Of a stretch of 64,000 nt of DNA, positions 1 to 64,000 are shown piece after piece. The stretch comes from Candidatus Cryptobacteroides intestinavium (GTDB lineage: Bacteria; Bacteroidota; Bacteroidia; Bacteroidales; UBA932), in contig JADIMI010000061.1 in NCBI GenBank assembly GCA_017694845.1, positions 1 through 64,000 on the forward strand, read 5' to 3'. The stretch's first letter is position 1. Each line of letters opens with the position of its first letter. The notes beneath the pieces were generated by a model. The model had not been told where the DNA came from, did no database searches, and saw only the letters and a program-made list of their open reading frames with translations. The translations under genes were made by a program, and so were the position numbers.

Positions 1-54
1 GAGACAGAAAACATTTAAACAAGATATAACCAAGTCTCATAAACTTTAACGATT

Positions 55-3000
55 ATGGCAAACGAGAAAAAATTTATCACTTGTGACGGTAACTACGCAG
101 CTGCCCACATCGCTTATCTTTTCAGCGAGCACGCTGCGATCTACCCTATCACACCGTCGTCGACTATGGCAGAATATGTCGATGAGTGGGCAGCTCAGGG
201 AAAGAAGAATCTCTTCGGAGAGACTGTCAAGGTTACCGAAATGCAGAGTGAAGGAGGAGCGGCCGGTGCTGTGCACGGTTCTCTCCAGGCAGGAGCCCTT
301 ACTACCACATTCACGGCATCCCAGGGTCTGCTCCTGATGATTCCTAATATGTACAAGATTGCAGGAGAGATGCTTCCTACAGTATTCCACGTATCTGCAC
401 GTGCTCTTGCATCACACGCGCTCTCCATCTTCGGAGACCATCAGGATGTAATGGCCTGCCGCCAGACCGGATTCGCAATGCTGGCTTCCGCTTCTGTACA
501 GGAGGCCCTGGATATGGCAGCTGTCGCTCATCTGTCCACCATCAAGTCAAGCATTCCGTTCATCCACTTCTTCGATGGCTTCCGCACCTCGCACGAGATC
601 CAGAAGATCGAACTTATCGATGAGGACAAGCTCAGGGAGATGATAAGCACCAAGTCACTTGCAAGGTTCAGGGCAAAAGCCCTCAATCCGGATGCCCCTG
701 TGACAAGAGGTACAGCCCAGAACGGAGACGTATATTTCCAGGCACGCGAAGCCTGCAACGAATACTACGAGGCAGTGCCTGACATCGTTGCAAGATATAT
801 GGGCGAGATCAGCGAGGCTACCGGAAGGGACTACCGTCCGTTCGACTATTATGGAGCCCCGGATGCAGAGAACATTATCATAGCAATGGGATCTGTCACA
901 GAGACCATCAAGGAGACGATAGACCATCTTGCCACACAGGGGAAGAAGGTGGGACTGATCGTAGTCCGTCTCTACAGGCCGTTCTCCGCAAAATACTTTA
1001 TGAAAGTCCTTCCTAAGAGTGTCAAGAGAATAGCTGTGCTTGACAGGACCAAGGAACCCGGCGCTCTCGGAGAGCCGCTCTATCTCGATGTAAAGGCTCT
1101 CTTCCAGGGTGTCGAGAACGCCCCTCTGGTAATCGGAGGACGCTACGGCCTTTCATCAAAGGACACTTCTCCTGCACAGATCGTTGCAGTCTATGAGAAT
1201 CTTGAGCTTGCAGAACCGAAGAACGGCTTCACAATCGGCATCGTGGATGATGTGACATTCAAGTCACTCCCTGTCAAGGAGGAGATCTCCATCGTGAAAC
1301 CGGGCACTACAGAGTGCAAGTTCTACGGACTCGGGTCAGATGGCACAGTGGGTGCCAACAAGAACACCATCAAGATCATCGGTGACCATACAAGCAAATA
1401 CTGCCAGGGTTATTTCGACTACGATTCCAAGAAATCAGGCGGATACACATGCTCCCACCTCCGTTTCGGAGACCAGCCGATCAAGGCGCCATACCTTGTA
1501 TCTACTCCGGACTTCGTAGCCTGCCACGTACCTTCATATCTCCATAAATACGATGTGCTCAAAGGTATCAAGCAGAACGGAACCCTCCTGCTCAACAGCA
1601 TCTGGGATGAGGAGGAGACCCTCAGGAGAATCCCTGACTATGTAAAATCAGTCATCGGGAAGAAGAACATATCTCTCTATATCATAAATGCCACCAAGAT
1701 CGCTGCCGAGATAGGTCTCGGAGGAAGGACCAACACCATCCTCCAGTCCGCGTTCTTCAAGATAACCGGCATCATTCCTTACGAGGATGCAGTCACCTAT
1801 ATGAAGAAGGCTATCGACAAGAGCTACGGCAAGAAGGGAGAGAACGTAGTCAAGATGAACTATGCCGCTGTGGACAGGGGCGGAGAATACATCAAGGTGA
1901 ATGTCCCTGCCGAATGGAAAGAGATCACAGGCAAGTTCGAGAATCCTAACAAGGACAGGCTCGCTCCGGAATTCGTGAAGCAGATAGCAGATGTTGTGAA
2001 CGCACAGTGCGGAGACCAGCTCCCTGTAAGCGCATTCAAGGATGCAGCCGATGGCACAATCCCTGACGGGACCGCAGCATACGAGAAGCGCGGTGTCGCA
2101 GTGTACGTCCCTGAATGGAAGGCGGAGAACTGTATACAGTGCAACACGTGCGCATTTGTCTGCCCTCACGCTGCAATCCGTCCGTTCCTTATGACAGCAG
2201 AAGAGGCTGCCTCCGCTCCGGCAGGTATCAAGAAAGCACAGGGCAAGGCTGTATTCAAGGACTACACGTTCACAATGCAGGTATCTCCTGCCGACTGTAC
2301 AGGATGCGGCAACTGCGCAGACGTATGTCCTGCAAAGGAGAAGGCTCTCGTCATGGTACTTGCAGACACCCAGGAGGCAGAGCAGACCAACTTCAACTGG
2401 CTGCACTCCAACATCGGATACAAGGACACCGTGCAGAACAAGTTCCAGAATGTGAAGAACGCACAGTTCTCACAGCCTCTGTTCGAGTTCTCCGGCGCAT
2501 GTGCAGGCTGCGGTGAGACTCCGTACATCAAGACCATCACCCAGCTCTTCGGTGACCATATGATGATAGCGAACGCCACAGGCTGCTCATCTATCTACGG
2601 AGCATCCTTCCCTGCCTCACCGTACTGCACCAACGCAAACAGACACGGACCGGCATGGGCCAACTCGCTGTTCGAGGACAACGCGGAATACGGGCTCGGA
2701 ATGAAACTCGGTTCAGACAGGGCACGCGCCACAGTCGCCAGACTTATGGAACAGGGTCTCGCCTGCAGCTGCTGCTCTGACGAGATGAAGGCTCTCTTCA
2801 CGAAATGGCTTGAAAACCGCAACGATGCGAAAGTGACCCGTGAAGTGGCCGATGCCCTCGTTCCTCTTATGGAAGAGTGCAGCTGCGACACCTGCAAGGC
2901 ACTGCTCGAATACAGGCACTTCATTCCTTCCCGCAGCCAGTGGGTATTCGGAGGTGACGGCTGGGCATACGATATCGGATACGGCGGACTCGACCACGTC

Positions 3001-3585
3001 CTCGCATCCGGAGAGAATGTCAACGTGCTCGTACTTGATACCGAAGTATATTCAAATACAGGCGGACAGTCATCCAAGTCTACCCCGGCGGGCGCTATCG
3101 CGAAGTTCGCCGCTTCAGGAAAGAAGATCCGCAAGAAAGATCTTGGAATGATGGCTATCAGCTACGGATATGTCTACGTGGCACAGGTGGCTATGGGTGC
3201 AAATCCTGCCCAGTTCTTCAACGCCATCAAGGAGGCCGAGGCATACGATGGGCCATCGCTTATCATTGCATACGCGCCTTGTATCAACCACGGACTGAAG
3301 GCCGGTATGGGACTCAGCCAGAAAGAAGAGAAACTTGCAGTAGAATGCGGTTACTGGCACCTCTACAGGTACAACCCTACACTCGAGGATGAAGGGAAGA
3401 ATCCGTTCTCGCTCGACAGCAAGGAGCCTGACTGGACCAAGTTCCAGGACTTCCTGAAGGGAGAGGTAAGATTCGCATCTCTCTACAAGATGTTCCCTGA
3501 GACAGCCGGAGAACTTCTCCAGAAGACAGAGGAGTTTGCAAAGATCCGTCTCAGCACATACAAGAGACTCGCAGGCAAGGAATAG
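55..3585 (+). CDS. nifJ: pyruvate:ferredoxin (flavodoxin) oxidoreductase
   Basis: 1176-aa ORF with PFOR N-terminus (GNYAAAHIAYLFSEHAAIYPITPSSTMAE), two 4Fe-4S motifs (CIQCNTCAFVCP, CTGCGNCADVCP) and TPP domain (GDGWAYDIGYGGLDHVLASGENVNVLVLDTEVYSNTGGQ). Confidence 0.97.
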   Translation: MANEKKFITCDGNYAAAHIAYLFSEHAAIYPITPSSTMAEYVDEWAAQGKKNLFGETVKVTEMQSEGGAAGAVHGSLQAGALTTTFTASQGLLLMIPNMYKIAGEMLPTVFHVSARALASHALSIFGDHQDVMACRQTGFAMLASASVQEALDMAAVAHLSTIKSSIPFIHFFDGFRTSHEIQKIELIDEDKLREMISTKSLARFRAKALNPDAPVTRGTAQNGDVYFQAREACNEYYEAVPDIVARYMGEISEATGRDYRPFDYYGAPDAENIIIAMGSVTETIKETIDHLATQGKKVGLIVVRLYRPFSAKYFMKVLPKSVKRIAVLDRTKEPGALGEPLYLDVKALFQGVENAPLVIGGRYGLSSKDTSPAQIVAVYENLELAEPKNGFTIGIVDDVTFKSLPVKEEISIVKPGTTECKFYGLGSDGTVGANKNTIKIIGDHTSKYCQGYFDYDSKKSGGYTCSHLRFGDQPIKAPYLVSTPDFVACHVPSYLHKYDVLKGIKQNGTLLLNSIWDEEETLRRIPDYVKSVIGKKNISLYIINATKIAAEIGLGGRTNTILQSAFFKITGIIPYEDAVTYMKKAIDKSYGKKGENVVKMNYAAVDRGGEYIKVNVPAEWKEITGKFENPNKDRLAPEFVKQIADVVNAQCGDQLPVSAFKDAADGTIPDGTAAYEKRGVAVYVPEWKAENCIQCNTCAFVCPHAAIRPFLMTAEEAASAPAGIKKAQGKAVFKDYTFTMQVSPADCTGCGNCADVCPAKEKALVMVLADTQEAEQTNFNWLHSNIGYKDTVQNKFQNVKNAQFSQPLFEFSGACAGCGETPYIKTITQLFGDHMMIANATGCSSIYGASFPASPYCTNANRHGPAWANSLFEDNAEYGLGMKLGSDRARATVARLMEQGLACSCCSDEMKALFTKWLENRNDAKVTREVADALVPLMEECSCDTCKALLEYRHFIPSRSQWVFGGDGWAYDIGYGGLDHVLASGENVNVLVLDTEVYSNTGGQSSKSTPAGAIAKFAASGKKIRKKDLGMMAISYGYVYVAQVAMGANPAQFFNAIKEAEAYDGPSLIIAYAPCINHGLKAGMGLSQKEEKLAVECGYWHLYRYNPTLEDEGKNPFSLDSKEPDWTKFQDFLKGEVRFASLYKMFPETAGELLQKTEEFAKIRLSTYKRLAGKE

Positions 3586-3608
3586 TCCTTGACCGAGGAT
3601 TATGATCC

Positions 3609-3640
3609 AGGGCTGGTTGCTATGCAGCCGGCCCTTTTCG
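3609..3640 (+). terminator. intrinsic terminator downstream of nifJ
   Basis: AGGGCTGGTTGC-TAT-GCAGCCGGCCCTTTT hairpin plus T-run. Confidence 0.65.
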
Positions 3641-3665
3641 ATTAAGACAGACAAAACTGACATAT

Positions 3666-4706
3666 ATGAATATGAAAATGATGATTGCAGCGACTTTAGC
3701 CTGCACATTCGCATCGGCTGCCGTCAATGAACTATCCGCGCAGCCAAGGACAGATTTCCGTCCGGATGAGACAGTGCTCCTCTACGGAGAGAAGCTTGTA
3801 GACAACACCGACCCTGTAGTCGCGAAGAAAGTGACATCCGCGGGATTCACAATGGAGGAGAGCAACGGCCTCACAGGACCGGAAGAGATCAACGAATCCG
3901 GAAACATAGGCAACATCAACGTCAACGCCAGGTTCGACCTGTATTTTCCGAAGAAGCCCAACGGACAGATGGTTATCGTATGCCCCGGAGGCGGATACAG
4001 CATTGTATCGTCATACAACGAAGGAGTCTATGTAGCTGAATGGCTGGCAGAGAGAGGAATCACTGCCGCCATAGTGAAATACCGTCTCCCGAACGGACAT
4101 TGGAATGTCCCTCTCGCAGATATCCAGAACACATTCAGATACTGCAGGGTGAATGCCGGGAAATGGGGCATCGACCAGATCGGAGTCATGGGATTTTCAG
4201 CCGGAGGACACCTCGCTGTCACGACTTCCGTAATGTATGCAGATGCAGAGACAAGACCGGACTTCTCGGTATTCATCTACCCTGTAGTGACATTCGACAC
4301 GGCAGTCACACATATGGGGACTCATAACCAGCTGATCGGGGAGGAATCTGCATTTACCGGAAGGACAGGAAAGACGTGGGAGGAATGGAACAGGGCGGAA
4401 AGAAAATACAGCGGCCTGGAAAGGAGGTACTCGCTCGAGAACCAGGTGTCTTCAGACAACGCCCCTGTATTCATCGCCCTGTGCAGCGATGACACGACAG
4501 TGCCTGCGGAAAACAGCATAAGGCTCTACCGCTCGCTGCTTGCCTGCAAAGTCCCTGTGGAGATGCATATCTATCCATCCGGAGGACACGGCTGGGGCTT
4601 CTCTGCCGAAAAATATGTCGGGCAGGGACATGACGGGTTCAGCTATGCCAGGAATGAATTCTATGACTCTCTCGACCGCTGGCTCGGCAGTATGAGAAAC
4701 AGATAG
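3666..4706 (+). CDS. secreted alpha/beta hydrolase (esterase/acetylxylan-esterase-like)
   Basis: Signal peptide; GGGYS oxyanion region, GFSAGGHLA nucleophile elbow, SDDTTVP and GGHGWGF catalytic motifs. Confidence 0.85.
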   Translation: MNMKMMIAATLACTFASAAVNELSAQPRTDFRPDETVLLYGEKLVDNTDPVVAKKVTSAGFTMEESNGLTGPEEINESGNIGNINVNARFDLYFPKKPNGQMVIVCPGGGYSIVSSYNEGVYVAEWLAERGITAAIVKYRLPNGHWNVPLADIQNTFRYCRVNAGKWGIDQIGVMGFSAGGHLAVTTSVMYADAETRPDFSVFIYPVVTFDTAVTHMGTHNQLIGEESAFTGRTGKTWEEWNRAERKYSGLERRYSLENQVSSDNAPVFIALCSDDTTVPAENSIRLYRSLLACKVPVEMHIYPSGGHGWGFSAEKYVGQGHDGFSYARNEFYDSLDRWLGSMRNR

Positions 4707-4715
4707 AGTCCGGAA

Positions 4716-5231
4716 TCATACAAGAAGATTCTCCAGGAGAGAAGAGACAATAGAGGAGAGCGGATGGTCCGACGGAAGGACGCTGAAGCGGAAAACGAGA
4801 CTGCCGCTCTGACGCGAGGGTGCCGATACGATACAGATATCGGCACCCTCTGCCGTATCCGTCACATTGAAATCCCGGCCGGGAAATATGGATGCAAGGG
4901 CGGAAGAAATCTCATCCATAAGATAGTACCTGGCAGCAGGGTCAGGGTATATCCTGAATACTGCACCTTCGGGCAGAGGAGTCATAAAGGCTGCGGAAAC
5001 GGAGTCATAGGCAGACGATATTCTGTCGGCATAGCGCATAAATATCTCCCCCTGGCGCGTAGTCTCCACCTTACCCCCCGATCTTGTAAAAAGCTGTATC
5101 CCGAGTTCTTTCTCCAGTTCGGATATATTCTGGCTGACCGCCGGCTGGCTGATGCCCAGCATCCCTGCAGCCTTCGTGAAACTGCCGGACGCATACACGG
5201 CCTTGAAAACCTTGATCCTGAAATCTTCCAT
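4716..5231 (-). CDS. short LysR-type HTH transcriptional regulator (reduced effector domain)
   Basis: MEDFRIKVFKAVYASGSFTKAAGMLGISQPAVSQNISELEKELGIQLFTR is a LysR HTH; only ~171-176 aa in total. Confidence 0.8.
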   Translation of the reverse strand: MEDFRIKVFKAVYASGSFTKAAGMLGISQPAVSQNISELEKELGIQLFTRSGGKVETTRQGEIFMRYADRISSAYDSVSAAFMTPLPEGAVFRIYPDPAARYYLMDEISSALASIFPGRDFNVTDTAEGADICIVSAPSRQSGSLVFRFSVLPSDHPLSSIVSSLLENLLV

Positions 5232-5469
5232 AACGGTTGGCATCAATATGATTCCACAAAGTTACAAGAATTACAATTCATTTGTAAATCCCGTTCCTGA
5301 TTGTCAATAAAATTCAGGACAGTTCAAAATAATTATTATCTTTGTAAGATTTGGTCCGATTTTTATGGCCAGATACAGTCAGGGCCGGAAACCGCAGCGC
5401 CCGACAAGCCCGCACCGGACATCCGGTGACATTTGGAAATATTGACAAACAAATACAGAACAATTTATT

Positions 5470-8289
5470 ATGAAACGTATCTTTACATTTATCGCTGTCC
5501 TGTTCTCGGCAGTACTGGTCTTTGCCCAGGGGCCGCAGATACAGCAGCTTCCCGATGATCCGGCCGTACGGAAAGGAAAGCTGGACAACGGACTCACCTA
5601 CTACATCAGGCACAATGACAAGCCTGAAGGAAGGGCTGAATTCTACCTTGCCACCAATGTCGGAGCCATTCAGGAGACTCCTGACCAGGATGGACTTGCC
5701 CACTTCCTCGAGCACATGTGCTTCAACGGCACAAAGAATTTCCCTGACAAGGCTCTGCTCGAATATCTCCAGAGCATAGGTGCGGAATTCGGACGCAACA
5801 TAAACGCTGCCACAGGAGTGGAGCAGACCACATATATGCTCAACAATATTCCTGTATCACGCACCGGCATCGTAGACACATGCCTTCTTATCATGCACGA
5901 CTATTCGCATTTCGTCACCTGCGACCCTATAGAGATAGACAAGGAGAGAGGGGTGATCATAGAAGAGAAGAGATCCCGGAACAACGCCTCCTGGAGGATG
6001 AGGGAGAAATCCCTTCCTTATTATTTCGGGGACTCCAAATATGCCACCTGCACTCTTATAGGAAGCCAGGAAAATCTCGAGAACTTCAAGCCGGAAAGTC
6101 TGGTCAGCTTCTACAGGACCTGGTACCGTCCGGATCTGCAGGCCGTGATCGTTGTAGGAGACATTGATGTCGACTATGTCGAGAACAAGATCAAGGATCT
6201 GTTCGGCGACATACCGGCAGTCGAGAACCCGACACCGAAGGTCATGCCTGTAATCCCTGACAACAGAGAGCCGGCGGTCGGCATTATCACCGATCCAGAG
6301 GCATCCATCACCAGCATTGAAATGCTCTGGAAACGGCCGGCCAGACCGGAAGAGCTCAACAGCACAGATGCCGGGATGTTCCTTGACCTGCTCAACACAT
6401 ACATTGCAGTGATAATGTATGAAAGATTCTCTGACATAACATCACAGCCGGATGCACCGTTCCTCGGAGCGAACTTCGGCAACGGGAATCTCTGCGAGAC
6501 CTGTGACGTCACGATGGGTGACATAACCTGCAAGGATGGACAGGCCATACCTGCATTCAAGGCCTTTATGGCTGAAATCGAAAAGATGAAAAGGTTCGGG
6601 TTCACCGATGGTGAAGTCAGCCGCGCCAAAGACAACATCCTCCGCGCATACGAAAAGGCTGCGGATGCGGCATCGACCAGGACAAATTCTGAATTCATCG
6701 ACCTGTACACCGCCAACTTCTTTGACAACCAGGCTTATATGGAGCCTGCTACAGAATATGAGTATGCCAAGTCAATGTGCAGCCAGATCAACAGCGGACT
6801 GCTGAACGAAGTTGTCGCCCAGATGGCCCCTGACACCAATCTTGTCATCCTCTACAAGGCACCGGAGAAAGAAGGTCTTGCCCACCCGACAGAGGCCGAT
6901 TTCCTCACTGCTCTCGAGGAAGTGGAATCAGCCGAGATCGAAGCGAACAAGGAAGAAAACATCGACAGACCTCTTCTCGACCCTGCATCTCTCAAAGGGG
7001 CAAAGGTGAAGAAAGAAAAAGAGACCATATATGGAGCCACAGAATGGACTCTCAAGAACGGGGCGCGTGTAGTCGTATTCCCTACCGATTTCAAGAAGGA
7101 CCAGGTGATCATCCAGCTCTCCAAGGAAGGAGGACGCAGCATTATCGCCACGGAAGACCTCCCTTCGTTCGAAGACAACATCTATGAACTCTTCGAACAC
7201 AATTCCGGCATATCCGAATTCCCGAGCACAACTCTTTCCAAGATGCTTGCCGGCAAATCAGTAAGCATCACATCATCGATAGGAGGGATCCGCCACGGGC
7301 TCATTGCTACAGCATCCCCTAAGGACCTGGAGACAGCATTCCAGCTTCTGTACCTCAAATTCGTCGATCCGAGATTCGACTTCGATGAATATATGCTCGG
7401 AATAGAACAGATTAAGGCGCTGCTCCCTAACCTCGAGACGCAGCCTAATTTCATATTCCAGAACAGGATGAGCAAGGTGCTCTACGGAGACAATCCGAGG
7501 AATATCGACATTTCGGAAGAAGTGCTTGAAAAGGCATCAATGGAAACCATCGAAAGGGTATACAGAGACCAGCTTTTCAAGGATGTCGCAGGGGCCACCA
7601 TATATATCGTCGGCAATGTCGATCCAGCGACACTGAAGCCGCTTGTGGAGAAATATATCGGATCGCTTCCTAAGGGCAGGAAAGCTACAGAATGGGTGGA
7701 CAATATACCTGAAATAACAAAAGGCAGGGTAGAGGAAGTCTTCACCGCCGATATGGAGACCCCGATGAACACTGTCCTCCAGGTATGGACGGCATACATT
7801 CCATACAGCGTCAGAAACACCGTGCTTCTGGATGCAGCATCCTACATCCTCGATATGGTGTACACGGAGACACTCAGGGAAGAGGAAGGAGGCACATACG
7901 GTGCATCTGCTAATATGAGTATGCAGCGTCTCCCTAAAGAGAGGGCTCTTATCCAGGTATATTTCAACACCAACCCGGAGCAGTCTGACAAGCTCCGCGA
8001 GCTGGCCATCAAAGGGCTTGAGGATCTGGCAAATGAAGGTCCTACAGAGGAACAGATTGCCATGACAGTGGAGAACTTCAAGAAGAAGATTCCTGAATCA
8101 CGTATCAGCAACACATACTGGCTCAGCAATATCCAGAACTGGTACAATTACGGAGGGGAAGACTATGATGCACTCTATGAAGCCGCTCTGGACGACATCA
8201 ATTCAGAGAACATCAAGTCCATTCTCCAGAGCATCCTCGAGCAGGGCAACTTCGTCGAAATCGTGATGGGGCCATCCGGGCAGGAATAA
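5470..8289 (+). CDS. M16 family zinc metallopeptidase (insulinase/pitrilysin-like)
   Basis: Signal peptide; HFLEHMCFNGT (HxxEH) motif; two-domain ~939 aa M16 architecture. Confidence 0.93.
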   Translation: MKRIFTFIAVLFSAVLVFAQGPQIQQLPDDPAVRKGKLDNGLTYYIRHNDKPEGRAEFYLATNVGAIQETPDQDGLAHFLEHMCFNGTKNFPDKALLEYLQSIGAEFGRNINAATGVEQTTYMLNNIPVSRTGIVDTCLLIMHDYSHFVTCDPIEIDKERGVIIEEKRSRNNASWRMREKSLPYYFGDSKYATCTLIGSQENLENFKPESLVSFYRTWYRPDLQAVIVVGDIDVDYVENKIKDLFGDIPAVENPTPKVMPVIPDNREPAVGIITDPEASITSIEMLWKRPARPEELNSTDAGMFLDLLNTYIAVIMYERFSDITSQPDAPFLGANFGNGNLCETCDVTMGDITCKDGQAIPAFKAFMAEIEKMKRFGFTDGEVSRAKDNILRAYEKAADAASTRTNSEFIDLYTANFFDNQAYMEPATEYEYAKSMCSQINSGLLNEVVAQMAPDTNLVILYKAPEKEGLAHPTEADFLTALEEVESAEIEANKEENIDRPLLDPASLKGAKVKKEKETIYGATEWTLKNGARVVVFPTDFKKDQVIIQLSKEGGRSIIATEDLPSFEDNIYELFEHNSGISEFPSTTLSKMLAGKSVSITSSIGGIRHGLIATASPKDLETAFQLLYLKFVDPRFDFDEYMLGIEQIKALLPNLETQPNFIFQNRMSKVLYGDNPRNIDISEEVLEKASMETIERVYRDQLFKDVAGATIYIVGNVDPATLKPLVEKYIGSLPKGRKATEWVDNIPEITKGRVEEVFTADMETPMNTVLQVWTAYIPYSVRNTVLLDAASYILDMVYTETLREEEGGTYGASANMSMQRLPKERALIQVYFNTNPEQSDKLRELAIKGLEDLANEGPTEEQIAMTVENFKKKIPESRISNTYWLSNIQNWYNYGGEDYDALYEAALDDINSENIKSILQSILEQGNFVEIVMGPSGQE

Positions 8290-8323
8290 TTCCTGTCCGG
8301 GGCACTCCCGCAAACATGCTGAT

Positions 8324-8397
8324 TCAGCCCTGCCGATATCGGCAGGGCTGATAAAAAACAAGGCTGGTCCAAATCGGGCCAGCCTCTTTTAATATTT
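8324..8397 (+). terminator. double hairpin downstream of the M16 peptidase (28-nt perfect palindrome, then intrinsic terminator)
   Basis: TCAGCCCTGCCGATATCGGCAGGGCTGA (8324-8351), then AGGCTGGTCC-AAATC-GGGCCAGCCT CTTTTAATATTTT. Confidence 0.7.
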
Positions 8398-8429
8398 TGG
8401 GATGGGCGCTGGTATTATACTGTCATTCC

Positions 8430-8682
8430 GGGCACAGTATTATGTCATTCTGAGCGCCCTCTCACTGTCATTCTGAGCGACAGTGAAGAATCTGGAGGGG
8501 ACGAACCTTTGCTGAACTCCGGAACGGTGCTTCAGATCCTTCACTCCGCCTGCGGCTTCGTTCAGGATGACAAGGGAACGAATGACAACGGACCGCGAAC
8601 GCGACATTTTCGTATCTTTCTGAATGCCAAGGTATTATAAAAAATCGTTGTTCGTGGTCCGTGCTTTTTTGGGGGCCGGTGC
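8430..8682. repeat. intergenic repeat island 1 (TCATTCTGAGCG.. / CTTCACTCCGCCTGCGGCTTCG and GTTCGTGGTCC families)
   Basis: Segments recur at 24.8-26.2 and 33.4-34.2 kb in this window. Confidence 0.75.
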
Positions 8683-8800
8683 GGGCATCAACACGTCTGA
8701 GACAACCAAGTTAAAAAACACATACTTTTCCGTGCTCTATAGGATGACAGAAGCCGACCCTCTGGGCCGGCCTCTGTTTTCTAATACTGCGCGCGTAAGA

Positions 8801-8971
8801 TTAAGCCTCAGGAGCTATGGCACCCATAGGGCACACATCCGCACATGTTCCGCAGTCAATGCAAAGAGAAGGATCGATCTTGTAGATATCCCCTTCCGAG
8901 ATAGCTCCCTGCGGGCACTCGTTGATACATGTACCGCAAGCGACGCAGTCTTCTGAAATTTTGTAAGCCAT
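8801..8971 (-). CDS. 2x[4Fe-4S] ferredoxin, 56 aa (absent from the supplied ORF track)
   Basis: Manual translation MAYKISEDCVACGTCINECPQGAISEGDIYKIDPSLCIDCGTCADVCPMGAIAPEA*; two CxxCxxCxxxCP motifs. Confidence 0.97.
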   Translation of the reverse strand: MAYKISEDCVACGTCINECPQGAISEGDIYKIDPSLCIDCGTCADVCPMGAIAPEA

Positions 8972-9104
8972 AATTCTATTCTTTTAATTGTTAATGTGTT
9001 TCCAGCCAGATAACTGTTGAATTGTCTGTAAAACAGCCGACAAATTTATATGAATAATTTGAATATTCAAAATCCAGCCAGGATTTTGGATTTTCGCATC
9101 CACG

Positions 9105-10592
9105 TTATTTCTGCGGGATATTCTCCAGCGTAGCCTTGACGAAATCCCAGCATCTGCCTACAGAGGCAATGTTCACCCTTTCATCAGGAGAATGAGGACT
9201 GAGGATTGTCGGACCACATGACACCATATCCCAGTGAGGATATGCTCCGCTCAGTATTCCGCACTCCAGACCGGCGTGAATGGCCATCACTGCCGGCTCT
9301 TTCCCGTAAAGGCGTGCATATACCTCTTTCATTGTATGAAGTATAGGGGAAGCTGCATTCGGAGCCCAGCCGCTGTAGCCGCCATCAAACGATGCCTTCA
9401 GTCCGGCAAGAGCGGCCACGCACGCCATCCTTTCCGCAAGAGCATCCTTGGCCGAATCCACAGAGCTGCGAAGGAGTGACTTAGCGACGAACTGTCCTTT
9501 CTCTATCTTCACTATCGCCAGATTGTTGGATGTCTCCACAAGTCCCGGCATCTCGGAGCTCATTCTCTCCACCCCATCAGGACAGGCGATTACAGCACGG
9601 ATCAGCCTGAGCGCATCATCCTCTGCGACATAGAGGCAGTCGTCAGGATCACACACCTCTCCTTCTGTCTCTTTATAAGGCTCGAGGATAAATTCCATAT
9701 CCGGATCGGTGCCGGCATATTCGGTCTTGATGGCTGAAGTGACTTCAGAGAACACGGCCTTCGCCTTCTCTACACCGGCATCTGCAATATACAAAGTCGC
9801 AAAAGCCTCACGAGGAATTGCATTGCGCAGTGTCCCGCCCTCGAAATCGACAAGTTTCACATCCGCCTCTGTGAGCAGCGCATATATGACCCGCGCAGCA
9901 ATCTTGTTTGCATTCGCCCTGTAAAGTATTATATCCATACCTGAATGTCCGCCCTTCATCCCTTTCGCCGCCAGGCTCCAGCATCCGTAACCGGCCGGAT
10001 GCCCTTTCCTTTCATACTGGCCTTCAACAGTGGCGTCCAGTCCTCCCGCACATCCGACATACAGTTCTCCTTCAGTTTCTGAATCGAGGTTTATGAGGAT
10101 ATCTCCATTCAGCAGCCCGGGTTTCAATGCACGGGCGCCGGTCATCCCGGTCTCTTCATCTATGGTGACAAGGACCTCCACCGGACCGTGCCGCAGATCC
10201 TTCGACTCAAGGACAGACATCGCTATCGCTACGCCTATGCCGTTGTCTGCACCGAGAGTAGTGCCTTTCGCCCTCACCCACTCTCCATCTACGTATGCAC
10301 GGATAGGATCCTTCTCGAAATCGTGCTCCACATCCGCGTTCTTCTGAGGGACCATATCTATATGTCCCTGGAGAATGACCCCTTTGCAGCCCTCCATTCC
10401 TGGAGTTGCAGGCTTACGGATAATCACATTGCCCGCCTCATCCCGGACAGACTCCAGACCGAGGGATTTTCCGAATTCGTACAGATATTCCGCCGCCCTG
10501 TCCTCCTTCTTGGAAGGACGCGGTATCTGTGTCAGCGCATAGAAATTTTTCCAGACAAGAGCCGGATTAAGTTCTTTAAGTTCCATATTCAA
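9105..10592 (-). CDS. pepD: aminoacyl-histidine dipeptidase (M20 family, PepD-like)
   Basis: GHIDMVPQK, GADNGIGVA, DEETGMTGA, SSEMPGLVETSNNLA, HAGLECG motifs. Confidence 0.93.
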   Translation of the reverse strand: MNMELKELNPALVWKNFYALTQIPRPSKKEDRAAEYLYEFGKSLGLESVRDEAGNVIIRKPATPGMEGCKGVILQGHIDMVPQKNADVEHDFEKDPIRAYVDGEWVRAKGTTLGADNGIGVAIAMSVLESKDLRHGPVEVLVTIDEETGMTGARALKPGLLNGDILINLDSETEGELYVGCAGGLDATVEGQYERKGHPAGYGCWSLAAKGMKGGHSGMDIILYRANANKIAARVIYALLTEADVKLVDFEGGTLRNAIPREAFATLYIADAGVEKAKAVFSEVTSAIKTEYAGTDPDMEFILEPYKETEGEVCDPDDCLYVAEDDALRLIRAVIACPDGVERMSSEMPGLVETSNNLAIVKIEKGQFVAKSLLRSSVDSAKDALAERMACVAALAGLKASFDGGYSGWAPNAASPILHTMKEVYARLYGKEPAVMAIHAGLECGILSGAYPHWDMVSCGPTILSPHSPDERVNIASVGRCWDFVKATLENIPQK

Positions 10593-10616
10593 TCGATATT
10601 TGATTTTTATCTGCTT

Positions 10617-11684
10617 CTACCTGACCTTGACAGCCAGAGGGAAGGTCGCATCATACCCGAACTGATATACAGGAAGGCGGGAATTGAGCAGTTCACCCGT
10701 ACCATCCGTCAGCTTGAGAGTGCACACCATCGGGACTCTGTACATTGCATAGATCACATCCTTTGAAAGTTTCTTTTCATCAGACTTCTTCTCTATAGGG
10801 TTCGCCGGTTCCGGCACAGGGGCAGGGGTTATCTCCAATACGACAGGTTTTCCGGACAGATTGTCGGCAGGCAGGATACCTTCCGTATCAGAGAGTCTGA
10901 AAGCCACATACATAGTCCTCCCCTTTTCCGGGACGACGTCACACCTCATCCTCTGGACACTTTTCTCAGAATAGCCTGTAAACATAGTCATATATTCCTT
11001 CTCGAGCCTTGTGATCTCCGCCACCGCAGCCCCCATCGCCTCTCCGCTGTATGTCGCATCGGTGTCGCCCGTTATTATCTGTATCCTCTTCCTGCGCAGC
11101 TCGAAGATAAGCGACGCCGTCTCGGCCGCCTTCTTCTCAGGAGTCTTTGCAACCATCATTTCCTGCTGTACGGCGACGCGCGTGTAGGCGGACTCATCCT
11201 TGACATTGCGATAAAGGGTGGTCGACTCGGATGCCACGTTGGAAATAAGGCCGTTCCCCGCGAAACTCCCTTCGAGATCGACAGGGAAACGCCATATCGA
11301 CTCATCCCCGTATGCCCCATCCGACACCGAGACGAGCCCGCAGGATGTCAGCTTAAGGAATGAGGCATCGACTCCCTGGGCGCCGACCTTCAGAAGATAG
11401 CGGGAAGACTGGTCAGCCTCTATGTAAGGAGTCATCTTCACCTCCGTGAGACGGTATGCCGTCCAGTCTTTCTGCTGGACATCTATCCCGAGATATTTCT
11501 TCGCATACGCGGCGTATGGACCGGCGTGGAAGATCTCTCTTTCCGCTTCTATATCAAACGATATGGAAGTCATCGGAAGACAATAGGACACGGTCCCCGG
11601 AACATCGGGACTTTCAGATTCCTGGGCGGCCGCCGAGAGACACAGCGCCGACACAAGAGCCGGAACAATCAGAATTCTTTTCAT
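10617..11684 (-). CDS. DUF4831 family protein
   Basis: ~355 aa signal-peptide protein with the recognisable Bacteroidota DUF4831 sequence pattern; start at MKRILIVPAL. Confidence 0.75.
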   Translation of the reverse strand: MKRILIVPALVSALCLSAAAQESESPDVPGTVSYCLPMTSISFDIEAEREIFHAGPYAAYAKKYLGIDVQQKDWTAYRLTEVKMTPYIEADQSSRYLLKVGAQGVDASFLKLTSCGLVSVSDGAYGDESIWRFPVDLEGSFAGNGLISNVASESTTLYRNVKDESAYTRVAVQQEMMVAKTPEKKAAETASLIFELRRKRIQIITGDTDATYSGEAMGAAVAEITRLEKEYMTMFTGYSEKSVQRMRCDVVPEKGRTMYVAFRLSDTEGILPADNLSGKPVVLEITPAPVPEPANPIEKKSDEKKLSKDVIYAMYRVPMVCTLKLTDGTGELLNSRLPVYQFGYDATFPLAVKVR

Positions 11685-11835
11685 ATCAGTAACCATTGGT
11701 CTGCAAATATATCAAATTTAGGTCAGATTTTCGATTGTCTTGCATTTTTATTACCTTTGTCGGCCGCACATAATGCCGGCATTCAGCCAGAGCTGGCTGC
11801 ATAACCCGAACAATAAACTACAAATCTGATAAACT

Positions 11836-13512
11836 ATGTTCAAAAACCAACCTAAGGGGCTGTTTGCCCTGGCGCTCGCCAACACGGGAGAAAGGTTCGG
11901 CTACTACACTATGCTGGCGATCTTCCTCCTGTTCATTCAGGCGAAATTCGGGTTTGACGCTGCCGTCGCGACCCAGATCTATTCAATCTTCCTTGCAGGA
12001 GTCTACTTTATGCCGCTGTTCGGGGGTATGCTTGCCGACAGGATCGGATTCGGCCGCTGCGTCACACTGGGAATAGCGGTGATGTTCCTCGGATACCTCT
12101 GCCTTGCCATACCTACCGGCGCAGATACAATGGGGAAAGTGATGATGTTCGGAGCCCTCGCCCTGATCGCCGTCGGGACCGGACTGTTCAAAGGTAACCT
12201 GCAGGTAATGGTGGGCAACCTCTACGATGATCCGAAATATGCGGACAAGAGGGATTCCGCCTTCAGCCTTTTCTATATGGCTATCAATATAGGTGCAATG
12301 TTCGCCCCTTCAATGGCAAAGGCCGTGACAAATTTCTTCCTCGGGAAGAGCGGGCTGTTCTATGATGCCAATATCCCGGCGATCGCACACCAGATACTGG
12401 ATGGGAATATGGAGAACGCAGACAAGCTGACCGCGTTGATGGGCTCGATGTCAGGAGCTGCAGGAATGGATGTCACCCAGTTCAGCAGTATGTATATCGA
12501 AAAGCTCTCGACCGCATATAACTACGGTTTCGGAGTGGCTTGCATCTCGCTGATTGTGTCGGTTCTCATCTACTTCAGCTGCCGCAGCTGGTTCAAGCAT
12601 GCCGATGTCAATGCCAAGCAGCTTGCAAAGGCAGCCGGCGGATCCGCAGCCAGACCGGCCGAGCCTGAACTTTCAAAGGAACAGACAAAGAGCCGTATCA
12701 CAGCCCTTCTGCTTGTGTTCGCTGTCGTGATCTTCTTCTGGATGGCCTTCCATCAGAACGGTGCCACGCTTACAATCTTCGCAAGGGACTACACTTCTCA
12801 CGATGTATTCGGACTCACAAGGATAGGGTTCAATATCTGGAGTCTTGCCCTGATCGCTGTCTCCATCTATACCCTGTTCAACATTTTCCAGTCAGAAAGC
12901 AGGAAAGGCAGGATAATATCAGGCATATTGACAGCAGCCCTCTGGGGCGGGGCGTACGCCCTCTATGCAGGAATGCCTGAACCGGTGAAGATCCAGCCAT
13001 CCGACTTCCAGCAGTTCAATCCGTTCTTCGTAGTCGCCCTCACACCTGTCTCCCTCGCCATCTTCGGAGCTCTGGCTAAAAAAGACAGGGAGCCATCCGC
13101 ACCGCGCAAGATCGGTATGGGTATGCTTGTGGCTGCGATAGGATTCCTCATTATGACAATAGGATCTATGGGACTTGCATCACCGAAGGAGCTCGGAGGA
13201 GCGGTAAGCGACACCCTCGTCTCTCCTAACTGGCTGATATCCACATACCTCGTCCTGACTTTCGCTGAACTGCTGCTCTCCCCTATGGGCATATCGTTCG
13301 TATCGAAGGTCGCCCCTCCTAAATACAAGGGCGCGATGATGGGCTGCTGGTTCGCCGCCACCGCGATAGGAAACTATCTGGTATCCATCCCGGGACTGCT
13401 CTGGAACAAGATCCCTCTCTGGGGTGTATGGAGCGTACTCATCGCCCTGTGCCTGGTTTCAGCCATCTTCATATTCTCGATAATGAAGAAGCTCGAGTCA
13501 GCTACGAAATAA
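11836..13512 (+). CDS. POT-family peptide MFS transporter
   Basis: GERFGYYTMLAIFLLF N-terminus and ~12 TM pattern typical of DtpT/PTR2 transporters. Confidence 0.9.
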   Translation: MFKNQPKGLFALALANTGERFGYYTMLAIFLLFIQAKFGFDAAVATQIYSIFLAGVYFMPLFGGMLADRIGFGRCVTLGIAVMFLGYLCLAIPTGADTMGKVMMFGALALIAVGTGLFKGNLQVMVGNLYDDPKYADKRDSAFSLFYMAINIGAMFAPSMAKAVTNFFLGKSGLFYDANIPAIAHQILDGNMENADKLTALMGSMSGAAGMDVTQFSSMYIEKLSTAYNYGFGVACISLIVSVLIYFSCRSWFKHADVNAKQLAKAAGGSAARPAEPELSKEQTKSRITALLLVFAVVIFFWMAFHQNGATLTIFARDYTSHDVFGLTRIGFNIWSLALIAVSIYTLFNIFQSESRKGRIISGILTAALWGGAYALYAGMPEPVKIQPSDFQQFNPFFVVALTPVSLAIFGALAKKDREPSAPRKIGMGMLVAAIGFLIMTIGSMGLASPKELGGAVSDTLVSPNWLISTYLVLTFAELLLSPMGISFVSKVAPPKYKGAMMGCWFAATAIGNYLVSIPGLLWNKIPLWGVWSVLIALCLVSAIFIFSIMKKLESATK

Positions 13513-13541
13513 CCGTTGCAGTCAACATATTGCAATATAAC

Positions 13542-13590
13542 GATATCCCCGGTGCATCTTCGATGACGACCGGGGATATCTTTGTTGTAT
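13542..13590 (+). terminator. strong hairpin terminator between the POT gene and leuB
   Basis: GATATCCCCGGT...ACCGGGGATATC stem followed by TTTGTTGT. Confidence 0.7.
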
Positions 13591-13636
13591 CAGAATGACT
13601 GACAGTGATTCTATTGATACCGTAAAGGAATGCGTC

Positions 13637-14707
13637 TCAGGCTGCAGAGACTCTCGAGGCTATGTATGAGCCTACCGCCGACGTGCCGTGGCTGCTGCCC
13701 GGAATTATATCCGGAGTACAGATACCGTTGCCGACAGCATCATCGCACGCGGCTCTGACCGCATCCGCCTCCGGCTTCATACCGAAGGCATCCTCCAGCA
13801 TCATTGCAGCCGAGAGGATAGTGGCTACAGGATTGGCTATGTCCTTGCCCGCCCCTTGAGGGAAAGAACCGTGGATAGGTTCGAACAGGCTCTTCCCCGA
13901 ACCGAATGACGCAGACGGGAGCAGGCCTATCGAGCCGTTTATGACTCCCGAGACATCGCTTAGTATATCTCCGAACATATTCTCGGTCAGAATGACATCG
14001 AACGACTTCGGATCTGAAACCATCTTCATGGCGGCATTGTCCACATACAGACAGTCCAGGGCTATGTCGGGAAAAGAGGTTTTCTGCATAGCTGTCACCA
14101 CTTCCCTCCATAGACGCGATGTCGCGAGCACATTTGCCTTGTCCACAAGGGTGACCCGCCCTCTCCGACGTCTTGCATATCCGAATGCTGTTTCCGCGAC
14201 CCGTCTTATCTCCCCGGCGGAATACACACAAGTGTCGAACGCCCTGTCTCCTGCCTCGCTACGACCCCTCGGCTCACCGAAATATATTCCGCCGGTAAGT
14301 TCCCTCACCACGACAAAATCACTTCCTTCCACGATATCATTCTTTAGAGGGGAAGCATCCAGGAGACTGGCGTACGGTCTGACCGGACGGATATTCGCAT
14401 AAAGCCCGAGTGACTTCCTCATTTTCAGAAGCCCCTGTTCCGGCCTGACCTTCGCGGATGGATCGCTGTCATATCTCGGATCCCCTATCGCACCGAACAG
14501 GATGGCATCCGATTCCATACAGATCCGGTGGGTAGTATCCGGATACGGCTCCCCGCAGCTGTCGATCGCTGCAGCTCCGATGTCTGCATATCTGTAAATG
14601 AATTCATGCGAATACCTTTCCGCGACTGCATCAAGCACCTTCACCGCCTGAGATATTATTTCCGGGCCTATTCCGTCTCCCGGGAGCACTGCTATCGTCT
14701 TTTTCAT
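13637..14707 (-). CDS. leuB: 3-isopropylmalate dehydrogenase
   Basis: AVLPGDGIGPEII; RELTGGIYFGEPRG; FEPIHGSFPQGAGKDIANP. Confidence 0.96.
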   Translation of the reverse strand: MKKTIAVLPGDGIGPEIISQAVKVLDAVAERYSHEFIYRYADIGAAAIDSCGEPYPDTTHRICMESDAILFGAIGDPRYDSDPSAKVRPEQGLLKMRKSLGLYANIRPVRPYASLLDASPLKNDIVEGSDFVVVRELTGGIYFGEPRGRSEAGDRAFDTCVYSAGEIRRVAETAFGYARRRRGRVTLVDKANVLATSRLWREVVTAMQKTSFPDIALDCLYVDNAAMKMVSDPKSFDVILTENMFGDILSDVSGVINGSIGLLPSASFGSGKSLFEPIHGSFPQGAGKDIANPVATILSAAMMLEDAFGMKPEADAVRAACDDAVGNGICTPDIIPGSSHGTSAVGSYIASRVSAA

Positions 14708-14745
14708 TGTATCAAAAATATAAAACTTCCTTATGTTCCGGATGG

Positions 14746-15360
14746 CTACCGGTGTCTCTCCTCATATTCGACAATTCTGTCCTTATGCGCCAGAAGGTAG
14801 TCGATATCCGAATACCCCTTGAGCAGGCACTCCTTCTTGTATCCGTTTATGCTGAACCGCTCCGTCCCTGCTCCTTCTGCCGAAATTGTCTGGGCAGGCA
14901 GATCAATGTCCACCGCAAGCGTATGGTCAGCCTCCATTGCCGCCATCAGCGATGCAAGGAAATCGCTGCTTACCTGTACCGGCAGCAAAGCGTTGTTAAG
15001 GGCGTTGTTCCTGAATATGTCGGCGAACGAGGATGACACTACAGCCATAAAACCGGCATCCGCTATCGCCCAGGCGGCATGCTCACGGCTGGAGCCGCAG
15101 CCGAAATTGTCTCCGGCCACAAGTATGCATCTCCCGGAGGATCCGCCGGCCTCCTTTTCCGGACAGCACAGCTGCCGGTCTATGATATTGTTCCGGACCG
15201 GGCTGCCATCCGCGGCATACCTCCAGTCGTAGAAAAGCTTCTTCCCGAACCCTTCCCGCGAGGTTGTCTTGAGAAACCGCGCCGGGATTATCTGGTCAGT
15301 GTCGATATTGGCTGTCGGCACAAGGACAGCCGGAGAATGTATTGTCACTATTTTCCGCAT
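14746..15360 (-). CDS. leuD: 3-isopropylmalate dehydratase small subunit
   Basis: NIDTDQIIPARFLKTT; GDNFGCGSSREHA. Confidence 0.96.
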   Translation of the reverse strand: MRKIVTIHSPAVLVPTANIDTDQIIPARFLKTTSREGFGKKLFYDWRYAADGSPVRNNIIDRQLCCPEKEAGGSSGRCILVAGDNFGCGSSREHAAWAIADAGFMAVVSSSFADIFRNNALNNALLPVQVSSDFLASLMAAMEADHTLAVDIDLPAQTISAEGAGTERFSINGYKKECLLKGYSDIDYLLAHKDRIVEYEERHR

Positions 15361-15361
15361 A

Positions 15362-16822
15362 TCATTCAGTCTTATGGTCTATTTCTCTTCCTGGATCTTC
15401 CGCGGCGTCCATAATGACAGGAAGGGAGATCCGGCCTGTCACGGCAGCCTCCGCCGCTACAAGAGGGCCTGCAAGGATCGTCCTTGCACCGTACCCCTGC
15501 CGGCCTTCGAAATTACGGTTGGACGTAGAGACGGCATATTTACCCTCGGGTATCTTGTCCGCATTCATCGCCAGGCACGCAGAACAGCCCGGCTGCCTCA
15601 GTTCAAATCCTGCCGATCTAAGGATTTCACCTATCCCCTCCTCCTCGATCATCTTCTCTACCTGTTTAGACCCGGGCACCAGCCATACCGTGACCCCATC
15701 AGCCTTTCTTCTGCCCTTGATGGCGGATGCGAAGGCCCTGAAATCCTCTATGCGGCCGTTGGTGCAGCTTCCGAGAAAGACATAGTCAATACCGAAACCT
15801 TCCAGTCTCTGCCCCCTGCTGAACCCCATATACGACAGGGCCTTGTCGAAACTGGCGTCATCGCACCCGACGGCAGAATCCGGTATGGCGGAATCCACCG
15901 GCATCCCCATCCCGGGATTGGTCCCGTATGTAATCATAGGCGGTATGTCGGCCGCATCGAACCTGTATTCCTTGTCGAAGACAGCATCTTCATCTGTATA
16001 GAGCCGTCTCCACTTCTCCACACATATATCGAATTCCTCTCCGGATGGAGCGAATCGACGGCCTTCAATATACCGGAACGTCGTCTCATCAGGGGCGACA
16101 AGGCCGCCTTTCGCACCCATCTCTATACTCATATTGCAGACAGTCATTCTGCCTTCCATACTCATATTGCGGAACACCTCGCCAGCATATTCCACAAAAC
16201 ATCCTGTACATCCTCCCGTACCGAGCCGCGAAATTATATAGAGGATGACATCTTTCGGAGTCACTCCCTTGCGCAGCTTCCCATCGACGGTTATCCTCGC
16301 CTGCCGGGGCCTGGCCTGCATAAGGCACTGCGTGGCGAACACCATCTCCACCTCGCTTGTCCCAATGCCGAAAGCGATGTTGCCGAACGCTCCGTGCGTG
16401 GCGGTGTGGCTGTCTCCGCACACCACAGTCTGGCCGCACAGGACAATCCCCTGCTCCGGACCCATCACGTGAACTATTCCGTTGCCGGGATCGCCGAGCG
16501 GGAAATAACGGATACCGTTGGCGGCAGTGTTTCCCGCAAGGGCGGCCACAGCCTCCGCAGATGCAGGGTCCTCTATCGGTCTGTCCTGATGCAGAGTAGG
16601 GGTATTATGGTCACACGTCGCAAACGTACGTTCCGGACGGAACACCTTCATTCCCTTGTCCTTCAATGCGTTGAAAGCCTGGGGAGAAGTCACCTCGTGA
16701 ATAAGGTGACGGTCAATGTAAAGCACATCGGGGCCATCAGGTATCTCCATGACCATATGGCTGTCCCATATCTTGTCAAACAGCGTCTGTCCCATAATGT
16801 CAGAGAATCTTGGATATTGCAT
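15362..16822 (-). CDS. leuC: 3-isopropylmalate dehydratase large subunit
   Basis: [49 protein letters not shown]. Confidence 0.96.
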
Positions 16823-18296
16823 TCACGTAGGCCTCGACGGAAGCCGTCACGATATCCGTGTTGGCCGAGAATCCGTAATAGATGTTCCCCCTGTTCTCTA
16901 TCTGAATATGTACCTTCCCGACATCATCCGTGCCTCTGGTAATAGCCTGAACAAGGAACTCCTCCAGAGTTATCTTTCTGTGCACCAGACTTTTCACAGC
17001 CTGGAACGCAGCATCTATAGGGCCGTTGCCGCTTGAAGTGGCCGTACATTCCTCCCCATCTATGACCAGCTTGACTGTCGCCATCGGGACAGCGTTCTTT
17101 CCGCAGACCACCTGCAGATATTTCAGCCGTATCTTCTGGGCGATCTTGTCCTGGGTGACACCGGCGAGCATCAGGAGGTCGGAATCATTGATCTCCTTCT
17201 TCGCATCAGCCAGCTGGAGGAACTTCTGATAGGATGCATCCAGCTCCTCTTTGCTCATCTCTATGCCCAGCCTCTGGAAATGATGCTTGAGGGCGGCCCT
17301 TCCGCTGCGCGCCGTCAGTTCTATAGTGGAATCGTTCACTCCTACATCCGCCGGGTCAATGATCTCATAGCTCTCCCTGTTCTTCAGCACCCCATCCTGA
17401 TGTATTCCTGAAGAATGGGCGAAGGCGTTACGTCCCACGATAGCCTTGTTCGGCTGGACAGGCATACGCATAAGAGTGGAGACAGAATGGGAGGCCTTGT
17501 TGAACATCCTGGACACGATATCCGTATATACAGGTATGTCCTTGCGGCATTTCACGGCCATCACCACCTCTTCCATGGCAGTGTTGCCGGCCCTCTCGCC
17601 TACACCGTTGACAGTCACCTCGACCTGACGGGCTCCGTTCATCACCCCGGCAAGGGTATTTGCCGTAGCCATACCGAGATCATTGTGGCAATGGGTGGAG
17701 ATTATGGCCTTGTCTATGTTGGGGACATTGTCGACCAGATACTTTATCTTGGCTCCGTACTCTTCCGGAAGACAGTAACCGGTTGTGTCCGGAATATTCA
17801 CCACTGTCGCCCCGGCCGCTATCACAGCCTCGACCACCCTTGCAAGGTACTCGTTCTCCGTCCTGCCGGCATCTTCTGCATAGAACTCCACATCATCCAC
17901 ATATTTCCTGGCATATTTCACCGCCGCGACCGCCCGCTGCAGAATCTCTTCCCTGTTTGAGTTGAACTTGTATCTTATATGATAGTCCGAAGTGCCTATC
18001 CCGGTATGGATCCTCGGCCGGCGCGCAAAATGCAGGGCATCGGCCGCCACATCGATATCCTTCTCCACCGCACGCGTCAGGGCGCAGATCGTGGATTCGG
18101 TGACAATCTTCGAAATCTCTACTATGGACTTGAAATCGCCCGGACTTGAAACGGGGAATCCGCACTCGATTATGTCCACCTTCATACTTTCAAGCAACTT
18201 TGCAAGTTCGATCTTCTCGATAGTGTTGAGCTGACACCCGGGGACCTGTTCCCCATCCCTCAACGTGGTGTCGAATACATAAAGCTTCTGATCCAT
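16800..18296 (-). CDS. leuA: 2-isopropylmalate synthase
   Basis: [29 protein letters not shown]; overlaps the leuC start by 23 nt. Confidence 0.96.
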
Positions 18297-18301
18297 ATCT
18301 T

Positions 18302-18337
18302 ATACAAAAAATGCCCTCCAGATGGACTCTGGAGGGC
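18302..18337 (-). terminator. intrinsic terminator (attenuator) in the leuA 5' leader
   Basis: Minus-strand GCCCTCCAGA-GTCCA-TCTGGAGGGC (perfect 10-bp stem, 5-nt loop) followed by ATTTTTTGT, just before the leuA ATG. Confidence 0.9.
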
Positions 18338-18377
18338 GGTGTTCATTCATATATTCCTATATGTGCAGACGGTACTG

Positions 18378-18470
18378 CTATGCACCTCTCACCCCTGGAG
18401 TCCTTTCAGCAAGATTCCATAGCAACAGAGATAGTAGTGAAAGCTGTCCGCGCATAATCATATCATTCAT
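18378..18470 (-). CDS. leuL: leu operon leader peptide candidate (30 aa)
   Basis: Manual translation MNDMIMRGQLSLLSLLLWNLAERTPGVRGA*; 7 Leu codons within 11 codons, upstream of an antiterminator/terminator. Confidence 0.8.
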   Translation of the reverse strand: MNDMIMRGQLSLLSLLLWNLAERTPGVRGA

Positions 18471-18531
18471 TTTCAGTCTCCGGACATACTGCAATCCGGC
18501 AGAACCGGGCCGTCCGGAAGAGAACCGGCAA

Positions 18532-18562
18532 CAAATTTATGAATTAAAAATATAAAAAGCAA
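18532..18562 (-). promoter_or_regulatory. Bacteroidota-type promoter of the leu operon
   Basis: Minus strand TTG-N20-TAAATTTG (-33/-7 consensus TTG...TAnnTTTG). Confidence 0.65.
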
Positions 18563-18593
18563 GAGCGGATGATCACACCGCCGTACCTGACGA

Positions 18594-19358
18594 TCATACC
18601 GGACGGTATGCCTTCAGCTCCTTTTCAAGCGACCTGCTGACCGGATATCCGGAACGCGCGGTCAGAGGGAAAGGATAAGTACGCACTGTCTTTCCGCGTA
18701 CAATCTCCACTGTCGCGAAATAGTCGGCACACAGATCTTCCAGAAGACGATGAAACCCGGGACCGTGGTCATGATGACGGAGATGGCAGAGCTCGTGCAG
18801 CATCACATAGTCCCTCAGGTGTTCAGGCACCTGCATCAGCCTGAGGTTGAGATTGATATTGTCCTTTGTCGAGCAGCTGCCCCAGTTGGATCTGTTGTTC
18901 TTGATCGCCAGACGGCCGTATACAAAGCCGTATCTTGCCGCAATGGAAGCAAGCCTCTCCGGAAGATATCGCCTCGCTTCACGGCGCAGGGCCTCCGTCA
19001 TTGCCGGATCGGGCCCGGCCGGAGGTACAGATACCGCCTTCTGCCTGGCCATCACCGACAACACCCACTGTCTCTTCGACAGCAGAAACATAACACCTGC
19101 CTCATAAGGCACATAATAAGGTACAGTCACGACAACGCCCCGCACCGGGTGGACCCTTATCGACACCCGCCTGCATCTCCTGCTCCTGCGCAGCATTATG
19201 TCCCCTATCTCGCTGTCTCTGTATATTTTTCCATCCATTTCCAGTTCCGTTTTCTCCGGTCTGTCCATATCACCGCACGTCCGTAGCGTACACTCCGACG
19301 GCTCCCACCAGGGCCGGCACAGCCGTTCAGCAGACAAAATTAAGAAGTGTATGCGCAT
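18594..19358 (-). CDS. YgjP-like M48/DUF45 family metallopeptidase
   Basis: VMLHELCHLRHHDHGPGFHRLLE zinc motif; SNWGSCSTKDNINLN. Confidence 0.85.
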   Translation of the reverse strand: MRIHFLILSAERLCRPWWEPSECTLRTCGDMDRPEKTELEMDGKIYRDSEIGDIMLRRSRRCRRVSIRVHPVRGVVVTVPYYVPYEAGVMFLLSKRQWVLSVMARQKAVSVPPAGPDPAMTEALRREARRYLPERLASIAARYGFVYGRLAIKNNRSNWGSCSTKDNINLNLRLMQVPEHLRDYVMLHELCHLRHHDHGPGFHRLLEDLCADYFATVEIVRGKTVRTYPFPLTARSGYPVSRSLEKELKAYRPV

Positions 19359-19444
19359 TTACAAATATTAGATGTATTTTTGTCTGCCAGACCGGCAGCT
19401 CCATATCAGACAAGACAGACGGACATTTTAACACACGTAATAAT

Positions 19445-21742
19445 ATGAAGAAGTTTATATCGCTGATGCTGATGCTTTCAGCAGCCGCACTCCTGTACGG
19501 AAACAATGCGGACCCGGACAGGGAGATGGACAGGTTCATCGGCAGCCTGATGAAGAGAATGACAATAGAGGAGAAGATCGGACAGCTCAACCTGCCGACC
19601 GCCCCGTCCGACATCATTACCGGCCCGGCAAAAGAGTCAGACATAGCCGGACTGATTTCAGAAGGGCAGATCGGAGGGCTGTTCAACATCTCCGACCCGG
19701 CCAAGATAAGGGAGATCCAGGAACTTGCAGTCAACAGCAGGCTAGGCATACCTCTGATATTCGGGCTGGATGTGGTGCACGGCCAGAAGACGGTATTCCC
19801 TATCCCTCTCGGGCTGTCTGCCACCTGGGATCCGGCAGCGATAGAGAGGATGGCAAGGATATCCGCCATCGAAGCCAGCGCCATGGGCATCTGCTGGACC
19901 TACAGCCCGATGGTGGACATCGCCCATGATGCCAGGTGGGGACGTGTCGCAGAAGGGTCCGGAGAAGACCCGTATCTGGGAGCGAGGATCGCAGAGGCAT
20001 ATATACGCGGCTATCAGGGCGATCTGACCGGAGATTCCGACATCCTTGCCTGCGTGAAACATTATGCACTGTACGGGGCGGCCGATGCAGGAAGGGACTA
20101 CACTGCATCCGATATGAGCCGTTACCGTATGTTCAACTGGTATATGGAACCATACAGGGCAGCGGTGGATGCAGGAGCGGCCTCGGTCATGTCTGCATTC
20201 CAGCAGGTCGAAGGAGTGCCATGCGCGCTGAACAGCTTCCTGCTGAATGATGTGCTCCGCGACTGGTGGGGATTCGATGGATTCGTCGTGGCCGACTACA
20301 ATGCAGTGGGAGAGGCTGTCAACCACGGGATGGGCGACCTGCAGGAAGTCTCGGCCAGGGCGCTCAAGGCAGGCCTGGATATGGATATGGTGACAGGCGG
20401 ATTTATCGGCACTCTCAAGAAATCATACGATGAAGGGCTTGTCAGCAGAGAGGACATAGACACGGCGTGCAGAAGGATACTTGAAGCGAAATACCGTCTC
20501 GGACTTTTCGATGACCCTTACAAGTTCTGCAGCTGCAGCGACCCTGAGAACAGGATATTCACCGAGGAGCACAGGGCTGAAGCGAGAAAGATCGCCGCGG
20601 AGAGTTTCGTCCTCCTGAAGAATGACGGGATACTCCCTCTCCGTAAAGATACAAGGATAGCCGTTGTAGGAATGCTGGCGGACAACAAGGCCAATATGCT
20701 CGGTTGCTGGACTGTGGGGGCTGACACCGGATCACCGGTGACTGTCCTCGAAGGTATAAGGGCAGCGGTATCCGACCCATCGGCTGTCAGCTACAGCCGT
20801 GGCTCCAACCTCTTCTACGACCCTGATATGGACAGGGTGTCAAGGAACCAGGGCAAGGATGTAGACAGGGATCCGAGGAGCGCGGAAGAGATGGTTGCGG
20901 AGGCTGTGACGGCCGCGAATAATGCAGACGTGGTCGTAGCCGTACTCGGGGAGGCTGCGGAAATGTCCGGGGAATCAGCATCAAGAGTGGACCTGACTAT
21001 ACCGGATGCACAGAGGGACCTTCTGAAAGAACTGGTCGGGACAGGGAAACCGGTCGTACTCGTACTGTGCACCGGACGTCCGCTTGTACTTGACTGGGAG
21101 ACAGACAACGCGGATGCCATCCTTAACATCTGGTTCCCGGGCACAGAGGCCGGCAATGCAGTTGCGGATGTGCTTTTCGGGGATGTCAATCCATCCGGGA
21201 AGCTGACAATCTCATTCCCGCGCAATTCCGGGGTGATGCCATTCTTCTATAATGAAGTTCCTAACGGACGGCCGACAGATGGAAGGTGGCAGAAGTATGC
21301 AAGCTGCTATATGGACACAGACTGGACCGCGCTCTATCCTTTCGGATACGGACTCAGCTACACTTCGTTCTCGTATTCGGATCCGGCAGTGGAGAAAGAG
21401 AAATACATTCTGACCGGGAAAGACGGGGAATACAGCCTCGACACACCGGTCAAAGTATCCGTAACCGTAACAAACACAGGCAGCACTGCAGGCACGGAGA
21501 CCGTCCAGCTTTACGTCCGCGACATGACAGGCTCGGCTGCAAGGCCTCTCCGCGAGCTCAAAAGATTCGAGAAAGTGTCGCTCCAGCCGGGAGAGAGCCG
21601 GACCATCGAGTTCAGGCTCACGGCCGATGACCTTGCATTCTATACCCAGGACCTGGAAAGGATCGTGGAGCCGGGCAGGTTCACTGTAATGACCGGCGGC
21701 AATTCAAGGGATGTAATGTCGGCAGAATTCTCCGTCAGATGA
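19445..21742 (+). CDS. bglX: glycoside hydrolase family 3 beta-glucosidase
   Basis: MTIEEKIGQLN; GFDGFVVADYNAV; C-terminal fibronectin-III-like domain (VTVTNTGSTAGTETVQLYV). Confidence 0.92.
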   Translation: MKKFISLMLMLSAAALLYGNNADPDREMDRFIGSLMKRMTIEEKIGQLNLPTAPSDIITGPAKESDIAGLISEGQIGGLFNISDPAKIREIQELAVNSRLGIPLIFGLDVVHGQKTVFPIPLGLSATWDPAAIERMARISAIEASAMGICWTYSPMVDIAHDARWGRVAEGSGEDPYLGARIAEAYIRGYQGDLTGDSDILACVKHYALYGAADAGRDYTASDMSRYRMFNWYMEPYRAAVDAGAASVMSAFQQVEGVPCALNSFLLNDVLRDWWGFDGFVVADYNAVGEAVNHGMGDLQEVSARALKAGLDMDMVTGGFIGTLKKSYDEGLVSREDIDTACRRILEAKYRLGLFDDPYKFCSCSDPENRIFTEEHRAEARKIAAESFVLLKNDGILPLRKDTRIAVVGMLADNKANMLGCWTVGADTGSPVTVLEGIRAAVSDPSAVSYSRGSNLFYDPDMDRVSRNQGKDVDRDPRSAEEMVAEAVTAANNADVVVAVLGEAAEMSGESASRVDLTIPDAQRDLLKELVGTGKPVVLVLCTGRPLVLDWETDNADAILNIWFPGTEAGNAVADVLFGDVNPSGKLTISFPRNSGVMPFFYNEVPNGRPTDGRWQKYASCYMDTDWTALYPFGYGLSYTSFSYSDPAVEKEKYILTGKDGEYSLDTPVKVSVTVTNTGSTAGTETVQLYVRDMTGSAARPLRELKRFEKVSLQPGESRTIEFRLTADDLAFYTQDLERIVEPGRFTVMTGGNSRDVMSAEFSVR

Positions 21743-21791
21743 CACAGGCCGCAAGGCGTACGGATTCAAGGCATTTTACGGCAAAAAAGTT

Positions 21792-21822
21792 TTTGGATAA
21801 TCGAAATTAATCAGTAAATTTG
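21792..21822 (+). promoter_or_regulatory. Bacteroidota-type promoter of rpsO
   Basis: TTTG-N19-TAAATTTG, consensus spacing. Confidence 0.75.
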
Positions 21823-21868
21823 CAGCCGTTTTTGACCAATCCCCTTCCGGGATGGCCGGAAACGGCTG
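21823..21868 (+). promoter_or_regulatory. structured 5' leader hairpin of rpsO mRNA
   Basis: CAGCCGTTT ... AAACGGCTG (9 bp) enclosing CCaATCCC-CTTCC-GGGATGG, placed at the expected transcript 5' end. Confidence 0.6.
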
Positions 21869-21902
21869 TTAAATTTTTATTAACCTCTAAAATCTTGTGA
21901 AA

Positions 21903-22178
21903 ATGGCTGAATATTTACAGGCCGAAAAGAAGCAGGAGATTTTCGCGAAGTACGGAAAGTCTAATACTGACACAGGTTCTCCAGAGAGCCAGATCGCACT
22001 ATTTTCCTACCGTATCGCTCACCTTACCGAGCATATGAAGAACAACAAGAAGGACTATTCCACACGTCTTTCACTTCTGAAGCTCGTAGGTAAGAGGCGT
22101 CGTCTTCTTGATTACCTCAAGAGAGTCGACATCGAAAGATACAGGACAATCGTGAAGGAGCTCGGTCTCCGTCGATAA
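21903..22178 (+). CDS. rpsO: 30S ribosomal protein S15
   Basis: [53 protein letters not shown]. Confidence 0.98.
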
Positions 22179-22199
22179 GGAAAATATTGCCTTGACCTG

Positions 22200-22231
22200 A
22201 TGGGGTGCTCCCTGCTGAGCTCCCCATTTTT
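22200..22231 (+). terminator. rpsO intrinsic terminator
   Basis: ATGGGGtGCTC-cctgct-GAGCtCCCCAT followed by TTTTATT. Confidence 0.8.
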
Positions 22232-22399
22232 ATTGAAAATCCAATACCTTACAACATTGGACGATCTTCCGGAGCCGCTAACAAACCATCAGCCGGCGGC
22301 GGGCTCCGAGACTCACGATATTCGGACGAACAGATACAATGTACGCAGCAGAAATTATTAATCAACTCCCATAGGGGGAGGCTGGCTGAACGAAATGTA

Positions 22400-24745
22400 A
22401 TGAACATTATCAACAAGAAGATTGAATTATCCGACGGAAGGGTAATAGAGATTGAGACCGGAAAGCTTGCAAAACAGGCTGACGGAGCGGTAGTAGTCAA
22501 GATGGGAGGCACAATGCTTCTCGCAGCTGTCACCTGCGCAAAGGATGCAAAAGAGGATGTGGACTTTATGCCTCTTCAGGTGGACTACAAAGAGAAATTC
22601 GCAGCTGCCGGAAGATTTCCAGGCGGTTTCATGAAGAGGGAGGGAAAGGCTTCTGATTATGAAATCCTTATCGCAAGACTCGTGGACAGGGCACTCAGGC
22701 CGCTGTTCCCGGAGGATTTCCACGCAGAGGTGTATGTGACTGTAAACCTTATCTCGGCAGAGAAGGACATACAGCCGGATGCGCTTGCAGGGCTGGCAGC
22801 ATCAGCCGCACTTGCAGTAAGCGACATCCCGTTCGAGGGACCTATCTCGGAAGTCCGTGTCGCAAGGATCAACGGACAGCTGAAGATAGACCCGAATTTC
22901 AGCGAAATGGCAGATGCTGACATTGACCTTATGGTAGCAGCTACCTACGACAACATTATGATGGTCGAGGGAGAAATGAAAGAGGTCAGCGAAGCAGAAA
23001 TGCTGGAAGCCATCAAGTTCGCACACGAAGAGATCAAGAAGCACTGCAAGGTGCAGATGGAGCTTATGGAAGAGGCAGGCAAGACCGTCAAGAGGACATA
23101 CTGCCACGAGGAGAATGACGAGGAGCTCCGCGCAGCTGTCGAGAAATTCTGCTACGACAGGTGCTACGCCATAGCAAAGAGCGGAAGCGGCAAGCACGAG
23201 AGGACGGATGCTTTCGATGCACTCAAGGAAGAATTCTACCAGACTATACCGGAAGAGGAGCGCGAGGCAAAGACAATGATGGTGGAAAGATACTACCACG
23301 CTGTCGAGAAACGCGCGATGAGGAACCTCATTCTCGATGAAGGGATCCGTCTGGACGGACGTAAATGCAATGAAGTACGTCCTATATGGTGCGAAGTAGG
23401 CTACCTGCCTTGCGCCCATGGTTCAGCGATCTTCACAAGAGGAGAGACACAGTCGCTTGCGACAGTGACCCTCGGGACCAAGCTCGATATGAAGGAGAGG
23501 GATGAAGTGCTCATCCAGGGCACCGACCAGTTCGTGCTCCACTACAACTTCCCTCCGTTCTCCACTGGAGAGGCCAAGGCGCAGAGGGGTGTAGGCCGTC
23601 GCGAGATCGGTCATGGCAACCTGGCATTCAGGGCTCTCAAGCCTATGGTGCCGCTTGCTCCTGAAAACCCTTACGCAGTGCGGGTAGTGTCAGACATTCT
23701 CGAGTCAAACGGCTCATCATCGATGGCTACAGTCTGCGCAGGATGCCTTGCACTGATGGATGCCGGAGTCAAGATCAAGAAACCTGTCGCCGGTGTCGCA
23801 ATGGGACTTATCACAGACAAGGAGAACCCTAACGGACGCTACGCTATACTCACCGACATTCTCGGAGATGAAGACCACCTCGGAGATATGGACTTCAAGG
23901 TGACAGGAACAAAGGATGGTATCACAGCCACCCAGATGGATATCAAGGTAGACGGACTCTCATACGATGTCCTCGAGAAAGCTCTTGAGCAGGCGCGTCA
24001 GGGCAGGATGCACATAATGGGCGAGATGATGAAGACCATCAGCGAGCCGCGTGCTGACTACAAGCCGTTTGTACCTCGTATCATCCAGCTCCGTGTCCCT
24101 GGAGAATTCATCGGTGCGATCATCGGAAAAGGAGGGGAGGTCATCCAGAAGATCCAGAAGGAGACCGGTACCACAATCACCATCACCGAGGAGCAGAACA
24201 ACGGTGTCAGCGAAGGAGTCGTGGATATCTTCGGAGAGAACAAGGAATCAATGGACAAGGCTCTCGACTGGATCAACGGTATATGTGCAGTGCCTGAAGT
24301 GGGACAGGTATACCGCGGCAAGGTCGTATCCATCCTTGAATTCGGAGCATTCGTCGAGATACTTCCAGGCAAGGAGGGACTGCTCCACATTTCGGAGATA
24401 GACTGGGGCAAGACCGACAAGGTCGAAGATGTCCTCAGCGTAGGAGATGAAGTGGATGTCAAGCTGCTCGAGATCGACCCTAAGACAAACAAGATGAGAC
24501 TTTCCCGCAAAGCCCTCATCGAGAAGCCTGAAGGCTATGTCGAGCCAGAACGCAGACCTCGCCCTGCAGCAGGTGACAGAGGGCCGCGCCGTAACGGCAA
24601 TGACCGTCGCGGCGGAGACCGTCCGGCAGGGAACGGCAAGGGACCGCGCGGACCACGTCCTGAAAGAGGACCGAAAGGCGGTCACAGCAGCCGCACCGAC
24701 TACAGCGAGCCTGCAGACAACGGCAACGATCCTGAAATGTTCTAG
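22400..24745 (+). CDS. pnp: polyribonucleotide nucleotidyltransferase
   Basis: PNPase repeats, KH ([22 protein letters not shown]) and S1 domains; true start likely [14 protein letters not shown] rather than the ORF-track start at 22205. Confidence 0.97.
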
Positions 24746-24773
24746 GACCTTCAGAATAAAATAATATGAAAAG

Positions 24774-24808
24774 AGAGGTGACTTCAATACGCGAGGTCAC
24801 CTCTTTTG
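24774..24808 (+). terminator. pnp intrinsic terminator
   Basis: AGAGGTGAC ... GTCACCTCT followed by TTT. Confidence 0.8.
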
Positions 24809-25026
24809 TACTTGCTGCAGACCTGCATCCCGGATGGATTGATGCCTCGCACCGGCTGCGGGACCGTCCTGTCACCATAGACGCAGCCTCTTTTCTGTCA
24901 CCATAGACGGAGCCGCAGGCGGAGTGAAGGATCTGGAGCACTTCAACGGTCCTGTACCAGTTGTTCTTGCAACTGACATAGGGTTTACCGGCAATCCCTG
25001 ATTTTCCGAGAAATTATGCTGTTCTC

Positions 25027-25057
25027 TTTGGGAATACGCGTAAAAATACTATTTTTG
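25027..25057 (+). promoter_or_regulatory. Bacteroidota-type promoter upstream of the YqaE/Pmp3 gene
   Basis: TTTG-N19-TATTTTTG. Confidence 0.65.
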
Positions 25058-25161
25058 CGGATGTCAAGACTGCAGACCTGTGTCACATCTGTATCTTGAT
25101 TTTTATTGTACCGGCCTACAAATGTAATTTTCCTGCCGGTCCCTGAACCATCATAAATCCG

Positions 25162-25323
25162 ATGATTATGTCATTCTGGAGAGTACTGCTTTCAATCATC
25201 TTCCCGCCGCTCGCCGTGATAGACAAGGGCTGCGGTTCCATCCTTATCGTCCTGCTTCTTACCTGCGCCGGATGGATCCCCGGAGTGATCGCCGCCCTGA
25301 TCATCCTCAACAAGAACAACTGA
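25162..25323 (+). CDS. YqaE/Pmp3 family (UPF0057) small membrane protein, 53 aa (absent from ORF track)
   Basis: Manual translation MIMSFWRVLLSIIFPPLAVIDKGCGSILIVLLLTCAGWIPGVIAALIILNKNN*; FPPLAV and GWIPGVIAA are Pmp3-family signatures. Confidence 0.9.
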   Translation: MIMSFWRVLLSIIFPPLAVIDKGCGSILIVLLLTCAGWIPGVIAALIILNKNN

Positions 25324-25430
25324 GACACAGAAGGATGGCAGAAGGGGCATATTTTTTCGGATCACCGGGGAAACCATGTGTTTTTAACTTTTGTTGTCGC
25401 GGACGGCTTGATGCCCCGCACCGGTATGCA

Positions 25431-25592
25431 GACCGCAAACATCAACTTTTTGTAACTCGTTGATATTCAATATAATGCAAAAATAACTATGTTCGTGGTC
25501 CCTACTTTTTTGAGGGGACCGCGAACAACGATATTTTGTAACGGCCTGTCTTTTAATAAGATACAAATTCGGTTTGTTCGCGGTCCGTTGTT
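25431..25592. repeat. MITE-like element copy A (GTTCGnGGTCC family, ~162 bp)
   Basis: Aligns by eye over its whole length with 33581-33741; ends are inverted GACCGC.../GTTCGCGGTCC, with an internal hairpin GTTCGTGGTCCC...GGGGACCGCGAAC. Confidence 0.75.
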
Positions 25593-25847
25593 CCATCCTG
25601 AACGAAGCCTTTCCTTGTCACCATAGACGGAGCCGCAGGCAAAGTGAAGGATCTGGAGCACCACATTTGTTCTCCACATTGGCAGCCGCCGGTGATGTCC
25701 GGCGCCAGCTACTCCATAGTCTCATCTGTCTTCGTCTTGCCCTGACCGCTCCATCATTCCGCGCCTTGCCGTGCCCATCCCGTTTCCTTATTCCGCATCC
25801 CGTTCCTTATTGCTCTATGCACCCTGTTCTCCCCTGTACACATCTCC

Positions 25848-25910
25848 GGAGATATGCTCCCCGCTGATGCCACACAGAGCGTATATCACGGATCGCCGGC
25901 GCATATCTCC
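25848..25910. repeat. ~61-bp palindromic element copy 1 (GGAGATATGC...GCATATCTCC)
   Basis: Terminal inverted repeats; two further copies at 33929 and 34002. Confidence 0.8.
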
Positions 25911-26011
25911 CGTCCTCCCTCGGTCTCTGCCAGGGCAGACGCTGTCTCAGTTTGCATAGGCAAAAGGGGAAAGTCGATGAACTGATATCCTCGTAGAGAG
26001 TTGTTGTTTTA

Positions 26012-26123
26012 TGCGCAGAGACGCGTCTCTGCCGACGCCTCTGCGCACGGACCCTTCAATATATGCTCTGTATGGCATCATCTGTGCGCAGAGACGTCAG
26101 TCCGGCAACGTCTCTGCGCACAG
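26012..26123. repeat. tandem hairpin element (TGCGCAGAGACG...CGTCTCTGCGCA)
   Basis: 26082-26123 is a perfect 16-bp stem CTGTGCGCAGAGACGT/ACGTCTCTGCGCACAG; 26012-26047 is a related near-perfect hairpin. Confidence 0.75.
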
Positions 26124-26450
26124 GCTCTAAGGGCCTTCGGTACAGATTCTTCGCTTCGCTCAGAACGACAGTGTACTGGCGCTCCCTTAGACAATGCAGG
26201 AAAATGCTCGGATAGACAGTATGCCAGCTCCGGAAGGTCAGGTTGAGACTTCTTTCCTGCATGAGACACAGTGTATTCCCGGTGATCCGGAATATACAGC
26301 CTTGGGGTCCCGAACATAGAGGTAAAGAAGGCAATGTACTTATTTCAAGACTCTACTGGGCGCTCGTCGCCGGAAAGGCAGAGGAGATGATGAGACTTCC
26401 GGAGGGGCTGTTCGCCCGTGCTAACTATCAGATCCATGCTGATGCCGAGC

Positions 26451-27353
26451 CTAAAGCGAAGCTGAACGGAATTCGGAGATTGCGGAGGAGGAGTTGAGAA
26501 GGCGGATGAATTCCTGGGCCGACCGTTTGCGGTAGGTGTTCTTCAGGACGTGGACACAGCCTTCCATCTCGCTTCCGGGAGCATCGATCGGGATTGCCTT
26601 CAGGAACTGTTCGTTATGGATTGTCGCTTCCGAAAGGACGGATACAAGATTGCTCTTACGCACAAGCTGGAGGAGTACATTCACTTCATTGAGCTCGGCC
26701 CGGATACTGAATTCGTAGTCAGCCCTTGATGGAATGGCATCGAAGGCATTTCTGGACTGCAGCCCCTTCGCAGGCATGATCAGGCTGTAGGCCGCCAGAT
26801 CCTTGAGAGAGATGGAATGCCTGTCAGCCACAGGATGCCCGGTGCGTACTATAGCGGAAAGCTTGTTGTAGAACAGGGTATAGGAATTGATGTCAGGATA
26901 GCGCCGCGTCGGCTTGAAGGCCAGGACAAAATCCACCTCCCTCTTCTCGAGCAGCTGCATCAGTTCCTCCATCGGCTTGCAGCAGATATCTATCTTGACG
27001 GAGGGGTACTGCTTCATGAATTCATCCACTGTCTCCGTCAGGATAGGAATGAAAGTGTAAGTTACACCTATCTTCAACGTACCCGTAAGCATCTGCTTGA
27101 GGTCATTGATCCTGTCGACACAGCTCGCAGCGCTGTGGATAGCCTCAATGGCGTATGGGAGCATCTCCTGGCCGGCCTCGGTGAGAATGACATTATGGCT
27201 GGAACGCTCGAACAGCTGTATCCCGATCTCATCCTCCAGCTGGCGGACCTGCTGTGACAATGTACTCTGGGTCACATACAAAGCCTTGGCCGCCTCAGAG
27301 AAATTCAATGTCTCCGCCGCCTTTACGAAATATTTCAGCTGTCTCAGTTCCAT
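26451..27353 (-). CDS. LysR family transcriptional regulator
   Basis: MELRQLKYFVKAAETLNFSEAAKALYVTQSTLSQQVRQLEDEIGIQLFER; full-length 300 aa. Confidence 0.95.
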   Translation of the reverse strand: MELRQLKYFVKAAETLNFSEAAKALYVTQSTLSQQVRQLEDEIGIQLFERSSHNVILTEAGQEMLPYAIEAIHSAASCVDRINDLKQMLTGTLKIGVTYTFIPILTETVDEFMKQYPSVKIDICCKPMEELMQLLEKREVDFVLAFKPTRRYPDINSYTLFYNKLSAIVRTGHPVADRHSISLKDLAAYSLIMPAKGLQSRNAFDAIPSRADYEFSIRAELNEVNVLLQLVRKSNLVSVLSEATIHNEQFLKAIPIDAPGSEMEGCVHVLKNTYRKRSAQEFIRLLNSSSAISEFRSASL

Positions 27354-27357
27354 ATAG

Positions 27358-27843
27358 TCAGATCTGTCGGGTCGCCCTGAAGGAAATACGTTTGAAAATG
27401 AATATCGGAATAGTGACCCCGATAGCCATCACCAGCAGCACGGCCAGACAGGTAAGCCCGTTCGAACCACAAAGATAAAAATAATGGTGGAACTCCTCCT
27501 CACCTCCGGTAAGACAAAGTATGAGATTCTGAAAAGTCCGGTAGGCGTACATCCCGGGAATCATCGGCAGGAGAGCCGGAAAGGAGACAGCCTCGGCAGG
27601 AGCCTTTGTACGCGGCGCAAGGAAAACGGCAAGAAGGCCGATAACAGTCGCTGCGCACAGGTTTGCAAGCACGAGATGCATCCCTGTGGCATTCATAAGC
27701 ACATACCTGAGTGAATGACCGACTGCAGCGATTCCTGCACAGACAGGATATATCCTGTGAGGAGGATTGCTGATGCTGGCGAATCCAACTGAAGCAATGG
27801 CCGCGAAAAAAGCGTCCTGCAAAGTACCGAATATAATATCCAT
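27358..27843 (-). CDS. threonine/serine exporter family protein, C-terminal-type subunit (ThrE_2/YjjB-like)
   Basis: ALLPMIPGMYAYRTFQNLI motif, 4-5 TM; follows a YjjP-like gene. Confidence 0.85.
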   Translation of the reverse strand: MDIIFGTLQDAFFAAIASVGFASISNPPHRIYPVCAGIAAVGHSLRYVLMNATGMHLVLANLCAATVIGLLAVFLAPRTKAPAEAVSFPALLPMIPGMYAYRTFQNLILCLTGGEEEFHHYFYLCGSNGLTCLAVLLVMAIGVTIPIFIFKRISFRATRQI

Positions 27844-27862
27844 AATACCAGAAAATCCTTAA

Positions 27863-28684
27863 TTAAAACCATCTGAGATTCATTGCCAGGAATCCTCCGC
27901 AGAGGCCCGCCGACAGACACACGGTCAGCACCGTGGCATCCAGGAAACGGCTCAGGAAACTTATATAATGTCCATCCAGAAGGTCGCTCATCGAATTGAG
28001 ATAGGGCACGCCTGGTACGAGATAGAGGACACTTGTCCCGAGAGCGATATCCGGAGTGGAGCCAAGTCCGAAAACGTATCCGGCCGATGCTATCACGGAA
28101 GAGACAAATGATGCACAGACGAACGCAAGCCTTATGTCGATCTTGTCCTCGAGCATCATCTGCCTGATCCGGAACCCGACAAGGGTGGCGATGAAGACTA
28201 TCCCCATCGAAATGAAATCCCCTCCGAAGAGCCTGCAGAAAGAAGCATTCGCAACGGATGCAAGGACAAGCACGAGCCACCTGTTCTCAGGACGCGTCTG
28301 AAGTATTCTCTCCATTCTGCCGGCAGCCTCGCTGAATCCCACCCTGCCATCATGGAGATCCCAGCTCAGACGGCTCAGCTGCGTATTGATATTGAAGCTC
28401 GTCCCGGATTTGCGGATCTTCTGTATATTGCTGTAGGAATGCTGTCTGTCCTTGTCCCAGACTGTTATCTGCACAGTGGCAGGCATTATCGTCATCGAGT
28501 AGTCGACTCCCAGAGTCTCTGCCATCCTCTGTACATTCTTCTCTATACGGATACAGGTCGCACCGCAGCCCAGCAGGGCGGAAGCATATTCCGAAAGGAA
28601 GACACATGCATCCTTCACCGTCAGATGGGCCGCTTCCGCATCTCTGGAAGACCCCGGCTGCAGTATGGCACTATTCTCCATCAT
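27863..28684 (-). CDS. threonine/serine exporter family protein, N-terminal-type subunit (ThrE/DUF1212, YjjP-like)
   Basis: YASALLGCGATCIRIEKNVQRMAETLG and C-terminal TM region LYLVPGVPYLNSMSDLLDGHY. Confidence 0.88.
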   Translation of the reverse strand: MMENSAILQPGSSRDAEAAHLTVKDACVFLSEYASALLGCGATCIRIEKNVQRMAETLGVDYSMTIMPATVQITVWDKDRQHSYSNIQKIRKSGTSFNINTQLSRLSWDLHDGRVGFSEAAGRMERILQTRPENRWLVLVLASVANASFCRLFGGDFISMGIVFIATLVGFRIRQMMLEDKIDIRLAFVCASFVSSVIASAGYVFGLGSTPDIALGTSVLYLVPGVPYLNSMSDLLDGHYISFLSRFLDATVLTVCLSAGLCGGFLAMNLRWF

Positions 28685-28847
28685 CCTCTGTAGTGTATTT
28701 CCAGTTGTTCACTCTCTGCCCTGTCTCCTCATCAAAGATATGGTCATTACCGACAACTGTCTCCCTTGGCTTGCTGAAAGTCCGCACAAGCATCACTACT
28801 ATAGCTGCAGCGATAACCGCCGCCCAGATCATCATCTGTGAATCCAT
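28671..28847 (-). CDS. small single-TM hypothetical protein, first gene of the ThrE-like cluster
   Basis: MDSQMMIWAAVIAAAIVVMLVRTFSKPRETVVGNDHIFDEETGQRVNNWKYTTEDDGE; overlaps the yjjP-like start by 14 nt. Confidence 0.6.
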   Translation of the reverse strand: MDSQMMIWAAVIAAAIVVMLVRTFSKPRETVVGNDHIFDEETGQRVNNWKYTTEDDGE

Positions 28848-28976
28848 AACCACTTCGTTTTAATTATCTCAAATATCTGTCCTGTCAAAAACGGACGCAA
28901 AAATAGCCGCTCCTCCGGTAACGGCAAAGCGGCTGCAAAGGAAATTTCCGATAGGTGCTATCGGCAGAACCGATAG

Positions 28977-30947
28977 TTAAAACGAAATATCGAACCCGCC
29001 GACAAAGGTCGCTCCCGGCATCGGGAAACCGGCATTGATCTCATACTGCTGAGCAAGAAGGTTGTCGCCCTTGACAAAGAAATTCAGCCAGTCTGTCAGA
29101 CGGACGCTTGCACGGAGGTTCCACAGCAGAAAATTCTCTTTCTGCACCGGATCAGGCGAGACAGCCGTATAGAGGCCGTTGATGTACTGCAGCCCCGTGG
29201 ATATTCTCCAGCGCCCTTCAGCAAAAGATGCTCCCGCGTATGCCTTGTGTTCAGGCGCACCTGCAACCGGATTCTTCATATTCAGATAACTGTAATTGGC
29301 ATCGACAGACCAGTTCCCGGAAATCCTGTATGCCGCCTCCAGTTCCACTCCGGCATTGTCCAGCTTACCCGAATTGACATTGCGGGGACGGCCGTCAACC
29401 CTTGTCGTCATAATGATATTGTCCGCATCGATATAGAAGACATTCACCCCGTAACGCAGAGCACCACCGACCATGGTCTGGGAAAACGCCAGTTCGTAGT
29501 TCCACATCCTTTCAGGCTGCAGCCCGTCATTCTGGGGAGGGAACATATACATTTCGCGTACGGTCGGATATCTGAACCCTTTCGCTACCGAAAGCTTCAG
29601 TTCAATGGAATGCGGAAGATGGAACGAAAGACCTGCCTGAGGCACCCACTCTGTCCCGACACGGGAATGATGGTCCATCCGCACTCCTGCATCCAGTGTC
29701 AGCCAGTGCCCGAAATTCTGACGGAAATCCAGATAAGCCGCCACCTCGTGCAGGACGACATCCGCTATCGGTTCTGTCCTTCCATCCGGTTCTCCCGAGA
29801 CCGCATCGACCATATCATTCCAGGCATTTCCTCCGAAACGATACCAGTCAGCTCCCGCAGTGAGCCTGTTCCCCTTGAACATCTGTACACTCTGGTAAAG
29901 CGATATTCCCATCATATCGTCAAGCGAACGGTAGCGGTAATCGAGAGGAGTCTCCCCCTTGGACGGTTCGTATCCATCATTGATATAATGGTCCCCCCAG
30001 TTATAGAAGAAGCTCAGAGCGCCGGATGTCTTTTCATAACTGTTTGACAGACGCGCAGATGTCATCCCTCTTGTAATCCGCTGGTCGGCATCCAGAACGG
30101 GACTTGCGACCGTACCGGGATTGGAGGCATTGAAATGCGTCACGTTCACATCGGCCGAGACATCCCAGCTGTCGGAGAATTCATAACCGAGCTTCGCATA
30201 TCCTCCGTACTGTTCGAACCCTGTATCATCCCTGTGGCCGTCCGAACGGTTGTACGAGGCGCTCACCACACTGGAAAACCCTTTCTTGTGCACCATATTG
30301 GTCACTTCGGTCTCCAAAGTATTATATGAGCCGTAACCGACACGGGCGTTTGTCCTTACCCCGTCTGAATCCATTTTTCTTGTGACTATATTGATCACTC
30401 CGCCCATTGCATTGGAGCCATAGAGCATCGATGCCGGCCCCCTGAGCACTTCGACCTTCTCGGCGAGGAACGACTGGTATGCATCCGATATCGGATGTCC
30501 CATAAGCCCCATATACTGCGGATGTCCGTCGATCAGGACCATCATCCGTCCCGACCCTCCGCTTAGTCCACGCATCGAGATACCTCCGGCAGCCCCTTCA
30601 GAGACTCCGTACCCCATCATTGACCTCCTGGTGACAAACAGTCCGGAAACCTGCTCCGAGAGTACAGGCAGCAGGGACGACTCATATGACTGTTCAATCT
30701 GCCGCCTTCCAATGACAGACACTGTAAAAGGCAGATGCCTTATGTCCACCGCATTCCTCGTGCCGGTTACAACCGCCTCTTCCAGAGGCTTTTTCTCATC
30801 TATGACCACTGATCCATCACCGTCACAGAAACTCTCTATGACAGCGTTCCAATCCTTTTCCATACAGTTCCCGGCATAAGTCTCTATCCGGGCGATGAAT
30901 ATTCCTGCCATACAGGCTGAAAGCATCAAGCCTTTCCTGACCACCAT
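28977..30947 (-). CDS. TonB-dependent outer membrane receptor
   Basis: Plug domain (AVVTGTRNAVDIRHLPFTVSVIGRRQIEQS; VEVLRGPASMLYGSNAMGGVINIVTRK) and C-terminal beta strand ...FVGGFDISF. Confidence 0.93.
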   Translation of the reverse strand: MVVRKGLMLSACMAGIFIARIETYAGNCMEKDWNAVIESFCDGDGSVVIDEKKPLEEAVVTGTRNAVDIRHLPFTVSVIGRRQIEQSYESSLLPVLSEQVSGLFVTRRSMMGYGVSEGAAGGISMRGLSGGSGRMMVLIDGHPQYMGLMGHPISDAYQSFLAEKVEVLRGPASMLYGSNAMGGVINIVTRKMDSDGVRTNARVGYGSYNTLETEVTNMVHKKGFSSVVSASYNRSDGHRDDTGFEQYGGYAKLGYEFSDSWDVSADVNVTHFNASNPGTVASPVLDADQRITRGMTSARLSNSYEKTSGALSFFYNWGDHYINDGYEPSKGETPLDYRYRSLDDMMGISLYQSVQMFKGNRLTAGADWYRFGGNAWNDMVDAVSGEPDGRTEPIADVVLHEVAAYLDFRQNFGHWLTLDAGVRMDHHSRVGTEWVPQAGLSFHLPHSIELKLSVAKGFRYPTVREMYMFPPQNDGLQPERMWNYELAFSQTMVGGALRYGVNVFYIDADNIIMTTRVDGRPRNVNSGKLDNAGVELEAAYRISGNWSVDANYSYLNMKNPVAGAPEHKAYAGASFAEGRWRISTGLQYINGLYTAVSPDPVQKENFLLWNLRASVRLTDWLNFFVKGDNLLAQQYEINAGFPMPGATFVGGFDISF

Positions 30948-31066
30948 AACTATTCTAAATTTCGGGAATGCAAAATTATAAAATGCCGGGGAACGGCAAA
31001 CCGTTTCCTGGCATCAAACTGTAAATATGGTATACAAATCCGTAAAATATCTTACGCCGAGACCAC

Positions 31067-32518
31067 CTACGCTATCGGGCCGGACCCGCACAGTTCATCC
31101 CCGTCATACCATACGGCAAACTGACCTGGAGTAATTCCGCGCTGGGGTTCATCAAAAAGGATGAACATTCCGGAATCCCTCCTTATCAGCACTGCATCCT
31201 GCAGCGGCTGACGGTAACGTATCCTCACACGGTATCTGCGTATCTCGCCAATGTCCATCTCCAGATCATCGTGTATCCAGTGGATATCCTCCGGCATGAC
31301 TCTGAGACAGCTGCGGTGCAGCCCCTTATGCGACTCCCCTTCCCCTACATATATTATATTCCGCTTCACATCCGTCTCTATCACAAAGACAGGCTCCCTG
31401 TGCCCGCCTATATTGAGACCCTTGCGCTGCCCTACGGTGTAAAACTGCGCCCCATTATGTCTTCCGATTATTTTTCCGTACGGATTGTCCTTGTATCTTG
31501 TCTTCTTTATGTGCCTTTTTCCGCTGCGGTAGGTCTCCGTCTCGAACGTAATGTCATATTTTACCGGCTCAGAAAGACGGATCAGCTGCTCATCTGACAA
31601 AGCAGCTATCATAGCAGCATCATAGCGCGGCTGTCCCGGGACATATTCCCCGTCTCCGGCAGGCACATCACAAGCCTCCCCGCCAGCATCCGTTCCCGAT
31701 ATGACATCATCCGGAAGAAGGGTCCCGAGAAGATCCCTGCAGAACCGATACTGGTCATTTTCTGCATAATATGCATCATAGACCTCCACTACATCCCCTT
31801 CTCTGGGCTGAAGGACCTGCTGCAGGAATGTCGGAAGGTCGACCTTCCCGATAAAGCATATCCCCTGCGAATCCTTCTTGTCAGCAGACGGGAGATCCGC
31901 CTCGCGGGCGAGCCTCCTGACCTCCGGTTTCACTATATCCCCTATAGGGAACATAGCCCTGGACAGCTGTTCCTGGTTCAGCTGGCAGAGGAAATAGCTC
32001 TGGTCCTTGTTGGGATCGGAACCGGCCAGAAGCCTGTAGACCGGATGTCCATCAGCATCCGTCAGCGGACCGCCATCAGGCCCGGACAGCCGTTCCTTCC
32101 GGCAATAATGGCCGGTAGCGACCATATCCGCCCCGAGCTTCCGTGCGCATTTGAGGAATGCATCGAATTTTATCTCCCTGTTGCACAGCACATCCGGATT
32201 AGGAGTACGGCCACGGGAATATTCCTCGAACATATAGTCGACAACTCTCCTGCGGTACTCTTTGCTCAGATCGACAAAATAGAAAGGTATCCCGATCTTT
32301 CTGGCAACCATCTCTGCGACAAACCTGTCCTCCTCCCACTCGCAGTCTCCGTGCAGGGTGGTCGAGGCATCGTTCCAGTTCTGCATGAACAGGGCGAACA
32401 CATCATATCCCTGCCGCTTGAGAAGAAGGGCCGCCACACTCGAATCCACTCCACCGCTCAGCCCGATGCACACCTTTATGTCCTTGTTTTCCTTACCTGT
32501 CATATCATTATTATTCAT
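31067..32518 (-). CDS. mnmA: tRNA-specific 2-thiouridylase MnmA (extended central region)
   Basis: GLSGGVDSSVAALLLKRQGYDVFALFMQNW; ATGHYCR; DPNKDQSYFLCQL; SQGICFIGK; GQRKGLNIGG. Confidence 0.95.
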   Translation of the reverse strand: MNNNDMTGKENKDIKVCIGLSGGVDSSVAALLLKRQGYDVFALFMQNWNDASTTLHGDCEWEEDRFVAEMVARKIGIPFYFVDLSKEYRRRVVDYMFEEYSRGRTPNPDVLCNREIKFDAFLKCARKLGADMVATGHYCRKERLSGPDGGPLTDADGHPVYRLLAGSDPNKDQSYFLCQLNQEQLSRAMFPIGDIVKPEVRRLAREADLPSADKKDSQGICFIGKVDLPTFLQQVLQPREGDVVEVYDAYYAENDQYRFCRDLLGTLLPDDVISGTDAGGEACDVPAGDGEYVPGQPRYDAAMIAALSDEQLIRLSEPVKYDITFETETYRSGKRHIKKTRYKDNPYGKIIGRHNGAQFYTVGQRKGLNIGGHREPVFVIETDVKRNIIYVGEGESHKGLHRSCLRVMPEDIHWIHDDLEMDIGEIRRYRVRIRYRQPLQDAVLIRRDSGMFILFDEPQRGITPGQFAVWYDGDELCGSGPIA

Positions 32519-32677
32519 TCGGCGTCCCTTCAGCCTGCATTCCGATGTTTCCGCTCATTCCGTCACACCGGTCCATACAAGGTTTCAATTTATTTTTACT
32601 ATATTTGGCTGCAAATATAGTCAAGTTCCGCAACCATAGCAAAGGATCCTGCGCCGATAGACTATGCGCAGAAGGGA

Positions 32678-33184
32678 ATGCACAGTAACACTGAATATCA
32701 GACAATGGACAGGAGAGAGATAAATATTGTCTACACGGAATTCGGCAGTCTGAATGAACTGCCTGATGATGACCGTGAACTGGCTCTCAAGGCCATAGAA
32801 GCCACAAGGAATTCATATGCCCCGTATTCCCGGTTCAATGTCGGCGCTGCAGTAAGGCTTGATGACGGAACCGTTGTCACAGGCGCCAACCAGGAAAACA
32901 TCGCCTACCCGTCCGGCCTGTGCGCGGAACGGACAGCAATGTTCTACGCAGCATCGGAATATCCGGACATTCCGATGAAAACGATCGCGATAGCCGCATC
33001 TTCGGGAGGAAAGCTCTGTCCGGAACCGGCGACCCCTTGCGGTGCCTGCCGTCAGGTAATGGCTGAGTACCAGTCTCGAGGAGGACATCATATCTCCATC
33101 ATTCTCGTCGGGGAGGAAAAGATCTGGAAATTCTCATCAGTAGATGACATTCTTCCTCTCATCTTCGACAGCCTCGGAAAATAA
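32678..33184 (+). CDS. cdd: cytidine deaminase
   Basis: NSYAPYSRFNVGAAVRL; GLCAERTAMFYAAS; PCGACRQVM. Confidence 0.96.
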   Translation: MHSNTEYQTMDRREINIVYTEFGSLNELPDDDRELALKAIEATRNSYAPYSRFNVGAAVRLDDGTVVTGANQENIAYPSGLCAERTAMFYAASEYPDIPMKTIAIAASSGGKLCPEPATPCGACRQVMAEYQSRGGHHISIILVGEEKIWKFSSVDDILPLIFDSLGK

Positions 33185-33213
33185 GGTCTGTCTGCACAAA
33201 ACAGCAGATATAT

Positions 33214-33244
33214 TTTGCCGGAAAGAAAATTTGATATACCTTTG
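33214..33244 (+). promoter_or_regulatory. Bacteroidota-type promoter of the SRP RNA
   Basis: TTTG-N19-TACCTTTG immediately upstream of the SRP RNA. Confidence 0.8.
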
Positions 33245-33248
33245 CAAA

Positions 33249-33344
33249 GGGTAAGTCATACACGACCAGCTCCTGCTGAATCCCCCAGGACCGGAAGGTA
33301 GCAAGGGTAGGTGGTTGTAGCGGTGCGATGTATTCAGCTTACCC
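33249..33344 (+). ncRNA. ffs: signal recognition particle RNA (small bacterial 4.5S type)
   Basis: GGGTAAG...CTTACCC closing stem and conserved SRP helix-8 motif CCCCCAGGACCGGAAGGTAGCAAGGGTAGG; followed by TTTTTT. Confidence 0.96.
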
Positions 33345-33400
33345 TTTTTTCATCTCCCCTCCAATATCCCTTATGTCACCATAGACGCAGCCGCTTTCTA

Positions 33401-33490
33401 TCATCCTGAACGGAGTCACCTTCTGTCATCCTGAACGGAGTTGCCTTCTGTCATCCTGAACGGAGTTGCCTTCTGTCATCCTGAGCGGAG
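33401..33490. repeat. 25-bp tandem repeat (TCATCCTGAACGGAGTTGCCTTCTG, ~3.5 units)
   Basis: Units at 33401, 33426, 33451 and a degenerate unit at 33476. Confidence 0.9.
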
Positions 33491-33580
33491 CCGCAGGCGA
33501 AGTGAAGGATCTGAAGCACCGATAATGCCATACAGAACGTAAATTGAAGGGTCCGTGCGCAGAGGCGCTCTTCGGCGAAG

Positions 33581-33741
33581 GGACCGCGAACATCAATTTT
33601 TCGTAATTCATTGAGACACAACACAATGCAAAATAACCTTGTTCGAGGTCCCCTCAAAAAAGTGGGGACCACGAACGATCGATTTTTGTAATAACCTGTA
33701 TTTCAACAAGATACAAATTCAACTTGTTCGTGGTCCGTTGT
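33581..33741. repeat. MITE-like element copy B (GTTCGnGGTCC family, ~161 bp)
   Basis: TIRs GGACCGCGAAC / GTTCGTGGTCC; internal hairpin GTTCGAGGTCCCC...GGGGACCACGAAC; aligns with 25431-25592. Confidence 0.75.
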
Positions 33742-33928
33742 CCCGCCCTTCTTCTTCAGATTCTTCGCTGCGCTCAGAAAGACATTTCTTGTCACCATAG
33801 ACGAAGCCGACTTATGTCATCCTGAACAAAAGCGTTTCTGTGTCACCATAGACGGAGCCGCAGGCGAAGTGAAGGATCTGGAGTACCACATTGGTCCTCC
33901 ACATTGGCAGCCATCGGTGATTCCAAAG

Positions 33929-33989
33929 GAGATATGCACCCCGAAGATGCCACTGAAGGCGTATATCGATGGTTGACCGCGCATATCTC
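33929..33989. repeat. ~61-bp palindromic element copy 2 (GAGATATGC...GCATATCTC)
   Basis: Matches copies at 25848 and 34002. Confidence 0.8.
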
Positions 33990-34001
33990 GACATTTGCAT
34001 A

Positions 34002-34062
34002 GAGATATGCACCCCGATGATGCCACTGGGAGCGTATATTGAGGGTTGCCGGTGCATATCTC
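34002..34062. repeat. ~61-bp palindromic element copy 3 (GAGATATGCACC...GGTGCATATCTC)
   Basis: 12-bp perfect terminal inverted repeats. Confidence 0.85.
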
Positions 34063-34275
34063 ACGAGGCACAGATTCTTCGCTTCGCTCAGAATGACAAT
34101 GAACGGCCGCTCAGAAGGACAGGAAAGTCGTTCTGTTTCAGATTCTTCGCTTCGCTCAGAATGACAGTGAGAAGTCGCTCAGAATGACAATGTACGGCCG
34201 CTCAGAAGGACAATGTACGGGGTTCAGAAGGATGTGTACCTGAACAGAAGGACCGGGCAGGGAAAGGATCAGGAG

Positions 34276-35619
34276 TCATTTTCGAAGAGACTGCACGGCA
34301 GTGATGATGGCATCCGCTGCGCCATCTATGCCGAGACGTCCTGTATTGAGCACTATGTCGTAGCCGCTGATATCCAGCCACTGTTTTCCTGTGTACTGCC
34401 AGCAGTGGTTGGCGCGGCCGATGTTCACCCTGTCGATCTTTGACGCCGCCTCTTCGGCACTGATATGGAACTTGTCCATCACCTGCCTTACGGCGAATTC
34501 CTTGTCCGATCCGACAAAGACCTTCAGTACGTGAGGATTGTCCCTGAGGATCCAGTTGCCAAGACGGCCGAGGATCACACAAGGACCCTGATGTGCCAGC
34601 TCCCGGACAGTCCGGCTTTCGCTTACATAGATCGCATCATCCTTTGAAGGGTTCATCGACATCGGGATACTGCTGTCAGCAAGGATCATCTCCCAGAGTC
34701 TTGCAGTCGAGATATTCTGTTCGTTCTGTGCCACGAATTCCGGCGAATACCCCATCTGCTCCGCTGCCATATCTATGATCTGCCTGTTGTAGAAAGGACA
34801 GCCGAGCCTGCGCGCGACCTCCTCTCCGACAGCATTACCCCCGCTGCCGTACATCCGGGCCACCGTCACCACACAGTAGTCTCCCCAGCTGTCGGTATCT
34901 GCAGCAGTCCCGGAACCGTGACGTTCGCATGCAGGGATGAATATCCGGTCGAGCCAGCCTATATGGGGAGAGAACACCCTGACCATATATCCGACATAGA
35001 ACATAGACACTATGGTACCGACACCGACCATCTTCCAGTCCCACCTGCCGAAAAAGACAAACATAAATACAACGCCTACAGATACCAGGAAAGTATCCGT
35101 ACATATCTTCACCCTGCTGAAATCCTTCCCGAGGAACTTCGATATGGCCAGAGGTAAACCTTCCCCGGCAAGCATCAGAGAATCACATCTCACCTCACAG
35201 GCTATACCGAAGGCGAGAATGGCTCCTCCTGCCAGAAGTTCAAGGAACCTCAGAGGATATCCGGCCAGAGGACTTATTGTATAAGGGATCTGCAGGAAGC
35301 CGGTCAGCCACATCGTGAAATCAGTATAGAACCCGAAAAGGAAAGACACGACAATCTGGAGGAACTGCCGCTTCTCGAAGTCCTTCCTCAACAGCAATAT
35401 CTGGACTGTGATGAAAAAGACGTGCATACATATCGTCAGCTGACCCATTGTCAGCCCGATTCCAGGTATGAGGGACAGGATATATGGAGGTGCGGATATC
35501 GGGGATGAACCGAGATTGGCCCTGATAGAGAGCGAAGTCCCCAATGCGATGACAAACAGTATTACGACAAAACTCAGATAACGGCGGCCCCATTCCGCCT
35601 TGCTTCTTTCAACGGTCAT
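34276..35619 (-). CDS. YczE/YitT-like membrane protein fused to a cytidylate kinase-like domain
   Basis: N-terminal multi-TM (LGTSLSIRANLGSSPISAPPYILSLIPGIGLTMGQLT) plus C-terminal VTVARMYGSGGNAVGEEVARRLGCPFYNRQIIDMAAEQMG kinase-like P-loop. Confidence 0.85.
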   Translation of the reverse strand: MTVERSKAEWGRRYLSFVVILFVIALGTSLSIRANLGSSPISAPPYILSLIPGIGLTMGQLTICMHVFFITVQILLLRKDFEKRQFLQIVVSFLFGFYTDFTMWLTGFLQIPYTISPLAGYPLRFLELLAGGAILAFGIACEVRCDSLMLAGEGLPLAISKFLGKDFSRVKICTDTFLVSVGVVFMFVFFGRWDWKMVGVGTIVSMFYVGYMVRVFSPHIGWLDRIFIPACERHGSGTAADTDSWGDYCVVTVARMYGSGGNAVGEEVARRLGCPFYNRQIIDMAAEQMGYSPEFVAQNEQNISTARLWEMILADSSIPMSMNPSKDDAIYVSESRTVRELAHQGPCVILGRLGNWILRDNPHVLKVFVGSDKEFAVRQVMDKFHISAEEAASKIDRVNIGRANHCWQYTGKQWLDISGYDIVLNTGRLGIDGAADAIITAVQSLRK

Positions 35620-35676
35620 TTATGATTTCTGCTTAACAGGGCGCAAATTTACTCAATTCAGGACATAATTGTACCA

Positions 35677-36720
35677 TTAATTCCCGAGAAGCCCGGACAG
35701 CCTGGAGAAAAGAGCTTCTCCATAGAGGTTCTTTCCGACTATGATTCCTGTAGAGCAGTCGATGAGATAGTTCCACGGCAGCCCGTTCACACCGTAGGCG
35801 GCGACTTCAGGAACATCGCGGAAGCCTGACGCGGGTATGTCAATTATGACATTTGTCCAGCCGAGTCCGTTCTCATGGACAAAATCCGACCACTGTTCCC
35901 TGTCGCCATCAAAAGACACGGCATAGACATCGAATCCTTTTCCCTTATATTCGGAATATGCAGATTTCAGATCAGGCAGCGACTCTCTGCAGGCACCGCA
36001 CCATGTCGCCCAGAAATCGAGCAGGACATACATAGCCCCGTCACGGTCTACGACCGATGCCAGATCTATGACAGCACCGTCAACGGACTCCCCTTCAATA
36101 TCCATATATTTTCCATCCACATCCGTCTTTGCACGCGACACGAGCTGTTCAAGAAAGAGCATTGATGGAGTCTGCCTCAATTCTTCCGGGAATCCTTCCA
36201 TAAGCCTCGCCGCAGTGATGGAACTTCCTCCGGACAATATGTAATAATCACACAGAAGACTGACTCCCAAGATATCATGATGCCGTGAAATCTCGCCCGC
36301 GAGAAAATCCAGCTTAGCTCTGTCATCCGCTATCGAGCGGAACTCTGCAAATATATCTGCAAGTCTGTCATTGGACGGGGTCCCGGTGAAGCCGTACCAG
36401 CCCTCGCTCTTCTCGACCGCCCTGACATCTCCCTCTTCCAATATGAAAGGATTACCGATATTGGTCGCGGAAGACATATCCTTCCCGAGATATGCATAGA
36501 CTATCTCCGCAGAGTCACATTCGCCTTCGATATGAAAAGAGGAATTCCCCACCATAGCCGAGTCAATCACCCTCCATTCATGATTCGTCACCAGATATAC
36601 ATAATCCCCTTCATATCTGCTGAAGAACGGGCCGCTCCCGGAGACCGTATATCTGAATCCTTCAGAACAGGACGCGACCATAACGGCGGCAGCCACAAGT
36701 GCAGGCACAAAATGTCTCAT
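35677..36720 (-). CDS. TlpA-like thioredoxin-fold lipoprotein (DUF4369-type N-terminus)
   Basis: Lipoprotein signal (VMVASCS); LLDFWATWCGACRESLPDLKSAY thioredoxin motif. Confidence 0.88.
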   Translation of the reverse strand: MRHFVPALVAAAVMVASCSEGFRYTVSGSGPFFSRYEGDYVYLVTNHEWRVIDSAMVGNSSFHIEGECDSAEIVYAYLGKDMSSATNIGNPFILEEGDVRAVEKSEGWYGFTGTPSNDRLADIFAEFRSIADDRAKLDFLAGEISRHHDILGVSLLCDYYILSGGSSITAARLMEGFPEELRQTPSMLFLEQLVSRAKTDVDGKYMDIEGESVDGAVIDLASVVDRDGAMYVLLDFWATWCGACRESLPDLKSAYSEYKGKGFDVYAVSFDGDREQWSDFVHENGLGWTNVIIDIPASGFRDVPEVAAYGVNGLPWNYLIDCSTGIIVGKNLYGEALFSRLSGLLGN

Positions 36721-36763
36721 TATATTCGGATATTTTCCGTAAAGATACGAATTTTATATCGGA

Positions 36764-37702
36764 TCAGGCGTTGTCTTCGGCATTCCGGGCCTTGCTCTTG
36801 TTGACCAGGAACACTCCGCCGAAGATAAGTATGACGGCCAGGATCTTCAGTATATTGAAGCTGTCCATTCCCCAGATGATCGCGACAACGGTGGCCACCA
36901 CAGGCTGCACATAATTGTACATTGCCACAAGGGTCGGGCGGAGATACTTCTGCCCTACAGGCACTATCAGATAGCACAGGAAAGTGCCGAACACAAGTAC
37001 ATAAGCCAGTTCGGCATATTCAGTCAATGTAATGGAGTCCCAGCCGGTCAGAGCGAGACTTCTGGCTGAAACAGGCAGCAGCACTATGGATGCAAAGGTG
37101 AACATCCACTTCATCAGTGTCACCGGAGAATATTTCTTTATAAGATCCCTGAATATCACAAGATAGATCGCATACGAGCACTGTGCGAAAAAGCAGAGAA
37201 GGTCTCCGGACAGGTTCGACGACCGGGCTGCACTGCTGATCTGATCCGATGCGCCGGGAAGAAGGCGGTTGCCGAAAACCAGCAGCAGGGCACCGCAGGC
37301 CCCGAGCAGCACTCCTCCGGCTTTCAGGCCGGTTATCGGTTCCTTGATGAATATTGCCGCGAAGATCATTGTCACTATCGGAAGAGTGGTCGTTATGATT
37401 GACGCATCGACCGGGGATGTCATTGAGACACCTGTCACAAAGACGCACTGGTTGAGAAGAATCGCGAAAAGTCCCGCGAAGAACAGCTTCACATAGTCTC
37501 CCTTGTCCTCGACTTTCTCTCCGGGCAAGAAAAGAGAAATGATCCAGAAAAGTACAGCCGCCCCGAAGATACGCACGTCGGCCACAAGCAGAGAGGATAC
37601 AGCGTCGGAATTCATGGCAGCCTTCGAGACAGGGGACATAAGTCCCCACATAATGCTTGCTGCAAGCATCGATATATGTCCTGCCTTTTGCTCCTTAGTC
37701 AT
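36764..37702 (-). CDS. DMT superfamily transporter (EamA domain)
   Basis: MTKEQKAGHISMLAASIMWGLMSPVSKAAMNS start, 10-TM EamA pattern; the ORF track start (38071) is over-extended across mgsA. Confidence 0.92.
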   Translation of the reverse strand: MTKEQKAGHISMLAASIMWGLMSPVSKAAMNSDAVSSLLVADVRIFGAAVLFWIISLFLPGEKVEDKGDYVKLFFAGLFAILLNQCVFVTGVSMTSPVDASIITTTLPIVTMIFAAIFIKEPITGLKAGGVLLGACGALLLVFGNRLLPGASDQISSAARSSNLSGDLLCFFAQCSYAIYLVIFRDLIKKYSPVTLMKWMFTFASIVLLPVSARSLALTGWDSITLTEYAELAYVLVFGTFLCYLIVPVGQKYLRPTLVAMYNYVQPVVATVVAIIWGMDSFNILKILAVILIFGGVFLVNKSKARNAEDNA

Positions 37703-37783
37703 AATTTCCGGTTTTGAGGGCGCAAAAATACATAAAAAACCGATATTTTTCGTATAATTGTTCCTGTTTTTAATTACACGGAT

Positions 37784-38239
37784 ATGATACGTAACATTGC
37801 ACTCGTAGCCCACGATGCCAGGAAAGCAGAACTGGTCAGCTGGGTCCGTTTCAATGCAGGATCCCTGAAAACCTGCAGACTTTTCTGTACCGGCACAACC
37901 GGACGGCTCATCGAAGAGGCACTCAGAGAAGAACTTGGAGACCAGTGCCCTGAAATAACGAAACTGCTTAGCGGCCCGCTCGGAGGTGATGCCCAGATCA
38001 GCGCTATGATCGCGGAATACAAGGTCGATATGCTTGTCTTCTTCTGCGACAACCTCATAATGCAGGGGCATCAGAACGATGTGATGGGGCTGGTGAGGCT
38101 GGCATCCCTCTACAACGTGCCTTTCGCGACCAACAGGAGCACAGCGGACTTTATCATCTCATCCCCTCTCTTCCACGATCCGTCCTACGAGAGGATAATA
38201 CCTTCCTGCATCGAGTCCTACAAGAACCGAAAGCTGTAA
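37784..38239 (+). CDS. mgsA: methylglyoxal synthase
   Basis: IALVAHDARKAELVSWV; FCTGTTGRLI; SGPLGGDAQISAMIAE. Confidence 0.96.
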   Translation: MIRNIALVAHDARKAELVSWVRFNAGSLKTCRLFCTGTTGRLIEEALREELGDQCPEITKLLSGPLGGDAQISAMIAEYKVDMLVFFCDNLIMQGHQNDVMGLVRLASLYNVPFATNRSTADFIISSPLFHDPSYERIIPSCIESYKNRKL

Positions 38240-38241
38240 AG

Positions 38242-38290
38242 CAGACTGAATACCCCCGCAACAGACTATGTCGCGGGGGTATTCAGTCTG
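38242..38290. terminator. bidirectional hairpin between convergent mgsA and the DsbD-like gene
   Basis: Perfect 18-bp stem CAGACTGAATACCCCCGC / GCGGGGGTATTCAGTCTG, 13-nt loop; no clear T-tract on either side. Confidence 0.65.
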
Positions 38291-38316
38291 TCCGGACTTG
38301 TACCGGAGAAGGCATC

Positions 38317-40236
38317 CTATATCGTCACATCAATGTCAACTGTCTGGGGCATCATACATACATGCGCATCGCAGCACTGCCAGCCGACAGTGACCTTCGC
38401 AGTGCCTTTGCCATCACCCTTGACAGGGACAGACATGGTGACATCGCTTCTGTATACAGTCGTTCCCGCCGAGCCGTACTTCTCCGCTTCAGGAGCTATC
38501 AGCTTTCCTGCAGAACAGCCTTCAGGCATTGCCACTTCCACCGATACCGGGATATATGCATCAGATGATGCCACTTCCCTGTAGATATGGTATCCGGCTT
38601 TGATCCCGAAACTGATCTCTATCCTCTTTCCTGCTGAATCATCTACAAGCCTTGCAGACACCTTAACAGGAGAATCCGCAGCCTGCTCCGCTGATCCGGA
38701 AGCCTTCTGTTCCGCAGCCTTCCTTTCCTTGGCGTGATAGTCATTCCCAGGAAGATATGCCGGTCCGTCTATCATAAAGTACCAGCCTCCTGACTCAGTG
38801 AAGAACATTCTGTCCTTGTACTTCTCGTACCAGTCCCTCCATTCCGCCGGAGTATCGAATGTGCAGAGCGTATAGCGGTCCAGCACCTTTGCAGCCCTTT
38901 CCGCATCCTCTCCTGTCTCAAGACAGGTAATGGCCTTGTCGAGCAGACGGATATCATTGTTAGGTATCCCCCAGTCCTTGCACGTGGTGTCGACTGTCAT
39001 CACATACATTCCTTTACCTCCGTAGAAATAGTCCCTGTTCTCGTCATAATACTTCGGATATGCCTCCAGATCCGTCCCGAGTATGTCATACGCCTCTTTT
39101 TCATACCTTTCCAGATACTCGTCAAGAGTCATAGGCTTCTGCGGTGTGAAATTCAGGAAATATGTATCCTCCTCATCGAGCTTCTCTCCCCTCGCCTTCT
39201 TGGCCATAGCCTCCTTCTGCCTGCGCAGGCCTTCCTCATTGGACTCCTCCGTCCATTCCACTCTCTCCTCATAAGGCTCCATAGATGCCATATATTTCAG
39301 CTCTGCAAGGTACTCTCTGGTAGCGATCCTGTCATTGTACTTGCGGGCAAGCATTTGCTGGCCCTTGAACTTTGCAATATAGCAGATCGCATTCGCGAAC
39401 ACATCCTTCGCCTCATCAGTCATATAGGCAGGAGAAGCTGCGAATCCCCAGGTCAGGAAATTGCCGTGACGGCCGATAGCCACCGCATCGAGAGTCTTTG
39501 CACATACCCCGCTCGATATATACTCCGCATCAGGAGAATCCTCGTATCCCCACGGACGGGACACCATCCCGATAGGGAAACCTCTGTCAGACTTGTATCC
39601 TTTGGTCTGGACCCTCCACATCATAAGCGAATCCGGCATCTCTCCATCATAGTAATAGGTATAATGGAAAGCATCCTCTGGAGTCGGGCACTTCTCGAAA
39701 GTGAGCTTAGTCTTGAAAGGCCCCTTGAAAACAGGATGATCCTCTACCAGACTGTGCGCCTGGGCATCAAGGCAGAGACAGTACCAGTCATTCTTGCTTC
39801 CTATCGCACGGCCGAGAATCTCTCCCATAGATGCTATCGTCACTGCGGCACAGTCGAAATCCTCCGGCAGAAGCTGGGCCCTGACATACTTTATCACATT
39901 GCCTTCCGCATCCCGCTCTATCACCTGCGGCTTGACAGCAGGGATACGGCCGTCGAACACAGTGACATCATAGTCCTCGGACATCTCGGGCTTATAGTCA
40001 TCGCCCCGTATCACCTCCACGGAGTCGAAATACTCCTTGAGCATTGTCTCGAACGCCGCCATCCTCGCCCTCACGGAAGAATCCCTTGCTTCAGCCGATT
40101 TCTGGACAGAATAGGTCTCGTAATCCGGCTGGCCTCCGACATAAAGCACAGATAAGTCAGCCTTGCCGTTATGCAGCCCCGGAGTACAGGCTGCGACAGA
40201 TATTACTCCGCACAGGATATAAAACAAACGTTTCAT
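38317..40236 (-). CDS. lipoprotein with possible ThuA/GATase-like N-terminal region and DsbD N-terminal-like (cDsbD-alpha) C-terminal domain
   Basis: Lipobox VISVAAC; C-terminal KAGYHIYREVASSDAYIPVSVEVAMPEGCSAGKLIAPEAEKYG resembles DsbD alpha domains; the N-terminal assignment is tentative. Confidence 0.6.
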   Translation of the reverse strand: MKRLFYILCGVISVAACTPGLHNGKADLSVLYVGGQPDYETYSVQKSAEARDSSVRARMAAFETMLKEYFDSVEVIRGDDYKPEMSEDYDVTVFDGRIPAVKPQVIERDAEGNVIKYVRAQLLPEDFDCAAVTIASMGEILGRAIGSKNDWYCLCLDAQAHSLVEDHPVFKGPFKTKLTFEKCPTPEDAFHYTYYYDGEMPDSLMMWRVQTKGYKSDRGFPIGMVSRPWGYEDSPDAEYISSGVCAKTLDAVAIGRHGNFLTWGFAASPAYMTDEAKDVFANAICYIAKFKGQQMLARKYNDRIATREYLAELKYMASMEPYEERVEWTEESNEEGLRRQKEAMAKKARGEKLDEEDTYFLNFTPQKPMTLDEYLERYEKEAYDILGTDLEAYPKYYDENRDYFYGGKGMYVMTVDTTCKDWGIPNNDIRLLDKAITCLETGEDAERAAKVLDRYTLCTFDTPAEWRDWYEKYKDRMFFTESGGWYFMIDGPAYLPGNDYHAKERKAAEQKASGSAEQAADSPVKVSARLVDDSAGKRIEISFGIKAGYHIYREVASSDAYIPVSVEVAMPEGCSAGKLIAPEAEKYGSAGTTVYRSDVTMSVPVKGDGKGTAKVTVGWQCCDAHVCMMPQTVDIDVTI

Positions 40237-40298
40237 TTTTCCGTTCTATAAATTGTGGATAAGCCAGGGCAGCCATAGAAAGGCCGCCCTGACACTGA

Positions 40299-41909
40299 TC
40301 AATAAGTATTCTGCTGTATCACGCCTTCAGACCTGGTGATCTCTACATCAGGTATAGGGGTCGCGAATTTCCGTGAACCAGGTTCGATCCTGTATTCGAT
40401 CGGTGCCTCTGAAGACAGTACGGTCGAAGTATTGTAAGGATAGAAAGTCTTCACAATAGTGACGTCATCAGAAGTGTCTTCATTGGCGTTGAGCCTCTTG
40501 ATATCATACCAGCGCATAGTGAAGGCCAGCTCGCGACGACGCTCCTGGAGGATCTTCGTGACAGCCTCCTGCTGCGAAGACACGGTGAAGAACCTGCTGT
40601 CATCAACATCTGACCTGATACGGGCGGCCCTGAGCGGGCGCAGGGTCTCCATAGCTTCCGTAAACTGTCCCTGACGAGCCTGGATCTCAGCCTTTATCAG
40701 CAGCATTTCGGACACCGTAGGGCCTGAAATGATATTGTCATAATAGAACTGACAGTATCCCGGATACCTGAACGCAGGGTCATGGCTGCAGTACCTGAGG
40801 GAGAAGTCCTCGCAGATATAGAACTCGAACCTCCTGTCATTCTTGCGGTGGTCATACACCTGTCCATCTTCCAGCTCTTCAGCCACTTCTTCAGGAGTCT
40901 CCTCAGACAGGTCCACTGCATAATTGTCCAGCAGCCCCTCGCTCGGGATATACCACCACGAAGCATAGGAACAAGTACGGGCGAAGAGAAGCTCTTCCCA
41001 TTCAAAGAGTTCAGGGAACCCGTTGGACCCGTAGAACTGGAGACAGGTATACGGATAATATACTTCCACAGTCTCTTTTGTCCCTGTCGTGGCATTGATT
41101 TCATATTCATCCGGTCTAGGGAAATATGACATCTGGGCCGGGTCATTGTAGTCCTTCAACGTACTGGTCTCCTCAAGCACTGCTTCAACCTGTGCAAGAG
41201 CGTTGGCATAGTCGCCGCGATAAAGATAATACCTCGCCGCGAAAGCGTGGACCGCAGCAGTGGTGCCTCGCCATACACGGCGCTTCCCGCCTGAAACAAG
41301 AGGAGCTGTAATGCCGCTGAGAGCAGCCTGAAGATCCGACTCTATGAATGACCAGGTGTCGGCAAGGTTCGCACGGGCTACACTTTCCTCGAAAGATGTA
41401 GTCTGCTTGAGAGGAAGTCCCGGCTCGTCCCCGTTGGTGCCGTCATAATACAGTGTATACGCCAGGGCAAGCTGAAACATAGAGTATGCACGGAGAAAAT
41501 GCGCCTCCGCCTTGAGATTGTCCTTATATGCCTGGTCTCCGGACACATCATCTATATTGGACAGCACCAGGTTTGCATAGTATATCTTGGAGTATTCACC
41601 ATCCCAGAGCAGACGCGCCGTCTGGGTGCATCTGGTATCGCACAATATGAAGGCGAGTTCGCTTACCGGAGAGAAGCTGGCTCCTCCATCCTCGATTTCA
41701 GGGGATATCCCGAAATCATCGCAGGCCAGAGCCGTATGGTTATACTCTGAATAGAACCTTGAATAGGATCCGAGTATGGCATCGAGCTGTTCCGCCGTCT
41801 CCAGGGTCTTCTGCGTCGACTTCGAAGGGTCCACATCAAGGAACTTGTTGCAGGACACCAGCGCAGGAGCGGCTATGGCTAACGCAAATATGATATTTCT
41901 TATTTTCAT
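40299..41909 (-). CDS. SusD/RagB family nutrient-binding outer membrane lipoprotein
   Basis: Lipoprotein N-terminus ALVSCNKFLDVDPSKSTQKTLETAEQLDAILGSYSRFY; SusD C-terminal ILQERRRELAFTMRWYDIKRLN. Confidence 0.95.
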   Translation of the reverse strand: MKIRNIIFALAIAAPALVSCNKFLDVDPSKSTQKTLETAEQLDAILGSYSRFYSEYNHTALACDDFGISPEIEDGGASFSPVSELAFILCDTRCTQTARLLWDGEYSKIYYANLVLSNIDDVSGDQAYKDNLKAEAHFLRAYSMFQLALAYTLYYDGTNGDEPGLPLKQTTSFEESVARANLADTWSFIESDLQAALSGITAPLVSGGKRRVWRGTTAAVHAFAARYYLYRGDYANALAQVEAVLEETSTLKDYNDPAQMSYFPRPDEYEINATTGTKETVEVYYPYTCLQFYGSNGFPELFEWEELLFARTCSYASWWYIPSEGLLDNYAVDLSEETPEEVAEELEDGQVYDHRKNDRRFEFYICEDFSLRYCSHDPAFRYPGYCQFYYDNIISGPTVSEMLLIKAEIQARQGQFTEAMETLRPLRAARIRSDVDDSRFFTVSSQQEAVTKILQERRRELAFTMRWYDIKRLNANEDTSDDVTIVKTFYPYNTSTVLSSEAPIEYRIEPGSRKFATPIPDVEITRSEGVIQQNTY

Positions 41910-41921
41910 TGTATGTCAGAA

Positions 41922-43871
41922 TTAGAATTTGAACTTGAGTCCGATAGTGTAGGCTGCCTGGAGTCTCATCGATCCGCGGCCGAATTCAGGATCTTCCCCG
42001 TAACCGTTGAAATAGATGTTGAACGGATTGTTGCACTGGAGATAGACCTGGAGAGACTGCATACGCAGACGTGCCACCGCTGTCTTAGGAAGGTTATAGG
42101 CTACATTTATCTCCTGCACCCTGATATGGCTTGCATCCGCAACCAGATAGGACATATACGGATAGAACCTGTCCCAGAAATAATAACGTTCTTCAATCTC
42201 TGTCTGCGGAAGAGGGATGATCTCGTTCGGATCACCGTTCACCACCTCGTAATACTTGGCGTTAGGGATAGAACGGCCGCTTATTCCAGGATAGTTGAAG
42301 CTCTCCCTCATGAATTTATGCCCGAACTTGCCTGTCAGGATCAGCGAGATGTCGAAATCATACACGTGGAAAGAGGTCGAGAAAGACATATTCCACGGAG
42401 CGGTCATGACACCCATATAATACGAGACATCCATAGGCTCACCCGTAGGCCAGGTGTCGAATGTCTCCCTCAGTCCGCTCTTGTGGAGGATAGTAGGCTT
42501 CATCGCCGGAGCGTCCTCTGTACCCGTATTTATCAGTCCGCCATATTGGTAGCACCAGAGAGTGCTCATATCATAGCCTTCCATCCACGCAGAACTTGTA
42601 CCGGCATACATCGCCAGAGCATACGGATATGTAGGTTCCTGCTGGAGAGACGCCACTCTGTTACGATTGTAAGACAGTGTGAGCATACCATCCCAGGTGA
42701 CGTTCCTGGATATCCTGAGCGCGGAACCGACTTCGAGTTCGAATCCCCTGTTAAGGATCTCTCCGTTGTTCAGACGCATTGAGGTCGTTCCCTGGACGGC
42801 AGGGATCGTGACATCAGCGATAAGGTCTTCCGAATGCTTGTTGTAGACATCTATCTTACCGTAGAGCTTGCTGCGGAAGAAATTGAAATCCACTCCGACA
42901 TCCCAGGTGCCTGTCCTCTCCCAGCGGAGGGTAGGGTTACCGTAGCTGGACATAGAGCCTGTAAGTTCACCGGTCACGACATTCGGAGAAGAACTTATGT
43001 TCACGAGCGGCTTGAATGTAGTGGACTTGTCCACGTTGCCGTTATATCCGAACGTCGCCCTCAGGGTCAGCTGGTCGATCCAGGAGACATCTTCCATAAA
43101 GGACTCGTTGGCAATCTGCCAGCTTGCTCCCACAGACCAGAACGGTGAATACCTGTATTTCGGATCATCGGTGATAAGGTTGGAGGCATCTGTCCTGGCG
43201 CTTCCGGATACGATATATCTGTTGTCATACGTATAGGAAAGGTTGCCGAATGCGGAGAAATACCTGTCCGTCATATAGGAGAATGAATTCTGATAGTCCA
43301 ATGTCAGGTTGTAGTCCTGCCAGTCGGTCAGCTGGTAGACACCGGTACCTCCTATGCCGTTAGGGAAATTCCCCACGCTCAATGTCTCATCGTTGTATCC
43401 GTAAGTCCTCGGGGATCCGAAACTCTGGTAACGGTTGTCAATGGTCTCGACACCGGCGACGAATGCGATAGCGTGCCTGTCGACGAACGTATGGTTGAAA
43501 TTGATTTGGTTACGGAAAGTGATCACATCCCTTCTTGTCCTGCTCTGGTCGAGGAACCCGCCTGTAGGAAGATTCGCTGTCACGACATTCGTCTCCTTAT
43601 CCCATGTGGATGATGTGTTGACCTCGTTGCGGACAGTATATGTGTTCTCGTTATAATAGTTGTGTGTATGCGAGTCCATCATCTCGTACTGGACCCTCGA
43701 GTCAAATGAAAGTCCCTTCCATATCTTGACTGTGAATCCGGCCTGGATACGTGCGACGGAACTTGTGGAGGTCAGGCTGCGGTTGTCCATCTCCTGCAGA
43801 GGGTTCCAGCTCCAGTCGGAGTAAGGGAAGGCCCCCTCGGGCACATGGCGGTCCACATAATAAAGGCTCAC
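41922..43871 (-). pseudogene. SusC/RagA TonB-linked outer membrane protein, C-terminal part (frameshifted from 43868-45154)
   Basis: Beta-barrel region of SusC with no signal peptide or plug; continues the upstream ORF in another frame. Confidence 0.8.
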
Positions 43872-45154
43872 TCCATATGAGTCGGTATATAGTTGCCGTC
43901 CTCATCGACAAGCATCTCGTAAGGGGAGAGTCCCGGAAGCCCGTATCCGCTGTTGTCTGACTGGGTGTAGGTATAGGATCCGTTGAAATTGAAGTCCAGC
44001 CACTTGAAAAGGTGGGTCCTGTTGCGGAAGTTCACCATATACTTGTTGCTGTCGTTCCTCTTGTAATGCTGCCTGTCATTCTGATAGAGCAGGGACAGGG
44101 TAGTGGAGGACCTTTCCGTAGCAATGTTTATGGAGACATTCTCCTGATGGACGATAGGGTTCTGGAGAAGATATTTCCTGATCTGGTCGTGGTTGTTGTT
44201 CCCGCGCAGGGCATCTATCGCTGCGTTCATATCAGCCTCGGAAAGATGCCCGAGCCTGTGCTCGTTCAGAAGTCCGTATACTGTACTGAACCCTCCGCTG
44301 TAATCGGATTCCTGAGGGAACCAAATATTTGAATCCCAGCGGCCGTATCCGTACATTTCGTAGTCGATCACATCATTGACCGAAGCCTCTGAAAGTGTAT
44401 AGTCCAGGTCAAGCTTAGGCGATACCTTGAAGAAACCGGAATAGTCAACAGTGACTTTGGTTCCTGCCCCCCCTGACACTCCGTTCTTGGTAGTCACGAC
44501 AATGACACCGTTGGCCGACTTCGCACCCCAGATAGAGGCTGCCGCAGCATCCTTGAGGACAGTGATGCTTTCGACATCATTAGGGTTTATAGAATCGAAA
44601 CCTCCCTCTATGGCGAATCCATCCACTACGAGAAGAGGCTGGGTAGGTGTATCCGTGAGGCTGGAGCGTCCGCGGATCTCGAATATCGGATTACCGTACG
44701 CATCCTGAGTCCCGACAAGACCTGCAGCGGAACCGATGAGCCTGGTGGCAATGTTCCCTGCAGGCTTCTCGATCTGCGCCTTGTCAATGATATCGAACGA
44801 ACCTGTAGCCCTTTCCTTGGACAGGGTCTGATAACCGGTCACGACCACATCGTCAAGAAGATGGACTGCATCTTCCAGGACAACAGTGAAGTTAGACCGT
44901 ACTCCTACAGGGATTTCCACTGTCTCGTAGCCGAGACTCTGAACCACCAGTACATCGGATTCATCAGCTTCCAGCGTAAAATAGCCATCATTGCTGGTCA
45001 CCGCACCTGTACTGCCATCCTTGAGCATCACCGCCGCTCCTATGACGGGGTCGCCGGCTGAATCAGTCACCTTGCCGGAAACCCGTCTGTCCTGGGCCAA
45101 AGCAAGACTTGACGCTATGCAGAAAAGCATAGCAATCGACAATAATTTTCTCAT
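43868..45154 (-). pseudogene. SusC/RagA TonB-linked outer membrane protein, N-terminal part (signal peptide, CarboxypepD_reg-like domain, plug)
   Basis: RRVSGKVTDSAGDPVIGAAVMLKDGSTGAVTSNDGYFTLE; ITVLKDAAAASIWGAKSANGVIVVTTKNG; ends prematurely at THME*. Confidence 0.85.
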
Positions 45155-45384
45155 AACTACTTGTTGTTATATAATATGTTCGTATATAAAAATCTTGCAT
45201 ATTTCATCACCTGCGGGGCATTTTGTCAACAACAAGTGTCACAGAGCATCAATGACATAAAGACAGGGAAACGGCCGAACAGCTGAAAAATTTTAATTGC
45301 ATCGAAAGCAAATGTTATATTTTCAGATTATCCGAGTCGAAAAGATAAAAAACAAAAACGGGAAAAATAAGGCAGAAAGGGGGA

Positions 45385-46941
45385 CTAGCTGTCCAGCCTG
45401 TCCCCCTTGTCAGTGTAGAATTCATTCTGCAGGACCGTGAAGTCAGTCACTTCTACAAGCCTGATCTTGCACTTGTACCTGCTCTTCCATTTATGCAGGA
45501 TCGAGAAGATCCCCCTGCTGAGATAGGCCCCAAGAATAGGGTTTGTCTTCAGCACGAAAGATTTTATCCCTTTCTCTTTCACATAATAGCCGAGACGTCT
45601 CTCTATCGCTTCATCTATGACAACGCTTGACGATATCTTTCCTGTGCCGTGGCACACCGGACACACTTCAGTGGTGTTTATCTCGGTGGCCGGCCTGACC
45701 CTCTGACGGGTGATCTGCATCAGCCCGAACTTGGTCAGAGGCAGGACATTGTGCTTCGCCCTGTCGTTCTGCATCAGCTCCTGCATATGCCTGTACAGCA
45801 TATTCCGGTGCTCGTTGGACTCCATATCGATGAAATCCACTATCACGATTCCGCCCATATCCCTGAGCCTGAGCTGACGCGCTATCTCTTCCGCAGCATA
45901 GCAGTTGACATCATAGGTATTCTGTTCCTGCTCCTTGTTCTTGGAGCGCGTACCGCTGTTGACATCAATCACGTGCAATGCTTCAGTATGCTCGATCACA
46001 AGATATGCTCCCTGCCTGATAGGTACCACCTTCCCGAACGAACTCTTTATCTGCCTCGTGACCTCGAAATGGTCAAAGATAGGCTGCGAGTCCCTGTAAT
46101 GTTTCACGATCTTCTCCTGCTCGGGAGAAATGAGAGATATGTATCTGCGTATCTCCTCATAGACATTCTCATCATTTACATAAATATTGGAGAACGAGTC
46201 GTTGAGCAGATCCCGCAGGATCGTGGTGGTCTTGCTGTATTCGGTGAACAGCAGCTGCACAGACTTGGACCGTGCAAGTTTTGTCCAGGATTTCTCCCAT
46301 TTGTCCACAAGCGTCATTATCTCCGCATCAAGCACTGCCGCATTCTTGCCTTCGGCCGCAGTGCGTATGATCGCGCCGTAGTTTTTAGGGAGGATATTCC
46401 TGACAAGCGTTTCAAGCCTTCTCTTCTCTTCCTTTGAAGAGATCTTCTGAGAGACGCTCACCTTTTCCGCAAAAGGGAGCAGTACAATGTTGCGTCCTGC
46501 TAATGAAATTTCCGCAGTCAGTCTGGACCCTTTCGTGGAGATCGGCTCCTTGACTATCTGGACTATGATCATCTGTCCGGGAGAAAGGACGTTCTCTATC
46601 CTTCCCTCCTTCTCCAGAACCGGGCCTATCTTTATATGGGAATACATGCCCTTCAGGTCCGAATTCGGATTGCTTCTTCTGACAAACTCATCAAATGCCT
46701 TGAAATACAGGCCCAGGTCCAGATAATGTACAAAAGCTTCCTTTTCGTCTCCGATGTCCACGAAGGCCGCGTTCAGGGAAGGGAGGAGCTTCTTGACCTT
46801 TCCAAGGTATACGTCCCCCACAGCGAAATTATGTCCCTGACTTGACTCCTGGTTGAGCTCGATAAGACGATGGTTATCCATCAGAGCTATCGACACCCCG
46901 CCGGCATTGGCATCAACGATAAGATCTTTTACAGATTCCAT
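45385..46941 (-). CDS. rng: ribonuclease E/G family protein (RNase G-like)
   Basis: DVYLGKVKKLLPSLNAAFVDIGDEKEAFVHYLDL S1 domain; GGIVIVDFIDM; CPVCHGTGKI. Confidence 0.95.
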   Translation of the reverse strand: MESVKDLIVDANAGGVSIALMDNHRLIELNQESSQGHNFAVGDVYLGKVKKLLPSLNAAFVDIGDEKEAFVHYLDLGLYFKAFDEFVRRSNPNSDLKGMYSHIKIGPVLEKEGRIENVLSPGQMIIVQIVKEPISTKGSRLTAEISLAGRNIVLLPFAEKVSVSQKISSKEEKRRLETLVRNILPKNYGAIIRTAAEGKNAAVLDAEIMTLVDKWEKSWTKLARSKSVQLLFTEYSKTTTILRDLLNDSFSNIYVNDENVYEEIRRYISLISPEQEKIVKHYRDSQPIFDHFEVTRQIKSSFGKVVPIRQGAYLVIEHTEALHVIDVNSGTRSKNKEQEQNTYDVNCYAAEEIARQLRLRDMGGIVIVDFIDMESNEHRNMLYRHMQELMQNDRAKHNVLPLTKFGLMQITRQRVRPATEINTTEVCPVCHGTGKISSSVVIDEAIERRLGYYVKEKGIKSFVLKTNPILGAYLSRGIFSILHKWKSRYKCKIRLVEVTDFTVLQNEFYTDKGDRLDS

Positions 46942-46965
46942 TCAGGAAATTTACATTATAAGACT

Positions 46966-47000
46966 TCAAAAAACAGAAAGGCTGACCTCCGGTCAGCCCT
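46966..47000 (-). terminator. intrinsic terminator after the AURKAIP1/COX24-like gene
   Basis: Minus strand GGCTGACC-GGA-GGTCAGCC followed by TTTCTGTTTTTT. Confidence 0.75.
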
Positions 47001-47039
47001 TCTCATTCAGCAGACTGCTAAAATGGCAGACACGATGAA

Positions 47040-47132
47040 CTATTTCTTCTTCTTGTGTCTGTTCTTGCGCAAGCGTTTTTTACGCTTGTGCGTCGCCATC
47101 TTATGTCTCTTTCTTTTTTTACCGCTTGGCAT
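47040..47132 (-). CDS. AURKAIP1/COX24-domain-like small basic protein (bS22/mS38-type ribosomal protein candidate), 30 aa (absent from ORF track)
   Basis: Manual translation MPSGKKRKRHKMATHKRKKRLRKNRHKKKK*; matches the short Lys/Arg-rich Bacteroidota AURKAIP1/COX24 family pattern. Confidence 0.85.
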   Translation of the reverse strand: MPSGKKRKRHKMATHKRKKRLRKNRHKKKK

Positions 47133-47150
47133 AATTAAAGAGGTTTTAAA

Positions 47151-47462
47151 TTATTTTTTAACAACGTTCACAAATACTTTCGCCGGTTTAAAAGCAGGCA
47201 CATCGTGAGCGGGAATAGTCATAGTGGTGTTCTTCGTAATATTCCTTGCAGCCTTCTCTGCACGGTGCTTGATGATGAAGCTGCCGAATCCACGGAGATA
47301 TACAGGGTTACCCTTTGCAAGAGAATCCTTGACACTCTCCATAAATGCGTCAATGACTGTCTGGACAGTCAGCTTCTCGATGCTGGTCGCTTTAGCTACC
47401 TCGTTTACAATTTCTGCCTTTGTCATAGTTATAAACTTTTTAACAAAAATATTTAAATCCAA
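47151..47462 (-). CDS. HU family DNA-binding protein
   Basis: MTKAEIVNEVAKATSIEKLTVQTVIDAFMESVKDSLAKGNPVYLRGFGSFIIKHRAEKAARNI; likely start at MTKAEI, internal to the ORF. Confidence 0.95.
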   Translation of the reverse strand: MDLNIFVKKFITMTKAEIVNEVAKATSIEKLTVQTVIDAFMESVKDSLAKGNPVYLRGFGSFIIKHRAEKAARNITKNTTMTIPAHDVPAFKPAKVFVNVVKK

Positions 47463-47472
47463 TACAACCGTG

Positions 47473-47502
47473 CAAAGATAGACATCTTTTTTTGAGATAC
47501 AA
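47473..47502 (-). promoter_or_regulatory. Bacteroidota-type promoter of the HU gene
   Basis: Minus strand TTG-N19-TATCTTTG. Confidence 0.7.
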
Positions 47503-47626
47503 TATTTTTCAGGTGTTTTTTCGGCAGATCAGCTTATTCAGAATGGCTCCGGAGGCTTTCTGCAGCCATATTCAGATATGGCACAGAGATTGACTGATAT
47601 GTCTGGCCCGCATTGCGACAGGGTGT

Positions 47627-47645
47627 TTCTGCCAAATTGGCAGAA
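47627..47645. promoter_or_regulatory. perfect inverted repeat upstream of lon (candidate operator)
   Basis: TTCTGCCAA-A-TTGGCAGAA, 60 nt upstream of the lon ATG. Confidence 0.45.
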
Positions 47646-47704
47646 GTGCCGGTATGATATGGTGCGGACACCTATATATAATATAAGGTATAAAAGGAGT
47701 ATTT

Positions 47705-50134
47705 ATGAAGGATATCAAAGAAATATTGTCTCCGATGGGAGCGGAAGTGAGCATCATTCCTGTGATGCAGGGCGATGGCACGATGAAGGTGAACGAGGCG
47801 GAGCTGCCGGATTCCCTCCCTATCCTGGCCCTGAGGAACGCAGTGCTCTTCCCCGGCACGGTCTATCCGATCACTATAGGAAGAGACAAGTCCATCAGGC
47901 TGATACAGGATGCGGAGAAGAACAATGCATACATAGGAGCTGTACCTCAGCTGGATGTGACAGTGGAAGACCCGAAGAAAGAGGATCTTTATAATTACGG
48001 CACGGTGGCGAAGATCATCAAGACGCTCGAAATGCCGGATGGGACACTTACGGCCATCCTGCAGGGATTCTCGCGGTTCGAGGTGGAGAGCATCGAAGAA
48101 TACGAGCCGTATATGCTCGGAAGGGTCCGCTACCTCCACGACATAGTCCCGGAAGAGAACGACAACAATATCAGGATGATAATAGAGTCGCTCAAGGAGA
48201 AGGCGACCTCCATCCTGAAATTCTCGTCATTCGCTCCGAAAGAGGCGGCGATGGCCCTCAAGTCCATCGATAACTTCGAGTTTCTGGTCAATTTCATCGC
48301 CACCACCATCGAAGTAGACAACTTCTTCGAGAAGGTCCAGCTTCTGCAGTATGCCGAGATCAGCACCAGGGCGATGAAACTGCTTGCAGTGCTCGACACC
48401 CAGATCGAGCTGCTCAAGATCAAGCAGGACATCAACCAGAAAGTCAAGAGCGAGATCGACCAGCAGCAGAGGGAATACTACCTCAACAATCAGCTGAGGA
48501 CCATCCAGGAGGAACTCGGGATGGACGATGCAGAAGACTTCGACAGATTCCGCAAGAAAGCGGAGGAGAAGATCTGGCCCGCTGAAGTCCAGGAGATATT
48601 CGAGAAGGAGATGGCCAAGCTGGAAAGGTACAACCCGAGCTCTCCGGAATACAGCATCCAGTACAACTATATCCAGTTTATGCTCGACCTGCCGTGGGGA
48701 GAGATGTCCACGGACAATCTGGACCTGAAGAATGCACAGAAAGTGCTGGACGAGGATCATTACGGGCTGGACACAGTGAAAGACAGGATAATAGAATATC
48801 TTGCCGTACTGAAGCTGAAAGGTGACATGAAGTCCCCTATCCTCTGCCTCTACGGGCCTCCGGGCGTCGGAAAGACCAGCCTGGGCAAGTCGATAGCAAG
48901 GGCTCTCGGCAGGAAATACATAAGGATAGCCCTCGGCGGAGTCCACGATGAGAGCGAGATCAGAGGACACCGCAAGACTTATGTCGGAGCGCTTCCGGGA
49001 AGGATCCTCAACGGCATCCTCAGGGCGGGCACATCCAATCCTGTGATTGTCCTGGATGAGGTGGACAAGCTCAGCAGCGACTTCAAGGGAGATCCGTCAT
49101 CCGCCCTGCTCGAGGCGCTTGACCCGGAGCAGAACACCACGTTCCACGACAACTACCTCGACATCGACTATGACCTGTCGAACGTGCTGTTCATTACAAC
49201 TGCCAACGACATATCCACGATCCAGCCGGCACTGAGGGACAGGATGGAGATGATACAGGTATCGGGATACCTTGCAGAAGAGAAATACGAGATAGCCAGG
49301 CATTACCTCCTTCCGAAACAGATCAAGGAGCACGGTCTGGAGAAGAACCAGCTGAAGATAGACAAGAAGGCGATAATGGCCATTATCGAGCAGTATACCC
49401 GTGAGTCAGGTGTCAGAGGGCTCGAGAAGCAGATCGCCAAACTGGCGAGGGTGACCGCCAAGAAGATCGCCCTGGAAGAGACTCTTCCGGCCGGCATCAA
49501 GGCATCCGACCTGAAGGAATACCTCGGGCTTCCGGTCAGCTTCCATGACAGGCAGGCAGGGAACGAGGGTCCGGGTGTTGTCACGGGGCTCGCGTGGACA
49601 GCCGTAGGCGGAGAGATACTCTTCATAGAGAGCTCCGTCAGTGACGGCAAGGGAGTCCTCAGCATGACCGGCAACCTGGGCGATGTAATGAAGGAATCAG
49701 CACAGATAGCATATCAGTACATCAAGGCTCATCCGCAGATGGCCGGGCTGACTTCAGAAGAATTCGCCAGGAAGGACCTCCACGTACACGTGCCGGAAGG
49801 AGCCGTCCCGAAGGACGGTCCATCAGCCGGCATCACTATGGTATGCTCGATGGTATCTGCGTTGAGAGGGAAGAAGATACGCAGCGGAGTGGCCATGACC
49901 GGAGAGATGACCCTCAGGGGCAGGGTGCTCCCCGTAGGAGGCATCAAGGAGAAGATACTGGCTGCCAAAAGGGCAGGAGTGAATACCATTGTCATCTCGG
50001 AAGACAACAGGAAAGATGTGGAAGACATCAAGGAAATCTACACAAAAGGCCTGGAGTTTGTATATGTCCGAACCATCGATGATGTGATCTCGTTCGTATT
50101 CAGTGACGGGACATCCTTAAACAAGGAAAAATGA
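47705..50134 (+). CDS. lon: ATP-dependent protease La
   Basis: Lon N-terminal domain, GPPGVGKTSLGKSIARALGRKYIRIALGGVHDESEIRGHRKTYVGALPG, catalytic PKDGPSAGITM. Confidence 0.97.
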   Translation: MKDIKEILSPMGAEVSIIPVMQGDGTMKVNEAELPDSLPILALRNAVLFPGTVYPITIGRDKSIRLIQDAEKNNAYIGAVPQLDVTVEDPKKEDLYNYGTVAKIIKTLEMPDGTLTAILQGFSRFEVESIEEYEPYMLGRVRYLHDIVPEENDNNIRMIIESLKEKATSILKFSSFAPKEAAMALKSIDNFEFLVNFIATTIEVDNFFEKVQLLQYAEISTRAMKLLAVLDTQIELLKIKQDINQKVKSEIDQQQREYYLNNQLRTIQEELGMDDAEDFDRFRKKAEEKIWPAEVQEIFEKEMAKLERYNPSSPEYSIQYNYIQFMLDLPWGEMSTDNLDLKNAQKVLDEDHYGLDTVKDRIIEYLAVLKLKGDMKSPILCLYGPPGVGKTSLGKSIARALGRKYIRIALGGVHDESEIRGHRKTYVGALPGRILNGILRAGTSNPVIVLDEVDKLSSDFKGDPSSALLEALDPEQNTTFHDNYLDIDYDLSNVLFITTANDISTIQPALRDRMEMIQVSGYLAEEKYEIARHYLLPKQIKEHGLEKNQLKIDKKAIMAIIEQYTRESGVRGLEKQIAKLARVTAKKIALEETLPAGIKASDLKEYLGLPVSFHDRQAGNEGPGVVTGLAWTAVGGEILFIESSVSDGKGVLSMTGNLGDVMKESAQIAYQYIKAHPQMAGLTSEEFARKDLHVHVPEGAVPKDGPSAGITMVCSMVSALRGKKIRSGVAMTGEMTLRGRVLPVGGIKEKILAAKRAGVNTIVISEDNRKDVEDIKEIYTKGLEFVYVRTIDDVISFVFSDGTSLNKEK

Positions 50135-51591
50135 AAAGTTCAGCAGTGATATTTCTCTGTACATTGACCGTGTGCCTCTGCACACAGCCGGCAGAGGCAT
50201 CGGCACAATTCATCAGGGACACCTCGGATATGCATTTCAACGGAAACGTGTCCGCTGCAGCGAATGCAGCGGACACATTTCCCGTATACGGGGAGTCTTC
50301 CGGAGCTGACAGCACGGGGGTATGGACCCTCCGCAAATGTCTTGAATATGCCCTTGAAGAAAACATCAGTCTCCAGAAGAGCCGCATAGCCGCAGAGAAC
50401 GCCAGGGTGGACATAAAGACAGCGAAAGGGGCCCTGTTCCCGAGCCTTTCATTCGCCACGAGCCAGAGCGTGATCAACCGCCCGTACCAGGAAAACAGCA
50501 CGACTGTCAGCGGGACGGAGATCCTGCAGTCTAATTCGAATACCAGCTATAGCGGAAATTACGGACTCAACGCGCAGTGGACCGTATATAACGGAGGCCG
50601 GAACCGCAAGACCGTCAAACAGGAAGAGCTGAACACCAGGATAGCGGAACTGGATGTGAACTCGACCGCCAACAGCATCCTCGAAAGCATCGCCCAGGTG
50701 TACATACAGATACTCTATGCAGACGAGTCCGTGGAAGTCAACCGCAACACTCTCGAGGTCAGCAAGGCGCAGCTTGAAAGAGGCAGGGAGCTGCTCGCCT
50801 CGGGAAGCATATCGAAGGCAGACTTCGCCCAGCTCGAGGCGCAGGTAAGCAACGACAGATACCAGCTTGTGACGGCACAGACGACATTGAGCGACTACAA
50901 GCTGCAGCTGAAGCAGCTGCTTGAACTGGAAGGAAGCGAGGAAATGTCACTGCTCCTGCCTGAAATAGACGAGAACGACATCCTCTCCCCTCTTCCCGAC
51001 AAGGAGACGGTGTACCAGGCTGCTCTCGGAATCCGCCCGGAAATCCAGGCCGGAGAACTGAATGTAGAGGCATCGGAACTCGGCATCCGGATTGCGAAAT
51101 CGGGATACATTCCATCCCTTTCCGTAAGCGCAGGAATAGGGACAAGCCATACGAGCGGGACGGATTTCACTTTCACCGAGCAGATCCGCGACGGATGGAA
51201 CAACTCCATCGGGATCACACTGAACGTGCCGATTCTCAGCAACAGGCAGACCAGAAGCGCGGTGGAAAAGGCAAGGCTCCAGCTGCAGACCTCCGAGCTT
51301 GACCTTAAGGAGAGCCGCAAGGAGCTTTACAAGACCATCGAGAGTCTGTGGCTGAATGCGTGGAGTTCCCAGCTTCAGTATACGGCTGCCACAGAACGGC
51401 TCCGGAGCACACAGGCCAGCTATGACCTGGTAAGCGAGCAGTTCAATTTCGGAATGAAGAACACCGTCGAACTGCTCACCGAAAAGAACAATCTGCTGAG
51501 CGCGGAACAGGAGGTGCTCCAGGCCAAATATATGGCGGTGCTCAACCTCCAGCTGCTCAAGTTCTATTCAGGGGAGGAAATTATGCTATAG
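50131..51591 (+). CDS. TolC family outer membrane efflux protein
   Basis: WTLRKCLEYALEENISLQKSRIAAENARVDIKTAKGALFPSLSF; overlaps the lon stop (ATGA). Confidence 0.93.
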   Translation: MKSSAVIFLCTLTVCLCTQPAEASAQFIRDTSDMHFNGNVSAAANAADTFPVYGESSGADSTGVWTLRKCLEYALEENISLQKSRIAAENARVDIKTAKGALFPSLSFATSQSVINRPYQENSTTVSGTEILQSNSNTSYSGNYGLNAQWTVYNGGRNRKTVKQEELNTRIAELDVNSTANSILESIAQVYIQILYADESVEVNRNTLEVSKAQLERGRELLASGSISKADFAQLEAQVSNDRYQLVTAQTTLSDYKLQLKQLLELEGSEEMSLLLPEIDENDILSPLPDKETVYQAALGIRPEIQAGELNVEASELGIRIAKSGYIPSLSVSAGIGTSHTSGTDFTFTEQIRDGWNNSIGITLNVPILSNRQTRSAVEKARLQLQTSELDLKESRKELYKTIESLWLNAWSSQLQYTAATERLRSTQASYDLVSEQFNFGMKNTVELLTEKNNLLSAEQEVLQAKYMAVLNLQLLKFYSGEEIML

Positions 51592-51634
51592 CGACTGACA
51601 CGATCACGGTACAATCATTTAAGACAAGCAGACA

Positions 51635-52825
51635 ATGAAAACAGGAATCAGAAGGGCGATAATCTGGACAGCGGCTGTCATCATCATAGCTGCAGCCGTC
51701 ATTCTGGCTGCAGGAAAGCGCAAGGCGCTGCAGCAGGTCACATACGACACCGTACCTGTAGAAAAAGGGGATGTGGCATATTTCGTCACAGCCACAGGCA
51801 CAATAGAACCCGTCACAGAAGTGGAAGTGGGCACCCAGGTATCCGGAATCATCGCGAAACTCTATGCCGACTATAATTCCACGGTCAAGGAAGGGCAGAT
51901 AATCGCTGAAATGGACAAGGTCACTCTCGAAAGCGACCTCGCCTCCGCCAGAGCCACATACGATGGCAACAAGGCGGAATATGTCTACCAGGAGAAGAAC
52001 TATCAGCGCAGCAAGGGACTGCATGACAAGAACCTGATAAGCGACACCGAATACGAACAGGCGGAATACAACTACGCCATGGCTAGAAGCGCCTTCGAGA
52101 ACAGCGAGGCAGCACTTGCCAAGGCTGAAAGGAATCTGTCTTACGCCACCATCGCATCTCCGATAGATGGCATCGTGATAGACAGGGCTGTCGAGGAAGG
52201 CCAGACCGTGGCGGCAGGGTTCGAGACCCCTACCCTGTTCACCATCGCGGCTGACCTTACCAAGATGCAGGTAGTGGCAGATGTGGATGAAGCAGACATC
52301 GGAGGAGTGAAAGAAGGCCAGAGAGTAAGTTTCACGGTGGATGCATATCCTGACGATGTATTCGAGGGCCGTGTCATACAGATCAGGCTCGGCAGTTCTT
52401 CATCAGGCAGCTCCGTGACAGGCACCACAACGGAAAGCGTCGTCACCTATGAAGTGGTCATAGCGGCGGACAACCCCGACCTCAAGCTTCTGCCGCGGCT
52501 GACAGCCAATCTCTCCATCTACACAAGGGAGGCCCATGACGTGCTGTACGTACCATCCAGGGCGCTGAGGTTCGACCCTCGGGCAATGGCCGGAAAGAAC
52601 GACAGGATCAATGACTGCGAAGGGGCTGCCAAGGTGTGGACAAAAGAGGGCAGCGTATTCACCGCCCACCCTGTAACCACAGGCATAAGCGATGGCATCA
52701 GCACCGAGATCACAGGCGGCATAGACGAAGGTATGGAAATCATCGCCGGAGCAAGTTTCGCAGGCCTGGAGTCCCTGGCAAAGAAGAGCGGCAGTCCGTT
52801 CATGCCGGGACCGCCGAAAAGATAG
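51635..52825 (+). CDS. MacA-like efflux periplasmic adaptor subunit
   Basis: TATGTIEPVTEVEVGTQVSGIIAKLYADYNSTVKEGQIIAEMD; SPIDGIVIDRAVEEGQTVAAGF. Confidence 0.93.
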   Translation: MKTGIRRAIIWTAAVIIIAAAVILAAGKRKALQQVTYDTVPVEKGDVAYFVTATGTIEPVTEVEVGTQVSGIIAKLYADYNSTVKEGQIIAEMDKVTLESDLASARATYDGNKAEYVYQEKNYQRSKGLHDKNLISDTEYEQAEYNYAMARSAFENSEAALAKAERNLSYATIASPIDGIVIDRAVEEGQTVAAGFETPTLFTIAADLTKMQVVADVDEADIGGVKEGQRVSFTVDAYPDDVFEGRVIQIRLGSSSSGSSVTGTTTESVVTYEVVIAADNPDLKLLPRLTANLSIYTREAHDVLYVPSRALRFDPRAMAGKNDRINDCEGAAKVWTKEGSVFTAHPVTTGISDGISTEITGGIDEGMEIIAGASFAGLESLAKKSGSPFMPGPPKR

Positions 52826-52870
52826 CAGGCGCCGGCACGGAGGTATGGCAGCCACAGACAGACGACCGAA

Positions 52871-53614
52871 ATGAAGAAAGTCATAGAACTACAGAATATC
52901 AGGAGGGATTTCATCGTGGGGGATGAGACGGTACACGCCCTGAGAGGAGTGTCGTTCGATATCCACGAAGGGGAATTCGTGACAATAATGGGAGCATCCG
53001 GGTCAGGGAAGTCCACTATGCTGAACATCCTCGGCTGCCTTGACACTCCCACATCCGGAGAATATCTTCTGGATGGGATCCCCGTGAAATCGATGAGCAA
53101 GTCTCAGAGAGCGGTGCTGAGGAACAGGAAGATAGGGTTCGTGTTCCAGAACTACAATCTGCTGCCCAAAAGCACGGCGATCGAGAATGTCGAGCTTCCT
53201 CTCATGTACAACAGCCAGATCGGAGCATCCGAAAGACGCAGCAGGGCCATAACGGCACTGCAGGCGGTGGGACTCGGTGACAGGCTCAACCACAAGTCGA
53301 ACCAGATGTCAGGAGGCCAGATGCAGAGGGTGGCTATCGCGCGTGCCCTCGTGAACGACCCTGCAGTCATCCTTGCCGATGAAGCTACGGGCAACCTGGA
53401 CACAAGGACATCTTTCGAGATACTGGTACTTCTGCAGAGGCTTCACGCGGAAGGGAGGACGATAATATTCGTGACTCACAACCCGGACATTGCATCATAC
53501 AGCAGCAGGAACATAAGACTCAGGGATGGACATATCATCGAAGATACCGTGAACACGGACATCAAGTCCGCGGAAAAGACCCTGGCTTCCCTTCCTGCCA
53601 GCGAAGATGACTGA
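52871..53614 (+). CDS. MacB-type ABC transporter ATP-binding protein
   Basis: GASGSGKSTMLNILGCLDTPTSGEY Walker A; MSGGQMQRVAIARALVNDPAVILADEATGNLD. Confidence 0.96.
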   Translation: MKKVIELQNIRRDFIVGDETVHALRGVSFDIHEGEFVTIMGASGSGKSTMLNILGCLDTPTSGEYLLDGIPVKSMSKSQRAVLRNRKIGFVFQNYNLLPKSTAIENVELPLMYNSQIGASERRSRAITALQAVGLGDRLNHKSNQMSGGQMQRVAIARALVNDPAVILADEATGNLDTRTSFEILVLLQRLHAEGRTIIFVTHNPDIASYSSRNIRLRDGHIIEDTVNTDIKSAEKTLASLPASEDD

Positions 53615-53650
53615 CAATTTCAACAGACCCGTCTTATCGATGTTACAGAA

Positions 53651-54871
53651 ATGAACTGGACAAATCTATTCAAGATAGCACTCAAGGCCATTGCCAACAA
53701 CAAGACAAGGGCGTTCCTCACTATGCTCGGTATCATAATCGGGGTCGCCGCTGTCATCACGATGATAGCCATAGGCAACGGAGCCAAGCAGAGCATACAG
53801 AAAGAGATCTCATCGATGGGATCGAATATCATAATGATCCACGCCGGAGGAGACCGGAGGGGAGGAGTACGGCTCAGCGCGGATGAAATGCAGACACTCA
53901 AGCCGGCGGACTACTCGGCACTGCGGAACGAATGCATCTACCTTTCATACATCAGTCCGAATGTATCCGCGACCGGACAGCTTGTAAGCGGCAACAACAA
54001 CTATCCGGCATCTGTCAGCGGTGTAGGCTCCGAATACCTCAGCATAAGGCAGCTCGTCATCGAAGACGGGGAAATGTTCTCGGAACACGAGGAAAAGACA
54101 GCCGCCAAGGTATGCGTGATAGGAAAGACCATTGTGGACAATCTGTTCCCTGACGGAAGGAACCCGATCGGGGAGACCATAAGGGTAAACCAGGTCCCTC
54201 TCAGGGTGATAGGGGTGCTTGAAGCCAAAGGATACAACTCCATGGGAATGGACCAGGACGAAATTGTCCTCGCCCCTTATACCACAGTGATGAAAAGGCT
54301 TCTGGCCATAGACTATTTCCAGGGAATATTCGCATCCGCCATATCAGAAGATATGACAGAATACGCCACGGCGGAAATAAGGGACATACTCAGAAGGCAG
54401 CACAAGCTCAAGGATGGCGAGGCGGATGACTTTATGATACGCAGCCAGCAGGAGCTGAGCGAGATGATGGACACGACCACCGGCATCCTCACCACGCTGC
54501 TTGCATGCATCGCCGGCATATCGCTTCTGGTCGGAGGCATAGGGATAATGAACATAATGTATGTCTCCGTGACAGAGCGTACAAAAGAAATCGGACTGAG
54601 GATGTCCGTAGGTGCGAGAGGCGTAGACATACTTGCCCAGTTCCTCATAGAGGCAATACTCATAAGCATCACGGGAGGCATCATCGGGATCATCATCGGA
54701 GGTATCATATGCGCCAGTATCAACTGGCTTGCAAACTGGCCTGTCTCCATCCAGTCGTGGAGTGTCGTACTGTCATTTGCAGTCTGCACTGTCACCGGAG
54801 TCTTCTTCGGCTGGTACCCGGCCAAGAAAGCCGCCGCCCTCGACCCGATAGATGCACTCCGCTACGAATAA
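53651..54871 (+). CDS. MacB-type ABC transporter permease
   Basis: FLTMLGIIIGVAAVITMIAIGNGAKQSIQKEI; C-terminal FtsX domain VSVTERTKEIGLRMSVGARG. Confidence 0.95.
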   Translation: MNWTNLFKIALKAIANNKTRAFLTMLGIIIGVAAVITMIAIGNGAKQSIQKEISSMGSNIIMIHAGGDRRGGVRLSADEMQTLKPADYSALRNECIYLSYISPNVSATGQLVSGNNNYPASVSGVGSEYLSIRQLVIEDGEMFSEHEEKTAAKVCVIGKTIVDNLFPDGRNPIGETIRVNQVPLRVIGVLEAKGYNSMGMDQDEIVLAPYTTVMKRLLAIDYFQGIFASAISEDMTEYATAEIRDILRRQHKLKDGEADDFMIRSQQELSEMMDTTTGILTTLLACIAGISLLVGGIGIMNIMYVSVTERTKEIGLRMSVGARGVDILAQFLIEAILISITGGIIGIIIGGIICASINWLANWPVSIQSWSVVLSFAVCTVTGVFFGWYPAKKAAALDPIDALRYE

Positions 54872-54901
54872 TTCAGCATCTTTGGCAAATACATTTACGA
54901 A

Positions 54902-55570
54902 ATGGAAGTACAGATAGAGGAAAGCTGGAAAAGGGCGCTGAGCAGCGAATTCGAGAAACCGTATTTCGCCGACCTTGTGGCCTACCTGCATCGGGAGAAA
55001 GCTGCAGGAGAGAGGATCTATCCCCCCGGAAGGCAGATATTCAAAGCATTCGAGCTCACTCCCGTAGACAAGGTGAAGGCCGTCATCCTCGGACAGGATC
55101 CGTACCACGGTTACGGACAGGCGGAAGGGCTCTCCTTCTCTGTCCCTGAAAATGTACCTGCGCCTCCTTCCCTGAAGAACATCTTCACTGAAATAGAAAA
55201 TGATCTCGGAATACATATGAGCGGCTACCCGCATCTTGAAAAATGGGCCAGGCAGGGAGTGCTGCTGCTGAATGCGGTACTGACAGTACGGGCAGGTGCA
55301 CCGGCCTCCCACAGCAGGATCGGCTGGACAGAATTCACAGATGCCGTGATAAAGTACATTTCAGACAACTGCAGCGGGGTGGTCTTTCTTCTGTGGGGCA
55401 ATTTCGCCAGAAGCAAGAAAGCACTTATCGACACCTCAAGACATTACGTACTTGAAGCTGCGCACCCATCGCCTCTGGCCAGAGGCGCATTTTTCGGCTG
55501 CAGGCATTTCTCGAAGACCAACCGGCTGCTCGAGGCTCAGGGCAAGACACCTATAGACTGGCAGCTCTGA
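54902..55570 (+). CDS. ung: uracil-DNA glycosylase (family 1)
   Basis: VILGQDPYHGYGQAEGLSFSV; LLLNAVLTVRAGAPASH; HPSPLARGAFFGCRHFS. Confidence 0.97.
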   Translation: MEVQIEESWKRALSSEFEKPYFADLVAYLHREKAAGERIYPPGRQIFKAFELTPVDKVKAVILGQDPYHGYGQAEGLSFSVPENVPAPPSLKNIFTEIENDLGIHMSGYPHLEKWARQGVLLLNAVLTVRAGAPASHSRIGWTEFTDAVIKYISDNCSGVVFLLWGNFARSKKALIDTSRHYVLEAAHPSPLARGAFFGCRHFSKTNRLLEAQGKTPIDWQL

Positions 55571-55600
55571 ATTCAGAAAACGACAAAGATACTCTATACA

Positions 55601-56062
55601 ATGGAAAAAAGGACAGCACTGTTCCCCGGCTCATTCGACCCTTTCACCGCAGGACATCTGAACATTCTTATGAGAGCTCTTACAATGTTCGATGAGGTGG
55701 TCGTCGCCATAGGGATAAATATCGACAAGAGAGGCTTCTTCTCAACGGAAAAGCGGCTGGAAATCATCCGTCAGGCCACTTCCGGGCTGAAAGGGGTGAG
55801 AATCATATCATACGACAATCTCACGGTGGATACATGCAGGGAACTCGGCATAAGACATATCGTCAGAGGTGTGCGCAATATGATAGACTTCGAGACGGAA
55901 CGGTCGATAGCGGATGCCAACAGGGTGCTCGATCCCGACATCGAGACCATCATCATCCCGACAGCCCAGGAATTCGCCCACATATCATCCACCGCCGTAA
56001 GGGACATAATCAAGCACAATGGAGACACGTCCAGATTCCTGCCGGAGGGGGTGAAGATCTGA
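55601..56062 (+). CDS. coaD: pantetheine-phosphate adenylyltransferase
   Basis: ALFPGSFDPFTAGHLNIL; ISSTAVRDIIKHNGD. Confidence 0.97.
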   Translation: MEKRTALFPGSFDPFTAGHLNILMRALTMFDEVVVAIGINIDKRGFFSTEKRLEIIRQATSGLKGVRIISYDNLTVDTCRELGIRHIVRGVRNMIDFETERSIADANRVLDPDIETIIIPTAQEFAHISSTAVRDIIKHNGDTSRFLPEGVKI

Positions 56063-57687
56063 TGAGACTCTCTCTTCACATATATGCCGCCATTTTCTTC
56101 CTGGCCGTATCCGCATATATGGCCCCGGGACGAATGTCCGGAATGTCTCTGCAGTCCGTACCGCAGCTGGACAGCACCGTCACCGCCTCTCTGGAAGCCA
56201 GGCTCAATGAATATTTCGCAGCGATTGAACGTGAACCGGCGGAAGTGAAATTCAGGGAGTCGGACTTCATAATAGGCACCTGCAGGGACTCCCTTGTAAG
56301 ACAGGCTGTCACGATACTGACATACAGACATTTCATAACATCCAAGGTAATGGGAGACGATGCGGTGGCCATCCATATCTACGACAGATGGATTGCCGGA
56401 GGAAAGGTTATGTTCAGGAACGAAGCCGACAGATGGGCAGCGGAATTCTTCGCGGAGACCAACCGCCGGTCCCTGATCGGGCAGAGGGCACCGGAGATCG
56501 TCCTGTACTCTCCGGCAGGAGACCCTGTCACAGTATTCGGTGACAATGGAGAAGACAGCGACGGTCTGTACAGCGTCATGTATTTCTACGACACAGACTG
56601 CGCGAAATGCCGGATCGAGAGCATAATGCTGCGCAATGCCCTTGAAAATGACGGATATGAAATCAACCTTTTCGCCATATATACCGGAAGGGATCCCGAC
56701 AGCTGGAAAAGGTACAGGGAAAACGACCTTGACATAGACTCGCCTTCGGTGCACATCAGCCATCTGTGGGATCCGGACATGACTTCGGACATGACATTGA
56801 AATACGGCATCATCGAGACCCCGCGGATGTTTCTCGTCACCCCGGACGATATGATAGCCGGCAGGAATCTCGACACCGGTGCACTTGAACGGCTGCTTTC
56901 CATATACCTGGGTCAGGAAGAATTTGAATACGGCAGCGATGAAGCGATGGAAATGTACCGCAGGACATTCCAGTCTGCGGAAGACACAATGGACTGCAAT
57001 GCCGTAAGCAGAGTCGCAGAACATATAGCCCGCAGTACTCTGGAAAGAGGGGACACCTCGCTTTACAGGCAGATGACAGGGGATCTGCTGTACTACATTT
57101 CAAGCCAGAGGAAGGAAAGCTATAAATGCGGCACGGTGGATTTCATCGACAGATATATCCTTTCCCGCAGCGATATATGGAACAGGCCATCCGATACACT
57201 GGAGACAGTAGGGCTGGCCCGGCTTATGAAAAACCTGTCAATGCTCTGTCCTGCAGGACTCCGTCCAGACCCTCTCGACATCCCGGTGACAATTATCACC
57301 AGAGGAAAGGACAGGCAGACAGGGAAGGATGCAAGGCGGCGCCGGACGGAAGCCGACATCAGCAGGCTGAAGAATGCGCTCGTGATATTCCACACCGAAG
57401 GCTGTCCGGTATGCAAGGCCGAGATAGCCGCAGCAGACAGCCTTGTGGCGGGACACGGCAGGCTCGCAGCCGAATTTCCAGCCATAAAGGACGGCAGGCG
57501 CATCCGGATACGCAAGGCCGTGCTGATAGATATGGATGAGATATGGAACACCGCACCGGAACTTGCGGAGACCATAATGCAGAGGTTCGACCTGTCATCC
57601 CTGCCTTTCACATTCCTTGTCGACGGGGAAGGCCGTGTGGCCAGGAAATACATCAGTCTCATAAAGCCGGCCGCAACGGAACAGTAA
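56062..57687 (+). CDS. thioredoxin-like fold secreted protein (DUF5106-like)
   Basis: ATG overlaps the coaD stop (TGATG); signal peptide; MYFYDTDCAKCRIE and a second FHTEGCPVCKAEI redox motif. Confidence 0.75.
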   Translation: MRLSLHIYAAIFFLAVSAYMAPGRMSGMSLQSVPQLDSTVTASLEARLNEYFAAIEREPAEVKFRESDFIIGTCRDSLVRQAVTILTYRHFITSKVMGDDAVAIHIYDRWIAGGKVMFRNEADRWAAEFFAETNRRSLIGQRAPEIVLYSPAGDPVTVFGDNGEDSDGLYSVMYFYDTDCAKCRIESIMLRNALENDGYEINLFAIYTGRDPDSWKRYRENDLDIDSPSVHISHLWDPDMTSDMTLKYGIIETPRMFLVTPDDMIAGRNLDTGALERLLSIYLGQEEFEYGSDEAMEMYRRTFQSAEDTMDCNAVSRVAEHIARSTLERGDTSLYRQMTGDLLYYISSQRKESYKCGTVDFIDRYILSRSDIWNRPSDTLETVGLARLMKNLSMLCPAGLRPDPLDIPVTIITRGKDRQTGKDARRRRTEADISRLKNALVIFHTEGCPVCKAEIAAADSLVAGHGRLAAEFPAIKDGRRIRIRKAVLIDMDEIWNTAPELAETIMQRFDLSSLPFTFLVDGEGRVARKYISLIKPAATEQ

Positions 57688-57789
57688 ATGCACGCTTCCG
57701 ATAAAAATTTTTGGCAGTTTCAATATAAAACGATAATTTTGAGAATTATCGGCTGAAAATCGATATATAACCTATATAAAACGACTGAA

Positions 57790-58908
57790 ATGAAAGCACA
57801 AACCATTCTGCCGGCCGTAGCCGGCGTCTGCGCCCTGATCGCGGGCTGCGGAGGTCCGAAGAACAATCTCTCCGGAAAAGTAGACATCAACACAGACACA
57901 CTGATAGTCTATGTCAGTGATGCAGAGGGAGCTTCCACACGGTACACCGACACCGTCGCTGTCGCCGGGGGATACTTTGAAATGGCTGTACCTGACACTG
58001 CGGCATTCTATATCACCCTCGCTGAAAAACCGGCTCCAGGAGAGAGGATGACTGCCTATTCAGATGGATTTCTGTTCCTCCCGGGAGATGTCATGACAGT
58101 GGAAGGTGCCCTTGCCGACCTTAAGATCTCGGGGACCGAACTGTACGACACTATGGAAAATACCGCTGAATACAGCGGACTTGTATCGAAACTCGATGCA
58201 CTTTACGATGAGTGGAGAGAGATATACAAGGAAGACAAGGAAAAGGCTGACTCCATCAGCACGCTGATAGACGAGGCAGACAAGGCAATCGATACATATA
58301 TGGCTGAATATGTAAAGGCCAACCCGGACAACCTGCTTTCCGGTTTCTTCATCACAAGGCTTCCTGTGAAGGAGAGTCTCTCCGCCGTGGAGCTTCTCGG
58401 GGACAATGTAAGGAACGGCAAGATGAAAGGAGTGATCGATATCTCTGTGAAGCGCAACAAGGAGCAGCTTGTCATCGAAGAGAACTGGGAGAAGATGAAA
58501 CCGGGATACAGGGTGCCTGACTTCAAGCTCAAGAACCTCGATGGCGAATATATGACCCTTGATTCGTTCAAAGGCAAATACGCCCTCATCGATTTCTGGG
58601 GCACATGGTGCGGCTGGTGTATCAAGGGCATCCCTGACATGAAGGCATCCTATGAAAAATACAAGGACAGACTCGAGATCGTCGGCATAGACTGCAGGGA
58701 TTCCGAAAAGAAATGGAGAGAGGGAGTGGAGAAATACGAGCTGCCATGGACCAATCTCTACAACGGGGACTCAAATGAGATAACCGTCGCATACGGTGTA
58801 CAGGGCTATCCTTGCAAGGTCCTCATCGACCCTGAAGGCAAGGTGGTGGCGGCATACCTCGGAGAGGATCCTGCCCTTTACGAAAAACTCGACGAACTGT
58901 TCAAATAA
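57790..58908 (+). CDS. TlpA family thioredoxin-like lipoprotein
   Basis: Lipobox LIAGC; ALIDFWGTWCGWCIKGIPDMKASYEKYKDRLEIVGIDC. Confidence 0.92.
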   Translation: MKAQTILPAVAGVCALIAGCGGPKNNLSGKVDINTDTLIVYVSDAEGASTRYTDTVAVAGGYFEMAVPDTAAFYITLAEKPAPGERMTAYSDGFLFLPGDVMTVEGALADLKISGTELYDTMENTAEYSGLVSKLDALYDEWREIYKEDKEKADSISTLIDEADKAIDTYMAEYVKANPDNLLSGFFITRLPVKESLSAVELLGDNVRNGKMKGVIDISVKRNKEQLVIEENWEKMKPGYRVPDFKLKNLDGEYMTLDSFKGKYALIDFWGTWCGWCIKGIPDMKASYEKYKDRLEIVGIDCRDSEKKWREGVEKYELPWTNLYNGDSNEITVAYGVQGYPCKVLIDPEGKVVAAYLGEDPALYEKLDELFK

Positions 58909-58922
58909 TAACCGGAATCCAG

Positions 58923-61118
58923 ATGAGGATGACATACAGGACTATTGCTGCGGCGGCATCGTTGATGCTGTCCGCAGTTTTTTTCAACGCCCGGGCAGAT
59001 GAAGGGATGTGGCTTCCATCCCTCATCTCGGAAAGGATCGGGGATATGCAGGCAAAAGGATTCAGACTGTCTGCAGAAGATATATACAGCATAAACCAGG
59101 CATCGCTGAAGGATGCCGTCGTGCTTTTCGGCAGAGGCTGCACCGGAGAACTTGTCTCACCGGAAGGGCTGCTGCTGACCAACCATCACTGCGGATACGC
59201 ACAGATCCAGAAGCACAGTTCGGTGGAACACGATTATCTCAGGGATGGATTCTGGGCTATGGAACGTTCGGAGGAACTGCCGAACGAAGGCCTGACCGTC
59301 AGTTTCCTGGACAGGATGGAAGATGTGACGGAAGCCGTACTTGAAGGATATGAGCCGGGAATGGACGAACACAAACGGGATTCCGTAGTGAAGGCCAACT
59401 CAAAGGCGCTCACCGATATGATCAAGGCCGAGGGGAACGGAATAGAGGCAGATGTAGAGGCGCTGTATTACGGCAACCAGTACTTTCTGTTCGTCTACAG
59501 GGTATTCAGGGATATCAGGCTGGTCGGCGCCCCTCCATCGTCGATAGGAAAGTTCGGAGGCGACACCGACAACTGGATGTGGCCGAGACATACCGGAGAC
59601 TTCTCCATATTCAGGATATATGCCGACAGGGACAACAATCCCGCCGAATATTCAGAGGACAATGTGCCATACAGGCCGAAGAAATATTTCAGCATCTCCC
59701 TCGGAGGGGTGGATGAGGGAGACTTCACTTTCGTCTACGGATTTCCCGGAAGGACCAGTGAATACATAATGTCCGAAGGGGTCAGATACATATCGGAGAT
59801 TTCCGATCCGCACAAGATCGCACTCAGGACACTCAGGCTGGACATCCAGGACAGGTATATGTCGCAGAGCCAGAAAGTGAGGATCCAGTACTCATCCAAG
59901 AACGCCAGTGTCTCCAACTCCTGGAAGAAGTGGCAGGGAGAGATGCGCGGGATCAGGAAGATGCGCACTGTAGAGAGCAAGAAGGAATATGAAAGCCGCT
60001 TCGGCAGATGGGCCGAAGGGTCGGCCTATGAAGGTATCATAGAAAAGCTGGACTCCCTGTACGGGCTTCTGGAGCCATACTCCTATGCCGCAGACTATTA
60101 CAGAGAGACTGCAATGGCGATAGAGCTCTCCAGATTTGCAGTCGCGTACTCGGGGCTGCGGCGCAAGGCGATACTGACATCATCGGAAGATAAGGCAGAC
60201 AGTATAAGGACAGAGATGTCAGACCTTGCCGAGGCGTTCTACAAAGACTACTATCTGCCGATCGACAAGGAATCGTTCATCGCCGTAATGGATATGTTCG
60301 ACATGAATGTACCGGCCGGATTCAAGCCGGAATATTTCGTCCGCAGCCTCGAAGAATACGGATCAGTGGAAACATGGGCCGACTCCCTGTTCGGGAACTC
60401 GGTCTTCGCCGACAGCACGGCATTAGCCGGGACGGTCGGGACTGACACAGATACCGGATATGACCTTACCGCGCTGACAGATGACCCGGCCGTGGAATTC
60501 GGCAGAGCTTTCAATGAGTGGTACACCGAAGGGATTCTCCCTGTAATACGCAGACTGTCAAGTGAGATCACCCTTCTGTACAGAGATTATATGAAAGGCC
60601 AGATGGAGTTCGAACCTGAAAAAGACTTCTATCCGGATGCCAATCTTACACTTAGGGTGGCATACGGTTCCGTCCAGGGATACTCCCCTTCCGACGGGAC
60701 ATACTATCTGCCATCATCCACGATCGAAGGTATAATGCAGAAAGACAATCCGGAAATATTCGACTATAATGTCCCTGAAAGGCTCCGGGAGATATACAGG
60801 ACAAAGGACTATGGCAGATGGTCCATCATATGTGAGGACGGAAAGAAGACTGTCCCTGTATGTTTCATAGCCACCAACCACACCTCCGGAGGAAATTCAG
60901 GCAGTCCGGTCATCAATGCCGACGGGGATCTGGTCGGCATCAATTTCGACAGAGTATGGGAAGGGACGATGAGCGACATTGTCTTCGACCCTGACCTGTG
61001 CCGGAATATCGCCCTCGATATCCGATATGTCCTGTTCATAATTGACAAGGTAGCCGGAGCCGGCCACCTGCTCGATGAGATGACATTCACTTCCGCCTCC
61101 CGGCTGCAAGAAGACTGA
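58923..61118 (+). CDS. S46 family dipeptidyl-peptidase (DPP11-like)
   Basis: DEGMWLPSLI; LLLTNHHCGY catalytic His; TSGGNSGSPVINADGDLVGINFDRVWEG catalytic Ser. Confidence 0.93.
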   Translation: MRMTYRTIAAAASLMLSAVFFNARADEGMWLPSLISERIGDMQAKGFRLSAEDIYSINQASLKDAVVLFGRGCTGELVSPEGLLLTNHHCGYAQIQKHSSVEHDYLRDGFWAMERSEELPNEGLTVSFLDRMEDVTEAVLEGYEPGMDEHKRDSVVKANSKALTDMIKAEGNGIEADVEALYYGNQYFLFVYRVFRDIRLVGAPPSSIGKFGGDTDNWMWPRHTGDFSIFRIYADRDNNPAEYSEDNVPYRPKKYFSISLGGVDEGDFTFVYGFPGRTSEYIMSEGVRYISEISDPHKIALRTLRLDIQDRYMSQSQKVRIQYSSKNASVSNSWKKWQGEMRGIRKMRTVESKKEYESRFGRWAEGSAYEGIIEKLDSLYGLLEPYSYAADYYRETAMAIELSRFAVAYSGLRRKAILTSSEDKADSIRTEMSDLAEAFYKDYYLPIDKESFIAVMDMFDMNVPAGFKPEYFVRSLEEYGSVETWADSLFGNSVFADSTALAGTVGTDTDTGYDLTALTDDPAVEFGRAFNEWYTEGILPVIRRLSSEITLLYRDYMKGQMEFEPEKDFYPDANLTLRVAYGSVQGYSPSDGTYYLPSSTIEGIMQKDNPEIFDYNVPERLREIYRTKDYGRWSIICEDGKKTVPVCFIATNHTSGGNSGSPVINADGDLVGINFDRVWEGTMSDIVFDPDLCRNIALDIRYVLFIIDKVAGAGHLLDEMTFTSASRLQED

Positions 61119-62715
61119 CGAGAAGGGCGAGGGCGATCAGCCCTGCGGCAAAGGTGCATACCCGTCCGGTGATATCCCCGTGTGCCACGAAGAAGGTGAT
61201 ATCATCATTCCGGTTGATGTATCCGTGAAGGACAGCCTTCTGCCACCATGTAGACGGATCGTGCACCTCGCCCCGCTGATCGATGAAGCATGATATGCCC
61301 GTATTGGCACAGCGGGCTATACTTCTGCGTGTCTCGATGGCCCTCAACGAGGCATAGCTCAGATGCTGCCTGTATCCGGGAGTGTCGCCCCACCAGGCGT
61401 CATTCGTGATGACGGTCATCACTTCGGCCCCCTTGCGGACATAGCCGGTATAATATTCTCCATATACCGACTCATAGCAGATGGCGCACCCGATAGCGAC
61501 CGTATCATCCGGAGCGACGCAATGCAGCACGGAAATGCTGTCCTGCCCCACGCACCGTCCCATCACGCCCCCGAGCAAGTCATCTATCCTGCAGAACACC
61601 GCAGGATAAGGCGTCTTCTCGACTGCAACTACAAGCTTGTTCTTGTGGAAGATCTCGGTCCTGCCTGTCCCATCCACCATCAGAGCCGAATTATGGGACT
61701 CCAGCCATCTGCCATCACGCAGCTGACGGGCGGTATATGAAGGGCGCTCCGGGGATGTGAACACAGAATATGAAGATGCCCCGAAAATCATATTCATTCC
61801 GGGTCTGTCCTCAAGGAAGGAGACAAAGCGTCTCCATGTCACGCTGGTACTGTAGTCTCCGACCACTACATCGCTCGTGAATGTCTCCGGTGCAAGAAGG
61901 AGCACGGGCGAAGCATTTCCGGACTCATCCGCTCCGGTATGAATGGAGGACTCCATCTGGTCAAGTATAATACTGTTCTGCTGCTGCTGTGTCAATGCCT
62001 GGAACTTGTTGTACGGATCTATGTCAGGCTGGAAGATATACACCTCCATCGGATCCTCCTTCTCATCGTATCCGTTCCATATCACAGCCGACCAGATGAA
62101 AGGCCCGGCAAATATCATGGCAGTCCAGATCAGTGCGGCCGCCCGGGCCTTTATGTTGAACCGCATCCAGCTTCCATCGGAGAGCGCCACCATCAGACCG
62201 AATATCGTCAGGTTGCACGCCCATACCCAGAGAGAGCCTCCGAGAGCCCCGGTATATTCATACCACTGCACCGACTCTATGCTGCGGGCGAAGGAATTCC
62301 CCAGCACAAGCCAGGGCCATGATATGTCGGCATCGAAATACGCCCTCTCCCAGGCTATCCACAGCGTCATAAGGAATATATATGGCAGCACCCCCCTGAA
62401 GTGTCTCTTGCTGAGCCGGAACACTCCGAATATAAGAGACATCTGAAGAGCGTTCGCCAGTACGGCGAATATCCCTCCCCCGACAGTGGCGTTGCATACC
62501 CAGAAAGTAGTGAACGCATTCCACAGAACAAATGCAGAATAGTGGTATATCCATACCCGTCTGACACCCTCCATAGATGCTATCCGGTCCATACAGAGAA
62601 GCGGCACAAGCCCGAACAGGGCGAAGAATCCGCAGTGCGGCACAAGGAACGGGACCGACATCAACGCCGCAGACAGCAGCACCAGTACCCAGAGGAGCAA
62701 TTTCTGCTTTTTCAT
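61087..62715 (-). CDS. lnt: apolipoprotein N-acyltransferase
   Basis: Nitrilase-domain catalytic motifs LLAPETF, HKNKLVVAVEKTPY, CAICYESVYGE. Confidence 0.92.
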   Translation of the reverse strand: MKKQKLLLWVLVLLSAALMSVPFLVPHCGFFALFGLVPLLCMDRIASMEGVRRVWIYHYSAFVLWNAFTTFWVCNATVGGGIFAVLANALQMSLIFGVFRLSKRHFRGVLPYIFLMTLWIAWERAYFDADISWPWLVLGNSFARSIESVQWYEYTGALGGSLWVWACNLTIFGLMVALSDGSWMRFNIKARAAALIWTAMIFAGPFIWSAVIWNGYDEKEDPMEVYIFQPDIDPYNKFQALTQQQQNSIILDQMESSIHTGADESGNASPVLLLAPETFTSDVVVGDYSTSVTWRRFVSFLEDRPGMNMIFGASSYSVFTSPERPSYTARQLRDGRWLESHNSALMVDGTGRTEIFHKNKLVVAVEKTPYPAVFCRIDDLLGGVMGRCVGQDSISVLHCVAPDDTVAIGCAICYESVYGEYYTGYVRKGAEVMTVITNDAWWGDTPGYRQHLSYASLRAIETRRSIARCANTGISCFIDQRGEVHDPSTWWQKAVLHGYINRNDDITFFVAHGDITGRVCTFAAGLIALALLVSLLAAGRRK

Positions 62716-62806
62716 ATTGACATATTTCTCATCGTATCCTGCAAAGATATGAATTTAATGATTATTTTTGTAAGATTTTTGTTAAACGGATAGATGTTGT
62801 CGTGGT

Positions 62807-63457
62807 ATGTTGCTTGACATCCTGAAAGGGTTCATCATAGGGATATGCGCATCCGCCCCGATCGGGCCGGTCGCCATACTCGTGATCCAGAAGACTCTCA
62901 GCAAAGGGCACAAGGCAGGATTCATCACCGGTCTGGGCGCGACATTCGTGGATACAGTGTTCTCAATGATAGCACTGTCCGCACTGGCGATAGCACAGAA
63001 CTTCATAGACGGACACAAGGAGCTGATCCTTGTCTGCGGAGGCATACTAGTCGCCGTGATAGGCTGGTTTATGATGATTTCCGACCCGTTCAGGAAGCTC
63101 AAAAGCGAACAGAGCCACAGCGTATCCGCAAAGGATTTCCTGCAGGCAATGGCAATGGGGTTCTCGAATCCGGGTGCCATCGTGGCCATTTTCGGACTGT
63201 TTGCCTTCTTCGGGCTGGGCCCGGATGAAGGAGGGAGCCACCGGGATGCGCTTCCTGTCATCGCCGCAGTATTTGCCGGGACGATAGTCTACTGGTCCAG
63301 CATAACCGCTGTGCTCGAGCATTTCAGGAAACGCATAAAAATGCGGAGCATACTGTGGATCAACAGGATAACAGGGGTCGTCGTAATCCTGATAGGACTG
63401 GCCCTTCTCGGAGAGGGGCTTTACAGGGTGATATTCCTCGGCATTCCGTTAAAATAA
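62807..63457 (+). CDS. LysE family translocator
   Basis: GFIIGICASAPIGPVAILVIQKTLSKGHKAGFITGLGATFVDT. Confidence 0.9.
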   Translation: MLLDILKGFIIGICASAPIGPVAILVIQKTLSKGHKAGFITGLGATFVDTVFSMIALSALAIAQNFIDGHKELILVCGGILVAVIGWFMMISDPFRKLKSEQSHSVSAKDFLQAMAMGFSNPGAIVAIFGLFAFFGLGPDEGGSHRDALPVIAAVFAGTIVYWSSITAVLEHFRKRIKMRSILWINRITGVVVILIGLALLGEGLYRVIFLGIPLK

Positions 63458-63487
63458 CTGCAAAAGGACTGGATAAAAACACGCATT

Positions 63488-64000
63488 ATGGAAACTTCAA
63501 AAGTCTATTTCACCGACCTGAGGACAACTCCGGGCAATGATATGATGACCAAGCTGGTCAGGCTGGTAAAACGGGCCGGCATCGAGGACATTGATTTCAA
63601 GGGCAGGTTCACCGCCATCAAGATCCACTTCGGAGAACCCGGCAACCTCGCCTACATCCGCCCCAACTATGCCGCCGCCATAGTGGACCTGCTGCGCAGC
63701 CTGGGAGCGAAAGTCTTCCTCACTGACAGCAACACCCTCTACTCGGGCGGCCGCTCGAATGCAGTCGACCACCTCCACGCCGCTATGGACAACGGATTCA
63801 ATCCCATAGGCGCACACTGCGACGTGATAATAGCGGACGGCCTGATCGGAACCGACTACAAGGAAATTCCTGTCGGAGGGCAATACTGTCCTGCGCCCAA
63901 GATCGGTTCAGCCATAGCCAATGCCGACATCATAATCTCTATGAACCATTTCAAGGGACACGAGCAGACAGGTTTCGGAGGCGCGATAAAGAATCTCGGA
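63488..64000 (+). CDS. DUF362 domain-containing protein (truncated by window end)
   Basis: Manual translation METSKVYFTDLRTTPGNDMMTKLVRLVKRAGIEDIDFKGRFTAIKIHFGEPGN...MNHFKGHEQTGFGGAIKNLG; typical DUF362. Confidence 0.9.
   Translation, partial: METSKVYFTDLRTTPGNDMMTKLVRLVKRAGIEDIDFKGRFTAIKIHFGEPGNLAYIRPNYAAAIVDLLRSLGAKVFLTDSNTLYSGGRSNAVDHLHAAMDNGFNPIGAHCDVIIADGLIGTDYKEIPVGGQYCPAPKIGSAIANADIIISMNHFKGHEQTGFGGAIKNLG

Follow-up and report, generated by a model that had tools for sequence, protein, structure and literature searches.

The window, a stretch of 64,000 nucleotides from a contig of Candidatus Cryptobacteroides intestinavium, carries two repeat elements of about 157 bases, which were confirmed in the sequence and align with each other at 77 % identity (Table 1). 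The earlier note had described two elements alignable over their full lengths and built of four inverted modules with a central hairpin. Both observations were borne out: in each element, the words follow one another in the order - + - + at offsets 0/60/85/145. A full copy has the composition 11-49-11, 14, 11-49-11, that is, a word, a linker and the inverted word, then an A/T-rich 14-nt spacer, and finally a second, different module of the same plan. The words of the family are GTTCGNGGTCC/GGACCNCGAAC, and a single word is not palindromic by itself but pairs only with its partner word. The outer-left word (A; the words are lettered A to D) of element 1 has decayed to AGACCGCAAAC, and the 14-nt spacer of element 2 is CCTCAAAAAAGTGG, the commonest spacer across the family. 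The shorter or decayed copy placed earlier at ~8591-8682 is a family member, but it is better termed a two-word deletion derivative with a spacer remnant, GTGCTTTTTTGGGGG, at 8661-8675 directly after the module.

Table 1 Repeat features in the window
Feature	Position	Strand	Remarks
Four-word element 1 (probable tandem double-REPIN)	25430..25586	+	module 1 25430-25501, spacer 25502-25515, module 2 25516-25586
Element 1 central hairpin	25491..25526	.	GTTCGTGGTCCCT-ACTTTTTTGA-GGGGACCGCGAAC, words and 14-nt spacer
Four-word element 2	33581..33736	+	words 33581(-), 33641(+), 33666(-), 33726(+)
Element 2 central hairpin	33641..33676	.	
Two-word (monomer) derivative, same family	8590..8660	+	
Mosaic repeat block with element 1	25336..26466	.	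~128 bp counterpart in syntenic relative G325
Mosaic repeat block with element 2	33360..34295	.	~38 bp instead in syntenic relative G124
Second-family module GAGATATGC(43)GCATATCTC	25849..25909	+	family flanks RAYT-1 of the source genome
GAGATATGC-family dimer, two 61-bp modules, 73-bp period	33929..34062	+	same architecture as the element
Pair of TGCGCAGAGACG hairpins	26012..26120	+	family flanks RAYT-2 of the source genome

When the 33.6-kb copy (element 2) was folded, it was far more stable than its shuffles (z = -7.4). With DNA parameters, 59 of 78 foldings preferred a single long nested hairpin to a pair of hairpins, and covariation among the words distinguished only weakly between two hairpins (A:B, C:D) and one nested hairpin (A:D, B:C). 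No conserved GTAG or CGTC foot was found at the outer ends of the words, which by this mark are not canonical REPs.

Further dispersed repeats, TGTCACCATAGACGGAGCCGCAGGCGAAGTGAAGGATCTG and CAGATTCTTCGCTTCGCTCAGAATGACA, crowd the same intergenic regions (window positions 24885-24941, 25605-25661, 33369-33519, 33785-33886, 34071-34232 and 8423-8580). A Bacteroidales small SRP RNA (RF04183, 112 bits) lies at 33242-33348, directly upstream of the mosaic block with element 2; an Rfam scan of the window returned nothing beyond this unrelated RNA.

Copies and genomic context in the source genome

The source genome (G000) is a 2.4 Mb Bacteroidales MAG of 89 contigs with a completeness of 89 %. The word GTTCGNGGTCC occurs exactly 107 times in it, whereas a reversed-pattern control gave 6 and 2 matches on the two strands. 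When two words separated by 38 to 60 nt were searched for, 94 modules were found against none in the control, and the central palindrome (up to two mismatches) gave 44 matches, again against none. These counts are far above the controls and chance was therefore excluded. BLAST of the element against the genome yielded about 40 copies, so that a duplication limited to this one region does not hold. From the fetched loci, 39 distinct four-word elements with spacings of 60/25/60 and 13 two-word modules were extracted, and the 49-nt linker length was exact in 83 of the 91 linkers of these modules. Inverted, hairpin-forming doublets with fixed spacing, and many intergenic copies dispersed through one genome, are both features of REPINs, and both were found here.

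The two modules of one element share an identity of 0.57, whereas modules from different elements share 0.76 if both occupy slot 1 and 0.68 if both occupy slot 2. Since modules are closer to same-slot modules elsewhere than to their own partner, the four-word heterodimer appears, on this sequence comparison, to spread as one unit. Most two-word copies match one slot and a few resemble slot-1/slot-2 chimeras, which fits the loss of a segment between the direct words A/C or B/D; they are most simply read as products of such deletions.

All copies are intergenic: by a simple gene finder, which makes the gene context approximate, none of the 52 mapped copies falls within a predicted gene. Among the 38 copies with both neighbours known, 26 lie between convergent, 9 between tandem and 3 between divergent genes. 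Their flanks are mosaics of other repeats, and syntenic relatives lack whole mosaic blocks rather than single elements (Table 1), so a clean empty site for one element alone is not seen. Judged from synteny, the two blocks were either gained in the source lineage or lost in the relatives. The dispersed copies and the missing blocks support the earlier proposal of a non-autonomous mobile element without coding capacity; vacant sites, the absence of which would have spoken against that proposal, were thus found in part, as blocks.

When 60 relatives were searched with the element by BLAST, none gave a match, and neither did phage, plasmid and viral collections. By these comparisons, the repeat family is lineage-restricted. 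The central palindrome is also present in a genome of the same genus (G077) and in a contig of Candidatus Cryptobacteroides faecipullorum. Genome G124 was considered as a second independent carrier and dropped, as its copies sit in a stretch 99.5 % identical to contig C58 of the source genome. This stretch (G124:C8:73-22664 against G000:C58:8764-31380) extends over 22.6 kb in a neighbourhood otherwise of ~82 % identity, and represents either a recent interspecies exchange or a mis-binned contig.

We also considered a structural RNA or terminator, in which case the hairpins would stop transcription or shield the 3' ends of mRNAs where genes converge. The strong folding, the predominance of convergent neighbours and a T-run in the spacer are in line with such a role. 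However, the T-run falls within the hairpin loop and is not located 3' of a stem, a terminator scan predicted none at either window element, and insertions tolerated at 3' ends would account for the convergent position just as well. Together with the lack of BLAST matches in the relatives and the repeat blocks missing at syntenic loci, this makes the terminator explanation very unlikely, and a secondary 3'-end role may have been acquired after insertion.

RAYTs and four-word arrays in the genus

Most knowledge of REPIN-RAYT systems comes from Pseudomonas and enterobacteria. The sister genome G325 encodes a RAYT (REP-associated tyrosine transposase, HUH/Y1 class; C122:11217-12095, 293 aa), with one four-word element upstream and another downstream of it, both with the spacings 60/25/60. 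The outer words of these arrays (GGACCACGAAC / GTTCGTGGTCC, with GTTCGCGGTAC at one end) are nearly identical to those of the source-genome elements, and the inner words are GTTCGTACACC/GGTGTACGAAC, with GTCCGTACACC in one copy. When the linkers of the G325 arrays were aligned with those of the source-genome elements, a score of 61 was obtained, against a maximum of 33 for shuffled linkers. The protein was recognised as a RAYT by its NHVH and YVLRNP motifs; its best families are NCBIfam REP_Tyr_transpos and PF01797, both with scores under the curated cut-offs.

Since homologous elements with near-identical outer words and unchanged spacings stand on either side of this RAYT, we conclude that the element is very probably REPIN-like, a non-autonomous repeat of intergenic regions that belongs to a RAYT system of Bacteroidales. 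The same locus supports the earlier idea that a transposase or RAYT-like protein specific to the element is encoded at another site. These words are missing from the flanks of the RAYT of G182, which at 52 % is the nearest homologue of the one in G325, and the link between a RAYT and this exact family therefore comes from one locus. Other points also count against the RAYT reading: the source assembly yielded no cognate RAYT (see below), the GTAG/CGTC foot is lacking, the empty sites comprise whole mosaic blocks, the copies are diverged (median nearest-neighbour identity 87.5 %) and give no sign of current activity, and G222 has one element-like array with no RAYT detectable there.

Among 53 distinct RAYT loci of the genus, 22 have a four-word array with words of their own, 9 of them on both sides of the RAYT and 13 with equal arms. 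The finder, which allowed at most 5 mismatches and was written after the element had been seen, was applied with identical thresholds to the controls, and no array was detected in 46 non-RAYT stretches or 60 shuffles. Palindromes of the GTACGCGG type beside RAYTs in G421 and G207 were rejected as relatives of the element, as their outer arms differ and they are alike in kind only.

The element had previously been labelled MITE-like. In a classical MITE, the words would serve as terminal inverted repeats derived from a DDE insertion sequence, and the copies would have moved by cut-and-paste, duplicating the target; such an element would share the inverted ends, small size, many copies and lack of coding capacity seen here. 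However, no consistent direct repeat was found at the element ends (the mosaic flanks limit the power of this check), and the homologous elements bracket a RAYT rather than a DDE gene. No autonomous insertion sequence with matching GGACCGCGAAC ends was found either; among the 100 of 214 strand-wise word places listed, the only transposase enclosed was that of an IS3-family element inserted into a copy. We therefore hold a MITE to be highly improbable. A candidate insertion sequence bracketed by words ~1.7 kb apart on contig C23 was discarded, as it proved to be this IS3-family element, which carries its own ends and sits within the spacer of a repeat copy.

In two copies of the repeat (L074, contig C23, 1742-3437, and L077, contig C9, ~191), an IS3-family element has entered at an identical position, directly behind GTTCGCGGTCT, as if it targets the central spacer. 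ISPpu9 in Pseudomonas REPs may be compared (PMC8450116).

In 6 of the 39 elements, including element 1 of the window (25502-25515), the spacer runs opposite to the two modules, as if the central hairpin had been flipped. An invertible or site-specific recombination module, with the words as recombinase sites and the modules or spacer flipping as switches, would account for this and for the inverted words, but it is scarcely credible, as template switching across the hairpin can also reverse the spacer, a consensus scan gave no promoter in either window element, and the dozens of dispersed copies lie mostly in convergent-gene gaps without a promoter to switch.

As regards the REPIN-like reading, the source genome encodes two RAYTs, which share ~25-27 % identity with that of G325, a third RAYT lineage. 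On both sides of RAYT-1 (C8) lie GAGATATGC-43-GCATATCTC modules, 56 of which occur in the genome, many paired at an exact 73-bp period; with 61-bp modules and a 12-nt spacer, this family has a paired-module design like that of the element. RAYT-2 (C13) is bracketed by TGCGCAGAGACG hairpins. Both were rejected as the direct partner of the element since they are bracketed by other repeats; near RAYT-1, only a decayed two-word copy of the element was found, between the gene and its downstream repeats. The two RAYTs share a conserved leader, TTTGTGAAAACGGATAATTATTCC, just upstream of the start codon (L079, L080), which is possibly regulatory.

A RAYT flanked by the same repeat (the REPtron arrangement) was thus observed in G325, and no cognate RAYT of the element family was found in the 89 %-complete assembly of the source genome. 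It may be encoded in the ~11 % of the genome that the assembly lacks, or it may no longer exist in the species. Several contigs begin or finish within or near these elements, so an element-bracketed RAYT could drop out in assembly or binning. When ksgA synteny was used to seek the missing RAYT, ksgA (rsmA) was absent from the source assembly at E ≤ 1e-20, consistent with incompleteness, and the ksgA locus of G401 carried no RAYT.

Proposed mechanism and comparison with known repeats

By analogy with E. coli TnpA-REP and IS200/IS605, the single-stranded words would pair into hairpins. A Y1/HUH RAYT would then recognise these hairpins, nick and rejoin the strand via its Y1 tyrosine (PMC3116915, PMC6006769), and carry the four-word unit into further intergenic sites, frequently inside existing repeat clusters downstream of genes. 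We further propose, as an evenly balanced possibility, that the RAYTs of this genus have moved away from the single REPIN as substrate and now require a four-word heterodimer with a 12-14 nt spacer and a lineage-specific word, the enzyme recognising and copying the hairpin pair.

REPINs were defined as REP doublets that form hairpins, with singlets as their decay products (Bertels & Rainey 2011, PMC3116915). Like REPINs, the element consists of inverted doublets of short words with a less conserved spacer of fixed length, is intergenic, can form hairpins and has a partner RAYT (PMC3116915); even the 71-bp modules correspond to the 71 bp between the first residues of the 16-mers in GI REPINs (PMC3116915). 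In contrast, the unit here seems to join two unlike doublets in a rigid tandem, a GTAG-type REP is absent, and ~50 elements are present rather than hundreds. E. coli BIMEs and REPs (Y, Z1, Z2) also form mosaic intergenic arrays of inverted palindromic units, but each E. coli REP is palindromic with a GTAG foot (PMC6006769), whereas the word of the element is not palindromic alone.

RAYTs of Bacteroidetes (TnpA-REP/Y1 subclass 2.6) were described in 2018 as flanked by 'atypical secondary structures' that lack GT[AG]G and recur at other sites of the genome (PMC6006769). This subclass is marked by NH[LIV]H, YIH[QN]NP and an inserted segment. The RAYTs here resemble it in the NH[LIV]H motif (here NHVH) and in being flanked by structures without GT[AG]G. 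They have YVLRNP/YIMRNP in place of YIH[QN]NP and may thus belong to another subclass, and the passages of that description that were consulted do not mention a four-word array. The GAGATATGC and TGCGCAGAGACG repeats of the source genome share the module/spacer design, and each family brackets one of its RAYTs, but their words and linkers differ from those of the element, as do the sequences of the RAYTs.

RAYT-type repeats were thus already known, including in Bacteroidetes, and what appears to be new is the rigid tandem of two unlike REPINs as the unit. No literature on REPINs in Bacteroides or this genus was found in a search of partial coverage. With these arrays, the Bacteroidetes branch of RAYTs gains a concrete anatomy of four words, usually equal arms and a short spacer, and one RAYT is now tied to full-length homologues of an orphan repeat. 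Dozens of word-RAYT pairs within one genus can be compared for the co-evolution of RAYT and word, and the repeats may help to explain breaks in the MAGs of these gut bacteria.
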